From positions 1 through 48,347 of the forward strand of contig JAUYKQ010000022.1 of assembly GCA_030699905.1 (NCBI GenBank): 48,347 nt of DNA. The letters run 5' to 3'. Position numbers and translations under genes: made by a program. Positions within the stretch are counted from its first letter, which is position 1. Each line of letters begins with the position of its first letter. Shown here in pieces: positions 1-48,347 of the stretch. The notes beneath the pieces were generated by a model that did no database searches, was not told where the DNA came from, and saw only the letters and a program-made list of their open reading frames with translations. The stretch is from a bacterium (GTDB taxonomy: Bacteria > Patescibacteriota > Minisyncoccia > Phycocordibacterales > GCA-002787175).

Positions 1-1342
1 GCGCCGCTTCTTTCCAAATATTTTCCTCAAGTTTTGTGAGCTCTTTGTGATATTCCTTTGAAAGTTTGTTTAAATATTCCGTGTCAATTTTCACTCCCCG
101 TTTGTTCATTTTTCGAACTACAGCGATGAGAGGTCTCTCTATTTCTTCAAAGACCTTTTTTAGGTTTCTTTTTTCAAGCTCGCTAAAAACTGCTTGGCGA
201 GCTTTTGCAAAATCTTTTGTCTTGGCAAAACTGAAAATATCTTCCAGTTTTGGCGACGTAATGGAAGAGTTTATAAGCCAGAGAGCGATTTGGGTCTCTT
301 TCAGTTCATCTTTGTCTAAATCTTCTTCCTCCTTGTTCCTAATTCCTAATTCATTATTCCTTATTCCTACTTCCTTATTCCCTCCTACCGCTTCCCTAAA
401 CCGCGCCGCCATTGTCCGAAATTCAAACCGACTGAAGATTTCTTCGGCCTTTTTTTCGTCAACGCTCTCCTTCCATTCCTTTTCAGGCAGTTTAAAAAGA
501 ACCGGAGCGTCTCGGCGAATGACCGCGAGCATTTTACTGAACTCGGCTTCTTCTTTGTGCTTCTCCAAAAGCAGAACGACGCGCGCTTTGACCCCCTCTT
601 TTTCAAACGCTTTTTTATCTTTTCCCAATTTATCGTAAATGTCTTCAATGTGTCCGAATTTTTGAATAAGCTCGGTCGCGGTTTTCTCGCCGATTCCCGG
701 AATGCCTATTATGTTGTCCGAAGGGTCGCCTCGCAAGCCCTTGAAATCGGGTAAAAACTCCGGCCCGAAACCAAACCTTTCTTTTACTTTTTCCTCATTA
801 TAAAGAATCGTGTCCTGTATGCCTTTTTTGAGTGTGTAAACTCGGACTCTATCGCCATCTACAAGCTGTAAAGTGTCCATATCGCCCGAGGCGATGATTA
901 CATCGCAGTGTAGCGTGGAGCGTGTAGCATGAAGCGTCTGGACGATAGTCCCCAGAACATCGTCGGCTTCAAAACCTTCAGCGTCGTAGACGGGAATATT
1001 AAATGCCTCAAAAATTTCGCGTGAACGTTTTAACTGTGCTACAAGGGCATCATCGGTTTTGGCGCGCTTGCCTTTGTAATCCTCGTAAGCGGCGTGTCTG
1101 TATGTCGGCTTTGGCAAGTCATACGCGGCCGCCATATAGTCGGGCTTTAACTCGCCTATTATTTTTATAAGCATCGTGGCAAGCCCGTAAAGAGCGCCTG
1201 TCGGCACGCCGGCGCTTGTCGCAAAATCCTCCGGCAGGGCGTGATAGGCCCTGTGTATTATGGCGTGCGCGTCAAGAATCACAAGGCGTTTTGGCTTGAC
1301 TTTTTCTCCTCTTTTTTCCTCCTTTGATTTTGCTTTTGGCAT
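1..1342 (-). CDS. polA: DNA polymerase I, N-terminal part (cut by window edge)
   Basis: This reading frame starts at the ATG at 1342 and is open to base 1 (447 codons visible). Residues of about 15-280 are a 5'-3' exonuclease (FEN-like) domain: an ILDAHAIIHRAYHA start, EGFEADDVLG, IIASGDMDTLQL, and a GDPSDNIIGIPGIGEKTA helix-hairpin-helix. The frame ends in the first helices of the polymerase domain (IERPLIAVVRKMNKRGVKID). Only about 100 residues separate the two, so the 3'-5' proofreading domain looks largely lost. Two heptanucleotide-repeat tracts are translated inside it: 903-937 (TLHATRS-TLHCDVI) and about 334-387 (NKEVGIR-NNELGIR). The enzyme would fill gaps and remove primers in the cytoplasm. 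Family assignment is firm; the polymerase active site lies outside the window. Confidence 0.95.
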   Translation of the reverse strand, partial: MPKAKSKEEKRGEKVKPKRLVILDAHAIIHRAYHALPEDFATSAGVPTGALYGLATMLIKIIGELKPDYMAAAYDLPKPTYRHAAYEDYKGKRAKTDDALVAQLKRSREIFEAFNIPVYDAEGFEADDVLGTIVQTLHATRSTLHCDVIIASGDMDTLQLVDGDRVRVYTLKKGIQDTILYNEEKVKERFGFGPEFLPDFKGLRGDPSDNIIGIPGIGEKTATELIQKFGHIEDIYDKLGKDKKAFEKEGVKARVVLLLEKHKEEAEFSKMLAVIRRDAPVLFKLPEKEWKESVDEKKAEEIFSRFEFRTMAARFREAVGGNKEVGIRNNELGIRNKEEEDLDKDELKETQIALWLINSSITSPKLEDIFSFAKTKDFAKARQAVFSELEKRNLKKVFEEIERPLIAVVRKMNKRGVKIDTEYLNKLSKEYHKELTKLEENIWKEAA

Positions 1343-1374
1343 GATGTTATATCATTCTAACATCGCTTTGCCAT

Positions 1375-1408
1375 AAAAAAAGCGGGACAAGGTGTGTCCT
1401 TGTCCCGC
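1375..1408 (-). terminator. Rho-independent terminator of the 1443-2201 gene
   Basis: An 11-bp perfect GC-rich stem (GCGGGACAAGG at 1382-1392 against 1398-1408, 5-nt loop) is followed on the minus strand by a run of seven T. It lies just downstream of the minus-strand gene ending at 1443 and just upstream of polA. Confidence 0.85.
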
Positions 1409-1442
1409 GCGAAAACTGTTTGTTTTGTTGTTGCAATGCTTG

Positions 1443-2201
1443 TTACTTCACGAGCATGTCGGCAATCCAGCGAAGAAATATGTCTGGAGGTACCTTATTC
1501 TTCGCTTGCTGAACAAACTCCGTTACCACCTGTTTGGCAAGCAGAGAAGGGTATCCTCCGGTTTTGCTATATTCCGTGGCCACCTGCTCCAGAAAGGATG
1601 CGAGACATCGTGCCCGAGCGGTACTCATTCTGTTCAAAAAACGTGTCACCTCGTTGTTGAATGTCCCGGCTGTTTCGCGAGAGAACTCAATATCCTCACC
1701 TTTAACCCAGATAAGACGTTGCAACAACCCAAACATCTTGCCGTCTTGTGCCTCGGGTTGTCCTCCGCGAAGCGAGGCCGCCCGATTCGCCCCCTCTAAA
1801 AGTCCAAGAATTAATCCGCGCCGAACCCGAAGTAAAAGAGGTGAGTGCGCGCTAATGTAGGTGTACATACGCGCGTACAGCCCGTGGACACACTGGTACT
1901 GGTACGCGGCTACAGTGGTTGCAGCTATGATGCGGACAACCTCGGTATCGTGGAGTGCCTCAAAATCGATGTTTAAAACGGAATTGCCACAATAATCTGG
2001 CACTTTAAAATCGGCTCCGAAGACCGTGTCTATCTTGTCTTCAACCGGCATGTCCGACAACAACACGGTGGCTACTTTGGCCCTCGTGTCATAGTAGGGT
2101 TTAAACAGAGCAAGAATAACTGCTCCGCTATAATTACAAGTACTCATAACGACTACCCTTTCAGGTTCATTCGTTCCTCCCATTCCTTTCAGAGCGGGCA
2201 T
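1443..2201 (-). CDS. hypothetical protein, 252 aa
   Basis: I do not recognise this protein. It is soluble-looking, with no signal peptide or membrane segment, and has a hydrophobic, Ala/Val-rich first half and a basic second half (LLLRVRRGLILGLLEG, FLNRMSTARARCLASFLEQV). The annotated start at 2201 lacks a clear ribosome site. Met19 (2147) is preceded by AAAGG at a 9-nt distance and may be the true start. It is followed by a strong terminator, so it is probably transcribed alone or as the last gene after tsaE. It could be a lineage-specific protein; no catalytic motif was seen. Confidence 0.6.
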   Translation of the reverse strand: MPALKGMGGTNEPERVVVMSTCNYSGAVILALFKPYYDTRAKVATVLLSDMPVEDKIDTVFGADFKVPDYCGNSVLNIDFEALHDTEVVRIIAATTVAAYQYQCVHGLYARMYTYISAHSPLLLRVRRGLILGLLEGANRAASLRGGQPEAQDGKMFGLLQRLIWVKGEDIEFSRETAGTFNNEVTRFLNRMSTARARCLASFLEQVATEYSKTGGYPSLLAKQVVTEFVQQAKNKVPPDIFLRWIADMLVK

Positions 2202-2436
2202 ACTGAAATGTTGTTTTCAAAGTCCATTCGCCTTTCAGCGCTCCTTTGTTTTGCCCTTTCAGACAACACGTCGTACGTTTTCACTCCGCTTCATGCGGAC
2301 GCGAAACCGAAGAGGAACCTTGTAACTCTCTGCTCCGAAACCTACCACACCTATCCCCCCTCGTCAATACGCAATTTCTGCGCGACCGCGTAGAAGTTAC
2401 CTAAGGCATGAGAGTGGCGGACAGACAAAGAAAAAA

Positions 2437-2892
2437 TCAAGACGTGCCTGATACAGAATCGGAAAAAGTAATTCCCCGCGTGTGTTCGTCAAAAAACTCA
2501 AAGAAGAGTTTGATGTGTTCCTGTGGCAGGATGGTGGCAACACGGTCGGCCCATTCAATAAAAATAAGGTTGCGCGGGTCACGGAGCAGTTCTTCAAACT
2601 GAAGTTTCCGAAGTTCTTCCACGCTCTCCAGACGGTAGGCGTCAATGTGATGAAGAAGATTATAGCTGTTAGCTTTTAGCTTATAGCTTTTAAGAATAAG
2701 AAACGTTGGACTGTTAACCACCTCAACGACACCAAGCGCTTTCGCAACCGCCTGCACAAATGTCGTTTTTCCGGAACCCAAGTCGCCATAAAGACCGACA
2801 ACCGTAGCAACGTCTGTCCTCGGCGTAAGATTTTTCAAAAAATTTTGCGCCACATCCTCCGTATCTTTCAGGCCTCTGCTTAAAATTTCCAT
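2437..2892 (-). CDS. tsaE: tRNA threonylcarbamoyladenosine biosynthesis ATPase TsaE
   Basis: A 151-residue P-loop ATPase of the TsaBDE complex, which supports t6A37 modification of ANN-decoding tRNAs. The Walker A motif GDLGSGKTT lies at about residues 36-44. The family signature SPTF, the later HIDAYRL segment and IEWADR near residue 115 are all present. The stretch between SPTF and HIDAYRL (SYKLKAN-SYNLLHH) is encoded by a heptanucleotide array at about 2659-2690 (AGCTATA-type units), so part of the protein derives from a repeat. A TAAAAT hexamer at 2899-2904 ends six bases before the ATG, which suggests a leaderless mRNA. No TsaB or TsaD gene is visible nearby. Confidence 0.93.
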   Translation of the reverse strand: MEILSRGLKDTEDVAQNFLKNLTPRTDVATVVGLYGDLGSGKTTFVQAVAKALGVVEVVNSPTFLILKSYKLKANSYNLLHHIDAYRLESVEELRKLQFEELLRDPRNLIFIEWADRVATILPQEHIKLFFEFFDEHTRGITFSDSVSGTS

Positions 2893-2898
2893 AACAGC

Positions 2899-2904
2899 AT
2901 TTTA
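2899..2904 (-). promoter_or_regulatory. -10 hexamer of tsaE (leaderless type)
   Basis: TAAAAT on the minus strand followed by exactly six bases (GCTGTT) and then the ATG of tsaE. No clear -35 was found. The spacing matches eight other genes in the window, so transcription would begin at or next to the start codon. Confidence 0.5.
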
Positions 2905-2927
2905 CATAATTTCCGTATAAAAGAAAT

Positions 2928-2956
2928 GGCGCGGGGAAGCTTCGCTTCCCCGCGCC
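2928..2956. repeat. 13-bp perfect GC-rich palindrome
   Basis: GGCGCGGGGAAGC (2928-2940) pairs perfectly with 2944-2956 around a 3-nt loop. It lies upstream of tsaE and has no T tract on either strand, so it is not a canonical terminator. It may be a REP-like or RNA-stabilising hairpin. Confidence 0.7.
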
Positions 2957-3077
2957 CGATTGAATTTCAAATCGGCGGTCCTTTTCGGTTACAGCAGAAA
3001 CCGAGGATTATAAGACAGAGAACGCCGACACAGCAGAACCCGAAGGCAATTCCGCTCCAAAAGGTTAACTCTAAAGC

Positions 3078-3240
3078 ACTTTGAATTACGAAACTCCAGA
3101 TCCGCGTCTTTCTTTTCAATTTCGGCTACGTCTTTGCAAAAATTATTCAACAGATACTCTGTATATGCCTCATAATTTTTGCTTCGCCTCGCTCGAAATT
3201 GAAAAGAAATACATCGGAAGCGAGTTTCGTAACTCAAAGT
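3078..3240. repeat. Palindromic repeat element, family I copy 1
   Basis: A 163-bp element bounded by imperfect inverted ends, ACTTTGAATTACGAAAC on the left and the complement of ACTTTGAGTTACGAAAC on the right. Inside is a 16-bp stem (TTTCTTTTCAATTTCG), a purine-rich internal loop (AGCGAGGCGAA opposite AAAGACGTAGC), a second stem (GCAAAAATTAT) and a small hairpin cap. It is nearly identical, in inverted orientation, to the copy at 48207. An 85-codon ORF through it is an artefact of the palindrome. Confidence 0.9.
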
Positions 3241-3270
3241 AAACAATAGATTACACCTTTTTGCATTTAT

Positions 3271-3305
3271 AAAAAAGAGGCACGCACTGACAGTGCGCGC
3301 CTTTG
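3271..3305 (-). terminator. Rho-independent terminator of the 3319-4329 gene
   Basis: On the minus strand, AAAGGCGCGCACTG pairs with CAGTGCGTGCCTCTTT, allowing one mismatch, and is followed by six T. It lies 14 bases after the stop of the upstream minus-strand gene. Confidence 0.8.
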
Positions 3306-3318
3306 AAATTTCCCCTTT

Positions 3319-4329
3319 TCAGCGACCACCGTAGTAGTCGCGGGACGGGTCGTACGACCGGCTACGGTTTTTATTGTTACCGTACCGATATAGGTCTACA
3401 TCAACCTCTGTCGTCTGCCGGAAGGTGTTTTCCCCGTAGGGCACACCTTTGGAATTTACGGCCGGCCGGACGTTTTTGTTGACGTAGAGTTCCAAGGAAC
3501 CCCCGCCATGGAACATCCTCCTAAACCAAGATGTCTTCTCTTCCCTTGCTTGGTGAACCATGCGACTCTGTCCGGGCACGTACGGCACATCCGCCGTTTC
3601 CGTGTGTCCTCCGTACCGCGGCCCGGAAGTCACAACGACATGGGGTGGCGCGACATGGGAATGTCTCGGCTCGCGAGACGGCCGCAAATCCGGTGTCATC
3701 CACATGTACTGCCTCGGATCAACGTCCCGCGTGGTCGCAAAGGGCTTCCGTTCCCTCTTTGCAGGAACCGGCGGCGTCGGCTTAACTTCTTCCTTGGGTA
3801 TTGTTGCCAAGTTGTAAGGAATCGGCTTCTTCCCTGCCTCCTGTCTTTCCCTCACCACTTGGGCGAGAAGTTGCCATTCGTCAACCGTCTCCGGTTTTTT
3901 GAGTGGCTCTTTTTCTTTCGGCTCAGCGACTCTTGTTTTTTCCGTCACGTTTGCAGTGGCGGGTGGAGGTGGAATAGACATACCCAGAGCCCGCAGAAAT
4001 GCCTTTTTTCCTTCCTCCTCTTCACTTTCAGCCGACTGCGCTCCGCTCTGAAGAGATGCGAGGAAGCTTTCTTCTCTACTCTTGACCTCTGGGTCTTGAA
4101 CCACTGAAGTTTCCGGTAGCGGAAATGACTTTTCCGTCCCTTTGTTACCACCGGCCACTAAAGTCCTTTTGACCATAACCGTATCTTCTTTTCTTCCGTT
4201 TCCGCACTGTGTCAAAAGAAGCCACGGTACAAGGAGAAAAAGAAAGAAACCCATTCCTTTTCCTCCCCCAAAAGATCCGACCAAGAGGAGCAATAACACT
4301 ATCGGCGCTAAACTTTCTAAAAAGTCCAT
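3319..4329 (-). CDS. membrane-anchored hypothetical protein, 336 aa
   Basis: I do not recognise a family. The N-terminus has two close hydrophobic segments (about residues 8-21 and 26-40: APIVLLLLLVG, MGFFLFLLVPWLLLTQ). These are followed by a long hydrophilic, Pro/Lys/Glu-rich region and a Tyr/Arg-rich tail (SYDPSRDYYGGR), consistent with a membrane-anchored, largely disordered protein. The start at 4329 is supported by a strong AAAGGAG site. A good promoter lies upstream at 4390-4418 and a terminator downstream at 3271-3305, so it looks like a single-gene unit. No enzymatic motif was seen. Confidence 0.7.
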   Translation of the reverse strand: MDFLESLAPIVLLLLLVGSFGGGKGMGFFLFLLVPWLLLTQCGNGRKEDTVMVKRTLVAGGNKGTEKSFPLPETSVVQDPEVKSREESFLASLQSGAQSAESEEEEGKKAFLRALGMSIPPPPATANVTEKTRVAEPKEKEPLKKPETVDEWQLLAQVVRERQEAGKKPIPYNLATIPKEEVKPTPPVPAKRERKPFATTRDVDPRQYMWMTPDLRPSREPRHSHVAPPHVVVTSGPRYGGHTETADVPYVPGQSRMVHQAREEKTSWFRRMFHGGGSLELYVNKNVRPAVNSKGVPYGENTFRQTTEVDVDLYRYGNNKNRSRSYDPSRDYYGGR

Positions 4330-4389
4330 CTTTCTCCTTTCCCCTGCTTTGTCGCGGGTTTTGTTTTTTTTTACAACTGTTCTCTTTTA

Positions 4390-4418
4390 ATTATACAACC
4401 TCTTTAACCAAGAGTCAA
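4390..4418 (-). promoter_or_regulatory. Sigma-70-type promoter for the 3319-4329 gene
   Basis: The minus strand reads TTGACT (4413-4418), a 17-bp spacer, then TATAAT (4390-4395). It drives the gene starting at 4329 with a leader of about 55 nt that carries an AGGAG ribosome site. Confidence 0.75.
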
Positions 4419-4429
4419 GCATTTTTCGG

Positions 4430-4578
4430 TAACCCCTCACACCTATCAGAAAGTGGTTTTATTCCTCCTTTTCTAAAGGAGGGTGGTCATTCCGATGACG
4501 GAGGATTTAAAAATCCCTCCCCCTCGCCGACTCGGGTACTCCCTTTACAAAAGGGAGAATTAAGAGTGTGAGGGGTTA
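4430..4578. repeat. MITE-like element with 13-bp terminal inverted repeats
   Basis: Perfect 13-bp inverted termini (TAACCCCTCACAC at 4430-4442, complement at 4566-4578) enclose two internal hairpins, CCTCCTTTT-CTA-AAGGAGG and CTCCCTTT-ACA-AAAGGGAG. It has no ORF and lies between two minus-strand genes, upstream of a promoter. I saw only one copy here. Its C/T-rich hairpin style resembles the palindromic insertion inside ruvC at about 11755-11810. Confidence 0.8.
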
Positions 4579-4591
4579 GTTTTTACGGAAA

Positions 4592-4618
4592 AAGAGACGG
4601 CCACAAAAGCCGTCTCTT
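4592..4618 (-). terminator. Terminator of the lipoprotein gene
   Basis: A 10-bp perfect stem (AAGAGACGGC at 4592-4601 with 4609-4618) is followed on the minus strand by a short T run. It lies 67 bases after the stop of the minus-strand gene at 4685. Confidence 0.75.
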
Positions 4619-4684
4619 AAAACAACCGACTGACAAAATGAGTTGTGTACATCTTCGTCCACACAGCCATACAGACGCGAGTGT

Positions 4685-5176
4685 TCATGGCAAAGCAGGC
4701 GCCTCAAGATATCGGATAACCCAAGGATAAACTTTCACAACCGGCGAAAAACCAATCGGCGGATAGTGGTATCCTAAGCGAAAGCCATAACTATAGCTCG
4801 GCTCGTATCTATGTCCGTACATTTGATAGTACGAACCCTTGTACCCCAACATGTCGTAGGCAACCCAATATGGCGACAGGTTGTAACACGCCCTCTGATC
4901 CGGCTTTATATACATGCTTGCCCAGCCGACATAATTACCGCCGTGGTCAAAACCATAGGCCACCAAGTAAGAACCTGCCCGCGCAGGAACCGTCTGCTTT
5001 ACCGGTTCGTACGGCGGTAAAGTCGCGACTTCCCTTTCCCTCCCGGGTGTTTTGTCGTAAATGACGAGCGTGTAACGCGTCATATTTTCAGGCGCGACAG
5101 TAGACGATTTCTGCTCTGTCGTGCCACAGCCGGCAAGAGCCGTCGCAAGTCCCAAGCTGAAGATTTTCAAATTCAT
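4685..5176 (-). CDS. predicted lipoprotein, 163 aa
   Basis: The start was placed at 5176 (MNLKIFSLGLATALAGC) because AAAAAAGGA lies 5-10 bases upstream; a longer in-frame reading to 5230 has no signal sequence at its start. The N-terminus is a lipoprotein signal with lipobox LAGC (Cys at residue 16), so the protein should be lipidated and held on the outer face of the membrane. The mature part is rich in Tyr, Pro and Gly (YWVAYDMLGYKGSYYQMYGHRY) with no family I can name. A terminator follows at 4592. Export and lipidation are well supported; function is unknown. Confidence 0.75.
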   Translation of the reverse strand: MNLKIFSLGLATALAGCGTTEQKSSTVAPENMTRYTLVIYDKTPGREREVATLPPYEPVKQTVPARAGSYLVAYGFDHGGNYVGWASMYIKPDQRACYNLSPYWVAYDMLGYKGSYYQMYGHRYEPSYSYGFRLGYHYPPIGFSPVVKVYPWVIRYLEAPALP

Positions 5177-5298
5177 TTCATTCCTTTTTTCACTGTTTTC
5201 TCTCCTTTTACTCTTTTGGTATAAAAGCATACTTTCATGCTGACGTCAACTCTACTTAACTTTGCGAGAAAAAGTTATAATAAAAGAAAATTTAACGG

Positions 5299-5363
5299 TT
5301 CCCCGTTCCCCGTTCCCCGTTCCCCGCTACACGCTATACGTTACACGTTACACGCTTCACGCT
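5299..5363. repeat. Heptanucleotide array upstream of pilB
   Basis: Units of seven bases run up to three bases before the pilB start: TTCCCCG four times, then CTACACG, CTATACG, TTACACG, TTACACG and CTTCACG. Two different unit families are joined in the same 7-nt phase. Confidence 0.85.
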
Positions 5364-5365
5364 CT

Positions 5366-7042
5366 ATGGTAACTTTTGACGAAGAAAAACAAAAACAGAA
5401 ACTTGAAGCTCTTCGTAAATCGGAAGAGGAAGAGCTTTTGCGCGGGTTGGCAGTCAAGTATAAAGTCCAATACATTGACCTTACTCCCCTATCAATAAAC
5501 ATGGACGCTTTGCGGACAATACCTGAAAATCAAGCGCGAACGGCCAAGATAGCCGCTTTTGCCAAAGTCGGCAAAAAACTCCAAATCGCTCTGACTTCTC
5601 CAAACAATCCGGAGTCCCAAAAAATCACCGAGGACCTGTCCGCCAAAGGATACGAGGTTCAGATTTTCATGGCTACCACTGCCAGTTTGGAAAAATGCTG
5701 GAACTTGTACAAAGACCTTTCTTTCGCGACCGAAAGCAAAGCCGGCGCTTTTGAAATTTCAAACGAAGATGTAAAAGACCTTCTTGGTAAAATGCGCTCT
5801 TTGCCGGACGTCAAGAAAATCCTGGAGGAAGTTTTGACCCTAAAAAAGAGCTTAAAGGTGTCGCGTATCGTGGAAATAATTTTAGCCGGCGCTTTGGCTC
5901 TTAAGGCCTCTGATATCCATATTGAGCCGGAGGAAACCTATGTTCGTCTTCGCTACCGCTTGGACGGCGTCCTAAAAGAAGTACTGCAGTTTGACCACGA
6001 AACATACCGACTTGTTATCTCGCGGGTTAAACTCATATCCGGCCTGAAATTAAACGTCAAAACTTCGGCTCAAGACGGACGCTTCAGCATAAAACTGGAA
6101 GGAGACGACATTGAAATCAGAACGTCTATTCTGCCCGGAGCGTACAGCGAATCGCTTGTTCTTAGAGTTTTAAATCCGGAAGCAATTTCGGTTTCACTGG
6201 ACGAAATGGGTATACCGAAACGACTGTTTGACATTTTGATGCGGGAAATCAAAAAGCCCAACGGCATGCTTCTTACGACAGGCCCCACCGGTTCCGGAAA
6301 AACCACCACCCTCTACTCTTTTCTGAAAACAGTCCACGACCCGGGAGTGAAAATCATAACAATAGAAGACCCAATAGAATACCACCTGCCCGGCATAGTC
6401 CAAACGCAAGTCAATAGGGACAAGGACTACACTTTCGCCTCCGGACTAAGAAGCGCTCTGCGCCAAGACCCGGACGTTATTTTAGTGGGCGAAATCCGCG
6501 ACAAAGAAACAGCTTCTATAGCTATAAACGCGGCTTTAACCGGCCACCTTGTTTTTTCAACACTTCACACCAACAATGCCGCCGGAGCTTTTCCCCGACT
6601 TCTTGACCTTGGCATAAATCCTAAAGTCATGCTCTCTGCCATAAACGCGGCCATGGCGCAACGTCTCGTGCGCCGTCTTTGCGACCAATGCAAAAAAGAA
6701 GTCGCCCTTGAAGGAAGACAGAAAGACATAGCAGATAAAATAATCGCTTCTTTGCCGAAAGACGCCAAACCGACAAACGTTTCGGTTGTTTGGACGCCTG
6801 AAAAAAACGGTTGCGACAAATGCGACCACACGGGGTACAAAGGACGAATAGGCATTTTTGAAGCAATTATCGCGGATGAGGCGGTAGAGGTCATGGTTTT
6901 AAACAACCCCAGTGAGAGAGAAATAAAAAAAGCGGCCGCGCCACAAGGAATTTTGTCCATGGAACAGGACGGACTCTTGAAAATATTAGAAGGAGTGACT
7001 TCGTTTGAAGAATTAGAGAGAGTGATAGAGATAGACATGTAA
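5366..7042 (+). CDS. pilB: type IV pilus assembly / type II secretion ATPase (PilB/GspE family)
   Basis: A 558-residue cytoplasmic hexameric ATPase that powers pilus extension. Residues of about 10-130 form the N-terminal GspE/MshE-type domain. The core carries Walker A GPTGSGKTT (about residue 306), the Asp box TIEDPIEY, Walker B DPDVILVGEIRD, and the His box LVFSTLHTNNA. A zinc-binding set of cysteines (CDQC and CDKC) precedes GYKGRIGIFE. I chose the ATG at 5366; the frame is open upstream to 5237, but that part is encoded by a heptanucleotide array and lacks a conserved N-terminus. No PilC, PilT or pilin lies next to it. Confidence 0.93.
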   Translation: MVTFDEEKQKQKLEALRKSEEEELLRGLAVKYKVQYIDLTPLSINMDALRTIPENQARTAKIAAFAKVGKKLQIALTSPNNPESQKITEDLSAKGYEVQIFMATTASLEKCWNLYKDLSFATESKAGAFEISNEDVKDLLGKMRSLPDVKKILEEVLTLKKSLKVSRIVEIILAGALALKASDIHIEPEETYVRLRYRLDGVLKEVLQFDHETYRLVISRVKLISGLKLNVKTSAQDGRFSIKLEGDDIEIRTSILPGAYSESLVLRVLNPEAISVSLDEMGIPKRLFDILMREIKKPNGMLLTTGPTGSGKTTTLYSFLKTVHDPGVKIITIEDPIEYHLPGIVQTQVNRDKDYTFASGLRSALRQDPDVILVGEIRDKETASIAINAALTGHLVFSTLHTNNAAGAFPRLLDLGINPKVMLSAINAAMAQRLVRRLCDQCKKEVALEGRQKDIADKIIASLPKDAKPTNVSVVWTPEKNGCDKCDHTGYKGRIGIFEAIIADEAVEVMVLNNPSEREIKKAAAPQGILSMEQDGLLKILEGVTSFEELERVIEIDM

Positions 7043-7125
7043 CATGAATACTACAAAACACTTTTTACCGTTTGTGCCTATTGCATAAGTTCTCGCCACA
7101 AGTATAGTGGAAAGAAAGAAAAACA

Positions 7126-7285
7126 AAAATGTTCCAGCCCAACATTCTCTAAGCAAGACTTTTATTTTGGGTAAAAGTTCGCATATTAACTAAGGATAGT
7201 TTCCGCGGTCACGCCAAAGCGGAATACCGAAACGTCCTCGTTTATACACATAGTTTGCTTAGAGAGTACTGTTCTGGAACATTTT
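7126..7285. repeat. Palindromic element with about 32-bp imperfect inverted ends
   Basis: The left arm AAAATGTTCCAG...CTCTAAGCAA (7126-7156) matches the complement of the right arm ending at 7285, with a few mismatches in the middle. An internal TTCCGC/GCGGAA hairpin sits in the centre. It occupies most of the 350-bp gap between pilB and ruvB, holds no ORF, and I saw one copy. Confidence 0.75.
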
Positions 7286-7377
7286 AAACAACAAGGCATA
7301 CGCCCTGTTGTTTCTGCTTGAAAAGCAAGTTTAGCACGAAAGAACTTTTGTGTCAAGTAAAGAGTCCTCGGCGTCTC

Positions 7378-7386
7378 TGGTAAAAT
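7378..7386 (+). promoter_or_regulatory. Extended -10 of ruvB (leaderless type)
   Basis: TGG-TAAAAT (7378-7386) is an extended -10. It ends six bases before the ruvB ATG at 7393 and no ribosome site fits between them. Confidence 0.55.
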
Positions 7387-7392
7387 ATACAA

Positions 7393-8421
7393 ATGGAAAA
7401 CAAGGATAACAACTCTCCGACCTCATCAGCAGTCACAGCAGACGTATTTTTAGACCAGACCCTGCGTCCCGGCATTTGGAATGAGTACATCGGCCAAGAA
7501 AAAATCAAAAGCAACTTGAAAATACTGCTTGAAGCGGCAGCCGAAAGAGGCCACCCGCCGGAACATCTTCTTTTTTACGGACCGCCCGGTCTTGGCAAGA
7601 CGACTTTGGCTCACCTTATCGCCCGTGAAATGACCGCGCAGATAAAAATAACGTCCGGGCCGGCAATAGAAAAGGTGGGCGATCTCGCTTCCATATTGAC
7701 TAACCTCTCCCCAGGCGACGTTTTGTTCATAGACGAAATACACCGACTCCACAAAGCCGTAGAGGAAGTTCTTTATCCGGCGATGGAATCCGGCGTTTTG
7801 GATATTATAATCGGAAAAGGGCCGTCGGCGCGGACAATACAGCTTGATTTACCGCCTTTTACGTTAATCGCCGCAACAACTCGAATCGCTCTTCTTTCAT
7901 CTCCTCTGCGCAGCCGTTTTTCAGGCGGCGTGCATCGTCTTGAATTTTACACCGACGATGAAATAGCAAAAATAATAGAAAGGTCGGCGAATATCCTGCA
8001 GGTTGAAATAGAAAATGACGCATGCAGAGAAATCGCAAGACGCAGCCGCTTTACTCCCCGCACGGCGAATTTTTTACTGAAACGCGCGAGGGACTTGGCC
8101 CAAGTGCGCAAGGGGCAGGTAACCACAGAACTGGTTAAAGAGACCTTGGAACTTCTCGGTATTGACAGCGCGGGGCTAAACCAGTCAGACAGGACGCTGA
8201 TTCTCGCCATAGCGGACAAATTTGACGGCGGGCCCGTGGGACTCAATACTTTAGGGGCGGCGCTGTCAGAAGAACAGGCGACCATAGAAGAAGTGCACGA
8301 GCCGTATTTGCTCCAGCTCGGGTTTTTAGAGAGAACTCCTCGCGGTCGCGTTCTTACCCCGCGTGGCTATACGCATCTGGGTCTCCAAGTTCCAAAAAAT
8401 TTGCAGAAGAAATTGCTATAA
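7393..8421 (+). CDS. ruvB: Holliday junction branch migration ATPase RuvB
   Basis: A 342-residue AAA+ motor that drives branch migration with RuvA at Holliday junctions. Walker [10 protein letters not shown] (about residues 63-71), Walker [10 protein letters not shown], sensor 1 AATTR and the arginine-finger region PLRSRF are all visible. The C-terminal winged helix holds [26 protein letters not shown]. After the arginine finger the sequence reads [10 protein letters not shown], slightly longer than the usual GIVQRLEFY. ruvC lies about 3 kb downstream on the same strand; ruvA is not in the window. Confidence 0.96.
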
Positions 8422-8489
8422 CTTACTCATCTAATTTTTCTCTTGTTTTAAAACGAGGGTTATCGTCAGCGACTTTCTTAAAGATTTAA

Positions 8490-8714
8490 GGCGCAGAAAA
8501 ATGCAAAAAATCCCCGCGGGGCTACGGGCCGAGAGCGACAGAAATTATATGAACCAAAGAGCGGTGTTTAGAGGAGAGAGTTTTTTCAAACACACTCACA
8601 CTGCTTTTTTGTTCAATTCCGTCTTCGGTATTCCTAAGCTCCGTAAGGAGCGAAGGAAACCGCCCGACCCATAGCCCCGCGGGGATTTATTCCGCGCACA
8701 CATTTTTGAGCGCC
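8490..8714. repeat. Large palindromic element (about 225 bp), possible structured RNA
   Basis: An outer inverted repeat pairs GGCGC..AAAAATG (8490-8503) with 8700-8714, and AAATCCCCGCGGGGCTA (8508-8524) pairs perfectly with 8672-8688. The enclosed 145 bases contain weaker complementary stretches, including GAGCGGTGT against ACACTGCTTT. It fills most of the 393-bp gap between ruvB and the antitoxin and has no ORF. I could not match it to 6S, tmRNA, SRP or RNase P RNA. It could be a MITE or a hairpin-rich ncRNA. Confidence 0.7.
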
Positions 8715-8780
8715 GAACTAAATTTTCAAAAGTTTGTCTCTATACTGACTTTTTTGCTGGATAAAAATCCGTTGAATCAA

Positions 8781-8808
8781 TTGAATTTTCACTAATTTTT
8801 GTTATTAT
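8781..8808 (+). promoter_or_regulatory. Promoter of the antitoxin gene (leaderless type)
   Basis: TTGAAT (8781-8786), a 16-bp spacer, then TATTAT (8803-8808), followed by exactly six bases and the ATG at 8815. A shifted TATAAT at 8806-8811 overlaps it. Confidence 0.5.
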
Positions 8809-8814
8809 AATGTA

Positions 8815-9033
8815 ATGACCAGCATTACCTTCACAATAAAACCGAGGAGAAAAACCGCTTCTTCTCGCAACAGGAAGATTGTCGTGGAAATGGATGCCAA
8901 CCGCTTAGAACGGCTGGCGGCGGACTTCGGCATGCTTAATCCTGATTTTCTGAAAACCATAGAGCAGTCGGAACAGGACTACAAAGCAGGCAGGTTTCGA
9001 AAAGTCAAATCCCTGAATGCCCTCATCAAGTAA
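8815..9033 (+). CDS. small antitoxin-like protein, 72 aa
   Basis: A 72-residue basic protein with a predicted helical centre (VEMDANRLERLAADFGML) and a C-terminal segment KAGRFRKVKSLNALIK, typical of RelB/Phd-like antitoxins that precede ParE/RelE toxins. It ends 14 bases before the ATG of a truncated ParE/RelE-like reading frame (9048), the normal order of such modules. Assignment rests on size, tail sequence and this neighbour, not on a recognised fold. With the toxin broken it may be an orphan antitoxin. Confidence 0.6.
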   Translation: MTSITFTIKPRRKTASSRNRKIVVEMDANRLERLAADFGMLNPDFLKTIEQSEQDYKAGRFRKVKSLNALIK

Positions 9034-9047
9034 CTTTTCAGTTTATC

Positions 9048-9209
9048 ATGATTGAACTTGTTGTTACCGATAAATTTGAAACTCTTTTTGCCGAATTACC
9101 AAAGATAATTCAAAAGAAAGCCGCGAAACAGCAAGAAATGTTCTCTAAAAATCCCTTTCATCCCTCTCTTAACACAGAGAAATTGTCCCCAAAAGAAAAA
9201 GCTCTTTAG
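9048..9209 (+). pseudogene. ParE/RelE-family toxin remnant with premature stop
   Basis: The 53 codons read MIELVVTDKFETLFAELPKI.., including NPFHPSLNTEKLSPKEKAL. This is the first half of a RelE/ParE mRNA interferase or gyrase toxin. In the family the next residues are WSFR. Here the sequence is CTT TAG AGC TTT, so the expected tryptophan codon is a TAG stop, and the following bases no longer give a convincing toxin C-terminus in any frame. The usual length is about 85-95 residues and the catalytic C-terminal half is missing. Standard stops are used elsewhere in the window, so readthrough is unlikely. Confidence 0.7.
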
Positions 9210-9273
9210 AGCTTTCATCCGCGGTCTTTTCCATCAGCGTGGGGCTTTCAAAGTGTTCTGACATGGTGTATTT

Positions 9274-9576
9274 CTAAGAATTTTGGTTGAACTTTGAAGG
9301 TTGTTTGGCGTACAGAGTGTCCTCTGCCAGAAGCAGGGCTCGTTCGGGGTCGTTTTTATAAATCGCGACAAGGTCAATATTTTTTTCGGATTGGAGAGAA
9401 TCAATCGTGTCACCAAAATCTTTAGGATATTTATCTATCCACTCAAGCAGTTTTTCGCCTGAAGAAAAACCGTAAAATTTCTCTGCCATGGCGACCTGCA
9501 TCAGCTTGCGCAACTTGACTCTTTCGTCCAGAGAAATTTCCGGATTTTGATTTGGCTGTTCCAAAAAATCTTTCAT
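9274..9576 (-). CDS. hypothetical protein, 100 aa
   Basis: I do not recognise this protein. It is acidic to neutral and helical-looking (LDERVKLRKLMQVAMAEKFY, GEKLLEWIDKYP, DPERALLLAEDTLYAK), with no membrane segment. It is convergent with the toxin remnant and divergent from the homing endonuclease. A TAAGAT hexamer lies seven bases before its ATG, consistent with the leaderless pattern in this window. It could be a lineage-specific cytoplasmic protein. Confidence 0.5.
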   Translation of the reverse strand: MKDFLEQPNQNPEISLDERVKLRKLMQVAMAEKFYGFSSGEKLLEWIDKYPKDFGDTIDSLQSEKNIDLVAIYKNDPERALLLAEDTLYAKQPSKFNQNS

Positions 9577-9667
9577 TGTTGTTATCTTACGTTCGCATGC
9601 GATATTAGTTAAACATAGCTACTATGATACATAACAAAGCCAACAGTGGCAATTTTATCGGTTTTTT

Positions 9668-9708
9668 CTTATGCTACTAACTACTTATTACTATCTACTT
9701 TCTAAACC
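9668..9708. repeat. Heptanucleotide array upstream of the endonuclease
   Basis: Seven-base units TTATGCT, ACTAACT, ACTTATT, ACTATCT, ACTTTCT run between the divergent genes at 9576 and 9742. The unit family differs from those elsewhere but has the same period. Confidence 0.65.
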
Positions 9709-9726
9709 ATGACGGGTCATAAAACG

Positions 9727-9735
9727 TGGTACACT
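9727..9735 (+). promoter_or_regulatory. Extended -10 of the homing endonuclease gene
   Basis: TGG-TACACT is an extended -10 ending six bases before the ATG at 9742. No ribosome site is visible. Confidence 0.45.
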
Positions 9736-9741
9736 TAATCT

Positions 9742-10593
9742 ATGCCCAATTTTATAAAAATCTCCAGGGTTCGTTTGGAGAATTTGTATATCCGGAAGAG
9801 TTTAAGCTCCTACCAAATAGCCAAGGTTTTTTGTTGTAGCCAAAATACCATAATGGAGAGACTGTCGCGATACAAAATCAAGACGCGTACAATTCAGGAA
9901 GGAAAGGCTCTTACTAAGCCCAAATACCCAAGGAAAGATTTCGACGGGACAAAAGAAGAAATGTCTTACCTCATAGGATTTCGCTTGGGAGATCTGCATG
10001 TCAGAAAAACACACCCGAACAGCCCCACTGTCCAGGTACATACAAACAGTACTAAGCAAGATCAGGTCGATTTGATGTTTCGTTTGTTTGAACCGTACGG
10101 CTATGTTAAAGCGAACGGACCAGACAAACGAGGAGCTACGAAAGTTAGATGTTTCTTGAATAATTCTTTTCTTTTTCTCTTTCCAAAGGAAGAAAAAATT
10201 GCATCATGGATTTTAAGCTCCGTACCCTGTTCACTTTCTTTTCTTGCCGGCTACATAGACGCGGAGGGGTCTTTTGGACTAAATCCGAGGACACAGCCAT
10301 TCTTCAGCATGAAAAGCCAGGACAAGGAGATAATGTCGGCAATACAATCCATCATACTTCCCAAACTTACAATTGATACCAAACTTCATTTTGTGCGAGC
10401 TAAAGGGTCTGTTATGAATGGTATAGTATCAAATAAAGACGTGTATGGAATTTTTATATATAATAGACGAGACCTCAACCTTCTTCTCTCCGCAATATTC
10501 CCTATTCTTAAACACGCAAAAAGAAAGATAGACGCGTTAAAAGTGATTAGCCATATAAAAAAATGTCAGGACACAATCGCTGGTCTCAAATAA
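9742..10593 (+). CDS. free-standing LAGLIDADG homing endonuclease
   Basis: A 283-residue protein. Residues 1-50 resemble a helix-turn-helix (LSSYQIAKVFCCSQNTIMERLSRYKI). Next come a degenerate first LAGLIDADG helix (MSYLIGFRLGDLHV) and a well-kept second one (FLAGYIDAEGSFGL, near residue 172) with its acidic Asp/Glu. Such enzymes cut long, rare DNA sites and spread by repair. Here it is not inside an intron or intein: it stands alone and its 3' end overlaps the first 31 bases of yebC in another frame. The first motif lacks the usual acidic pattern, so activity is uncertain. Confidence 0.85.
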   Translation: MPNFIKISRVRLENLYIRKSLSSYQIAKVFCCSQNTIMERLSRYKIKTRTIQEGKALTKPKYPRKDFDGTKEEMSYLIGFRLGDLHVRKTHPNSPTVQVHTNSTKQDQVDLMFRLFEPYGYVKANGPDKRGATKVRCFLNNSFLFLFPKEEKIASWILSSVPCSLSFLAGYIDAEGSFGLNPRTQPFFSMKSQDKEIMSAIQSIILPKLTIDTKLHFVRAKGSVMNGIVSNKDVYGIFIYNRRDLNLLLSAIFPILKHAKRKIDALKVISHIKKCQDTIAGLK

Positions 10594-11096
10594 AACGCCA
10601 AAAGGGCAAGACAGATGCCGCTAAATCAAAGATTTTCGGCAAATTTGCCAAGAGTATTACCGATGAAGCTAAAAAATCGGGTGGAAACAGGAATTCCCCC
10701 GGACTTAAAACGGCCATTGAGCGCGCCAAGGCCGAAAATATGCCAAACGACAACATTGAAAGGGCTATTAAAAGAGCTACGGAACAGAAAACCGCCATGG
10801 AGGCGATTGTCTATGAGGCCTACGGGCCGGGTGGGGTTGCGATGCTTATAGAAGCGCTGACCGACAACAGAAACAAGGCGGCCCAGGAAGTAAAATTTAT
10901 TCTTTCCAAAAACGGCTACTCTCTGGCCGCCCAAGGTTCCGCCTTGTGGGCATTCACCAAGCAACCGGCAACCGGCGAATGGAAACCGACTACTACTATT
11001 GCCCTATCTGAAGACGACATCGTCAAACTGGAAGCGCTTGCCGAAGAGCTTGAAAATAACGACGAAGTGCAAGAAGTTGTAACCAATGCAGAATAA
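10563..11096 (+). CDS. yebC: YebC/PmpR-family protein, internally shortened
   Basis: A 177-residue member of the YebC family, whose members act as transcription regulators or as factors that help ribosomes at polyproline. The N-terminal signature is intact (MSGHNRWSQIKRQKGKTDAAKSK, then GGNRNSPGLKTAIERAKAENMPNDNIERAI). So are the GPGGVAMLIEALTDNRNK strand and the C-terminal end LENNDEVQEVVTNAE. About 60 residues normally found between the FTK of the central domain and the last beta-helix unit are missing (junction near residues 133-142). Family length is about 240-250. It overlaps the endonuclease gene by 31 bases. Confidence 0.9.
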   Translation: MSGHNRWSQIKRQKGKTDAAKSKIFGKFAKSITDEAKKSGGNRNSPGLKTAIERAKAENMPNDNIERAIKRATEQKTAMEAIVYEAYGPGGVAMLIEALTDNRNKAAQEVKFILSKNGYSLAAQGSALWAFTKQPATGEWKPTTTIALSEDDIVKLEALAEELENNDEVQEVVTNAE

Positions 11097-11100
11097 AAAT

Positions 11101-11123
11101 TGTGTAGCGTGTAACGTGTAACG
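11101..11123. repeat. Short heptanucleotide array before the four-helix-bundle gene
   Basis: GTGTAGC, GTGTAAC, GTGTAAC units lie between yebC and the next start codon. They belong to the same family as the array at 20062-20170. Confidence 0.7.
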
Positions 11124-11127
11124 AAAG

Positions 11128-11487
11128 ATGGAACACAAAACTTATCATGAAGAATTGAAGCGGTTATTAGACGAGTACGCGCGAGAGGTTTACGCAGTGA
11201 CAAAAAGTTTCCCTAAAGACGAGATGTTTGGAGTAACTTCGCAACTACGCAGAGCTTCGTTGTCCATTGTTTTAAATTATATTGAAGGTTACGCCAGGCA
11301 AAGAAAAGAGGTACTCCGAAATTTTATAGAAATTTCTTACGGCTCACTGAAAGAAAGTAAATATCTTGTCTATTTCTCACTTACGCAAAATTATCTGAAG
11401 GAAAAGGAACACGACAAGCTAATCAAACTTGCGGAACGAATTGGCAAAATGCTGTGGGGTATACTAATTGGCCTAAAAAACAAATGA
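11128..11487 (+). CDS. four-helix-bundle protein (S23 / 23S rRNA intervening-sequence family)
   Basis: A 119-residue all-helical protein: SFPKDEMFGVTSQLRRASLSIVLNYIEGYARQ and the YGSLKESKYLVYFSLTQNYL helix are the family hallmarks. Members are known from insertions in spirochaete 23S rRNA genes and also occur free-standing in many genomes, where their function is unsettled. Here it lies between yebC and ruvC and overlaps the ruvC start by four bases (ATGA), so the two are probably translationally coupled. It uses TGA as stop, which argues for the standard code. Confidence 0.88.
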   Translation: MEHKTYHEELKRLLDEYAREVYAVTKSFPKDEMFGVTSQLRRASLSIVLNYIEGYARQRKEVLRNFIEISYGSLKESKYLVYFSLTQNYLKEKEHDKLIKLAERIGKMLWGILIGLKNK

Positions 11488-12248
11488 CTTTAAACGCTAT
11501 ACGTTATACGCCATACGCTACACGCGTCCTCGCCATTGATCCCGGCTACGAACGCCTGGGAATAGCCGTTTTGGAGAAAAAAGAAAGCATCCTGCGCAAC
11601 TCTCTGCTCGGAAAGAAATTGCCGGGTTTTCCTTCCACTCCAAACCCTTATCCTCAACCCGTCAAAGAGGATATCAATGAAAATACTCTCCAATTTCTTT
11701 CAAAAGATTTGGGACAGGTTGGTACACCTACTTATTCCCCCACCTCACCCGCGGATATCTCCTCTCCCAACACCCCTCCTCCTCAAAGAGGAGAGGTTGG
11801 GTATTCTGGAAAAAAAATATTGGCGGAAGAGCTTCTTTTTTCGGAATGTTTCAAAACCTCCTCCAAGTTGCCTCACGCGGAAAGATTACGTCTTATAGGA
11901 ACAGAGCTTGAAAATGTCATAAAAAAATACGAGCCGAAAGCTCTCGCCGTTGAGAAACTTTTCCTAAACACCAACCACAAAACGGTCATGTCGGTTTCCG
12001 AAGCGCGAGGAGTAATTCTCTATGAAGCGGCCAGAGCAGGTCTCAAAATATGCGAATATACTCCTTTGCAGATAAAGATCGCCGTAACAGGATACGGACG
12101 CAGTGACAAGCATCAAGTAATATCCATGATTTCTCGGCTTATAACTCTTCCCCTCGGACACAAAAAACAAGACGACGAGTATGACGCCATAGCGGTGGGG
12201 CTCACGTTTTTCGCCACGGAAAAATGCCTTGCAACACGGAACTTGTAA
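11484..12248 (+). CDS. ruvC: Holliday junction resolvase RuvC with large insertion
   Basis: A 254-residue resolvase; the family is usually about 160-190. The catalytic core is present: RVLAIDPG (Asp19), AVEKLFLN (Glu), the YTPLQIKIAVTGYGRSDKHQV DNA-binding helix, and KKQDDEYDAIAVGL with the C-terminal acidic residues. About 80 residues (roughly 35-115) are inserted after strand 2. They are Pro/Ser-rich and partly encoded by a C/T-rich palindrome (11755-11810). The first 13 residues (LNAIRYT-PYATRVL) come from a heptanucleotide array, and another array supplies the last residues and the stop (CLATRNL). The ATG at 11484 overlaps the upstream gene. Confidence 0.92.
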   Translation: MTLNAIRYTPYATRVLAIDPGYERLGIAVLEKKESILRNSLLGKKLPGFPSTPNPYPQPVKEDINENTLQFLSKDLGQVGTPTYSPTSPADISSPNTPPPQRGEVGYSGKKILAEELLFSECFKTSSKLPHAERLRLIGTELENVIKKYEPKALAVEKLFLNTNHKTVMSVSEARGVILYEAARAGLKICEYTPLQIKIAVTGYGRSDKHQVISMISRLITLPLGHKKQDDEYDAIAVGLTFFATEKCLATRNL

Positions 12249-12370
12249 CATGGAACAAAGTGCCATACGAATAATGAATTTTGAATCCGAAATTCATTAT
12301 TCATTAGAAATTCACGCTTTGTAATTCTGAATTCGTAGTTCCATGTTCCATGTTCCATGTTCCATGTTTC
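12229..12370. repeat. Heptanucleotide arrays and AT-rich palindrome after ruvC
   Basis: TTGCAAC, ACGGAAC, TTGTAAC, ATGGAAC units cross the ruvC stop codon. Then comes an inverted repeat AATAATGAATTT/AAATTCATTATT near 12280-12305, then TTCCATG units repeated four times (12339-12368). No ORF was seen. Confidence 0.75.
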
Positions 12371-12473
12371 GTATTACATGATTTTTGCTCCACGAGTTAT
12401 CTCCTTGCAATTTTTTTTATTTTTGGTAAAAATATATTTGTTGGACTGAAATTATAGGCAAATAATTTTTAAT

Positions 12474-12602
12474 ATGGAAGAAGAAAATTTAGAAGAAACC
12501 GCGAGCTTGGAAGAAGGCGATGCTTCGCTTGACGAACTCGCCGAAAAAGAGGACGGGCTTGGTTTGATAGAGGACACCTTTGACGACATTGACGAACTGT
12601 AA
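12474..12602 (+). CDS. small acidic protein, 42 aa
   Basis: The short ORF MEEENLEETASLEEGDASLD..DDIDEL has about 19 Glu/Asp residues and a single Lys. It is followed five bases later by a strong terminator (12607-12638), which supports it as a transcribed gene. It has no recognised family. Strongly acidic small proteins of this kind can be nucleic-acid mimics, polymerase-associated or simply disordered; nothing in the sequence decides. It lies between ruvC and tyrS. Confidence 0.55.
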   Translation: MEEENLEETASLEEGDASLDELAEKEDGLGLIEDTFDDIDEL

Positions 12603-12606
12603 AAAG

Positions 12607-12638
12607 AAAACCTCCGCTTGGCGGAGGTTTTCTTTTTA
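12607..12638. terminator. Bidirectional terminator between the acidic ORF and tyrS
   Basis: An 11-bp perfect stem (AAAACCTCCGC 12607-12617 with 12621-12631, loop TTG) has a T-rich tail on the plus strand and AAAAAGAAAA upstream. It can therefore end transcription from both sides of this convergent junction. Confidence 0.9.
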
Positions 12639-14045
12639 CTTTACTTTAATTCTTATAAACCGGTGTTTGCCCACGCGAATGTCCATATCGTTTGTTACTG
12701 TTATCTTAGGATCGGGTGGAAGCTTTTCCCCGCCAACAACAGAAATTGCTCCTTTTTCAATAAGTCGCCTGAACTCGGTTTTTGACTCCACGGTTCCTGA
12801 AGCAATCAGAATGTCCGCCAAACTTGACCCATTCTGCGCTACTGTTTCCGGCGCATTTTCGGGCATTTTACCCGCCCTGAACGTCTCTTCAAAGGCCTTT
12901 TCAGCACCCTCGGCTTTTTCTTCGCCATGATAAGAGGCCACGATTTCTCTAGCCAAACGCATTTTTATTTCCTTAGGATTTACACTTCCCTTTTCCAATT
13001 TGACCTTTATTTCTTCTCTCTCTTCATCGCTCGCGTAAGTCGTTAAAGCGAAATACGAAACAATGGAACTGTCGGGCAACGACATTGTTTTACCGTACAT
13101 GTCTTCCGGACTGTCGGTGATGGCAATATAATTATCGGCGCTCTTACTCATTTTTTCGTCTCCACTTATTCCTGAAAGCAAAGGCACCGTCATAACAGCT
13201 TGTTCCGCGACGCCGTTTATTTTCATAACGTCCCTGCCAAAAAGCATATTAAACGTCTGATCTGTGCCTCCTATTTCCAAATCGCAAGAGCCGTAAATTT
13301 TTGACAGAACATACGAATCAATTCCTTGAAGAACCGGATACATCATCTCGTGCATGTAAAGTTCCTCGCCTTTATTGATTCGCTCCTGAAACATATCACG
13401 GGCGATAAGACGGCTGTGTGACACGCGTCTCAAAGTCCAAAGAAAACCGCGTAATGTTATGACCGCCACACCTTTGTCTGGATTTTCTTTTGCCTGCATT
13501 CGCGTTTTCTCAAAAACAGCAGCTTTGCCGGGAAAAGAGTTGGCATCGTAATTTATAGTAACCTGCTTGCCGTCCTGATTAATGTTTAAACTGACAGTGT
13601 GACCGGACGGAAAACCCAAGTCGGTAATAGCGGTGAACCAATCGGAGTTTCTTATCCAAGAGAAAACCTTTTTGTCAGTAAGCAGAATCTTACCAACTTG
13701 ATCTACGTAGGTTTTCATGTTTTCCTCTATTTCTTTCTGTTCAAGTTCCGGACGGACTTTGCTTTTTCCCGTGGGGTCGCCGATTTGAGTAGTGTAGTCG
13801 CCAATCAGAAAAATAACTTTACAACCAAGCTCCTGAAAGGCGCGAAGTTTTCTAAGAACAACGGCGTGCCCAAGATGAATATCGGGACGAGTCGGGTCAA
13901 CACCATGCTTTATCACGATGTCGCCTTCGTACTCCCCCCGAACTTTTTTCATCAGTTTTTCGCTGAATTTTCCTTCCGGATCAATAAACTCCGCGACACC
14001 TCGCCGTAATACCGCGTTGATTTTAGCGTCTATGTTTTCTGACAT
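12636..14045 (-). CDS. tyrS: tyrosyl-tRNA synthetase
   Basis: A 469-residue class I synthetase that charges tRNA-Tyr. The HIGH-type motif HLGH (residues 57-60), DYTTQIGDPTGKS, LEIGGTDQTFNMLFGRD, KMSKS (GDEKMSKSADN) and a C-terminal S4 RNA-binding domain (SLADILIASGTVESKTEFRRL) are all present. Residues of about 139-205 form an insertion between NSDWF and SRLIARDMF, where related enzymes have only a short link. I chose the ATG at 14045; the frame continues upstream to 14105 without conserved sequence. A TACATT hexamer lies seven bases before this ATG. Confidence 0.95.
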   Translation of the reverse strand: MSENIDAKINAVLRRGVAEFIDPEGKFSEKLMKKVRGEYEGDIVIKHGVDPTRPDIHLGHAVVLRKLRAFQELGCKVIFLIGDYTTQIGDPTGKSKVRPELEQKEIEENMKTYVDQVGKILLTDKKVFSWIRNSDWFTAITDLGFPSGHTVSLNINQDGKQVTINYDANSFPGKAAVFEKTRMQAKENPDKGVAVITLRGFLWTLRRVSHSRLIARDMFQERINKGEELYMHEMMYPVLQGIDSYVLSKIYGSCDLEIGGTDQTFNMLFGRDVMKINGVAEQAVMTVPLLSGISGDEKMSKSADNYIAITDSPEDMYGKTMSLPDSSIVSYFALTTYASDEEREEIKVKLEKGSVNPKEIKMRLAREIVASYHGEEKAEGAEKAFEETFRAGKMPENAPETVAQNGSSLADILIASGTVESKTEFRRLIEKGAISVVGGEKLPPDPKITVTNDMDIRVGKHRFIRIKVK

Positions 14046-14117
14046 GATTAATAATGTAACATAAAATACTGAATTTGTAATACGCGTGACTTTCATCTGT
14101 CCCAACTTAAAGTATGA

Positions 14118-14123
14118 TAATAT
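14118..14123 (+). promoter_or_regulatory. -10 hexamer of the penicillin-binding protein gene
   Basis: TAATAT ends six bases before the ATG at 14130. Overlapping alternatives (TATGAT, GATAAT) lie slightly upstream. No ribosome site is present. Confidence 0.4.
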
Positions 14124-14129
14124 ACCCCT

Positions 14130-16640
14130 ATGGTTCGTAAAAAAGCTCGCCTTTTCAAAGGTTTTATAAAAAAAGCGGCTATCGTGGCAAGCATGGCTTT
14201 CCTTTTTCTTGCCGGAGCCGGTCTTTTATGGGTTTCCACTTTTAAAATTCCCGATCTTTCCACTTTTGATGAAAGGAAAGTGTCCGAGTCCACCAAAATC
14301 TACGACCGCACGGGAGAAATACTTCTGTACGACGTTCATGAAAACATAAAACGCTCCGTTGTTCCCTACACTGAAATTTCCACTAACATAAAAAACGCCA
14401 CCGTTGCCATAGAAGACGACGAATTTTGGCAACACAAAGGTATAAAACCGGTGGCTTTTTTACGAGCGGTTTTTGTCAACCTGCAAAACAGAGAATTTTC
14501 GCAAGGCGGTTCCACCATCACCCAACAGGTTATAAAAAACGCCCTTTTGACATCTGAAAAGAAAATTTCACGAAAACTGAAAGAGTGGGTTTTGGCTTTA
14601 AAGCTTGAGAGAACTTTTTCAAAGGAACAGATTTTGGCCATCTACTTAAACGAAGTGCCGTACGGAGGCAGTGTTTACGGCATACAAGAAGCCAGTCAGT
14701 CGTTTTTCGGCAAAGACGCCAAAGACCTGACTATAGCGGAATCGGCTTATCTCTCGGCCCTTCCCAACGCCCCCACGTACTACTCCCCCTACGGCAACAA
14801 CCGCGACAAACTGGAACAGAGGAAAAATTTTGTTATACACAGAATGAAAGCAAGCGGTTTTATAAGCGAAGAAGAGTACCAGGAAGCCCTCAAAGAAGAG
14901 GTAGAGTTCAAAGAACAACAGAAAACCGGAATCAAAGCTCCGCATTTCGTCTTTTTTGTAAGAGAGTATCTTGAAAAAAAATACGGCAAAGACGCGGTAC
15001 AAAGCGGAGGATTTAAAGTCATAACCACCCTTGACTACGGTTTACAGGAAAAAGCCCAAGAACTTGTGGCAAGTTTTTTGAAAGATAACAAAGAAAGATG
15101 GGATGCCGAAAATGGCGCCATGGTGTCCATAGACCCGAAAACCGGCCAAATACTGGTCATGGTCGGCTCTCGCGACTATTTTGACACGGAAATAGACGGA
15201 AATTTTAACGTCGCGATAGCGTACCGCCAACCCGGCTCATCTATTAAACCCATCGTTTATGCTTCGGCTTTCTTAAAAGGATACACGCCGGAAACGGTTA
15301 TTTTTGACTTACAGACACAGTTTTCATCTTCTTGCGAACCTCATGACTTTTCAAATGAATACCCGTGCTACAGCCCGAAAAACTTTACAGGCGGTTTTTC
15401 CGGTCCAATTATGATGAAAGACGCCTTGGCCCAGTCCGCCAACGTCCCTTCAGTAAAAGTCCTATATCTTACTGGAGTACAGAACGCGATATACACAGCG
15501 AGAGATTTAGGGATTACTTCTCTTAACGACCCTTCCCGCCTTGGATTATCTTTGGTTTTGGGTGGAGGCGAGGTGTCGCCTCTTGATATGGCATCCGCTT
15601 ATTCGGTGTTCGCAAACGGCGGTAAAAGAAATCCGGCAACCTCTATACTTAGAGTGGAAACGCCGGATGGTAAAATACTGGAAGAATTTAAACAAGACGA
15701 ACGGCAAGTTATTCCCGAACAGATAACTTTGCAAATATCGGCCATTTTAAGCGATTCGCAAGCCAGAGCGCCGGTTTTCGGAAGGGTCAACCAGTACATG
15801 GTTATACCCGGACACGACGTCGCTATAAAAACCGGTACAACAAATGACGTCAGAGACCTGTGGGTCTTGGGGTATACCAAAAACCTTGCCACGGGCCTTT
15901 GGGTGGGCAATAACGATAACCGCCCGATAGGTAAGGCATCAAGCGCGAGCATTCTGCCCCTTTGGCACGCCTATATGACAGAGGCGCTCAAAACAAAAGA
16001 CACTGAAGCGTTTCCCGAACCGTCGCCTTCAAAAACCGAGGACCTAAAACCGATACTTCGCGGTATTTGGAAAGGCGGAGACGTCTACTACATAGACGCT
16101 TACACAGGAGGGTTGGCTACGGAACACACGCCACAAGAGTTGAAACAGGAAAAAGTTCTTACATCAGTCCACTCAATACTTAACTGGATTGACAAGGACA
16201 ACCCGCAAGGCGACTCGCCAACAAATCCCGGAAACGACTCCCAGTACGCAAACTGGGAATATCCGGTTCGGCTTTGGGCTATTCAAAACGGCTACATGGA
16301 CGAAACACCTGATATTATTCCGGGGGCGAGAGACGACATCAGAAACCCTTCAAACATACGCGATGTTTCCATAATCACGCCGATTGCCAATACCCCCCAC
16401 CTTGCAAACGATCGCATAACGGTTTCCATAAACTACGACGGGGTTTACCCTCTGCAAAAATTTGAAGTTTTCATAAACGGGGCGTACATAGGAGAGGCAA
16501 AAAACATCAATCCTCTTTTCAGTTTTACACCAATCAATATTCCAAACATAAGCGGTACAAACATCCTGAAAGTCATTGCTTATGACGAGTTCTTAAACAG
16601 TAAAGAAGCGAGTATTGATTTTACAGTGTCGGGTATTTAA
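14130..16640 (+). CDS. class A penicillin-binding protein (PBP1A-like)
   Basis: An 836-residue bifunctional cell-wall synthase. The membrane anchor is at residues of about 13-38. The GT51 glycosyltransferase carries AIEDDEFWQHKGI and GGSTITQQVIKN, then RTFSKEQILAIYLNEVPYGG. The transpeptidase has the serine motif SIKP (near residue 370), SAN (QSANVPS) and KTGTT (near 566). The C-terminal about 170 residues include an Ig-like module (NDRITVSINYDGVYPLQKFEVFING) that may sit on the cell surface. It polymerises and crosslinks peptidoglycan outside the membrane. It converges on the DciA-like gene, with a palindromic element between them. Confidence 0.95.
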   Translation: MVRKKARLFKGFIKKAAIVASMAFLFLAGAGLLWVSTFKIPDLSTFDERKVSESTKIYDRTGEILLYDVHENIKRSVVPYTEISTNIKNATVAIEDDEFWQHKGIKPVAFLRAVFVNLQNREFSQGGSTITQQVIKNALLTSEKKISRKLKEWVLALKLERTFSKEQILAIYLNEVPYGGSVYGIQEASQSFFGKDAKDLTIAESAYLSALPNAPTYYSPYGNNRDKLEQRKNFVIHRMKASGFISEEEYQEALKEEVEFKEQQKTGIKAPHFVFFVREYLEKKYGKDAVQSGGFKVITTLDYGLQEKAQELVASFLKDNKERWDAENGAMVSIDPKTGQILVMVGSRDYFDTEIDGNFNVAIAYRQPGSSIKPIVYASAFLKGYTPETVIFDLQTQFSSSCEPHDFSNEYPCYSPKNFTGGFSGPIMMKDALAQSANVPSVKVLYLTGVQNAIYTARDLGITSLNDPSRLGLSLVLGGGEVSPLDMASAYSVFANGGKRNPATSILRVETPDGKILEEFKQDERQVIPEQITLQISAILSDSQARAPVFGRVNQYMVIPGHDVAIKTGTTNDVRDLWVLGYTKNLATGLWVGNNDNRPIGKASSASILPLWHAYMTEALKTKDTEAFPEPSPSKTEDLKPILRGIWKGGDVYYIDAYTGGLATEHTPQELKQEKVLTSVHSILNWIDKDNPQGDSPTNPGNDSQYANWEYPVRLWAIQNGYMDETPDIIPGARDDIRNPSNIRDVSIITPIANTPHLANDRITVSINYDGVYPLQKFEVFINGAYIGEAKNINPLFSFTPINIPNISGTNILKVIAYDEFLNSKEASIDFTVSGI

Positions 16641-16644
16641 TAAC

Positions 16645-16784
16645 TGTGAATTACGAAATGTCTTTTTCGGCGAGGTCTTCGTGGCGCACGGAGATTTTTT
16701 ACTAAAAATCTCCTCTCTCCGGCGCCAGTCGCGCCTCCGAAGGCGCCTCTCAAACCTCGCCTCAACAACATTTCGTAATTCAAG
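16645..16784. repeat. Palindromic repeat element, family II copy 1
   Basis: The ends TGAATTACGAAATGT (16647) and its perfect complement (16768-16782) enclose GGCGAGGT/ACCTCGCC, a 10-bp hairpin GGAGATTTTT-TACT-AAAAATCTCC, and a GCGCCT/AGGCGC hairpin. It lies at the convergent junction of the PBP gene and the DciA-like gene, seven bases after the PBP stop. The inverted copy at 44728 differs at about five positions. Confidence 0.9.
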
Positions 16785-16839
16785 GTTAATAACCGTTGAG
16801 CTGCAGCAAAAAGTAATTGCTCACACTCTCACCCAAATT

Positions 16840-17154
16840 TCAAAAAAACTTTTCAATCTTCCTTCCTATTTTTGACTCAATAGCGGCAAACACTTCTTTT
16901 TGACGCATAAAAATTTCACTCTTAAGAGCGGGCCCAGCCATTATTTTTATCCTGCCATTCTCAAAAGAAACGTTTTCCTTTTTCAAAGGACGCTTCACAA
17001 CCTCAAAAACAGCTTCAATAATAGCGGTTTTTGCCGAAACAGCATCTGTTTCGGCGTTTTTAAATTTTTCTAAATAAATAGATATTTGATGCATAGCAAC
17101 AAAAAAGTATCCAGAGTAGAACCAACCCATCAAACTAATCCACTGTCCTACCAC
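16840..17154 (-). CDS. DciA-like (DUF721-type) small protein
   Basis: Up to 104 residues; the core is MHQISIYLEKFKNAETDAVSAKTA.., then VSFENGRIKIMAGPALKSEIFMRQKEVFAAIESKIGRKI. A compact strand-strand-helix pattern with KSEIFMRQKEVFAAIE resembles the DciA/DUF721 family, which helps load the replicative helicase. The position directly after dnaN fits such a role. The first possible start is a GTG overlapping the dnaN stop (17154). The ATG at 17094 gives an 84-residue protein and may be the real start. Identity is inferred from shape and context. Confidence 0.55.
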   Translation of the reverse strand: MVGQWISLMGWFYSGYFFVAMHQISIYLEKFKNAETDAVSAKTAIIEAVFEVVKRPLKKENVSFENGRIKIMAGPALKSEIFMRQKEVFAAIESKIGRKIEKFF

Positions 17155-18272
17155 TATTTATTCATAGGCATCACCAAATAAGTGAATGTGGAGTTATTTT
17201 CACCCCTTATTACAAGAGGTTTACCGGACCCGTTAAAGGAGAGAGAAACGCTATCCGCTTCAATGGAAGCAAGACAGTCCGAAATGTATTTATAGTTAAA
17301 ACTTATATCAACAGCTTCTCCGGTTACCGACGCCTTTAAAGTGTTATAGTTTTCACCTATCTCGTTGTTTTTTGTTTTTATCTCACAGTTTTTCTTTTGA
17401 GGGTCAACTGAAATATTTACTTGGTTGAAATTATCGGAAAACACAGAAGCGATTTTTAGCGAACTTAAAAGGTCTTGTTTTAACACAATGGCTTCTGTTT
17501 TGAATTCTTTTGCCAAAATCTGCTTATAGTCGGGGAACGACCCTTCTATTATCCTTGATGTTAAATAGACATCGGAAAAAACAAAAGAAACCTGATTGGA
17601 ACCTATATGAACCTCAACATCCTCGTTTTTTGCCTCCAAAACTTTTATCATCTCCGGGATGTTTTTAAACGGAACAAGGATGGGTGGAAATTTTTTATCT
17701 TGTTTTCTTTTCACCCTTTTTTCCGCCAACCGAAAAGAGTCAGTCGCCACAAAAACAACCGTCTGACCATCGGGATAAATATATACCGACGAAAGCTCCG
17801 GTTTCATACTGGAAACCGCCGCGCTATACCAAACTGACTTAAAACCCCTGACAATATCCGAAGCCGGCATAGTAAACAAATCTTCCCCCGAAAGTTTTGG
17901 TATTGTTGGAAAATCATCATGGTTTAATGTTTTTATTGAAGTTTTATTTTGCTCCGAAGAAATAGAAACAGCGCCATTTTGTCCATCAAAAGAAACACCG
18001 CCTTCTGTTTGTAAATTTGAAACAAAAGAATACAAAACACTGCCGGGAATGGCCGAAACACCTTCATTTTCAACTTTGGCGGGAAAAGTAACATCTATAC
18101 CCATATCCAAATTTGTCGCTTGCAACGAAACTTTTTTATCATTAGCTTTCAATAAAACACAAGAAAGTATCGGTAACGTAGTGTTTCTTCCTGTCACCCT
18201 TTCAACAAGAAAAAGCGCTTGTTTGAGTTTTTCTTTAACGCAACTGATTTTAAGACCTTGTTGTTCCTTCAT
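17154..18272 (-). CDS. dnaN: DNA polymerase III beta subunit (sliding clamp)
   Basis: A 372-residue clamp with three repeated domains. It begins MKEQQGLKISCVKEKLKQAL; the signature VTGRNTTLPILSCVLLKA matches the first domain. The C-terminus ends YLVMPMN, close to the usual LVMPMR-type end that forms the partner-binding pocket. It tethers polymerase to DNA and recruits repair factors. It is downstream of dnaA on the minus strand, across an origin-like spacer, and the next gene may start at the overlapping GTG. Confidence 0.96.
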   Translation of the reverse strand: MKEQQGLKISCVKEKLKQALFLVERVTGRNTTLPILSCVLLKANDKKVSLQATNLDMGIDVTFPAKVENEGVSAIPGSVLYSFVSNLQTEGGVSFDGQNGAVSISSEQNKTSIKTLNHDDFPTIPKLSGEDLFTMPASDIVRGFKSVWYSAAVSSMKPELSSVYIYPDGQTVVFVATDSFRLAEKRVKRKQDKKFPPILVPFKNIPEMIKVLEAKNEDVEVHIGSNQVSFVFSDVYLTSRIIEGSFPDYKQILAKEFKTEAIVLKQDLLSSLKIASVFSDNFNQVNISVDPQKKNCEIKTKNNEIGENYNTLKASVTGEAVDISFNYKYISDCLASIEADSVSLSFNGSGKPLVIRGENNSTFTYLVMPMNK

Positions 18273-18517
18273 TTTAGTATATTTTATATTTAAAGAGATT
18301 ATTACTACTACTAAGGGTGTGGATATGGGGATGTTATGGGTTTGGTGCTTTAAAATAAAGTGTTTTTAATGTTTTTAACTGTGGATTACTTTTGTGTTGA
18401 GTGGGATTGTTTGGGGTTAAGTAAAAAATTTAAATGTTACCTGTGGAAAACTTTAAAGTTTTTAGCGGGTTATCCAGTGGATATAAGAAGGTTTTCAACA
18501 GGTAATCAACAGGTTTT
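18273..18517. other. candidate replication origin (oriC) between dnaA and dnaN
   Basis: This 245-bp AT-rich spacer holds several DnaA-box-like 9-mers: TGTGGATAT (18318-18326), TGTGGATTA (18380-18388), TGTGGAAAA (18442-18450) and TTATCCAGT (18470-18478). Long A/T runs lie between them and TTTTCAAC-type motifs near 18491-18520. Next to the dnaN-proximal box is a DnaA-trio-like tract. The position between dnaA and dnaN and the order box, GC tract, trios towards dnaN match the unwinding module known from Bacillus subtilis. Confidence 0.7.
18299..18326 (-). promoter_or_regulatory. DnaA box, GC tract and DnaA-trios (origin unwinding module)
   Basis: The minus strand reads ATATCCACA (18326-18318), CCC, then TTAGTAGTAGTAATAA (18314-18299). 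Repeats of TAG/TAA triplets directly after a box and a short GC tract are the arrangement that lets DnaA melt DNA in the basal origin unwinding system. Confidence 0.65.
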
Positions 18518-19870
18518 TCAACTTATCATGGATTTTATTTGAGTGATCTCCCCTGCTAATATGGAATCGGTTTTCAATTCATTTTTTATTTTTTCACAAG
18601 AATGTATGACGGTGGTGTGGTCGCGACCTCCAAGTTTTTGGCCTATAAGGGGGAAAGAAACATTACACTCTTCTCTTAAAATATACATAGCCAGTTGTCT
18701 TGGCTTCACTATTTCCTTTCGTCTGGTTTTTTCATATATGCTCTGTTCCTCTATGTTATAAAAGTCGGCTATTATTTTTATAACATCTTTTATTGCCACC
18801 GCCTTTTTTGGCTGGTCATTATTTTTTACAAGGCCTTTTATTTCATTTATGTTAAGTTCCCTGCCTTTTAAATGCGTTTGGCATATTATTCCGTTCACGA
18901 GACCTTCCAATTCCCTCACACTGCCCCCCGTGGTTACCGCTATAAATTCAAGGGCATCATCGGACATCAAAACGTCATGTTGAGAGAACTTGGTCCTTAG
19001 TATTGCGAGGCGAGATTCGTGGTCGGGGGCGGGTATATCCACTATCATTCCGGCGGCAAAACGTGTCTTTAATCGGTCTTCAAGGTTTGGAATAAAGTTC
19101 GGATGTTTATCGGATGAAAATATGATTTGTTTGTTGTTTTCGTAAAGGCCGTTGAAAAGGTGGAAAAGCTCCTCTTGGCTTTTTTCTTTATTAGCCACGA
19201 ATTGAATGTCGTCCATTATCAAAACGTCGTATTTCCGATAATTTTCTTTGAATTGGTTTATTCTGTTTGATTGGATGGCGTTTACAAGCTCGGTTACGAA
19301 ACGCTCCGAGTTTATGTAATAAACCTTTTTTTCCGGAAAATTCTTCTTTATTTGGTTGCCGATTGCTTGTATAAGGTGTGTTTTGCCGTGCCCTGTGTTT
19401 CCATGGACAAAAAGAGGGTTGTATACACTTCCCGGCCTTTTTACTATTGCTTGGGAGGCGGCATGGGCCAGCTCATTAAAAGGTCCGACTACGAAGGCTT
19501 CAAAAGTGTAGCGCGGGTTTAAATTACTGTCTTTGTTTATACGGTTTTCTTCGAGTGGCAGTTCTGTATTGGAGTTTATGGGTTGGCTACCTAACGGATT
19601 ACGATTCTCTGTTTTCCGTTGATCGTTTTTCGCGACTATATACTCCAAAGAGCGGACATTTTCAGAAAGGTTACGCAGTGATTTCAGGATAAATTTATGA
19701 TACTTGTCCTGAAGCCACGTACGCACGAATGGGTTGGGAACAGCCAAATGTACCGTTCCACCCTCTTGTTTGAGGACGTAAGTGTCTTTAAACCATGTGC
19801 TGAAATTGGCCTTTGAAACAGAAAGTTCAATATCAACAAGCGCGCTGTCCCAGAGTTGTTTGTTGTCCAT
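18518..19870 (-). CDS. dnaA: chromosomal replication initiator DnaA
   Basis: A 450-residue AAA+ initiator. Domain I (LWDSALVDIELSVSKANFSTWFKDT) is followed by a linker, then RYTFEAFVVGPFNELAHAA. Walker A is GNTGHGKTH (residues 157-165; the usual form is GxxGLGKTH, so one position is unusual). Walker B is LIMDDIQF (near 217-224). Domain IV ends with GGRDHTTVIHSCEKI, the DnaA-box-binding signature. It should bind the boxes downstream at 18318-18478 and the strict box upstream at 20048. It is divergent from rpmH, as in many bacterial origins. Confidence 0.97.
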   Translation of the reverse strand: MDNKQLWDSALVDIELSVSKANFSTWFKDTYVLKQEGGTVHLAVPNPFVRTWLQDKYHKFILKSLRNLSENVRSLEYIVAKNDQRKTENRNPLGSQPINSNTELPLEENRINKDSNLNPRYTFEAFVVGPFNELAHAASQAIVKRPGSVYNPLFVHGNTGHGKTHLIQAIGNQIKKNFPEKKVYYINSERFVTELVNAIQSNRINQFKENYRKYDVLIMDDIQFVANKEKSQEELFHLFNGLYENNKQIIFSSDKHPNFIPNLEDRLKTRFAAGMIVDIPAPDHESRLAILRTKFSQHDVLMSDDALEFIAVTTGGSVRELEGLVNGIICQTHLKGRELNINEIKGLVKNNDQPKKAVAIKDVIKIIADFYNIEEQSIYEKTRRKEIVKPRQLAMYILREECNVSFPLIGQKLGGRDHTTVIHSCEKIKNELKTDSILAGEITQIKSMIS

Positions 19871-20173
19871 ATATAATCAAACTAATAACTTATAACCCGA
19901 GACCGAATCGCAAAAAGTTAGAAAGATGCTTGCAAAGAGAGTGAAGATTGTTTAGTTACAGAAGTTAAGTCATCACAGTATACTCCTTTGAGCGTAAATT
20001 AAAACTTGTGAAAAACATCCGTTTATGTTAATAATATGTGTATTAATTGTGGATAACCGAAACGCGTAGCTTGTAACGTGTAATACCATAATCTAAAACG
20101 TGTAACTTGTAACGTGTAACGCCGGGAAAGAAATACTCTGACGCTACACGCTACACGCTACACGCTACACACC
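19871..20173. other. dnaA-rpmH divergent intergenic region with strict DnaA box
   Basis: This 303-bp region has no ORF. It contains an exact DnaA box (TGTGGATAA at 20048-20056, inside an AT-rich stretch), which may serve autoregulation of dnaA or the origin. From about 20062 it is filled with heptanucleotide units. Confidence 0.7.
20062..20170. repeat. Heptanucleotide array upstream of rpmH
   Basis: Units of the GTGTAAC family (AGCTTGTAACGTGTAA.., ACTTGTAACGTGTAACG) are followed by CTACACG repeated about four times, ending three bases before the rpmH ATG. The two halves are roughly inverse complements of one another. Confidence 0.8.
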
Positions 20174-20320
20174 ATGTCATTTACTTACAAACCAAAAAAG
20201 AGAAAAAGAGCCAAAACACACGGGTTTTTAGTTCGCTCAAAAACCAAATCAGGCAGAAATATTCTTAAAAGGAGAATGAGAAAAGGCAGAAAAAATCTCT
20301 CCGTAAGCTCTCACCGCTAA
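20174..20320 (+). CDS. rpmH: 50S ribosomal protein L34 (bL34)
   Basis: A 48-residue, very basic protein. [20 protein letters not shown] followed by [17 protein letters not shown] is the bL34 pattern. It is part of the large ribosomal subunit. Gene order rpmH-rnpA-yidC-jag next to dnaA is a widely conserved origin cluster and confirms the call. A heptanucleotide array lies immediately upstream of the start. Confidence 0.96.
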
Positions 20321-20390
20321 AGTCAACACTCCTAATGGGGGCGTAAACTCCAATAGCTCGTAATTTAAGGTAGGTTCTTAAGGACTCCCA

Positions 20391-20732
20391 ATGTTACCAA
20401 AATCCAAACGCGTTTCCACGGCTTTGTTTAATCAAGTTTTGCGTTCCGGATTTAGATTTGACTCGGTTTTTCTAACCTTTCGCCTGCTGAAACTTGAAAA
20501 TGATAAAGAAAAAAGGTTTACCGTGGCCGTTCCAAAACGACTGGCTTCCAAAGCTGTCTATAGAAATAAAATAAAAAGAAAAGCGATGGCGGTTTTAAGA
20601 GTCGTTTTTCCCGTCATAAAGTCCGGATTCGCGGGGATTTTTTTTCTTAAACGCGATATTTCAGACCTTCAACGCGATGATTTGGAGGGAGAAATGAAAA
20701 ATTTGCTTGGAAAAGCGCGTATTCTGATTTGA
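20391..20732 (+). CDS. rnpA: ribonuclease P protein component
   Basis: A 113-residue basic protein that assists the RNase P RNA in removing tRNA 5' leaders. It begins MLPKSKRVSTALFNQVLRSG. The family signature FTVAVPKRLASKAVYRNKIKRKA includes the RNR-type helix (RNKIKRKA). It sits between rpmH and yidC. The RNA subunit gene was not found in the window. Confidence 0.95.
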   Translation: MLPKSKRVSTALFNQVLRSGFRFDSVFLTFRLLKLENDKEKRFTVAVPKRLASKAVYRNKIKRKAMAVLRVVFPVIKSGFAGIFFLKRDISDLQRDDLEGEMKNLLGKARILI

Positions 20733-20757
20733 AAAGAGACGAAAAATAAGCTACAAT
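20729..20757 (+). promoter_or_regulatory. Promoter of yidC (leaderless type)
   Basis: TTGAAA (20729-20734), a 17-bp spacer and TACAAT (20752-20757) are followed by six bases and the yidC ATG at 20764. It overlaps the rnpA stop. This is the clearest of the leaderless-type promoters. Confidence 0.65.
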
Positions 20758-20763
20758 AGCCGG

Positions 20764-21567
20764 ATGAAAGCTTTTTTTGTCGCGGCGGTATACGGGCCCC
20801 TTTATAACGGACTGGTTCTACTTATAAGTATTTTACCCGGTGGAAACGCCGGTTTTGCGGTTATAATCTTTACTTTGATAATAAAATTGGCGCTGTTCCC
20901 TCTTTCCACAAAAGCCACCAGAACACAGCTAAAAATGCGGGAAATGGAAAGCGGAATGAATGTAATAAAGGAAAAATATAAAAACAACAAAGAAGAGCAA
21001 GCTCGCGCCATAATGTCTTTTTATAAAGAAAATGGCATAAACCCTTTTTCAGGACTTCTTTTGGTTTTAATACAGATTCCAATTCTCCTTTCTCTGTACT
21101 TCATGTTTTTTAGAGGTCTGCCGGTTCTTCAGGAGCACCTTCTGTACTCTTTTGTGCCGGTGTCGGAAGTCGGAATGCATTTTTTGGGTATTTTTGACTT
21201 GAGCCAGTCCAGTTTTATATTGGCGTTTTTGGCGGCTCTAACTCAATATTTCCAAATACGGCTTGCAATGCCTTTGCCGTCTCAAAACGGCTCTGCCAAA
21301 GGCGACTTCAAACAGGACTTGGCAAAAAGTTTGAATTCGCAGATGAGAATAATGATGCCGATTTTGATTTTTGTGATACTGTATCCGTTTCCGCCGTTTT
21401 CGCGTATATTTCCCACCATACCTTCTGTCATAGCTCTATACTGGATAACAAGCAACCTTTTTGCAATTGGACAGGAGCTGTATATGAGGAACAAGGTTAA
21501 GGCGGAAAAACAGCAAAAAGATTCGCAACAGAAAATTAGTGGTAAAGTGGCGTATGGAGGAAAATAA
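20764..21567 (+). CDS. yidC: membrane protein insertase YidC/Oxa1
   Basis: A 267-residue insertase of the short, Gram-positive-like type without a periplasmic beta domain. Hydrophobic segments appear near residues 3-25, 28-45, 97-118, 143-163, 192-212 and 217-238. The cytoplasmic loop MREMESGMNVIKEKYKNNKEEQARAIMSFYKENGINP is the family hallmark. It inserts membrane proteins alone or with Sec. Its stop overlaps the region that carries the ribosome site of jag. Confidence 0.95.
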   Translation: MKAFFVAAVYGPLYNGLVLLISILPGGNAGFAVIIFTLIIKLALFPLSTKATRTQLKMREMESGMNVIKEKYKNNKEEQARAIMSFYKENGINPFSGLLLVLIQIPILLSLYFMFFRGLPVLQEHLLYSFVPVSEVGMHFLGIFDLSQSSFILAFLAALTQYFQIRLAMPLPSQNGSAKGDFKQDLAKSLNSQMRIMMPILIFVILYPFPPFSRIFPTIPSVIALYWITSNLFAIGQELYMRNKVKAEKQQKDSQQKISGKVAYGGK

Positions 21568-21571
21568 ATTT

Positions 21572-22057
21572 ATGGAACAGGAAAAGATTAAAAGTATAAT
21601 ATCCGACATTTTAGAGCGCATGGATATCAATCATGAGCCCATAGAAGTCCGCACTGACGAAACAGGAAGGATGATGTGTTTTATTGTTAAAACGGATGAC
21701 TCAGGGCTTCTTATAGGGAATGGAGGAGGCACTTTAAACGCTTTTAATCTTATTTTGAAAAAAATAGCGGCTAAAAATATACATGGAGACGAAAACTATG
21801 AAGAGGCAACCAAGTTTTACGTTGACATAAACAACTATCAAGAAAAGCTTTTGGCCGAGCTAAAAACCAGAGCCGGCATAATGGCCGAACGAGCGCGTTC
21901 TTTTGGCGTTGATGTACCACTGCCTCCCATGTCTTCTTACGAGAGAATGCTTATTCACACTATGTTTCAGGGCGTCGGTGATTTAAAGACGGAGTCGGAG
22001 GGTGTGGGAAGAGAAAGAAGGATTGTGATCAAATATGTGGGCAAAACAAGCGCGTAA
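21572..22057 (+). CDS. jag: RNA-binding protein Jag/KhpB (KH and R3H domains)
   Basis: 161 residues from the ATG at 21572, chosen because GGAGG lies 11 bases upstream; earlier in-frame starts at 21539 and 21554 overlap yidC further. A KH-type domain (GLLIGNGGGTLNAFNLILKKI) is followed by an R3H domain (RAGIMAERARSFGVDVPLPPMSSYERMLIHTM, ending GVGRERRIVIKY). Members bind many RNAs and influence cell-wall growth. The usual N-terminal Jag-N domain is absent. The stop codon lies inside a copy of the end sequence of the palindromic elements. Confidence 0.92.
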   Translation: MEQEKIKSIISDILERMDINHEPIEVRTDETGRMMCFIVKTDDSGLLIGNGGGTLNAFNLILKKIAAKNIHGDENYEEATKFYVDINNYQEKLLAELKTRAGIMAERARSFGVDVPLPPMSSYERMLIHTMFQGVGDLKTESEGVGRERRIVIKYVGKTSA

Positions 22058-22068
22058 TTCAAAGTCAT

Positions 22069-22207
22069 TGTGAATTACTAAACATCCGCTTTACCCCTCC
22101 CCCCAGGGAAAACTCCCAAAAAAGTGACTAAGACCGGGCAAGCGCCCTTGGAGCGGTCACTTTTTTGGGAGTTTTCCCTGGGGGGTCGCTGTATTTCGTA
22201 ATTCAAC
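22069..22207. repeat. Palindromic repeat element, family III copy 1
   Basis: The ends TGAATTAC.. and ..GTAATTCA enclose a perfect stem of about 26 bp (CCAGGGAAAACTCCCAAAAA.. with its complement) and a central GGGC/GCCC hairpin. It lies at the convergent junction of jag and the propeller gene. A related inverted copy is at 42457; the core from CAAAAAAGTGAC to ACTTTTTTGGGAG is almost identical. Confidence 0.9.
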
Positions 22208-22241
22208 AAAAGTCAATAACCAATTGAGTCAGAAAAAAACG

Positions 22242-23462
22242 CTAAAGGTTTTCAAGTTTTAAAGACCATAGAGAAAGGTCTTTTTTGTTTGTGAATATCA
22301 AATAGTCCTCATTTGGAGATAGTTTTAATTCTATGGCGTCTATTTCTTCACCCGATTCCGATTTCAGGTTCGCGACAAATTCACTTAGTCCGGTTTCCAC
22401 GTCAATTTTCCATATGTCGTCAAGAAAAGACACTTTCCCCTTGTACCATTCATCGGGATAAGCGGCTTGAGGCAGTGTAATAGGCACCGCGCAGTAAACA
22501 GTGGATGTTTCTTCACGGCTCCAGACGCATTTTTCAGGCATAGTTGTCGTCAGAAAGTTTTCCGTTTTTCCATCTGAAACGGTAAGAACGCTCGTACTCA
22601 AGCCCGTCCTGTCTCCCGAGGAAAGCAAAATCAGAGTTCCGTCCGGGTTTGGCAACGCCGTAAGACCTGAAACATCATTCAAAATATTTCTCACGGCTCC
22701 GTTTTGGTTGTTTACAAAAAACAATGAACCTGCGACTGCAAACCCCGGTTTGGAAAACAAAGCGACGGTTGAAAGAGACGCCCATGATGGCAACCATTCC
22801 CGAAGAGGAGACGACCATATCTGACTTCTGCCTCCCCCGTCAAAATCGGCCGTTATGCCTGTACTGCCTCCCGAGTTCGGAGAAATGTAAAAAATGGAAG
22901 AACTGTCCGGCGAAACAGCGATATGAGGAATACCTTGCGGAAGAAAGGTTCCTTGCAAGGTCTCTTCTTCCGGCAGTTCATCCGATATTTCCGCGTGAAA
23001 ACTTATTATCCTTTCGCTTTCGTCAAGATAGCGCAGTATTACCTCGCTACCGTCGTTTTTCCATAGGGCTTCGTAAACTTTCGGTATGGTTTTGTTTGAT
23101 ATGCGAATCTGCTCTAAAGTTCGCAGGTCTGTTTCAAAAATATTTCCTATACCGCGGTCAACGTGTCTTATGTACACTGTTTCTTCGTCGTCTTCTGTTT
23201 TTGAAAATATAGACGCTCCGGCCACGGGGGTCTCTGAAATCTTGTTAAGAAGGCGCGGGTTTTCGGTAAACGTCCCTCCCCCCTGTTCTTCCGTAGGTTC
23301 TTCTTCACCTCCCGAACCGCCTCCCGGAAATATAGGAGAAGTTGGAAACTCTCCGAACATCCCGCCATCTTTTTCACTCTGCGAACTATAAAGCCAAAAA
23401 AGAACGCCCAAAAGAATAAGGACAATAACTATTATGATGATAAACGCGGTTTTTCTGGACAT
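22242..23462 (-). CDS. membrane-anchored beta-propeller-like protein, 406 aa
   Basis: One N-terminal membrane segment (residues 5-25: AFIIIIVIVLILLGVLFWLY), a Gly/Pro/Glu-rich linker, then a long extracellular region of repeated blade-like units (IAVSPDSSSIFYISP, LTALPNPDGTLILLSS, LKLSPNEDYLIFTNKKDLSLWSL) typical of TolB/WD40-style propellers. It is the last gene of the secretion operon, 11 bases after the preceding gene. A TAATAT-like hexamer also lies five bases before its ATG. The ligand is unknown; it may be a surface scaffold. Confidence 0.65.
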   Translation of the reverse strand: MSRKTAFIIIIVIVLILLGVLFWLYSSQSEKDGGMFGEFPTSPIFPGGGSGGEEEPTEEQGGGTFTENPRLLNKISETPVAGASIFSKTEDDEETVYIRHVDRGIGNIFETDLRTLEQIRISNKTIPKVYEALWKNDGSEVILRYLDESERIISFHAEISDELPEEETLQGTFLPQGIPHIAVSPDSSSIFYISPNSGGSTGITADFDGGGRSQIWSSPLREWLPSWASLSTVALFSKPGFAVAGSLFFVNNQNGAVRNILNDVSGLTALPNPDGTLILLSSGDRTGLSTSVLTVSDGKTENFLTTTMPEKCVWSREETSTVYCAVPITLPQAAYPDEWYKGKVSFLDDIWKIDVETGLSEFVANLKSESGEEIDAIELKLSPNEDYLIFTNKKDLSLWSLKLENL

Positions 23463-23473
23463 TTTAAATATTA

Positions 23474-24301
23474 CTACTCTTCTAAAGCTATAATTTTTTC
23501 CAGGTACCTCGCTGAAATCATGCGGTGAAAATCCGATATTTCGGCAATGGCTTCCGGGCTGTAAACTTCTTGTTTTCGCAAACTGTCAAGTCTTTTACTT
23601 ACACTTGTGACGTAAGTGTTTAAAGCCCTACGGGCTTCTTCAGGGTCGTTTGACTGTAATGCCCTATTGACGCCCGCTGAAGTCACCTTAATGGAATTAC
23701 TGACGGCCTCGTCTCTTGCCAACAGGGCCTCATCTTTCTTGGCCTCCGCTTCTTCAGTTTGGCCGGCTGACTGGAGCGCCTCGGCCTCCCTTTCCAAACT
23801 TTCAACTTCCCGCCGTTCCTCTCTCAATCGCTCGCCTATGGTAGGCACCGGCGCCGACTGCGACAAAAGGTTTGTTTGGGCGATCTTTTCACTAAGGGGC
23901 TCTATTTTGTTTATGCCCTCAAGCGACAGAAGTTCGGGGTTTAATGTGTTTATTATAAGCCAAGAAGACAAAGCGAGCACCAATCCGCCTACGGCCTGAA
24001 GTATTCTCTCTTTGCCCTCCGTTTTGCCACCTATGGCGTCTGTGGACATATATTGGAAACCGCCTATAACTATCATTAGAAACGCCAAAACGCCACACAG
24101 GGCGATCGCTATGCGAAACGCGCCGGCTATGTATGTGGTCAAGCTGGTTTTTCCCGTTGACTCAGCGAAAGTTCCTTCAATCGGCGCAAGAGGCACGTAG
24201 GTGTCGTTGCTTTGGGCGATAACATTGTCACCTACGCCAAAAAGAATCGCAAACACGACTACCGCCAAAACTGTTTTCAATAAAATTTTTTTAGTTAACA
24301 T
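23474..24301 (-). CDS. pilin-like (VirB2/TrbC-type) membrane protein with coiled-coil tail
   Basis: From the ATG at 24301 (MLTKKILLK) this is 275 residues. A signal-like helix (about 5-24) ends near VIAQS. Two further hydrophobic helices (about 60-80 and 100-120: AGAFRIAIALCGVLAFLMIVIGGFQYM and AVGGLVLALSSWLIINT) follow, with the small loop between them typical of VirB2-type subunits. The remaining 150 residues are charged and coiled-coil-like (LREERREVESLEREAEAL). It overlaps no gene but starts 5 bases after the upstream stop, in the VirB4/VirB6 operon. The long tail is unusual for a pilin. Confidence 0.6.
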   Translation of the reverse strand: MLTKKILLKTVLAVVVFAILFGVGDNVIAQSNDTYVPLAPIEGTFAESTGKTSLTTYIAGAFRIAIALCGVLAFLMIVIGGFQYMSTDAIGGKTEGKERILQAVGGLVLALSSWLIINTLNPELLSLEGINKIEPLSEKIAQTNLLSQSAPVPTIGERLREERREVESLEREAEALQSAGQTEEAEAKKDEALLARDEAVSNSIKVTSAGVNRALQSNDPEEARRALNTYVTSVSKRLDSLRKQEVYSPEAIAEISDFHRMISARYLEKIIALEE

Positions 24302-24305
24302 GGTG

Positions 24306-25328
24306 TTATTCGCCGAAAGAAACAACAATGTTGTTGTCCGAGAACTGGAACATCCTCTCCGTGTTCGTGACCCGAAGCGAAATAAAAGAAGAACCGGAGA
24401 CAGAGCGATCGTTTCTTAAGGTGATGTCAGGAGAACCTCCTTGTCCCCCTAAAATCGCGCTACCGTTTATATTCCAAGCATATTGGAGCGAGTCGCGTCC
24501 CGTGGTCGTGAAGAAAAAAGGCACTGCCGCCACTTCAACCTCTTGGTCTTTCATTTGGTAAGGAGAATTTAAAGCGTTGTTGTAAAAAATGCCATAAAGA
24601 GGGCTTTTTTCGTACAGGACGACTTCTGACCTTACGGGACTTACTGAAAAAGACGATTCTGCGACGTACTGGTTGTCTTCCGCCGTAACTTCAACGGCGA
24701 TTGTTACCGTTCGCGAAGGTGTGCCGCCTTCCGCTATGAAAGTGTCCTTGCCCAAGCCGGATTTATCCCCCAATACTCTGCCGTCTTTTTTCCAAGTAAA
24801 AACAACTTCATTTACTGAAAGACGCCTACCGGATGAGTTTATGATGTTGGGAATGGCGACAGCTCTTACCACGCCTTGATGGGGAAAATACGACTTGCCT
24901 TTGTAAAATGGCGGAGTGTAGCTTTCTGTTTCCCAAAGCAAAGTTACGTCCGCGGGATATATGGTCAAGGTTTTAGGGTATGTCGCGCCGTCGTCAAACG
25001 TAATGACGACCGTAATCTCGCTCCTACTCCCTAAGTTTCCGGTCGTAAAAGCAAAACTTTTATCGCCACGGGCTTTCTTCTGAAGGGTGCCGTTTACAAA
25101 CCACGCTATCTCGGCCGTGTTCAGGTTCACCAGATAACTTTCCACTCGGATAGTGGTGAGCTCGTTAGGCCCCGGTCGCGGAGGATTTAAGGTAACAGAA
25201 AGGTTTTCGGAAATATTAGAGCCGAATTGGGCATGCGCGACGCCCGGAAGAATAAAAGAAATAGCAAAAAATAGAATTACAAGTGTTTTTTTCAGTGTTG
25301 TTTTCATACGCAATGTAACATGCAACAT
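24306..25328 (-). CDS. secreted or membrane Ig/PKD-like protein, 340 aa
   Basis: A signal peptide (TLKKTLVILFFAISFILPGVAHAQ) is followed by beta-rich repeats of Ig/PKD character (ENLSVTLNPPRPGPNELTTIRVES.., EIAWFVNGTLQKK, VVFTWKKDGRVLG, LQYAWNINGSAI), suggesting two or three sandwich domains outside the cell. I keep the ATG at 25328 because a TAGAAT hexamer ends six bases before it; Met8 (25307) is the alternative. The first seven residues (MLHVTLR) are encoded by heptanucleotide units. It is located in the secretion operon ahead of the pilin-like gene. Confidence 0.65.
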   Translation of the reverse strand: MLHVTLRMKTTLKKTLVILFFAISFILPGVAHAQFGSNISENLSVTLNPPRPGPNELTTIRVESYLVNLNTAEIAWFVNGTLQKKARGDKSFAFTTGNLGSRSEITVVITFDDGATYPKTLTIYPADVTLLWETESYTPPFYKGKSYFPHQGVVRAVAIPNIINSSGRRLSVNEVVFTWKKDGRVLGDKSGLGKDTFIAEGGTPSRTVTIAVEVTAEDNQYVAESSFSVSPVRSEVVLYEKSPLYGIFYNNALNSPYQMKDQEVEVAAVPFFFTTTGRDSLQYAWNINGSAILGGQGGSPDITLRNDRSVSGSSFISLRVTNTERMFQFSDNNIVVSFGE

Positions 25329-25334
25329 GACTAT

Positions 25335-25340
25335 ATTCTA
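25335..25340 (-). promoter_or_regulatory. -10 hexamer of the Ig-like gene (leaderless type)
   Basis: The minus strand has TAGAAT followed by six bases and the ATG at 25328. This supports the longer start over the one at 25307. Confidence 0.45.
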
Positions 25341-25372
25341 CCCCAAAATCTTTTTCTTGTGCAGGTAAAAGT

Positions 25373-25867
25373 TTAAGATTCTTTAGGTAAAGAGGAGGGA
25401 TAGGGTGGCGGTCTGTAACTTGCAGTCGTTTTTACCAACTTACTCGCATTTTCGGCAGTGGCCGTTCCAAGTCCTTTTTTCAATCGGTTTTGCAGATTCT
25501 TTCCCCTTCTTACATTTTTTACCGCTACCACGGCTATTTTGCTTTCAAAATTCTGAATGAGTATCGTGAGCAAAACACTTAAGAATATGCCAGGCAAAAC
25601 ATTTATAATCGGAATCATTTCTATGAACATCGGACCAAAGAATCTGGCCGCCCTTTTCTTTGTCATAATCCGCACTCCCATCAACGAAAAGATTAAGCCG
25701 AAAATCATATAAGCGATAACCGTGACCGTTACGGAAATGGTTTGTCCTACTGCCGGTATCAAGTTGATTAAACCGTTTACTACGTCAAATATAGCCGCCA
25801 AAGTAAGGAGAGGGGCGCTTACCACGAAAGGAATTATTTTTTTTCGTTGTTCACTTTGCTCATTCAT
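25373..25867 (-). CDS. integral membrane protein of the secretion cluster, 164 aa
   Basis: Three to four hydrophobic stretches fill residues 12-105 (FVVSAPLLTLAAIFDVVNGL, ISVTVTVIAYMIFGLIFSL, IIPIINVLPGIFLSVLLTIL) and are followed by a basic, proline-ending tail (YRPPPYPSSLPKES). I do not recognise a family. It sits 12 bases downstream of the VirB4-like ATPase, so it is likely part of the same membrane complex. Confidence 0.6.
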   Translation of the reverse strand: MNEQSEQRKKIIPFVVSAPLLTLAAIFDVVNGLINLIPAVGQTISVTVTVIAYMIFGLIFSLMGVRIMTKKRAARFFGPMFIEMIPIINVLPGIFLSVLLTILIQNFESKIAVVAVKNVRRGKNLQNRLKKGLGTATAENASKLVKTTASYRPPPYPSSLPKES

Positions 25868-25879
25868 TTGCTGATTATT

Positions 25880-27691
25880 TTATCCTGTAGCGGTTTTGAG
25901 GTCGTTTTTGGCCTTCTTAATAGCCAAAAGCTGTGAAGGGTCAGATGTGATTATCTGGTCTTCGGTATAGGAAGAAATTATTTTTATGGCTACGTGTTTA
26001 AGTCCCACAAAGAAAATCCCCTCTCCCACGTCCGATTCCAAAAGCAGATATTTTTCTTCGTCCGTTAAATTAAATGTCTTTTGTATTCTGTCAATGCTTG
26101 ATGGCGATTGTTTCAAAAGGATTTGTATTGAAGAGTTGGTGATTATGGGAAGACCGTACGGGGATTTCAGAAAGTCGTCAACGTCTTGTGTGATGGTGGC
26201 AACTCCCAAATAATATTTCCGGCCTCTTTTGGCAAGCCCCAAAAGGAAAGATGCCGTATCTTCCGATTTCATCATCCACCATGCCTCGTCTATTACAAGC
26301 AGGCGTTTTTTCAGGTTTTTTCGTATGGCATTCCAAATATGGTGGGTTACAATATACATCGCCACGGGCTTTAGCTCTTCTTCCATGTCTCGCAGAGAAA
26401 ACACGACAAATTTTCCGTCTATATCAACGTTTGAAGGTCGGTTTATAAATCCGGCCCAAGTCCCGCGAGTGTATTTTGACAGGCGTTGAGCCAGCGACTC
26501 CCCGCCCTCCATTCCGGCAAGAACCAGTTCAAAATCGGACAGAAGTGGAGGTTCAATATTGCCAAAATCGGTATCCGGAGTTATATCTTTCAGCGCGTAG
26601 GTCTCCGTGATGGCGCGGTCTATGACGGCGTCTTCTTCCGGTGTAAGTCCTCCCATCATGATACGGAAAAGTCCGACTAAGTTTATTATATGCGAACGCA
26701 AAACGTCCGAACCGGACTCGTCTTCTCTCGGCGTAGGCAAGTCAAACGGATTTATGTGGTGTTCTGAATTGAGTGAAATATTGAAATATTTTCCACCAAC
26801 CGCTTCGGCAAGATATTCATATTCTCTTTCGGGGTCTATGACCAAAACCTCCGTTTCAAACATGAGGGTCCGAAGTATTTCCAATTTCGTGGCGTAGGAT
26901 TTTCCCGAACCCGACTTGGCGAAGGTTATTGAGTTGTAGTTGTCCAGCGAAAATCGGTCAAAAAGAACAAGCGAAGAGTTGTGTCTGTTTATTCCGTATA
27001 GAATTCCCTTGTCGGAAGTGAGGTCAAAAGAAATAAATGGAAAAAGAGAAGAAAGAGGTGAAGAGTTAAGTTTGGAATGAACCAAAAGTTTGTCCGTTTC
27101 GGTTGGCAGTACTGTTTTAAAACCGTTTTCCTGTTGGAACAGAGCCGGTTTTACGTAAACCAATTTTGATTCCAAAATGGATTTTATTTCCGATTCCACT
27201 TTGTCAAGCTCTTCTTCGGATTCCCCGTAAATTGAAATATAAAGTCCTACGTCGAAAAGGCGCTCTTGGGCCTGCATCAAGTCGTCGCGCAGGCGTTCCA
27301 AGTCCTGATAGGCCGTATCCAGCATGGGGTCTCGCACAAGACCCTTGTCTTCTCTTGTATGTATTTGACTTTGAACTTCAGCCACTTTTTTCTGAAATTG
27401 TCTCAAAACCTTGGATGTTTCCACGGGATGAATATAGATTGAGATATCAAATATTTTGTCTAAATTTATAATAGGTGAAAACCACCCTTCAGTGAGAAAA
27501 CGCGGGTAGGAAATAACAAAAAAAGTTCGGACGATTTTGTCGCCCAAGTTAAGAGCGCGAGGCGTGACTTTAAGGGCGGACGGAGCGATAACGTCTTTTA
27601 ACTCTAAAACACCCGCCTCATATATTTCTTGAGGCAGAATGGATGTTATTTCCGGCTGCTTTTTCTTTTTGAATATGTCTAAAAGTCCCAT
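25880..27691 (-). CDS. VirB4/TraC-like secretion ATPase
   Basis: 603 residues from the ATG at 27691 (a TTG lies six bases earlier). The motor domain has Walker A FAKSGSGKSYAT (near residue 257), EVLVIDPEREYEYL, Walker B RLLVIDEAWWMM (near 465), and a late Gln motif ATITQDVDDFL. The N-terminal 240 residues correspond to only part of the VirB4 N-domain; the missing piece is probably the separate gene at 27836-28483. VirB4 proteins power type IV secretion or pilus subunit extraction from the membrane. No relaxase, VirD4 or VirB11 was found in the window. Confidence 0.88.
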   Translation of the reverse strand: MGLLDIFKKKKQPEITSILPQEIYEAGVLELKDVIAPSALKVTPRALNLGDKIVRTFFVISYPRFLTEGWFSPIINLDKIFDISIYIHPVETSKVLRQFQKKVAEVQSQIHTREDKGLVRDPMLDTAYQDLERLRDDLMQAQERLFDVGLYISIYGESEEELDKVESEIKSILESKLVYVKPALFQQENGFKTVLPTETDKLLVHSKLNSSPLSSLFPFISFDLTSDKGILYGINRHNSSLVLFDRFSLDNYNSITFAKSGSGKSYATKLEILRTLMFETEVLVIDPEREYEYLAEAVGGKYFNISLNSEHHINPFDLPTPREDESGSDVLRSHIINLVGLFRIMMGGLTPEEDAVIDRAITETYALKDITPDTDFGNIEPPLLSDFELVLAGMEGGESLAQRLSKYTRGTWAGFINRPSNVDIDGKFVVFSLRDMEEELKPVAMYIVTHHIWNAIRKNLKKRLLVIDEAWWMMKSEDTASFLLGLAKRGRKYYLGVATITQDVDDFLKSPYGLPIITNSSIQILLKQSPSSIDRIQKTFNLTDEEKYLLLESDVGEGIFFVGLKHVAIKIISSYTEDQIITSDPSQLLAIKKAKNDLKTATG

Positions 27692-27724
27692 ATACAATTA
27701 ATATAATTCCAATTTACAAATTAA

Positions 27725-27835
27725 ATGTGAATACTACGGAAATCTATAATGCGAACCTACGAACTATGCGAATACTACGAACAGGAAGAGGACTTTCGTA
27801 GTATTCGCATTTCGTTCGTAGCATTTGCATTATAT
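27725..27835. repeat. Heptanucleotide-type array between the split VirB4 genes
   Basis: Words such as TGCGAAC, CTACGAA, CTATGCG, AATACTA and CGAACAG fill the spacer on the plus strand, then their inverse (TTCGTAG, TATTCGC) on the far side, giving an overall inverted repeat. The same words recur at 28490, 28974 and 29450. Confidence 0.75.
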
Positions 27836-28483
27836 TTAATTGATTTGTATCGGCTTCTCGGTATCCCCCGGATTGAAAATCTTATAAAACAATTCTACCA
27901 CTTCTTCGGTGCCTAACTTCGCCACTCTTATCCCCGTGCGGAGAAGTCCTTGTTCAACGACACTCATCCGCTGTTCAAGTTGGCTTCTGTTTTCTTCAAA
28001 AATCTCCATTCTTTGTTCCACGTTCTCTTTTTTCTCCTTTCTGCCCACAATGCCCGTGATGTTTGACAGACCTCCACTTTTGCCCTGCAAAAACGTCGGC
28101 GTGAAAGGGATAACAATGAAAAAGGTCTTGGTCATTATGTTGGCGCTCTCCGTAAAGTCCTTGATAAAACCTATATACTCCCGTGTTTGTATTTTCATAA
28201 GCTCCGTCAGTTGTTCCTTGTACCTTTCCTCCAAAAGAGCGATATAGGGACGAATATCAAGACGGCGCGATTGCATGTATATCTGAACTGGAAAATCCAA
28301 TGAGTTTAAGAAATTTTGGAATTGAGATATTATTGCCTGCTGGTTTTCAGCCGATTTTAAGGCGAAGTTTAGCGATGAGGCCAAAAGTAGCCCCCGCATG
28401 CCCCCATCTTTTAAAACAACGATGCCATCTCGGACTTCTTTTATGGGGACAAAGTCCTGGGTTGGTTTAGCGTTTAAGGCCAT
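27836..28483 (-). CDS. VirB4 N-terminal-domain-like protein (split VirB4 partner)
   Basis: 215 residues: FVPIKEVRDGIVVLKDGGMRGLLLASSLNFALKSAENQQAI, FLNSLDFPVQIYMQSRRLDI and a RYKEQLTELMKIQTREYIGFIKDF helix. This is the N-terminal module of TraC/VirB4-type ATPases, here as its own gene without a P-loop. It lies directly upstream of the motor gene, from which it is separated by a repeat array. I infer that it docks the ATPase to the membrane complex. A split gene rather than a frameshift is likely, because both halves have clean ends. Confidence 0.75.
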   Translation of the reverse strand: MALNAKPTQDFVPIKEVRDGIVVLKDGGMRGLLLASSLNFALKSAENQQAIISQFQNFLNSLDFPVQIYMQSRRLDIRPYIALLEERYKEQLTELMKIQTREYIGFIKDFTESANIMTKTFFIVIPFTPTFLQGKSGGLSNITGIVGRKEKKENVEQRMEIFEENRSQLEQRMSVVEQGLLRTGIRVAKLGTEEVVELFYKIFNPGDTEKPIQIN

Positions 28484-28489
28484 AGTTAA

Positions 28490-28582
28490 TGCGAACCTAC
28501 GAATTAAATGCGAACCTACGAACTATGCGAATACTACGGAAATCTATAATGCGAACCTACGAACTATGCGAATACTACGAAC
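28490..28582. repeat. Heptanucleotide-type array upstream of the VirB4-N gene
   Basis: It contains the same words as at 27725 (AATGCGAACCTACGAA, TATGCGAATACTACGAA), in two near-identical blocks of about 40 bases. It abuts the 3' end of the GxxExxY gene. Confidence 0.8.
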
Positions 28583-28973
28583 GGTCTGATGGGAGTAGAA
28601 CTCGTTTCGGATAAATCCTATACTGGCGGAAATTTACAATAATTCCTAATCTCAAGTCACTTGCCGATAAGTATCTTCTCATTTGATAGTAGTCGTCTGT
28701 TGATATAAAGCGCTTGGCTTTGAGGTCAATGATTATTATACCGTTAATCACGAAATCCGGCACGTTTCGTCTTTCCCCTTCTCCGGTAAATGAAGGCAAC
28801 AAGGGCATTTCTCTTTCATATGATATATTATTATCCTTTAATTTCTGCTCTAAAGCGTCAGCATAAGATTTTTCGCTTCTCTGCCATCCTAATTCCTTAT
28901 GAATTGCAAAAAACAAGCCATTAAGTTTATACGATAAATCCTTGTATAGTATTTTTGAATCATTGGTTTCCAT
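28575..28973 (-). CDS. GxxExxY-family protein (predicted PD-(D/E)XK-type fold)
   Basis: 132 residues from the ATG at 28973. Upstream in-frame codons derive from a repeat array and were left out. The family motif is GWQRSEKSYADALEQKL (G-x3-E-x2-Y here), then the core VPDFVINGIIIIDLKAKRFIS with Asp and Lys of a nuclease-like strand pair, and YLSASDLRLGIIVNF. The biochemical role of this family is not established. It interrupts the secretion operon between prgI and the VirB4-N gene and is flanked on both sides by heptanucleotide arrays, which looks like a cargo insertion. Confidence 0.85.
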   Translation of the reverse strand: METNDSKILYKDLSYKLNGLFFAIHKELGWQRSEKSYADALEQKLKDNNISYEREMPLLPSFTGEGERRNVPDFVINGIIIIDLKAKRFISTDDYYQMRRYLSASDLRLGIIVNFRQYRIYPKRVLLPSDRS

Positions 28974-29012
28974 TTCGTAGTATTCGCATTTATTTCGTAG
29001 TATTCGCATTAT
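28974..29012. repeat. Array of GCGAATACTACGAAAT units between prgI and the GxxExxY gene
   Basis: Two 16-17-base units on the minus strand (AATGCGAATACTACGAA twice). They also encode the last residues and stop of the PrgI-like protein (NNANTTK). Confidence 0.75.
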
Positions 29013-29445
29013 TTTTCCCCATACTTTCATTCGCTCCCAAGTTGACATTTTCCGCGATATCCAAGCTCCATGTCAGGTCTTTAAGTTTACTGTCAGAAAG
29101 ACGATGAACAAAGAGAGTTGGTTCTTCTTTCTCGTCTTTTTCTCTGTGTTCGGGCGTTTTCGGAGTTTTTTTCCAAATATAAAGCTTGTTTCCGAAAAAA
29201 TACTTTATCGCCGCTTCCAAGACGGCGATAAATGATTTGTTGTTGACTTTATAGAACGCTAAAGCCAGGGCCAAAAGTATTACCGGGATTATGAGAAACA
29301 GCGTAATGAAAAAAGGAAGTGGAGAAAAACGGTAAACGATAAAAGCCAAACCTCCCCCACCGGCGAGGTATATAAACTGTTTTATTGTAAGAGGACCGAA
29401 AATTTTGTCCTCTACTTCTATGAATTGGGGGACTTGAAATTTCAT
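28990..29445 (-). CDS. PrgI-family (VirB3-like) membrane protein
   Basis: 151 residues. It begins MKFQVPQFIEVEDKIFGPLTIKQFIYLAGGGGL, the PrgI hallmark. Two adjacent membrane helices (about 25-42 and 45-65: FITLFLIIPVILLALALAFY) are followed by NNKSFIAVLEAAIKYFFGNKLYIWKK. VirB3-like proteins are the membrane partners of VirB4. It fits the operon, although the GxxExxY gene now separates it from the VirB4 genes. Its C-terminus is partly encoded by a repeat array. Confidence 0.85.
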   Translation of the reverse strand: MKFQVPQFIEVEDKIFGPLTIKQFIYLAGGGGLAFIVYRFSPLPFFITLFLIIPVILLALALAFYKVNNKSFIAVLEAAIKYFFGNKLYIWKKTPKTPEHREKDEKEEPTLFVHRLSDSKLKDLTWSLDIAENVNLGANESMGKNNANTTK

Positions 29446-29449
29446 AATT

Positions 29450-29570
29450 ATAATGCGAACCTACGAATTAAATGCGAACCTACGAACTATGCGAATACTA
29501 CGAATAAGAAGAAGGGATAAGAAGAAGGTTTTCGTAGTATTCGCATGTCGTTCGTAGCATTTGCATTATG
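29450..29570. repeat. Heptanucleotide-type array upstream of prgI
   Basis: The words GCGAACCTACGAA, TATGCGAATACTACGAA, and inverted TTCGTAGTATTCGCAT fill the 125-bp spacer between two operon genes, with the same inverted layout as 27725-27835. Confidence 0.8.
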
Positions 29571-30515
29571 CTACTCTGTCGGTTCTCTATAAGGATCCAT
29601 CGTGTATTGCTTCGGTACGCCGTGGCTTTGAGGCGGGACAGTACTGCGCGTCTCTATACTTTCTTGCATAATCGTTCCTTCTTGTTTTTTTTGCTCCATG
29701 TTTCGTGTTCCATGTTCCGTGTCCTTTCGGGGCGAAGGAGGCAAATAATTTTCCGGCTTCTCTATTTCAGAGAGTATTTTTTCTCTGCTTGGCATTTCTT
29801 CTTTCGGACTTTCGTGCTCCGCAAAAGACGTTTTTGGCGCCGGTTCAGGCGGTTTAGAGCGTTCTTCCCGGTCTTCTGATTTTAAATTTTGATTTTTAAA
29901 AGTTGAATTCGGATCAAACGTTCCCATCCCCCCATAAGCCGGCTTTCTTTGGGTATGGGAACGAGGAGGCAAGTTCTCGGTATTTAATGAATTGGAATCA
30001 GAAACCGTATTCGGCTCTCTGTCTTTCTGTTCTTTTTTCCATGCTCCCTGTTCTGTCGCTTCTGCCACCGGCAAATTCTCCGGTACTTTCGGTATGTTTT
30101 TTTCCGCCCTCTTTAGTTTCTGGTTCTCGCTCTCTAATTCTTGGTTTACGGCTTTTGGTTCTTGATTAACAACCTCTGATTCATGCTTTTGTCCGTTTCC
30201 TCTCATTGCTTCCCGTATTTTTAAAAGCACTTGTTTGTTTATAGCGTCAGCTATTTCCGGCGCCTTTTTCTTGTTTTCCGTTTCCATTCTTGATCTGATA
30301 TTTTCTACGAAATCCGCGGCTAACATTTTACCTAAGATAAGTTCTTCCGTGGCGTTATATATTTCACCGATTTCATGAATGGTAAGTTCTCGGCTACTCC
30401 CTATTTCTACAATCGGCTCCGCCACAGGCACGGCTTTTATCGCCTCTTTCACTTTTTGAGGCATATTGCTTTCGTCTATCTCTATATGAAGTTTTATATC
30501 ATCGTATGTAACCAT
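29571..30515 (-). CDS. hypothetical protein with repeat-derived disordered region, 314 aa
   Basis: The first about 100 residues look structured (VTYDDIKLHIEIDESNMPQKVKE.., LTIHEIGEIYNATEELILGKML) and may be a small folded domain. The rest is hydrophilic, Glu/Lys/Pro-rich and apparently disordered. Much of it has a seven-residue period: NQEPKAV-NQELESE-NQKLKRA (about 30095-30155), TEQGAWK-KEQKDRE, DTEHGTR-NMEQKKQ (29694-29722), encoded by heptanucleotide units. It is placed between virB6-like and prgI. No family was recognised; I would guess a cytoplasmic accessory of the secretion complex. Confidence 0.6.
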   Translation of the reverse strand: MVTYDDIKLHIEIDESNMPQKVKEAIKAVPVAEPIVEIGSSRELTIHEIGEIYNATEELILGKMLAADFVENIRSRMETENKKKAPEIADAINKQVLLKIREAMRGNGQKHESEVVNQEPKAVNQELESENQKLKRAEKNIPKVPENLPVAEATEQGAWKKEQKDREPNTVSDSNSLNTENLPPRSHTQRKPAYGGMGTFDPNSTFKNQNLKSEDREERSKPPEPAPKTSFAEHESPKEEMPSREKILSEIEKPENYLPPSPRKDTEHGTRNMEQKKQEGTIMQESIETRSTVPPQSHGVPKQYTMDPYREPTE

Positions 30516-30532
30516 AGTTTATTTTTTGATTT

Positions 30533-33500
30533 TTAAGGAGTACCCGCGTTTCCCGTTGTTGTTGTGCCTGTCGTGGGACCTGGTGGCTGTGGGTTTTGAC
30601 CTCCTCTTGGAGTGGCGCCTGCTCCTTGGCCTTGTGGTGGCGGTTGTCCTCCTCCTGTCCCGCCTTGCCTTCCTCGGATGACGTTAGCCGTCCTTTTTCC
30701 TTTATGGGTTGCTTCAAAATTTCGTATGGTGTTCTCGTCCGGCATTTCTACCGGTGTGCCATTAGGGAGAACTTCTCCTTCCAGTGTCGTAAGCAGTGGC
30801 GCGTATTCTTTCTCTTTCACCATTCTTTTTAGGGTTTGGAACGACTCTTCCGTCATAAGGTATTTACCTGTTGGGTCTGTTTTCTCTTTTTCATACTCCC
30901 ACATAATGGCCTTCAGGGGGTCTTTCAGGTCTCCGCGGTCCATGTTGCCGACAAACTTTTTGATTACACCCGGGCCGAAAGTTCTGACTGCAAAAGGATT
31001 TGTATTAATTTTTTTCTCTGCCATTTCCGCGAGCTCTCCGTCCGTTTTTCCGTCGTTGGCTTCACGCATCATTGATTCGTGGGCACCGTGGCGAAGTTTT
31101 GCGGCTTCAATTTCCGCGTCAATCTCCGGTTGGCTTTTTCCATCCTCTTTCAGTTTGTCTTTCAGTGTGGCTTCAATGTCTTGCCATCTCATTCTAAAAC
31201 GTTCGTCATCGTCTTTGATAAGAAGTTTGCGCATCTTCTTTCTCTCTTCTTTCGGCAACGACAGTTTAATGCCGTAAGCCATGTCAATGGCGTCTTGGTG
31301 AGTTTGGAATTTAAGTTCGCGCAAGCCGTCTTTCTGTTCTCTGGTGTATTTGGAACTTTTCATTATATCTTGTATTTGCCCGCCACGAAGCATCTGCATC
31401 ACCCCGACATTTTTCATAAGCTCTTCCTTATTAAGTCCGAAGAACAAATGGTCCATTTCACTTGAAGACATGGCGCGCATATCGTCAAAAAGTTTCTTGT
31501 CTATAGCGTACATACTTGGCCTTGGCGGCACTTGCGGTTTATTTTCTTCTGTCCCTCCGGCCGATTTCCACGCTTTGATGTCCTCTTCCCATTTTTCCAT
31601 GCTTTTTTGCCATGCCGCGGTTTCCATCTCGTATTTTTGCACAAAGCCCATTCCGTCCTGTAGGTTGCTAATCTCTTTTCGGGCATTTTTAATAACTTTT
31701 TCAGCTCCTTCTATTACTTGGGCGTTTCGGCTGGCTTTAGGAAGTAATTTTTGGCTGTTAATTATTTTTTGAGCGGTATCAATGTTGTTGTATTTCGCCT
31801 CTATTTTTGCGGTATCAACATTTTCTTTTCTGCCGACAAGACGGTTGTGTCGGGCGGCAAGCATTTTTTCCTTATCTCCCTGATTTACATACTTCTCATT
31901 ATCCTCCATCAGGGCGTCAATTTGCGCGCTTGTGGCGCGTTGCATAATCTTAGGATCAGAAAGCAGGTCTTCGGGCATGAATTTGACGAATTCTTTTCCG
32001 GAAAGTCGCGTCAAAGCGGAGGCGACTTTTTCTTCGGCCTTTTCCATCTTGTCTTTCGCGTTTTCTATGGCTTTTTCGGCATCGCGGATTTTTTGGACAC
32101 TCCTCTGATTTACGGACTTTGTGTTTTCGGCGGTTTTGACCATTTCGTTTTTCTTCAGTTCTTCTTTGGCGGTGTTCATTTCATCCGACCCTGCATTTAT
32201 TTGGTTTATGGCGTCACTGCGTTCCTCTATTTTGTAGCGTTCGCCGGCAAGACGCTGGTCTCTTTGAAAAGCTTCTTCTGTTGAACGACCGGCAAATTTA
32301 GTATTTACCAATTTTCCTACGGTACTTTCCCTTAAAGCACTTGTAATATTTCCTTTCCAGAAGGCGCTTTCCTGCATTTTATCGTTAAGTTCTCGGGTAG
32401 ATAACGCTCTGTTTTTTTCTCCACCGTGCCACTTGAACCCAAGTGTTTTAGAGTCGCCCCCTCGGCCAATACCTAAAATATTCATCTTTCCGGTTTCGCT
32501 GTTATAGCGTACTCCGGGTAAGCCAAGACCTCCCTCCCTCAACAATCTGGTAAATCCTCTGCCTGCCGCCCAACCCGCGCCTCCGGCGATTTTATTCTTT
32601 GCCATATCGGCGACTTTCATTCCAAATTCCGCCGTTTTGCCTCCTATCTGCTGGGCTACGATAAGACAACCGTACATAAGCATGGTAAGAACAATAAACG
32701 AAAGCAATATCTCCATCTTTGCCCCGCTTGTAAATGCCGCCACGTAACTTGCGTCGTATAAGAAATTTCTAAAAGCGTCGCTGTGAATGGCGGAAGCGAC
32801 AACATAAGCGAGGGCCATAAACGCCGGAGCGAAAAATGACTGTTTTATAAGCAAATCCCACCACTGGCGCGATTTTCCCGAAAGACCCGGCAGTACAAGA
32901 ACCGCGAAAGCCAAGGGCGACAGTATCATGAGGAAAATCAACGCTACCGCTCGGCCGAGAAACATAAGCGCCGTTGCTAAAAATGTAAAAGCCGTTACCA
33001 GTATCAAGATGGTCCCGCCGGCCGTTATTATGAGTATATTTCCAAAGTTTAGCGTTTTATCTGCCGGGTTGTCGCCGATACGCTCCAAAGCGTCCTCGGA
33101 AGACACTCTGCCTATGTCTTGGGTTTTGTAAAGAGTAGAGAGTTTTAGGCCTTCCATAAAACTGGCGGAAAAACTCGGCTCCCCTGTATCCGGGTCCGCG
33201 CTCAATATGCGGTCGTAAAAATGTATTGTCATTATGTTGGCCGCGTCTATAACGGCTTTTGAAATGAAAAGAGAGAAGTTTATGAGAAGAGCCGAAATTA
33301 CCAAAGTGGCAAGCATGCGTTTTGTACTACCCCCCGAAAGACCAAGTATCGTGCTTATGGATATGTAAAGAAGAATAAAGATAAAAATAATATTTGCTAT
33401 GTCGCGAAAAATAGTCCAGCCAATATCAACAACCGGAACCTTCTCAAGAAAAGCCGAAAAATTAACCGTGTGTGATATGGAAAGGTCTAAAATTTGTCCC

Positions 33501-33784
33501 GATGCCCAAAGAAAAAGTCCGGCCACGCTCATTACAAGCTCTGATGTCATCGTGACAACAGAGGCGATACATTTCTTAGTGTCCCAACTGCTTGGTGTTG
33601 GAAGACATGGACTTCCTTGTGGCACAAAGTTAGTTAACGGAATAGCCACATTCGCCACACTCGTAACAGCATCTACTATTCCCTGCCCAACCCCCTGTGC
33701 CACTGCTTCCCCTGCCGAAAATGGCGAGAAGATACTCGTCGCTAATGTTATCGCTATAAAAGTGTAAACAATGATTTTTTTCAT
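30533..33784 (-). CDS. VirB6/TrbL-like polytopic membrane protein with long coiled-coil extension
   Basis: 1083 residues. A signal-like helix is followed by about six membrane segments between residues 70 and 400 (IANIIFIFILLYISISTILGL, MLATLVISALLINFSLFIS, ILVTAFTFLATALMFLGRAVALIFLMILSPLAFAVLVLP), matching the TrbL/VirB6 channel component. From about residue 430 onward the protein is hydrophilic and largely helical or coiled-coil (KEELKKNEMVKTAENTK, ENAKDKMEKAEEKVASAL). It ends in a Gly/Pro/Gln/Thr-rich tail. The extension is longer than the channel itself and may be a cytoplasmic or external scaffold. Confidence 0.8.
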   Translation of the reverse strand: MKKIIVYTFIAITLATSIFSPFSAGEAVAQGVGQGIVDAVTSVANVAIPLTNFVPQGSPCLPTPSSWDTKKCIASVVTMTSELVMSVAGLFLWASGQILDLSISHTVNFSAFLEKVPVVDIGWTIFRDIANIIFIFILLYISISTILGLSGGSTKRMLATLVISALLINFSLFISKAVIDAANIMTIHFYDRILSADPDTGEPSFSASFMEGLKLSTLYKTQDIGRVSSEDALERIGDNPADKTLNFGNILIITAGGTILILVTAFTFLATALMFLGRAVALIFLMILSPLAFAVLVLPGLSGKSRQWWDLLIKQSFFAPAFMALAYVVASAIHSDAFRNFLYDASYVAAFTSGAKMEILLSFIVLTMLMYGCLIVAQQIGGKTAEFGMKVADMAKNKIAGGAGWAAGRGFTRLLREGGLGLPGVRYNSETGKMNILGIGRGGDSKTLGFKWHGGEKNRALSTRELNDKMQESAFWKGNITSALRESTVGKLVNTKFAGRSTEEAFQRDQRLAGERYKIEERSDAINQINAGSDEMNTAKEELKKNEMVKTAENTKSVNQRSVQKIRDAEKAIENAKDKMEKAEEKVASALTRLSGKEFVKFMPEDLLSDPKIMQRATSAQIDALMEDNEKYVNQGDKEKMLAARHNRLVGRKENVDTAKIEAKYNNIDTAQKIINSQKLLPKASRNAQVIEGAEKVIKNARKEISNLQDGMGFVQKYEMETAAWQKSMEKWEEDIKAWKSAGGTEENKPQVPPRPSMYAIDKKLFDDMRAMSSSEMDHLFFGLNKEELMKNVGVMQMLRGGQIQDIMKSSKYTREQKDGLRELKFQTHQDAIDMAYGIKLSLPKEERKKMRKLLIKDDDERFRMRWQDIEATLKDKLKEDGKSQPEIDAEIEAAKLRHGAHESMMREANDGKTDGELAEMAEKKINTNPFAVRTFGPGVIKKFVGNMDRGDLKDPLKAIMWEYEKEKTDPTGKYLMTEESFQTLKRMVKEKEYAPLLTTLEGEVLPNGTPVEMPDENTIRNFEATHKGKRTANVIRGRQGGTGGGQPPPQGQGAGATPRGGQNPQPPGPTTGTTTTGNAGTP

Positions 33785-33792
33785 CCGTTTTT

Positions 33793-35658
33793 TTATTGTT
33801 CAAGCACTGCCGGCGCGTCGCTTCTTTTTTGAATTCCGTAAACACGAACTTCACCAAAGGCCAAGAGACCTCCTTCTTGTCTTTGCATCCTTATATACCG
33901 CCTCGGGCCAGTCGGGATTTCTATCGTTACGGAAGATAGGTTGCTGAAGACGTCGTAAGCGTCCACGTTGGGGTCGCTTATGAGTTCCGGTGTGGTGGCG
34001 TTCGCTTTAAACGGCGTGTTGGAAAGAAACACTTTAAAGTAGGAACTCCAATCGGTTCCTCTTGACACTATTTCTATTTTATCCATATCTTCTATGACGT
34101 AGAACTTTCCAGAATTGTCTTCCGCCAAATCTACCTCCCACCAGCTTTCAGACGACTGTTCTCCTGTCATTGAACTGAGAGATGTGCTGCCGTCCACGGC
34201 TTGGTCGGAATAAAACGATATCAAATCGTTGAAATGGTATGTGCTGGACTGTTTTGTCTTTTTTAAAAGAGCGATATTTTCTCGTTGGCTTTCTATCTCT
34301 TCGGGTGTTGTTCCGAGCTGGGAAGTGCCATCTTCCGGCCTGTTGGCATCCTCGCCTGTGTAGTGTCCACGCAAGGTTTGGCCCGCGCAGTAATTTTTAA
34401 CGGCTTCATATTCACCGACTGTCCATGGCGTCTGGTCGTCTTTCATTGGGCGATCTTCTGCTCCAAAAGTTCCACTCCCCAGCAAATACGGTTGTAAATA
34501 GACGATATTCTCTCGGACAACATATTTGTCTCTGTTGAATTGTTCGCATTCAATGCCGATTCCCGGGGGTATTTCAGCGATTGCGCCGGCTACTTCTCTG
34601 TTAAAGTCATCGTCTGTGTTTCCGCTAACAAAAGTGTCAAAATATGACCCTCTTTGGTCGGAGCGAGGGCGACTTGTTCCGGCGAGCCCCGTGGCGCTTA
34701 TGACTTGTACTAACGCTTGGTTCATTAAAGCGTTCATTATTTCATTTATTTCATCTGCCACCTCCAGTTCACGAAGTTGTGATGGCAAAACCTCCTGCAG
34801 TTGGCCTTCTATAACGGAACCGGGTGTATTTATAGTGCATTTACCCTGTAGACGTTCCGCGTATGCGTCTTCGCTGTCGGTATCGCCGGAAGGGCAGGTC
34901 TCCCAAGACATAAAACCGCGACCCCAATCAAGTTTTCTCAAACCTATTTCATGTCTTCCGGCTATTTTGGCTTCCATGTTGCTTGTGAGAGACAAGAAAG
35001 AGCCGTAGGGGTTGTTTTGCGGACTTGAATGAAGAGCAAACCACTGATTCCAGCCCGCTCGCCCGCCGAAAGTACCGCCTGAAAAAGCATTTTGGACATT
35101 TTTTTGAATATCCGTCAGACGACAGGCCACATAGTCGCTATAGGTGGCTGAAAAATGAATATTCAAAGCAAAACGCAAGTCCACGTCAAAAGGACTGCAA
35201 AGCAGTTCTCCTATACCACCCAAGCTCCTTATTGACTCGCCTATCACCTGGTCTCCTATGTCTTCCATAAATCCGTCAATGTTCGTAACGAAAGACGGCG
35301 AGCCATTAAAACCGCTGTTTATCCAAGTTACTATTGACTTGGTAATCTGTTTTATAAGTATTTTGCCGACAACTTTAACGGCAAAGTCCCAGACGCATTC
35401 TTTAGTTGTCTGGGCTTGCTCTTCTGCCTTTATGTCTCCTACCAGCGAAGTAAGAATTCGGCTATATATTGGAACGGAAGTGGCTGCGTCTGCCGCGCCT
35501 GAAGCGGCGGTTATACCTTTTCCGATAAATTTGTTAAGAAGACAGCCGAGAAATGCGTCAGTTTTTTGCGGTCGCGTAAAAAGCACGCCTGACGCCGTAA
35601 TGGAGACGACAAGGAAAAGCACCACTCCTTTTTTCCAAGCAAAATTCTTGTTATACAT
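33793..35658 (-). CDS. secretion-cluster surface protein with C-terminal F5/8-type (discoidin) domain
   Basis: 621 residues. The N-terminus is a signal sequence (WKKGVVLFLVVSITASGVLF). The central about 400 residues are specific to this kind of cluster, with several Cys and no family I can name. Residues of about 475-615 form an F5/8-type C domain: NIALLKKTKQSSTY, QAVDGSTSLSS, WWEVDLAEDNSGKFYVIEDMDKIEIV, SSYFKVFLSN and RRYIRMQRQEGGLLAFGEVRVYG. Such domains bind glycans or lipids on surfaces. The gene ends eight bases before virB6-like. I infer an adhesive tip or cap for the secretion machine. Confidence 0.75.
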   Translation of the reverse strand: MYNKNFAWKKGVVLFLVVSITASGVLFTRPQKTDAFLGCLLNKFIGKGITAASGAADAATSVPIYSRILTSLVGDIKAEEQAQTTKECVWDFAVKVVGKILIKQITKSIVTWINSGFNGSPSFVTNIDGFMEDIGDQVIGESIRSLGGIGELLCSPFDVDLRFALNIHFSATYSDYVACRLTDIQKNVQNAFSGGTFGGRAGWNQWFALHSSPQNNPYGSFLSLTSNMEAKIAGRHEIGLRKLDWGRGFMSWETCPSGDTDSEDAYAERLQGKCTINTPGSVIEGQLQEVLPSQLRELEVADEINEIMNALMNQALVQVISATGLAGTSRPRSDQRGSYFDTFVSGNTDDDFNREVAGAIAEIPPGIGIECEQFNRDKYVVRENIVYLQPYLLGSGTFGAEDRPMKDDQTPWTVGEYEAVKNYCAGQTLRGHYTGEDANRPEDGTSQLGTTPEEIESQRENIALLKKTKQSSTYHFNDLISFYSDQAVDGSTSLSSMTGEQSSESWWEVDLAEDNSGKFYVIEDMDKIEIVSRGTDWSSYFKVFLSNTPFKANATTPELISDPNVDAYDVFSNLSSVTIEIPTGPRRYIRMQRQEGGLLAFGEVRVYGIQKRSDAPAVLEQ

Positions 35659-35751
35659 TTGTGCGCCGAAACAAGAAGCTTACATGCTATATTTCTATAT
35701 AACTTGCAGTACGCAACAATAGAGATTTTAAGAACAAATAATCTCTTAATG

Positions 35752-35782
35752 TTTTATGTTGCATGTTTCATGCTCCATGTTG
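35752..35782. repeat. Heptanucleotide array (ATGTTGC family)
   Basis: ATGTTGC, ATGTTTC, ATGCTCC, ATGTTGA units lie between the discoidin-domain gene and the stop of the Ca-binding-repeat gene. Confidence 0.75.
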
Positions 35783-35788
35783 ATTTAA

Positions 35789-36748
35789 TTATATCTCGGA
35801 ACTAAACAAGTAACCACCTTCATTCTGTGTAAAAGAAATTCCTCTCTCATTGAAAAAAGCAGAAATATTTTTTATGGACTTGGCGATGTTTTCAGCTCCG
35901 GCCGCGTAAAGGCGGAAACCCGACATTGCCTTTACGGGGTCGGTCAAAAGTTTTCGCATATCTTTAAGTCCGTCTATTATGGCCGTAAAACTATTGACGA
36001 GTAGCAAATGGGACGAAGAGGCGTCTTCCGGAACCTTCATGGCGAGCAAGTCGTTTCTCGCCTGGCTGTAAAAGGCGATAATTCCGTCGTATTCATCAAA
36101 AGCGTCCGCTTTCTCCGTTTCAGAGGCCTTCTGAAAGAGGAAAAGTTCGTGTTCATACTGCTCTTTCGGTGTGCGTGACAGTATATCCCCAACATTGTTG
36201 CCGTATTCCTTTAAAAAAGCGACGGTTTTGTCCGGAGATGTATTTAAGTTGTTTATGCCATATATTTTTTCCGGCTCTGTCTCTCCTCTTTCCATGGCTT
36301 TGAGCAATATTTCCTGATAATTTGCCAAAGAAGGAGAGCTTCCGACGTTTTTTTCGCCTATGTATTCGGCAAAAAGCTCGCGACCGAGTTTGTCTGTTTC
36401 GCTTAAATCGGCTTCTATTTCCGGATTTATCTTTTTAGAGGCCGTGTCACTGTCCATTTTGTCGTTTGGCCCCGCCTTTGTCGGGTCTCTGCCATCTCTA
36501 ACTTCGTCAAAATCGGACGTACCGTCTTTGTCAGTGTCCGGATTAAACGGGTCAGTCCCCCAAAGCTCCTCTTCCCAGTCCTTAAGGCCGTCGTTGTCAC
36601 TGTCTTTTGATAAGAACTCTTGCCTTTCGGCCGACATGCTTTCTCCCACGGCTATATTGTGACTGCCACCATTTTTACCGGAAAAATAAAAGTAAGCGCC
36701 GGAAGCTATGATGGCGGTGGAGATTGCCAAAGTTAGTAATATTCGCAT
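35789..36748 (-). CDS. membrane-anchored protein with thrombospondin type 3-like Ca-binding repeats
   Basis: 319 residues. One N-terminal membrane helix (ILLTLAISTAIIASGAYFYF) is followed by DSDNDGLKDWEEELWGTDPFNPDTDKDGTSDFDEVRDGRDP (residues of about 50-90), tandem DxDxDG calcium-binding repeats. The rest is helical (KQYEHELFLFQKASETEKADAF) without a known domain. It is the first gene of the secretion operon and divergent from the peptidoglycan-binding gene. A TATAAT ends six bases before its ATG. Likely on the cell surface. Confidence 0.75.
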   Translation of the reverse strand: MRILLTLAISTAIIASGAYFYFSGKNGGSHNIAVGESMSAERQEFLSKDSDNDGLKDWEEELWGTDPFNPDTDKDGTSDFDEVRDGRDPTKAGPNDKMDSDTASKKINPEIEADLSETDKLGRELFAEYIGEKNVGSSPSLANYQEILLKAMERGETEPEKIYGINNLNTSPDKTVAFLKEYGNNVGDILSRTPKEQYEHELFLFQKASETEKADAFDEYDGIIAFYSQARNDLLAMKVPEDASSSHLLLVNSFTAIIDGLKDMRKLLTDPVKAMSGFRLYAAGAENIAKSIKNISAFFNERGISFTQNEGGYLFSSEI

Positions 36749-36754
36749 GATAAA

Positions 36755-36760
36755 ATTATA
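36755..36760 (-). promoter_or_regulatory. -10 hexamer at the head of the secretion operon (leaderless type)
   Basis: A consensus TATAAT on the minus strand ends six bases before the ATG at 36748. No -35 with good match was found. Confidence 0.55.
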
Positions 36761-36829
36761 CTACGAAGCGTAAACCAATACGAATATTTGTCTGGCACAA
36801 CGCGACTTTCCGGAACCCAAGTTTTGGGC

Positions 36830-36852
36830 GACCGGCTTTTCGGGTGTATAAT
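36830..36852 (+). promoter_or_regulatory. Promoter of the peptidoglycan-binding gene (leaderless type)
   Basis: TATAAT (36847-36852) ends six bases before the ATG at 36859. A weak TTGGGC lies 17 bases upstream of the hexamer. Confidence 0.55.
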
Positions 36853-36858
36853 CATTGC

Positions 36859-37908
36859 ATGTTTAGAACTTCTTCCCTTTTTGTTTTGGTGGTTTTAATT
36901 TGCGCCACGCCCACGGTGTCGTCGGCCCTTCAACTTTCGCGCGATTTGCGGGTTGGGAGCAGAGGAGAAGACGTTCGCGCTCTCCAAGTTTTTCTAAATC
37001 AGGACCCGGACACCGCTCTCGCTTTAAGCGGGCAGGGCTCTTTGGGTAATGAGACGGAATATTTCGGTAATTTGACAAAAAAGGCGGTGATTTCTTTTCA
37101 GAATAAATATCGTCAGGACGTACTTTTGCCCATAGGACTTTATTACGCTACGGGGTATGTCGGTGGAATGACAAGGGCCAAGATAAACGAAATTTATGAT
37201 TTTAGAACTGAAATCCAGTCCTCGGAGAGTCATGGTCAAAGGCCGGAAATTATGAACTCGGATGAGACGAAAATTGCCGTGGAAGAGCCAATGAAGAATC
37301 CAAATATTCCGGAAGGATATGAAAATCATCCGAACTTTGAACATTATGAAGAGTTTGTCGGGGCTATTAGAACTGTTGGGTCCGAACAGGGCTACTCGCT
37401 TGAGGAGCTTGATTTTATGCAGGAAAAAGTCACTGAAGCGCTGGCCACAACTACCGATTATCAAGCGCTTTTTTTGCAAGAACAACTAAAGAACAACGAA
37501 CTTCCTGATTTTAGCTCTATCTACGACACAAATGGCCCGAGCTTCGGGAGTTTTTTCAGCAACATAGGGAACTATCTTCTGCCAACAGCTCATGCCCAAG
37601 CGCCACAAGGCAGATGCGAACAGGGTAACCAGATATGTTTTGGTAGTATGGTGATTTTCCCGTTCCTCTGCACTTGTTCGGGGAACTGGCTTATAACAAT
37701 GAGACCTTTTCCACCAAGGTACATAGCGCTTCTTACTCACTATCAGGGCGCGCAGGCATATCTTTCTTATAATACGCCATTTACGCGGTGGCTTGTCGGT
37801 TTTTACCAGCAAGGAGGCCAATGTCAATTCTATGCCGGAATATCTTGTGTAAGTTTGCCTTCTCAAGGGCAAACCTCGCCGAGGTTGGGTTCGTCACGGA
37901 CACCGTAG
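36859..37908 (+). CDS. secreted peptidoglycan-binding-domain protein, 349 aa
   Basis: From the ATG at 36859 (MFRTSSLFVLVVLICATPTV) a signal peptide is followed by a PGRP-binding-type module at residues of about 25-115: LRVGSRGEDVRALQVFLNQDPDT.., FGNLTKKAVISFQNKY, GGMTRAKINEIY. A charged linker leads to a Cys-rich C-terminal region (GRCEQGNQICFGSMVIFPFLCTCSGNW.., QCQFYAGISCVSLP) with eight cysteines that may form disulphides outside the cell. It is probably bound to the cell wall. Its start is fixed by a TATAAT six bases upstream. Confidence 0.8.
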   Translation: MFRTSSLFVLVVLICATPTVSSALQLSRDLRVGSRGEDVRALQVFLNQDPDTALALSGQGSLGNETEYFGNLTKKAVISFQNKYRQDVLLPIGLYYATGYVGGMTRAKINEIYDFRTEIQSSESHGQRPEIMNSDETKIAVEEPMKNPNIPEGYENHPNFEHYEEFVGAIRTVGSEQGYSLEELDFMQEKVTEALATTTDYQALFLQEQLKNNELPDFSSIYDTNGPSFGSFFSNIGNYLLPTAHAQAPQGRCEQGNQICFGSMVIFPFLCTCSGNWLITMRPFPPRYIALLTHYQGAQAYLSYNTPFTRWLVGFYQQGGQCQFYAGISCVSLPSQGQTSPRLGSSRTP

Positions 37909-37957
37909 AATCGCGAAAGAAGAAACAAGAGAGAAGAGTCAAGAATTCATTAAGAAA

Positions 37958-38128
37958 TTAAGGGATTGTTGCCGAATAGGCTTTTGAGGTGATTTTTTCA
38001 AAATTCGTGCGAGGCGAAGTTTCAAATTTATGGCTTAATGCTGGAAGTATTGGCCAAAAATTTGAAACAAGCCGCAGCCGAATTTTGGGGAAATCAGCCA
38101 AAATGGATATTCGGTAACAGTCCCTTAA
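37958..38128. repeat. Palindromic repeat element with family I core but different ends
   Basis: Inverted termini TTAAGGGATTGTTGCCGAATA (left, within 37958-37978) and complement on the right (38108-38128), two mismatches. The interior repeats the family I plan: stem AAAATTCG/CGAATTTT, internal loop TGCGAGGCGAA opposite AAGCCGCAGC, stem GTTTCAAATTT/AAATTTGAAAC and a hairpin cap (TGGC/GCCA). The loop sequence is kept while both stems are rewritten with pairing intact. It lies at the convergent junction between the peptidoglycan-binding gene and ksgA. Confidence 0.85.
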
Positions 38129-38140
38129 AGGAAAGAGCGG

Positions 38141-38989
38141 TTAATTCATTATTTTTTCCGTGAGCTTCTTCCATTTTTCCAAAGAAACGTCTTCGGCGCG
38201 AGATTTCACTTCTATCCCGCATGAAACAAAAATGTCGGCCTTGATACCCAGATTACTTGAAAGAAGTTTTCGTTTGCTTGAGAATCCTTTTTTTAAAATT
38301 TCAAAAAACTTTTCTTCAGAGATTTTTTCAAAGTTTTTCTTTGAAATATTTTCTATTTTTAAAATCGCCGAGTCCACTTTTGGCGGTGGCGAAAAACTGC
38401 CTGCTTTTACGGTGTCAATGTAAATCGGGTTTCCGTACGCCTTGACGCTTATTGAAAGCAAGCTCTCTTTTTTTGGCCTGTCGCTTTTGGTGGAGGTGGC
38501 GCCCTGCCCAACAATCCGCTTAGCCACTTCTTTTTGAAGAAGAACAACCATCATTTCCGGCTGTTTCTCTGTACTTAAAAATTTCCGCAAAAATTGACCG
38601 GTAATGTAGTAAGGCAGGTTGGCTACTATCTTGTAACATGGAACATGCAACATGGAACACAAGTCATTGAAATCCAATTCCAATATGTCCTTATTGAGTA
38701 GAATTAAATGTCCGTTATCAATTTCTTGTTTGAATTTCTCGCCCAGTTTCGGGATGAGGCGCGCGTCTTTTTCAACGGCAATGACTCTGCCCGCTTTTTC
38801 CAAAAGAAGTTCTGTTAAAGTTCCCTCTCCGGGCCCGACTTCAAGCACCGCATCTTCCGGCGACAGTTCGGCGGCGTCAACAATTTTTTTCAAAATGTTT
38901 CTGTCTTTCAAAAAATGCTGGCCTAATGATTTGCGAGGAAACAAACGTTCTTTATCTTCTAATATTTTGTTTTTATTTCGGTAGTTCAT
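38141..38989 (-). CDS. ksgA: 16S rRNA (adenine1518-N6/adenine1519-N6)-dimethyltransferase
   Basis: 282 residues from the ATG at 38989 (the frame stays open to 39040 through repeat sequence). SLGQHFLKDRNILKKIV, the SAM motif VLEVGPGEGTLTE, VIAVEKDARLI and the catalytic NLPYYI are all present, as is the C-terminal SFSPPPKVDSAIL. It dimethylates two adenines near the 3' end of 16S rRNA. Just before KIVANLPYYI, the residues LCSMLHVPC are encoded by four heptanucleotide units (38636-38662), an in-frame repeat insertion close to the active site. A second unusual stretch is GQGATSTKSDRPKKES. Confidence 0.94.
   Translation of the reverse strand: MNYRNKNKILEDKERLFPRKSLGQHFLKDRNILKKIVDAAELSPEDAVLEVGPGEGTLTELLLEKAGRVIAVEKDARLIPKLGEKFKQEIDNGHLILLNKDILELDFNDLCSMLHVPCYKIVANLPYYITGQFLRKFLSTEKQPEMMVVLLQKEVAKRIVGQGATSTKSDRPKKESLLSISVKAYGNPIYIDTVKAGSFSPPPKVDSAILKIENISKKNFEKISEEKFFEILKKGFSSKRKLLSSNLGIKADIFVSCGIEVKSRAEDVSLEKWKKLTEKIMN
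38636..38662. repeat. Heptanucleotide array inside ksgA
   Basis: TTGTAAC, ATGGAAC, ATGCAAC, ATGGAAC, in phase. It is translated on the minus strand as LCSMLHVPC, immediately before the catalytic segment. Confidence 0.85.
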
Positions 38990-38997
38990 TGCCACTC

Positions 38998-39093
38998 GAT
39001 GGAACACGCCACACGGAACATGTAACATTTTGAAACGCAAAGAAAAGAATTTTCTTGTGTCTTTGTTACATGTTCCATGTCCCGTGTTCCATA
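38998..39093. repeat. Heptanucleotide arrays between uvrD and ksgA
   Basis: Two short arrays of the ATGGAAC / TTCCATG family (about 38998-39027 and 39066-39092) are separated by about 40 bases and point in opposite directions, so the spacer is a loose inverted repeat. Confidence 0.75.
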
Positions 39094-39096
39094 AAT

Positions 39097-41061
39097 TTAG
39101 TCCAAGTATATGGTCTTTCCTCCCCCTTCAAACCTCTCCTCCCTTTCAATAAACTCTTCGTCAATGTCAAAGATAAATTCTGACGGGACGTTTACTTGAA
39201 TAGAGCCGTATATCGCTCTTGTGCTGGCGCAAGAAAGATATATTTTCGCGCGCGCTCTCGTAATGCCAACGTAAAAGAGGCGTCGTTCTTCCTCGGCTCT
39301 TTTACCGCTTAACTCCCCTTCTTCCGAGAACCCTTTGTGTGGAAACAGGCCGTCTTCCAGTCCGGTTACGAATACGTAGTCAAATTCCAAACCCTTGGAT
39401 GAATGAACGGTGCACAGTCGAACGGCGTTCAGTTCTTCTTTCAGTTCGTCCTGGTCGCTCTGCAGAGCGGTTTCCGTTAGAAATTTTTCTACCGCTTCTT
39501 CCGGTTTTAGGTTGTCGTATTTGGTTGCGTACGTTACAAGCTCTCGCATGTTTTCCAGTTTTTCCGCGCCTTCCTCCGAACCATAGCCACGGGTTTTTGC
39601 CCTGTCGCGATATTCTTCTTCCAGCCCGCTCTCTTTCATGATGAATTTTACCGTTTGAGACAAAGGTTCTTTAAAAGCTTTTTCCTTTATACCCGACAAT
39701 GTTTGCTTAAAACGAAAATATACGTCTTTGGTTTTTGGCGGAAGTTCGGAGTCCTTTCCCGAAAAAATCTTAAGCATCGCCACTTTGCCGATACCGCGAG
39801 TGGGAACGTTTATTATCCGTTTAATATCCGTAAGGTTTTCGGAAGATAGCGAAGCTCTCAAATATGCAATAACATCTTTTATTTCTTTTCTTTCAAAAAA
39901 CCTTACTCCTAAAACTTGATAAGGCACTCCGGCGGCAAGAAACGCTTCTTCAAGAGCCCGTCCTTGAAAGTTGGCTCTGTAAAGAACGGCTATTTCTTTG
40001 GGCGGTACACCGCGTTCGTTTATAATTTCACCGGCTTTTGTCGCCACAAAGCGAGCTTCGTCGTTTTGGTCGTACGCTTCGTAAAGCGTTACTTTCTCGC
40101 CTTCTTCTTTGCGGGTGAAAAGGTTTTTCTTTTTCCTTTCCTTGTTTTTTTCAATAATGCGGTTGGCGACAGTCAAAATTGTCTGCGTAGAGCGGTAATT
40201 TTCTTCCAAAAGAACCTCTTTGGCGTCAGGATAATCCTTTTCAAAATCCAAAATGTTTTTTATGCTGGCTCCGCGAAACGCGTAAATGTTTTGGTCTATA
40301 TCTCCGACGACGGTTATGTTTCGGTGTTCCGCCGAAATTATTTTAACGATTTGGTACTGGACTTCGTTGGTGTCTTGGTATTCATCAATGTGCACATACT
40401 GCCACATTCTTTGGTACTTCGCGCGAACTTCCGGATCTTTTTTCAAAAGAAATGCTGTTTTTAAAAGAAGGTCGTCAAAGTCCACCGCCTTTTCCGACTC
40501 CAGTATTTTTTCATATTGCCTCCAGATTTTTGAGATGGTGTCGCTTAAAAAACTTCTTGATGCTCTTTTCTCGTAATCGGCGGAAGTGACAAGGTCGCCT
40601 TTTTCACGGCTTATTATTGAAAGTGCCTTTCCCGGTTCCAAGGACTTTGGGTCAATTCCTTCCCTTTTCATGGCTTCTCTTATGGCTTTTTTGGAGTCGT
40701 CCCTGTCGTAAATGGTGAAATGCTTGGGAAGACGGAGCTTCAAGTGTTCAGAACGCAAAATTCTAACACCGAGAGAGTGGAATGTGGAAACATGAGGGAG
40801 TTTAAAATTCAAATCGGAAAGCGAAAAGTTGCCGCCAAGCAAACGCGCGACCCTGTCTTTCATCTCCTTCGCGGCTTTGTTGGTAAAAGTGATTGCCAGG
40901 ATTTTTTCCGGTGGTACGCCGTTTTTGATCAAATGGAGAATTCTGTGGGTGATTGTTTTTGTTTTGCCCGCCCCCGCTCCGGCTATGATAAGAAGAGGGC
41001 CGTCTTTGTGGAGGACGGCTTCTTTTTGTCGATCGTTTAGCTCGTCTAAGTAGTCGGTCAT
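39097..41061 (-). CDS. pcrA: UvrD/PcrA-type superfamily 1 DNA helicase
   Basis: 654 residues. Motif I is GAGAGKTKTI (near residue 28), Ia TFTNKAAKEM, II VHIDEYQDTN, III VVGDIDQNIYAFRGA, IV LLEENYRSTQTIL, V TVHSSKGLEFDYVFVTGLEDGLFPH, and VI ERRLFYVGITRARAKIYLS. It unwinds DNA 3'-5' in nucleotide excision and mismatch-type repair and removes proteins from DNA. uvrD and pcrA cannot be separated from sequence alone. A TATAGT hexamer lies seven bases before the ATG. Confidence 0.95.
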   Translation of the reverse strand: MTDYLDELNDRQKEAVLHKDGPLLIIAGAGAGKTKTITHRILHLIKNGVPPEKILAITFTNKAAKEMKDRVARLLGGNFSLSDLNFKLPHVSTFHSLGVRILRSEHLKLRLPKHFTIYDRDDSKKAIREAMKREGIDPKSLEPGKALSIISREKGDLVTSADYEKRASRSFLSDTISKIWRQYEKILESEKAVDFDDLLLKTAFLLKKDPEVRAKYQRMWQYVHIDEYQDTNEVQYQIVKIISAEHRNITVVGDIDQNIYAFRGASIKNILDFEKDYPDAKEVLLEENYRSTQTILTVANRIIEKNKERKKKNLFTRKEEGEKVTLYEAYDQNDEARFVATKAGEIINERGVPPKEIAVLYRANFQGRALEEAFLAAGVPYQVLGVRFFERKEIKDVIAYLRASLSSENLTDIKRIINVPTRGIGKVAMLKIFSGKDSELPPKTKDVYFRFKQTLSGIKEKAFKEPLSQTVKFIMKESGLEEEYRDRAKTRGYGSEEGAEKLENMRELVTYATKYDNLKPEEAVEKFLTETALQSDQDELKEELNAVRLCTVHSSKGLEFDYVFVTGLEDGLFPHKGFSEEGELSGKRAEEERRLFYVGITRARAKIYLSCASTRAIYGSIQVNVPSEFIFDIDEEFIEREERFEGGGKTIYLD

Positions 41062-41068
41062 GGGGGAT

Positions 41069-41074
41069 ACTATA
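41069..41074 (-). promoter_or_regulatory. -10-like hexamer of the helicase gene
   Basis: The minus strand has TATAGT, seven bases and the ATG at 41061. This is close to the six-base pattern at other genes. Confidence 0.4.
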
Positions 41075-41127
41075 ACATGTAGCTTGGAATATTTTTGTAT
41101 TCCAAAATGTCGTGTGTTCCAGGAAAT

Positions 41128-41136
41128 TGTGGATAA
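41128..41136 (+). promoter_or_regulatory. Isolated strict DnaA box
   Basis: TGTGGATAA within TTGTGGATAACC, with the same 12 bases as the box upstream of dnaA. It lies in the divergent spacer between the helicase gene and the LysM-peptidase gene. It may titrate DnaA or be a chance match. Confidence 0.4.
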
Positions 41137-41203
41137 CCAAAAGTCCTCTTCAAATACGCCTTAACGGCAACATTTTTGGACATTGTCGTCCAATACCTTT
41201 TGA

Positions 41204-41231
41204 TTGACTTTTAAACACATGAGGATATAAT
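41204..41231 (+). promoter_or_regulatory. Sigma-70-type promoter of the LysM-peptidase gene
   Basis: TTGACT (41204-41209), a 16-bp spacer, then TATAAT (41226-41231). The expected start of transcription is near 41238. It gives a leader of about 130 nt before the likely start codon at 41371. Confidence 0.75.
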
Positions 41232-41238
41232 GAACAGC

Positions 41239-41285
41239 ATGTTTGTTACGGGGGCTAAAGCTTAAATGGCTATACAAAGCCATTT
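41239..41285 (+). promoter_or_regulatory. Leader with 8-codon ORF and hairpin
   Basis: Seven bases after the TATAAT an ATG opens an 8-codon ORF (MFVTGAKA, 41239-41265). The hairpin AAATGGCT-ATACAA-AGCCATTT follows at 41264-41285. This could be a leader peptide with a translational switch; no T tract follows. Confidence 0.35.
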
Positions 41286-41370
41286 TATCGAGAGTAAGAC
41301 AGAAATACCTTAATTTTATCGGCTTATTTTACTTAAACAAAAAGACCCTTCCTCACCTAAGAAATTCTAC

Positions 41371-42438
41371 TTGTCGGGGAAGGCGAAAAAAAGAGAAGTT
41401 TTACGTTTCGCTGCAAAATTATTTGTTTTGCGGTTTGCAGTGGGTGTTTTTATTGTGGGAGTACCCGTTTTTGCGCATGCCGGCATAATGTCATTTGTTG
41501 CCGGCATTTTTAGTTCTGAAAAAATCGCTACCGATGCTTCGGCGAGTGTCCTTAACTCTCAAAACATGGACATTTTAAAGGCGGCTTTAAACACAGACCC
41601 CAATCCGGCCAAAGGAGGTGGCGACATAACCATAGTGGGAGGAACCGCCCTGTTGTCTGAAACGGGGCCACAAGGCACTCTCGTTGACATAGAAGACCAT
41701 CTCGCTTCTTCCGGTCAAATAAGTTTATACGTGGTTCGCCCGGGGGATTCTCTTTCCCAGATTGCTCGGATGTTTAACGTATCGGTCAATACCGTTATAT
41801 GGGCTAACGACATTCGCGGTTCTGTTATTCGCGAAGGACAAACCCTTGTGATTTTGCCCATAACGGGTGTAAAACATACGGTAGTTAAAGGTGACACGTT
41901 AGAGAGTATTGCAAAAAAATACAAAGCCGACCTAAAAGAAGTGCTTGACTTTAATAACTTGCCTGAAAACGCCTCCGTTGCTATTGGGGATACGGTTGTT
42001 ATTCCTGATGGAGAAATCGCCGCTCCAAAACCATCGCCTTCTTCTGCCGGCTCTTCAGCCAAGTATGTTAAAGGTGCGAGCGGTCCGAGCTATGAAGGTT
42101 ATTATATAAGACCTATCGTTGGAGGCAGAAAAACCCAAGGACTCCACAGTTATAACGGCGTAGATCTTGCCGCTCCGGTGGGAACACCGATAATGGCTTC
42201 AGCGAGTGGAACTGTCATTGTAAGCAAAGAGTACGGTTGGAACGGGGGCTATGGAAACTACGTTGTCATATCTCACAGTAACGGTTCTCAAACGCTTTAT
42301 GCCCACACTAACAAAAACATCGTATCTGTCGGTCAGCAGGTTGTAAAAGGGCAAGTTGTCGCGTATATAGGAATGAGCGGTCGCACCACGGGTCCTCACG
42401 TGCATTTTGAAATCAGAGGAGCGAAAAATCCATTTTAA
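41371..42438 (+). CDS. secreted LysM-domain M23 peptidase (peptidoglycan hydrolase)
   Basis: 355 residues from a TTG at 41371, since no ATG precedes the signal helix (LFVLRFAVGVFIVGVPVFAHA). Two LysM modules follow: YVVRPGDSLSQIARMFNVSVNTVIWAN and HTVVKGDTLESIAKKYKADLKEVLDFNN. The C-terminal M23 domain has its zinc ligands in HSYNGVDLAAP (H-x3-D after GG) and GPHVHFEIR. It should bind and cut peptidoglycan crosslinks outside the membrane, for growth or separation. The TTG start is uncertain; the frame is open back to 41314. Confidence 0.9.
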   Translation: MSGKAKKREVLRFAAKLFVLRFAVGVFIVGVPVFAHAGIMSFVAGIFSSEKIATDASASVLNSQNMDILKAALNTDPNPAKGGGDITIVGGTALLSETGPQGTLVDIEDHLASSGQISLYVVRPGDSLSQIARMFNVSVNTVIWANDIRGSVIREGQTLVILPITGVKHTVVKGDTLESIAKKYKADLKEVLDFNNLPENASVAIGDTVVIPDGEIAAPKPSPSSAGSSAKYVKGASGPSYEGYYIRPIVGGRKTQGLHSYNGVDLAAPVGTPIMASASGTVIVSKEYGWNGGYGNYVVISHSNGSQTLYAHTNKNIVSVGQQVVKGQVVAYIGMSGRTTGPHVHFEIRGAKNPF

Positions 42439-42456
42439 GTCACAAAACGGTAAGAA

Positions 42457-42603
42457 ACTTTGAATTACGAAATACGGTAAGTGCCCCCCACGAGGGAAAG
42501 CTCCCAAAAAAGTAACCGCTCCAAGGGCGCTTGCCCGGTCTTAGTCACTTTTTTGTGACTTTCCTCGTGGGGGGGGTAAAGCAGGTGTTTCGTAACTCAA
42601 AGT
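42457..42603. repeat. Palindromic repeat element, family III copy 2
   Basis: The ends ACTTTGAATTACGAAA and complement (ending 42603) enclose long complementary arms (CCCCCCACGAGG with CCTCGTGGGGGG) and the shared core with 22069 in inverted orientation. Compared with that copy, the arm reads ACGAGG where the other has AGG, with a matching change on the opposite arm. It lies at the convergent junction of the LysM-peptidase gene and comM. Confidence 0.9.
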
Positions 42604-42661
42604 AGAGTAAGAAAAGAAGCCCTTTCTTTGCATTTAAGATGCTCCGTGCCCCGCACTCATA

Positions 42662-44230
42662 TTACATTATCTCTTCCTTTGGTCTGTAACTTAACGCCTC
42701 TTTTATGTGCTCAATATTGACTTCGTCATCTCCCAGCATGTCTGCAATGGTTCGGGACAGCTTCAGAACTTTGTGATAAGCCCTGGGTGAAAGAGACAAC
42801 CTTTCCGCCGAAAGGCGGACAAAGTTTTTCACTTCGTCAGAAAGAGGAATAACCGCGTCAATGTTTTTTGCGGATAAGTTTCCATTTAAGTCGCCGAGGA
42901 AACCGAGACGTTTTAAACGGTCTTTTTGTTTTTTACGCGCCGACAATATTTTTTCTTTCGCTTCCACGCTACTTCCTTCTTTTTTGTCCGCCTGCAAGTC
43001 CTCGTACTCCATATGGGGAACCTCTATCCACATGTCTATTCTGTCCATAATAGGACCGGAAATTTTTCTTTTATAGCGTTGAATCAGTAAAGGCGAACAA
43101 GTGCAAATTTTCTTTTTACTGCCAAAGTTGCCGCAAGGACATGGGTTTAACGTGGCGATGAGAATAAAATTTGCCGGAAACAAAACGGAACCGCGAGCGC
43201 GGGAAACGGAAACAGTCCTTTCTTCAAGCGGTTGGCGCAAGGTTTCTATAACCCTGCGGTCAAATTCCGGAAACTCGTCCATAAATAAGACCCCTCTGTG
43301 AGCCAGAGTTATCTCGCCCGGTTTAGGGACTGAACCGCCCCCTGTAATGGCAATGTGCGAAGCGGTATGGTGAGGTGACCGCAGCGGCGGGTGTGTCACG
43401 AGTTCTCCTGAAACGGTTCCGGCTACTGAATGTATGGAAGTTACTTCCAGAATCTCTTCAAACGTCAAAGGTGGCAAAAGAGAAGCGAATGCTTTGGCTA
43501 AAAGCGTTTTTCCGGTGCCCGGAGGTCCGTAGAGGGCGATGTTGTGGCCTCCCGCGGCCGCTATTTCCAGTCCCCTTTTGGCGTTCTCCTGTCCTTTTAT
43601 GTCGCTTAAATCAATTGCATATTCCGGTTCCCTGTATTTTACTTTGGTTTTTTCCTGCTTCGTTATGAATTTTTTTATTTGAGAATTTATCTCACTGTCG
43701 TCAGGACCGTCTTTTTCGTCCAGATGGTCTAAAACTTCTTTTAAAGTATGGGCCCCGAAAATGGAAATACCGTCTATAAGAGCGGCTTCGGCGGCGTTTT
43801 CTTTAGGAACAAAAATCTCTTGGAATCCTTTTTCTTTTGCTTCTTTGGCTATGGGCAAAATTCCTTTTACCGGACGAAGGTTTCCGTCAAGAGAAAGTTC
43901 CCCCACAAAAAGTTTCTTTTCCGTTTCAAACTTTATTTCTTCATCCGCCAAAAGGTAAGAAAGAGCCATGGCCAGGTCAAAAAAAGGACCCTCTTTTTTA
44001 AGATCCGCAGGGGCCAATGCTATGACCGTCTTTTGATTTGATTGTTTGGGAGAAGTAAAACCGGCGTGTTTTACCGCGGCCGATACTCGGCCTCGTGATT
44101 CGTCAACTGCTTTGTCCGGAAGTCCGATTAGTGAAAAAGCATTCAGGCCTTTTGAAATGTCGGTTTCCACCGTTATTATATCGGCGCCTAAAATAGATGG
44201 TTGGGCACTGTAAGCGCGAGCGAAAGACAT
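42662..44230 (-). CDS. comM: ComM/YifB-family Mg chelatase-like AAA+ ATPase
   Basis: 522 residues from the ATG at 44230. The N-terminal Lon-protease-like fold is ADIITVETDISKGLNAFSLIGLPDKAVDESRGRV. Walker A is GPPGTGKTLLAKAFA, followed by THPPLRSPHHTASHIAITGGG, Walker B-like GVLFMDEFPEFDRRVIETLRQPLE, and NPCPCGNFGSKKKICTC. ComM is a helicase that helps integrate incoming DNA during natural transformation. Together with pilB and a possible uptake machine this hints at competence, although no ComEC or DprA is in view. Confidence 0.93.
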   Translation of the reverse strand: MSFARAYSAQPSILGADIITVETDISKGLNAFSLIGLPDKAVDESRGRVSAAVKHAGFTSPKQSNQKTVIALAPADLKKEGPFFDLAMALSYLLADEEIKFETEKKLFVGELSLDGNLRPVKGILPIAKEAKEKGFQEIFVPKENAAEAALIDGISIFGAHTLKEVLDHLDEKDGPDDSEINSQIKKFITKQEKTKVKYREPEYAIDLSDIKGQENAKRGLEIAAAGGHNIALYGPPGTGKTLLAKAFASLLPPLTFEEILEVTSIHSVAGTVSGELVTHPPLRSPHHTASHIAITGGGSVPKPGEITLAHRGVLFMDEFPEFDRRVIETLRQPLEERTVSVSRARGSVLFPANFILIATLNPCPCGNFGSKKKICTCSPLLIQRYKRKISGPIMDRIDMWIEVPHMEYEDLQADKKEGSSVEAKEKILSARKKQKDRLKRLGFLGDLNGNLSAKNIDAVIPLSDEVKNFVRLSAERLSLSPRAYHKVLKLSRTIADMLGDDEVNIEHIKEALSYRPKEEIM

Positions 44231-44316
44231 GTTAGACAACCAATGATTGATTGAAAATAATATTAACTATTCTGCTGACTTTGATACTTTTTTGGTCGCA
44301 GGTTATATGGCTCTGG

Positions 44317-44676
44317 CTACTCCAAATGTTTTATACAAGTCGTGGCGGCGGGATTTGCTTCCAATCGTTCTTTTTCTATTTCTTCTCCCCCCACTTCACA
44401 AACACCATATCCCCCGTCTTTGATTCTTTTTAGAGCTTTTATGATTTCGTTGTATCTGGTTTCCAACTGTTTTAATATGGCGGTATTTTCCTCGTATGAT
44501 TCTATACTGTCCGCCGTCTCGTTCTCGTCCGAGGCTAAAACATCCATTTTGTCCGGCAGGGCTTCCCAGTCCGCCGGATTGTCGGGATTTATTCGGCCGA
44601 CACTTTTCAGCTCTTTCACAATGTTTGAAAGCTCTTTTTCCAGCTCTTTTTTAAAATGCTCTTTGTCTATGGTCAT
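44317..44676 (-). CDS. DksA/TraR-family protein with altered zinc finger
   Basis: 119 residues from the ATG at 44676; upstream in-frame sequence runs into a palindromic element and is not coding. A helical N-terminus (IDKEHFKKELEKELSNIVKEL) is followed by the family turn ILKQLETRYNEIIKALKRIKDGGYGVCEVGGEEI..RLEANPAATTCIKH. The usual four cysteines (CxxC..CxxC) are reduced to C-x2-G and C-x2-H, so zinc binding is probably lost or weak. Family members bind RNA polymerase at its secondary channel. A TATGCT extended -10 lies seven bases before the ATG. Confidence 0.85.
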   Translation of the reverse strand: MTIDKEHFKKELEKELSNIVKELKSVGRINPDNPADWEALPDKMDVLASDENETADSIESYEENTAILKQLETRYNEIIKALKRIKDGGYGVCEVGGEEIEKERLEANPAATTCIKHLE

Positions 44677-44683
44677 GAAGAAA

Positions 44684-44692
44684 AGCATAGCA
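44684..44692 (-). promoter_or_regulatory. Extended -10 of the DksA-like gene
   Basis: TGC-TATGCT on the minus strand, seven bases before the ATG at 44676. Confidence 0.4.
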
Positions 44693-44727
44693 TGGCTCGT
44701 GAAACATGCAAGACATTGAAAAAATAT

Positions 44728-44868
44728 CCTTGAATTACGAAATGGTGTTGAGGCGAGGTTTGAGAGGCGCCTTCGGAGGCGCGGCTGGCGCCGGAGAGAG
44801 AAGATTTTTAGTAAAAAATCTTTGTGCGCCACGAAGACCTCGCCGAAAAAGACATTTCGTAATTCACA
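44728..44868. repeat. Palindromic repeat element, family II copy 2
   Basis: The inverse complement of the element at 16645 with about five differences. In its 10-bp hairpin one G:C pair is replaced by A:T (both sides changed). It lies between two minus-strand genes, upstream of the DksA-like gene. Confidence 0.9.
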
Positions 44869-44907
44869 GAAAATATGGGACATATGACACGAAACATGTT
44901 CCACTCA

Positions 44908-45894
44908 CTATCTGACCATTTTTATCGTAAGTTGTCTTCTTAGAATTTCCTCAAATGTGTCGGGGTTTGAAGTTATTACAAGAGTGGAACGGTCGGGAAA
45001 AGAATAAAGAAGCAAAATATTGCCGGACTGGTCTTTAAGGGCTCTTACATCTTTGTTTTTTATTATAAAATCCTGAAATTCGCCGTAATAAGTCGGTCTG
45101 GTGGTTGTCGCGCCCGCAGTCATTTTCTTTATGGCCGGACTTAAAATCGGTCCAAGGTCATGAGTCAAGTTCTTTTCCCAAGAAAGCATTCCGGCAAAAG
45201 CATTTTCAAAATTGTCCACTCGCGTTATGAAAAACGGCTGGTTTTCTATGAGAGAGTGAATGCCAAACATCGCCGGGCCTGTCAGCGTGCGCAAAAGAGC
45301 CGCCGGAGCGTCAGTTTCCAGAATCAATATGAAGTCGCCACCCGAAACCACTGTTTTTTCAAGACCGTCGTTTTGAACAAAGTACATTCCGACTACTGAA
45401 GTCAGAGAGAGGGGTGATTCCACCGAAGCGTTTAAATAAGCCGAAACATCGCTCCCCTTTTTACCGGTAATATCCACCTCTTTCTGGGTGTCCGCGGAAA
45501 ACAAAGGAGAAAAAGAGAAATTGTTTTCAAGCGGACTGTTTTTTTTGTTCCAAAAATACACTCCTCCCCATGCTCCGGCTCCCAATATAATGAGAAATAA
45601 AGCGACCACCACAAGGCCGGTTCTTCTTTCAGGTTTTTCAGGAGCCGTTAAACTGTAACCCTCCTTTTCATTGCGTCTTTTGTCTTCGGCTATTACTATT
45701 TTACCGATACTTCCTTTTTTACTTTTGAGAGCTTCGGCTACGTCGCCTTCGTATGTGCGCAAAGGTTTCAAAATCCGGTCGTTGTTTTTTGTCCGTTCCG
45801 GCGGTTCTTTTGGAATGTATTCCCCGTTAGGAAAAGGAGTGGACGGTACCATGTCTTGCGGTATCAAGTTGTTTGATTGTTTTTGAGCAAACAT
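44908..45894 (-). CDS. single-pass membrane protein of unknown function, 328 aa
   Basis: A hydrophilic N-terminal part of about 90 residues (probably cytoplasmic, rich in Pro, Lys, Arg), one membrane helix (TGLVVVALFLIILGAGAWGGVYFW, about 92-115), and about 210 extracellular residues (VDITGKKGSDVSAYLNASVESPLSLTSV.., GGDFILILETDAPAALLRTL, RSTLVITSNPDTFEEILRRQL). I do not recognise the family. It lies downstream of pnp on the same strand, after its terminator, so probably has its own expression. Confidence 0.65.
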   Translation of the reverse strand: MFAQKQSNNLIPQDMVPSTPFPNGEYIPKEPPERTKNNDRILKPLRTYEGDVAEALKSKKGSIGKIVIAEDKRRNEKEGYSLTAPEKPERRTGLVVVALFLIILGAGAWGGVYFWNKKNSPLENNFSFSPLFSADTQKEVDITGKKGSDVSAYLNASVESPLSLTSVVGMYFVQNDGLEKTVVSGGDFILILETDAPAALLRTLTGPAMFGIHSLIENQPFFITRVDNFENAFAGMLSWEKNLTHDLGPILSPAIKKMTAGATTTRPTYYGEFQDFIIKNKDVRALKDQSGNILLLYSFPDRSTLVITSNPDTFEEILRRQLTIKMVR

Positions 45895-45970
45895 AAAGGC
45901 GTTCGCGATGCGAAGTTAAGTTAATTCTCTCAAATTTTTCGGTTACACGCAAAAGATATCTTTTCAAAAA

Positions 45971-46012
45971 CAAAAACCGCCCCGTACGCGCTTGTCGCGG
46001 ACGGGGCGGTTT
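45971..46012 (-). terminator. Terminator of pnp
   Basis: AACCGCCCCGT (45975-45985) pairs perfectly with ACGGGGCGGTT (46001-46011), with a small inner CGCG/CGCG stem. A T-rich tail follows on the minus strand. It starts a few bases after the pnp stop. Confidence 0.85.
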
Positions 46013-46015
46013 TCC

Positions 46016-48136
46016 TTAAACACTTTTCTGTTTGGCAAAATTCGGGTCAACGTCTTTTATAGACAAGCGGATTTTTCCTTTTTCAGAATCAACTTCCTTG
46101 ATTACAACCGGCACTTTGTCGCCTTCTTTTAAAATATCACTGACTTTATTCACTCTAAACGGCGCAATTTCGGAAATATGAACCAACCCTTCGGTGTTGT
46201 ACCCTATACGGACAAAAGCTCCAAAGTCCGCTATTTTAGTGACGACTCCCTGCATTTTGTCCCCCGCTTTGTATTCTCTGGTCATTTCTTCAACGATTTC
46301 TTTGGCTTTTTCCGCTCCACCGTCTTTTCCTGTAATAAATACGGTGCCGTCATCTTCTATTTCTATTTCCGTGCCGGTGGCTTCACGAATTTCGTTTATC
46401 GTTTTGCCTCCTGAACCGATAACCATGCCGATTAAGCTCGGTTTTATTTTCATAACCAAAATTTTTGGAGCTCGAGGAGAAATATCGGCTCTCGGCGCGG
46501 AAATTTCTTTTTCTAAAACGTCCAAAATCTGAAACCGCGCCATCTTGGCTTTTTCCAAGGCCTCCGTGAGGATTTTTATTGAAACACCGGAAACTTTGAC
46601 GTCCATCTGTATTGCCGTGACGCCCTTTCTTGTGCCCGCCACTTTTAAATCCATGTCTCCATGATGATCTTCAGGCCCTTGAATGTCTGTCAGTATCTTG
46701 TAGCGTTTTGTGTTTTCCATCATAAGACCGGAGGCAATACCCGCAACCGGCGAGGAAATAGGAACTCCTCCGTCCATCAGAGCCAAAGTGGAACCGCAAA
46801 CGCTACCCATGGAAGTAGAGCCGTTTGAAGAAAAGGCCTCTGAAACCAATCGGATAGTGTAAGGAAAAGTTTCTTTGGAAGGAATTACTGGTAGCAGTGC
46901 TTTTTCGGCAAGCGCCCCGTGTCCGACCATTCGTCTGTTGGTTCCGCCGGTTCTTCCCGTCTCACCTGTTGAAAATGGCGGAAAATTGTAGTGGTGCATA
47001 AAACGTTTTTTGGACTCTTGGATTTCCATGCTGTCAATAAATTGCGCGTCTTGCGGGCCACCCAAAGTCAAAACGGATAAAATATGAGTGCCTCCGCGAT
47101 AGAAAATTCCCGAACCGTGAAGTATGGGTGACACCCCTCCCGCCTTGGCAAAAAGAGGTCTTACCTCATCCATCCCTCTCCCGTCAGGTCGTCTGTCGTT
47201 CTCTATAACTTCTCTGTGAAGCATTTCGTTGACTTTTTCCTCGTAAAAATCATCTGCAAAAGAGATGGAACTCTCCGGCATTTTTTCCGAAAAAATTTCC
47301 AGCCACTCTTTTTTAAGGTCATCTATGCTTTTTTTACCCGGTTTACCGCTCATTACCGCCGTTTCAAATTTTGGAAGCACTTTCTCTTCAAACAAAACAT
47401 TCACGCCTTCGGGACAGACCGGTTTTTCTACCGCTCTTTTCTCCGAGCCCAGTTCTTTTATTATGTCTTCTTGCCATTTTTGCAATCTATCCAGTTCCTT
47501 GCCCGCTTCTTCCAAGGCCAAGATAATAACTTCTTCCGATACCTCTTTTCCGCCAACTTCTATCATGTTTATAAGCCCGTCTTTGCCACAAGCCACGATA
47601 TCGGCTTCAAAAGCATCATTTTGTTCACGGTCTTTGTAAGTCGGATTTATGACAAGTCCATTATCTTTCAATTTACCTATGCGAACCGCGCATGCCGGCC
47701 CATTCCAAGGAATATTTGATACGCCCAAAGCCAAAGAAGCTCCTAAAACTCCGAGTATATCAGGGTCATCCTCTTCTATTGAAAGTACGGTAAGAACCAC
47801 TTGCACTTCATGCCTCATTGAATGGTCAAAAAGAGGCCGTATCGTGCGGTCAACGACCCGTCCCGAAAGCACCGCCTCATCTGTTGGTCTGCCTTCTCGT
47901 CTTATAAAACGACTGCCCAGTATTTCGCCGGCGGCATAGAAACGTTCTTCGTATTCAACGGAGAGGGGTAAATAGTCAACTCCCGACTTTGGTTTTTCCG
48001 ACATTACGGCGGTTGCCAAAACGGTTGTGTTGCCATAACGCACTATGACAGAGCCGTTTGCTTGCTCGGCTAAATCCGTAAATTCAGCGGTTAAAGTTTT
48101 TCCGCCAATTTCAATGGAATACTTTTGATTGCGCAT
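46016..48136 (-). CDS. pnp: polyribonucleotide nucleotidyltransferase (PNPase)
   Basis: 706 residues from the ATG at 48136; a GTG at 48163 would add nine. Two RNase PH domains: the first has RFIRREGRPTDEAVLSGRVVDRTIRPLF; the second has GGTHILSVLTLGGPQDAQFI, KKRFMHHYNFPPFSTGE and SNGSTSMGSVCGSTLALMDGGVP. A KH domain follows (IGMVIGSGGKTINEIREATG), then S1 (GVVTKIADFGAFVRIGYNTEGLVHISEI). It degrades RNA 3'-5' with phosphate. The usual neighbour rpsO is not next to it. The start at 48136 fits the family N-terminus YSIEIGGKTLTAEFTDLA. Confidence 0.96.
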   Translation of the reverse strand: MRNQKYSIEIGGKTLTAEFTDLAEQANGSVIVRYGNTTVLATAVMSEKPKSGVDYLPLSVEYEERFYAAGEILGSRFIRREGRPTDEAVLSGRVVDRTIRPLFDHSMRHEVQVVLTVLSIEEDDPDILGVLGASLALGVSNIPWNGPACAVRIGKLKDNGLVINPTYKDREQNDAFEADIVACGKDGLINMIEVGGKEVSEEVIILALEEAGKELDRLQKWQEDIIKELGSEKRAVEKPVCPEGVNVLFEEKVLPKFETAVMSGKPGKKSIDDLKKEWLEIFSEKMPESSISFADDFYEEKVNEMLHREVIENDRRPDGRGMDEVRPLFAKAGGVSPILHGSGIFYRGGTHILSVLTLGGPQDAQFIDSMEIQESKKRFMHHYNFPPFSTGETGRTGGTNRRMVGHGALAEKALLPVIPSKETFPYTIRLVSEAFSSNGSTSMGSVCGSTLALMDGGVPISSPVAGIASGLMMENTKRYKILTDIQGPEDHHGDMDLKVAGTRKGVTAIQMDVKVSGVSIKILTEALEKAKMARFQILDVLEKEISAPRADISPRAPKILVMKIKPSLIGMVIGSGGKTINEIREATGTEIEIEDDGTVFITGKDGGAEKAKEIVEEMTREYKAGDKMQGVVTKIADFGAFVRIGYNTEGLVHISEIAPFRVNKVSDILKEGDKVPVVIKEVDSEKGKIRLSIKDVDPNFAKQKSV

Positions 48137-48206
48137 GCTAATTGAGGATGGATGCGAATTCACAAATATTCGCGAAGGAGTCGGCGCGAAATTTCTATTC
48201 TCTAAT

Positions 48207-48347
48207 ACTTTGAGTTACGAAACTCGCTTCCGATGGATTTCTTTTCAATTTCGAGCGAGGCGAAGCAAAAATTATGAGGCATATACAGAGTATCTGTTGA
48301 ATAATTTTTGCGAAGCCGTAGCCGAAATTGAAAAGAAAGACGCGGAT
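48207..48347. repeat. Palindromic repeat element, family I copy 2 (cut by window edge)
   Basis: Starts ACTTTGAGTTACGAAACTCG and matches the inverse complement of the element at 3078 over its whole visible length. Its internal loop reads AGCGAGGCGAA opposite GAAGCCGTAGC. It lies upstream of pnp. Confidence 0.9.

Follow-up and report, generated by a model that had tools for sequence, protein, structure and literature searches.

The DnaA-trio is regarded as an ancient and broadly conserved element of bacterial origins. In the basal unwinding system (BUS) of Bacillus subtilis, the trios lie on the bottom strand, opposite the box (TTATCCACA) strand, and the top strand reads 5'-CTACTATTACTTCTACTA-3' (PMC10201434). 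Structurally, each trio offers two bases for capture, a G to Arg202 and Glu228 and an A to Asn187 and Glu183, and strand separation is slower when the middle base of a trio is a thymine (PMC10721633). A BUS was predicted in 85% of 2,070 origins by a permissive rule, which asks for three or more NAN triplets within 16 bp of a DnaA box with at most two mismatches (PMC8287927). Being permissive, this NAN rule would accept arrays of either strand type. The commonest BUS arrangement (57%) is a tandem pair of co-directional boxes in which the upstream box is closer to the consensus.

We analyzed a 48,347-nucleotide stretch of DNA, hereafter called the window, from an ultra-small, uncultured Parcubacteria bacterium with a draft genome of 815,879 bp (31 contigs). 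Judged by DnaA, the closest named relatives belong to the Parcubacteria (Taylor-, Zambryski-, Nomura-, Kaiser-, and Vogelbacteria). The best PDB match of this DnaA is the B. subtilis protein in its BUS complex (8btg). The genes are ordered rpmH-rnpA-yidC-jag / dnaA-dnaN, the first four lying beyond dnaA in the opposite direction, and dnaN starts with an ATG at position 18272 of the minus strand. Judging from sequence, the gap between dnaA and dnaN is very probably oriC. A sequence-only reading of the same DNA had placed the origin here, and its call is borne out by the gene neighborhood, by the skew at third codon positions, and by the conservation of the array across the order.

Along the window, the sign of the raw GC skew switches near 18 kb, and the skew is negative again further right, a disturbance that coincides with a run of minus-strand genes. 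We split the skew by gene strand and by third codon position (GC3), which resolved a displacement of the raw minimum of about 20 kb in the window and in a complete relative (G004). Left of the gap, the plus-strand skew at third codon positions is −0.147 for plus-strand genes and −0.112 for minus-strand genes; right of it, the values are +0.072 and +0.057, respectively. The cumulative GC3 skew reaches its minimum between dnaN and dnaA, at a depth attained by 0.2% of permutations (p = 0.002). As the GC3 skew reverses exactly there, we take the gap as oriC. The earlier reading had named a skew minimum at this site as one check of its call: the GC3 minimum is found exactly in the gap, and that of the raw cumulative skew of the window is not. 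In G004, the GC3 minimum lies within the gene adjoining dnaN, and the raw skew has its minimum 20–25 kb from dnaA and its maximum near 480 kb.

The gap is also the densest cluster of DnaA boxes. Stretches of 245 bp contain up to eight boxes with at most one mismatch at this place, the maximum of the window, against a mean of 0.8. On the minus strand, the gap reads ...ACATCCCC ATATCCACA CCCT TAG TAG TAG TAA TAA TCTCTTTAAATATAAAATATACTAAA ATG (table 1). The letters reported previously, CCC followed by TTAGTAG..., are real; the correct division is CCCT, then TAG. The three further box-like 9-mers announced on the dnaA side (TAATCCACA, TTTTCCACA, and ATATCCACT) are present. Forward boxes occupy the part of the gap towards dnaN and inverted boxes its dnaA end, where inverted boxes are enriched across the order as well (1.25 per origin in the first octile vs. 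0.13 in shuffled sequences).

Table 1. Components of the predicted origin and the two genes that border it; positions refer to the window.
Feature	Position	Strand	Remarks
dnaN	17154..18272	−	372 aa, beta clamp; three Pfam beta-clamp domains
Probable oriC (dnaA-dnaN intergenic region)	18273..18517	−	245 bp; cumulative GC3 skew minimum, densest DnaA-box cluster
AT-rich stretch from the array to the dnaN start	18273..18298	−	AT-rich after the array across the order too
Triplet array TAG TAG TAG TAA TAA	18299..18313	− (box strand)	Complement 5'-TTATTACTACTACTA-3'
Spacer CCCT	18314..18317	−	4 nt
Proximal DnaA box ATATCCACA, adjoining the array	18318..18326	−	1 mismatch; conserved across the order
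Degenerate upstream half of the tandem pair, ACATCCCCA	18326..18334	−	3 mismatches, C at position 7
DnaA box TAATCCACA	18380..18388	−	1 mismatch
DnaA box TTTTCCACA	18442..18450	−	
Weak DnaA box ATATCCACT	18476..18484	−	Faces weak inverted box TTATCCAGT, 18470-18478 (+)
Three inverted DnaA-box-like sites by the dnaA stop	18492..18523	+	TTTTCAACA 18492-18500, TAATCAACA 18503-18511, TTTTCAACT 18515-18523
dnaA	18518..19870	−	450 aa; DnaA_N, Bac_DnaA, Bac_DnaA_C (Pfam, over cut-off)

A box followed by four nucleotides and four TAR has a single match in the 815,879-bp genome, for an iid expectation of 0.002, and the reversed control has none in the whole genome. Five consecutive TAR occur once in the window. 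That the raw skew has no minimum at the gap within the window would suit a locus that is not an origin and a pattern arisen by chance in AT-rich intergenic DNA. However, the pattern is unique in the genome and conserved, and the GC3 skew turns exactly at the gap; we regard such a coincidence as highly implausible.

The locus resembles the B. subtilis BUS at boxes 6 and 7 of incC by its position between dnaA and dnaN, its 4-nt GC-rich spacer, its five triplets, its AT-rich stretch, and its further boxes towards dnaA. The proximal box is equivalent in position to box 7. The two tandem halves, ACATCCCCA and ATATCCACA, are 8 bp apart, a co-directional spacing found in three of four Bacillota origins. 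According to the NAN rule the locus is a BUS, with one mismatch in ATATCCACA, a 4-nt spacer, and five TAR, NAN being satisfied on either strand (PMC8287927). The spacer CCCT likewise corresponds to the short GC-rich spacer (about 4 bp) of a BUS. By contrast, the 3'-GAT-5' trios expected on the complement of the TTATCCACA strand are lacking, and the TAR triplets are on the box strand itself. The upstream box is degenerate, TAR stands in place of YTA, and two residues of DnaA differ from those of B. subtilis (Asn187 to Thr193 and Arg202 to Lys208).

In the dnaA-dnaN gaps of four Bacillota, the box is followed by 4 nt and by (YTA)n on the box strand in four of four cases, and by an inverted array in none. 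These are the origins of Priestia (TTATCCAC ATTTCCACA GCCC CTATTACTACTACTA), Acetoanaerobium (TTATCCAC AAATCAACA CTCC CTATTACTATTACTACTA), Latilactobacillus (GGTTCCACA GGCC CTACTACTATTA), and Paenibacillus (TTATCCAC ATATTCACC GCGC CTATTACTATTA). The statement that the locus copies the B. subtilis module therefore needs amending: it holds for the box, the spacer, the register, and the tandem spacing, and fails for the strand of the trios, since the box strand reads TAR here and YTA in Bacillota. The converse assignment, in which the TAR of the window is canonical and the TAY found at gap 5 in other classes is the variant, was overturned by the published strand statements for B. subtilis and by these Bacillota origins.

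For the order to which the window belongs, we aligned the origins on the last good box, picked blind to the triplets. This box is followed by a 4-nt spacer of unconserved letters and then by a T-A-R periodicity over about 15 nt. The spacer is enriched in GC (49% vs. 25% for the intergenic region). What had been described as a GC tract is thus conserved in its length of four and in its GC enrichment, not in its letters. Among same-strand boxes, 8 bp is the commonest spacing (79 pairs), and most relatives have a good tandem pair at this distance. Canonical YTA arrays at gap 4 were found in none of the 127 genomes of the order (0.05 in shuffles). About half of the origins of the order do not match the strict TAR pattern. 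Within the genus, one congener (G001) has five TAN triplets, and the closest one (G002; L003, upstream of dnaN) has kept the tandem boxes and the 4-nt spacer with two triplets only (TAATAA, then GGAACT). The conservation of the trios in relatives, which the earlier reading had also named as a check, is clear at the level of the order and mixed at that of the genus.

The origins without the strict pattern and the two triplets of G002 are what one would expect if the array were not read by DnaA and were just an easily melted repeat, opening through its AT-richness. AT-richness alone, however, would fix neither the phase nor the strand of the triplets, and at least three TAR on the box strand at a gap of exactly 4 are present in 59 of the 127 genomes, against 0.25 in shuffles. 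We consider an unread repeat improbable.

The phase of the arrays identifies their unit. In the order, a purine is found in 30% of cases before the first TA, in 91% at internal third bases, and in 92% after the last TA, which defines the unit as TAR, beginning at +5. Other classes have a pyrimidine immediately ahead of the first TA in 96%, which gives YTA as the unit, again beginning at +5. Since both units start at the same position, the two arrays are complements in the same register. At the sequence level, the array of the window is the in-place complement of the canonical array, with the same box, spacer, and register and the opposite strand. It is highly likely, in our view, that the gap is an oriC carrying such a strand-inverted array. 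The locus would still be an ordinary BUS if DnaA moved its reading frame on the usual strand by one base and recognized generic NAN trios (3'-YAT-5'). In that frame, the complement strand conforms to NAN, and under the published rule any NAN counts that lies no more than 16 bp from a box (PMC8287927). But this frame misfits the edges of the array, given the T at +5, the final purine on the box strand, and the rarity of a purine at the preceding base, and, besides the shift, the captured base would have to change from a purine to a pyrimidine. We give it little credence.

Other classes of Patescibacteria share with the window the location between dnaA and dnaN, the boxes, the 4-nt spacer, and the triplets, and differ by a canonical YTA on the box strand and a DnaA mostly with Asn187. 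At gap 4, canonical arrays were found in 20 of 66 of their origins and an inverted one in 1 of 66. In other orders of the window's own class, four of 58 origins are inverted and three canonical. The three clear canonical members (L314, L319, and L338) all belong to family f185. Flipped arrays within the class were seen in L306, L307, L310, and L311 (families f166 and f145). As YTA and TAR both occur within the class, the switch can be narrowed down to a short segment of the tree. On the DnaA tree, the array states require 5 changes, compared with 27.6 for shuffled labels, which indicates an old and stable flip with few events.

In addition to the two substitutions mentioned above, Ile190 of B. 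subtilis DnaA is replaced by Val196 in the window. Glu183, Ile193, Lys222, and Glu228 of the trio pocket (B. subtilis numbering) are kept. All members of the order have Lys202 (127/127), and few have Asn187. Position 187 is an Asn in 8% of inverted versus 84% of canonical origins. A link between the loss of Asn187 and the flip that is independent of ancestry was not supported by independent pairs on the DnaA tree (sign test, median p = 1), and L307, L320, and L322, from neighboring orders, have an inverted array yet keep the Asn.

From the sequence, its conservation, the skew, and the DnaA substitutions, we infer how DnaA might bind, open the DNA, and choose a strand at this origin. DnaA-ATP would bind the box at 18326-18318, with its weak partner 8 bp upstream, aided by the boxes further towards dnaA. 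The AAA+ oligomer would then extend over the 4-nt spacer to one of the two array strands and open the DNA, and the helicase would be loaded from the opened triplets. As to the strand, DnaA may engage the usual one, opposite the box strand, without a change of register, while 3'-RAT-5' is replaced in place by 3'-ATY-5' as the code. Of the two captured bases, the first would remain a purine, the second would change from A to T, and the contact with Asn187 would be dropped. We favor this recoding, under which box orientation, spacer, register, and filament polarity are all kept, in accord with the usual strand polarity (PMC10721633, PMC10316083). Against this reading stands the effect of a middle-base thymine in B. 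subtilis, with which the strands separate more slowly (PMC10721633). Taken as a whole, an oriC with a strand-inverted array whose DnaA reads a recoded 3'-ATY-5' trio on the usual strand is a tentative proposal that we would not yet call probable, and recoding on the usual strand is our preference, equally tentative, over a change of strand.

Such a strand swap, in which DnaA captures 5'-TAR-3' on the box strand, would give the oligomer a polarity opposite to that in B. subtilis relative to the box and place the first helicase on the other strand. It would explain why the units are exactly TAR in phase, matching the known trio letters, and why the order conserves Glu228 and Lys202 of the purine pocket as well as Glu183 of the ISM. 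However, DnaA of B. subtilis, Escherichia coli, and Thermotoga maritima binds the strand opposite the box strand (PMC10201434, PMC10316083), the orientation of the box fixes the polarity of the filament, and Asn187, which contacts the trio adenine, is mostly lost in just the flipped group. A swap therefore appears rather unlikely to us, and recoding on the usual strand remains the reading that we prefer.

Other described origins can be compared with that of the window. As in the window, oriC2 of Helicobacter pylori combines a fused pair of a weak and a strong box (ts1/ts2), a GC-rich spacer, and a trio array. Its ts1 box has a C at position 7, like ACATCCCCA of the window, a feature described for weak ATP-DnaA boxes (PMC8235120). 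In contrast to the window, its trios are given as their complement, 5'-CTA-3' repeats (PMC8235120), an orientation that we take to be canonical. In the recruitment of the single-stranded unwinding element (ssDUE) in E. coli and T. maritima, through TT[G/A]T(T) and the eTrio TAG, respectively, a box-bound DnaA oligomer similarly binds a specific single strand (PMC10316083). There the bound strand is the upper, or complement, strand; the TAG repeats of T. maritima are on this upper strand, whereas TAG in the window is on the box strand. DnaB is encoded in the genome of the window. DciA was not found in it, and no IstB/DnaC-type protein scored over the cut-off except DnaA itself.

We think it fairly probable that the whole Parcubacteria order and some neighboring families of its class open the chromosome via an in-place complement of the canonical trio array, either with a 3'-ATY-5' code on the usual strand or on a switched strand. 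If true, both the single-strand code and the strand choice of bacterial origin unwinding would be evolvable. The strand captured by DnaA decides the direction in which the first helicase is loaded. With complemented triplets behind an unchanged box, spacer, and register, and with both forms present in one class, these origins would constitute a natural experiment on how DnaA reads single-stranded DNA. Short oligonucleotide scaffolds together with purified DnaA would suffice to test it, with no need for culture, and the flipped array could serve as a rule by which origins are located in draft genomes of Parcubacteria. A partial literature search returned no report of a strand-inverted trio array, and a likewise partial search no publication joining the DnaA-trio and Patescibacteria. 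In their titles and abstracts, the publications on the Candidate Phyla Radiation, oriC, and DnaA that this search returned do not treat origin unwinding.

Several minor observations were made. The exact B. subtilis trio sequence matched 20 viral contigs, none with a DnaA-box-like sequence upstream of the match. In a Priestia megaterium record labeled as a plasmid (L263, NZ_CP140268.1), dnaA and dnaN accompany a complete unwinding module of the canonical type. dnaA was also seen in several other records labeled as plasmids, and some of these dnaA-bearing records may be pieces of chromosomes. In the window, a 104-aa open frame (16840-17154, minus strand) directly follows dnaN and has no Pfam match. 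A TraG/VirB4-type P-loop ATPase is encoded near the origin (25880-27697, minus strand); type IV secretion clusters with ATPases of this type have been reported in Patescibacteria (PMC12102498). Upstream of dnaA, we observed short direct repeats (20141-20170 and 20050-20140), consisting of GTGTAGC units and then CACGTTACAAG-like units, as well as a TTATCCACA box (20048-20056). These repeats and this box are possibly a second box region or part of the control of the dnaA promoter.
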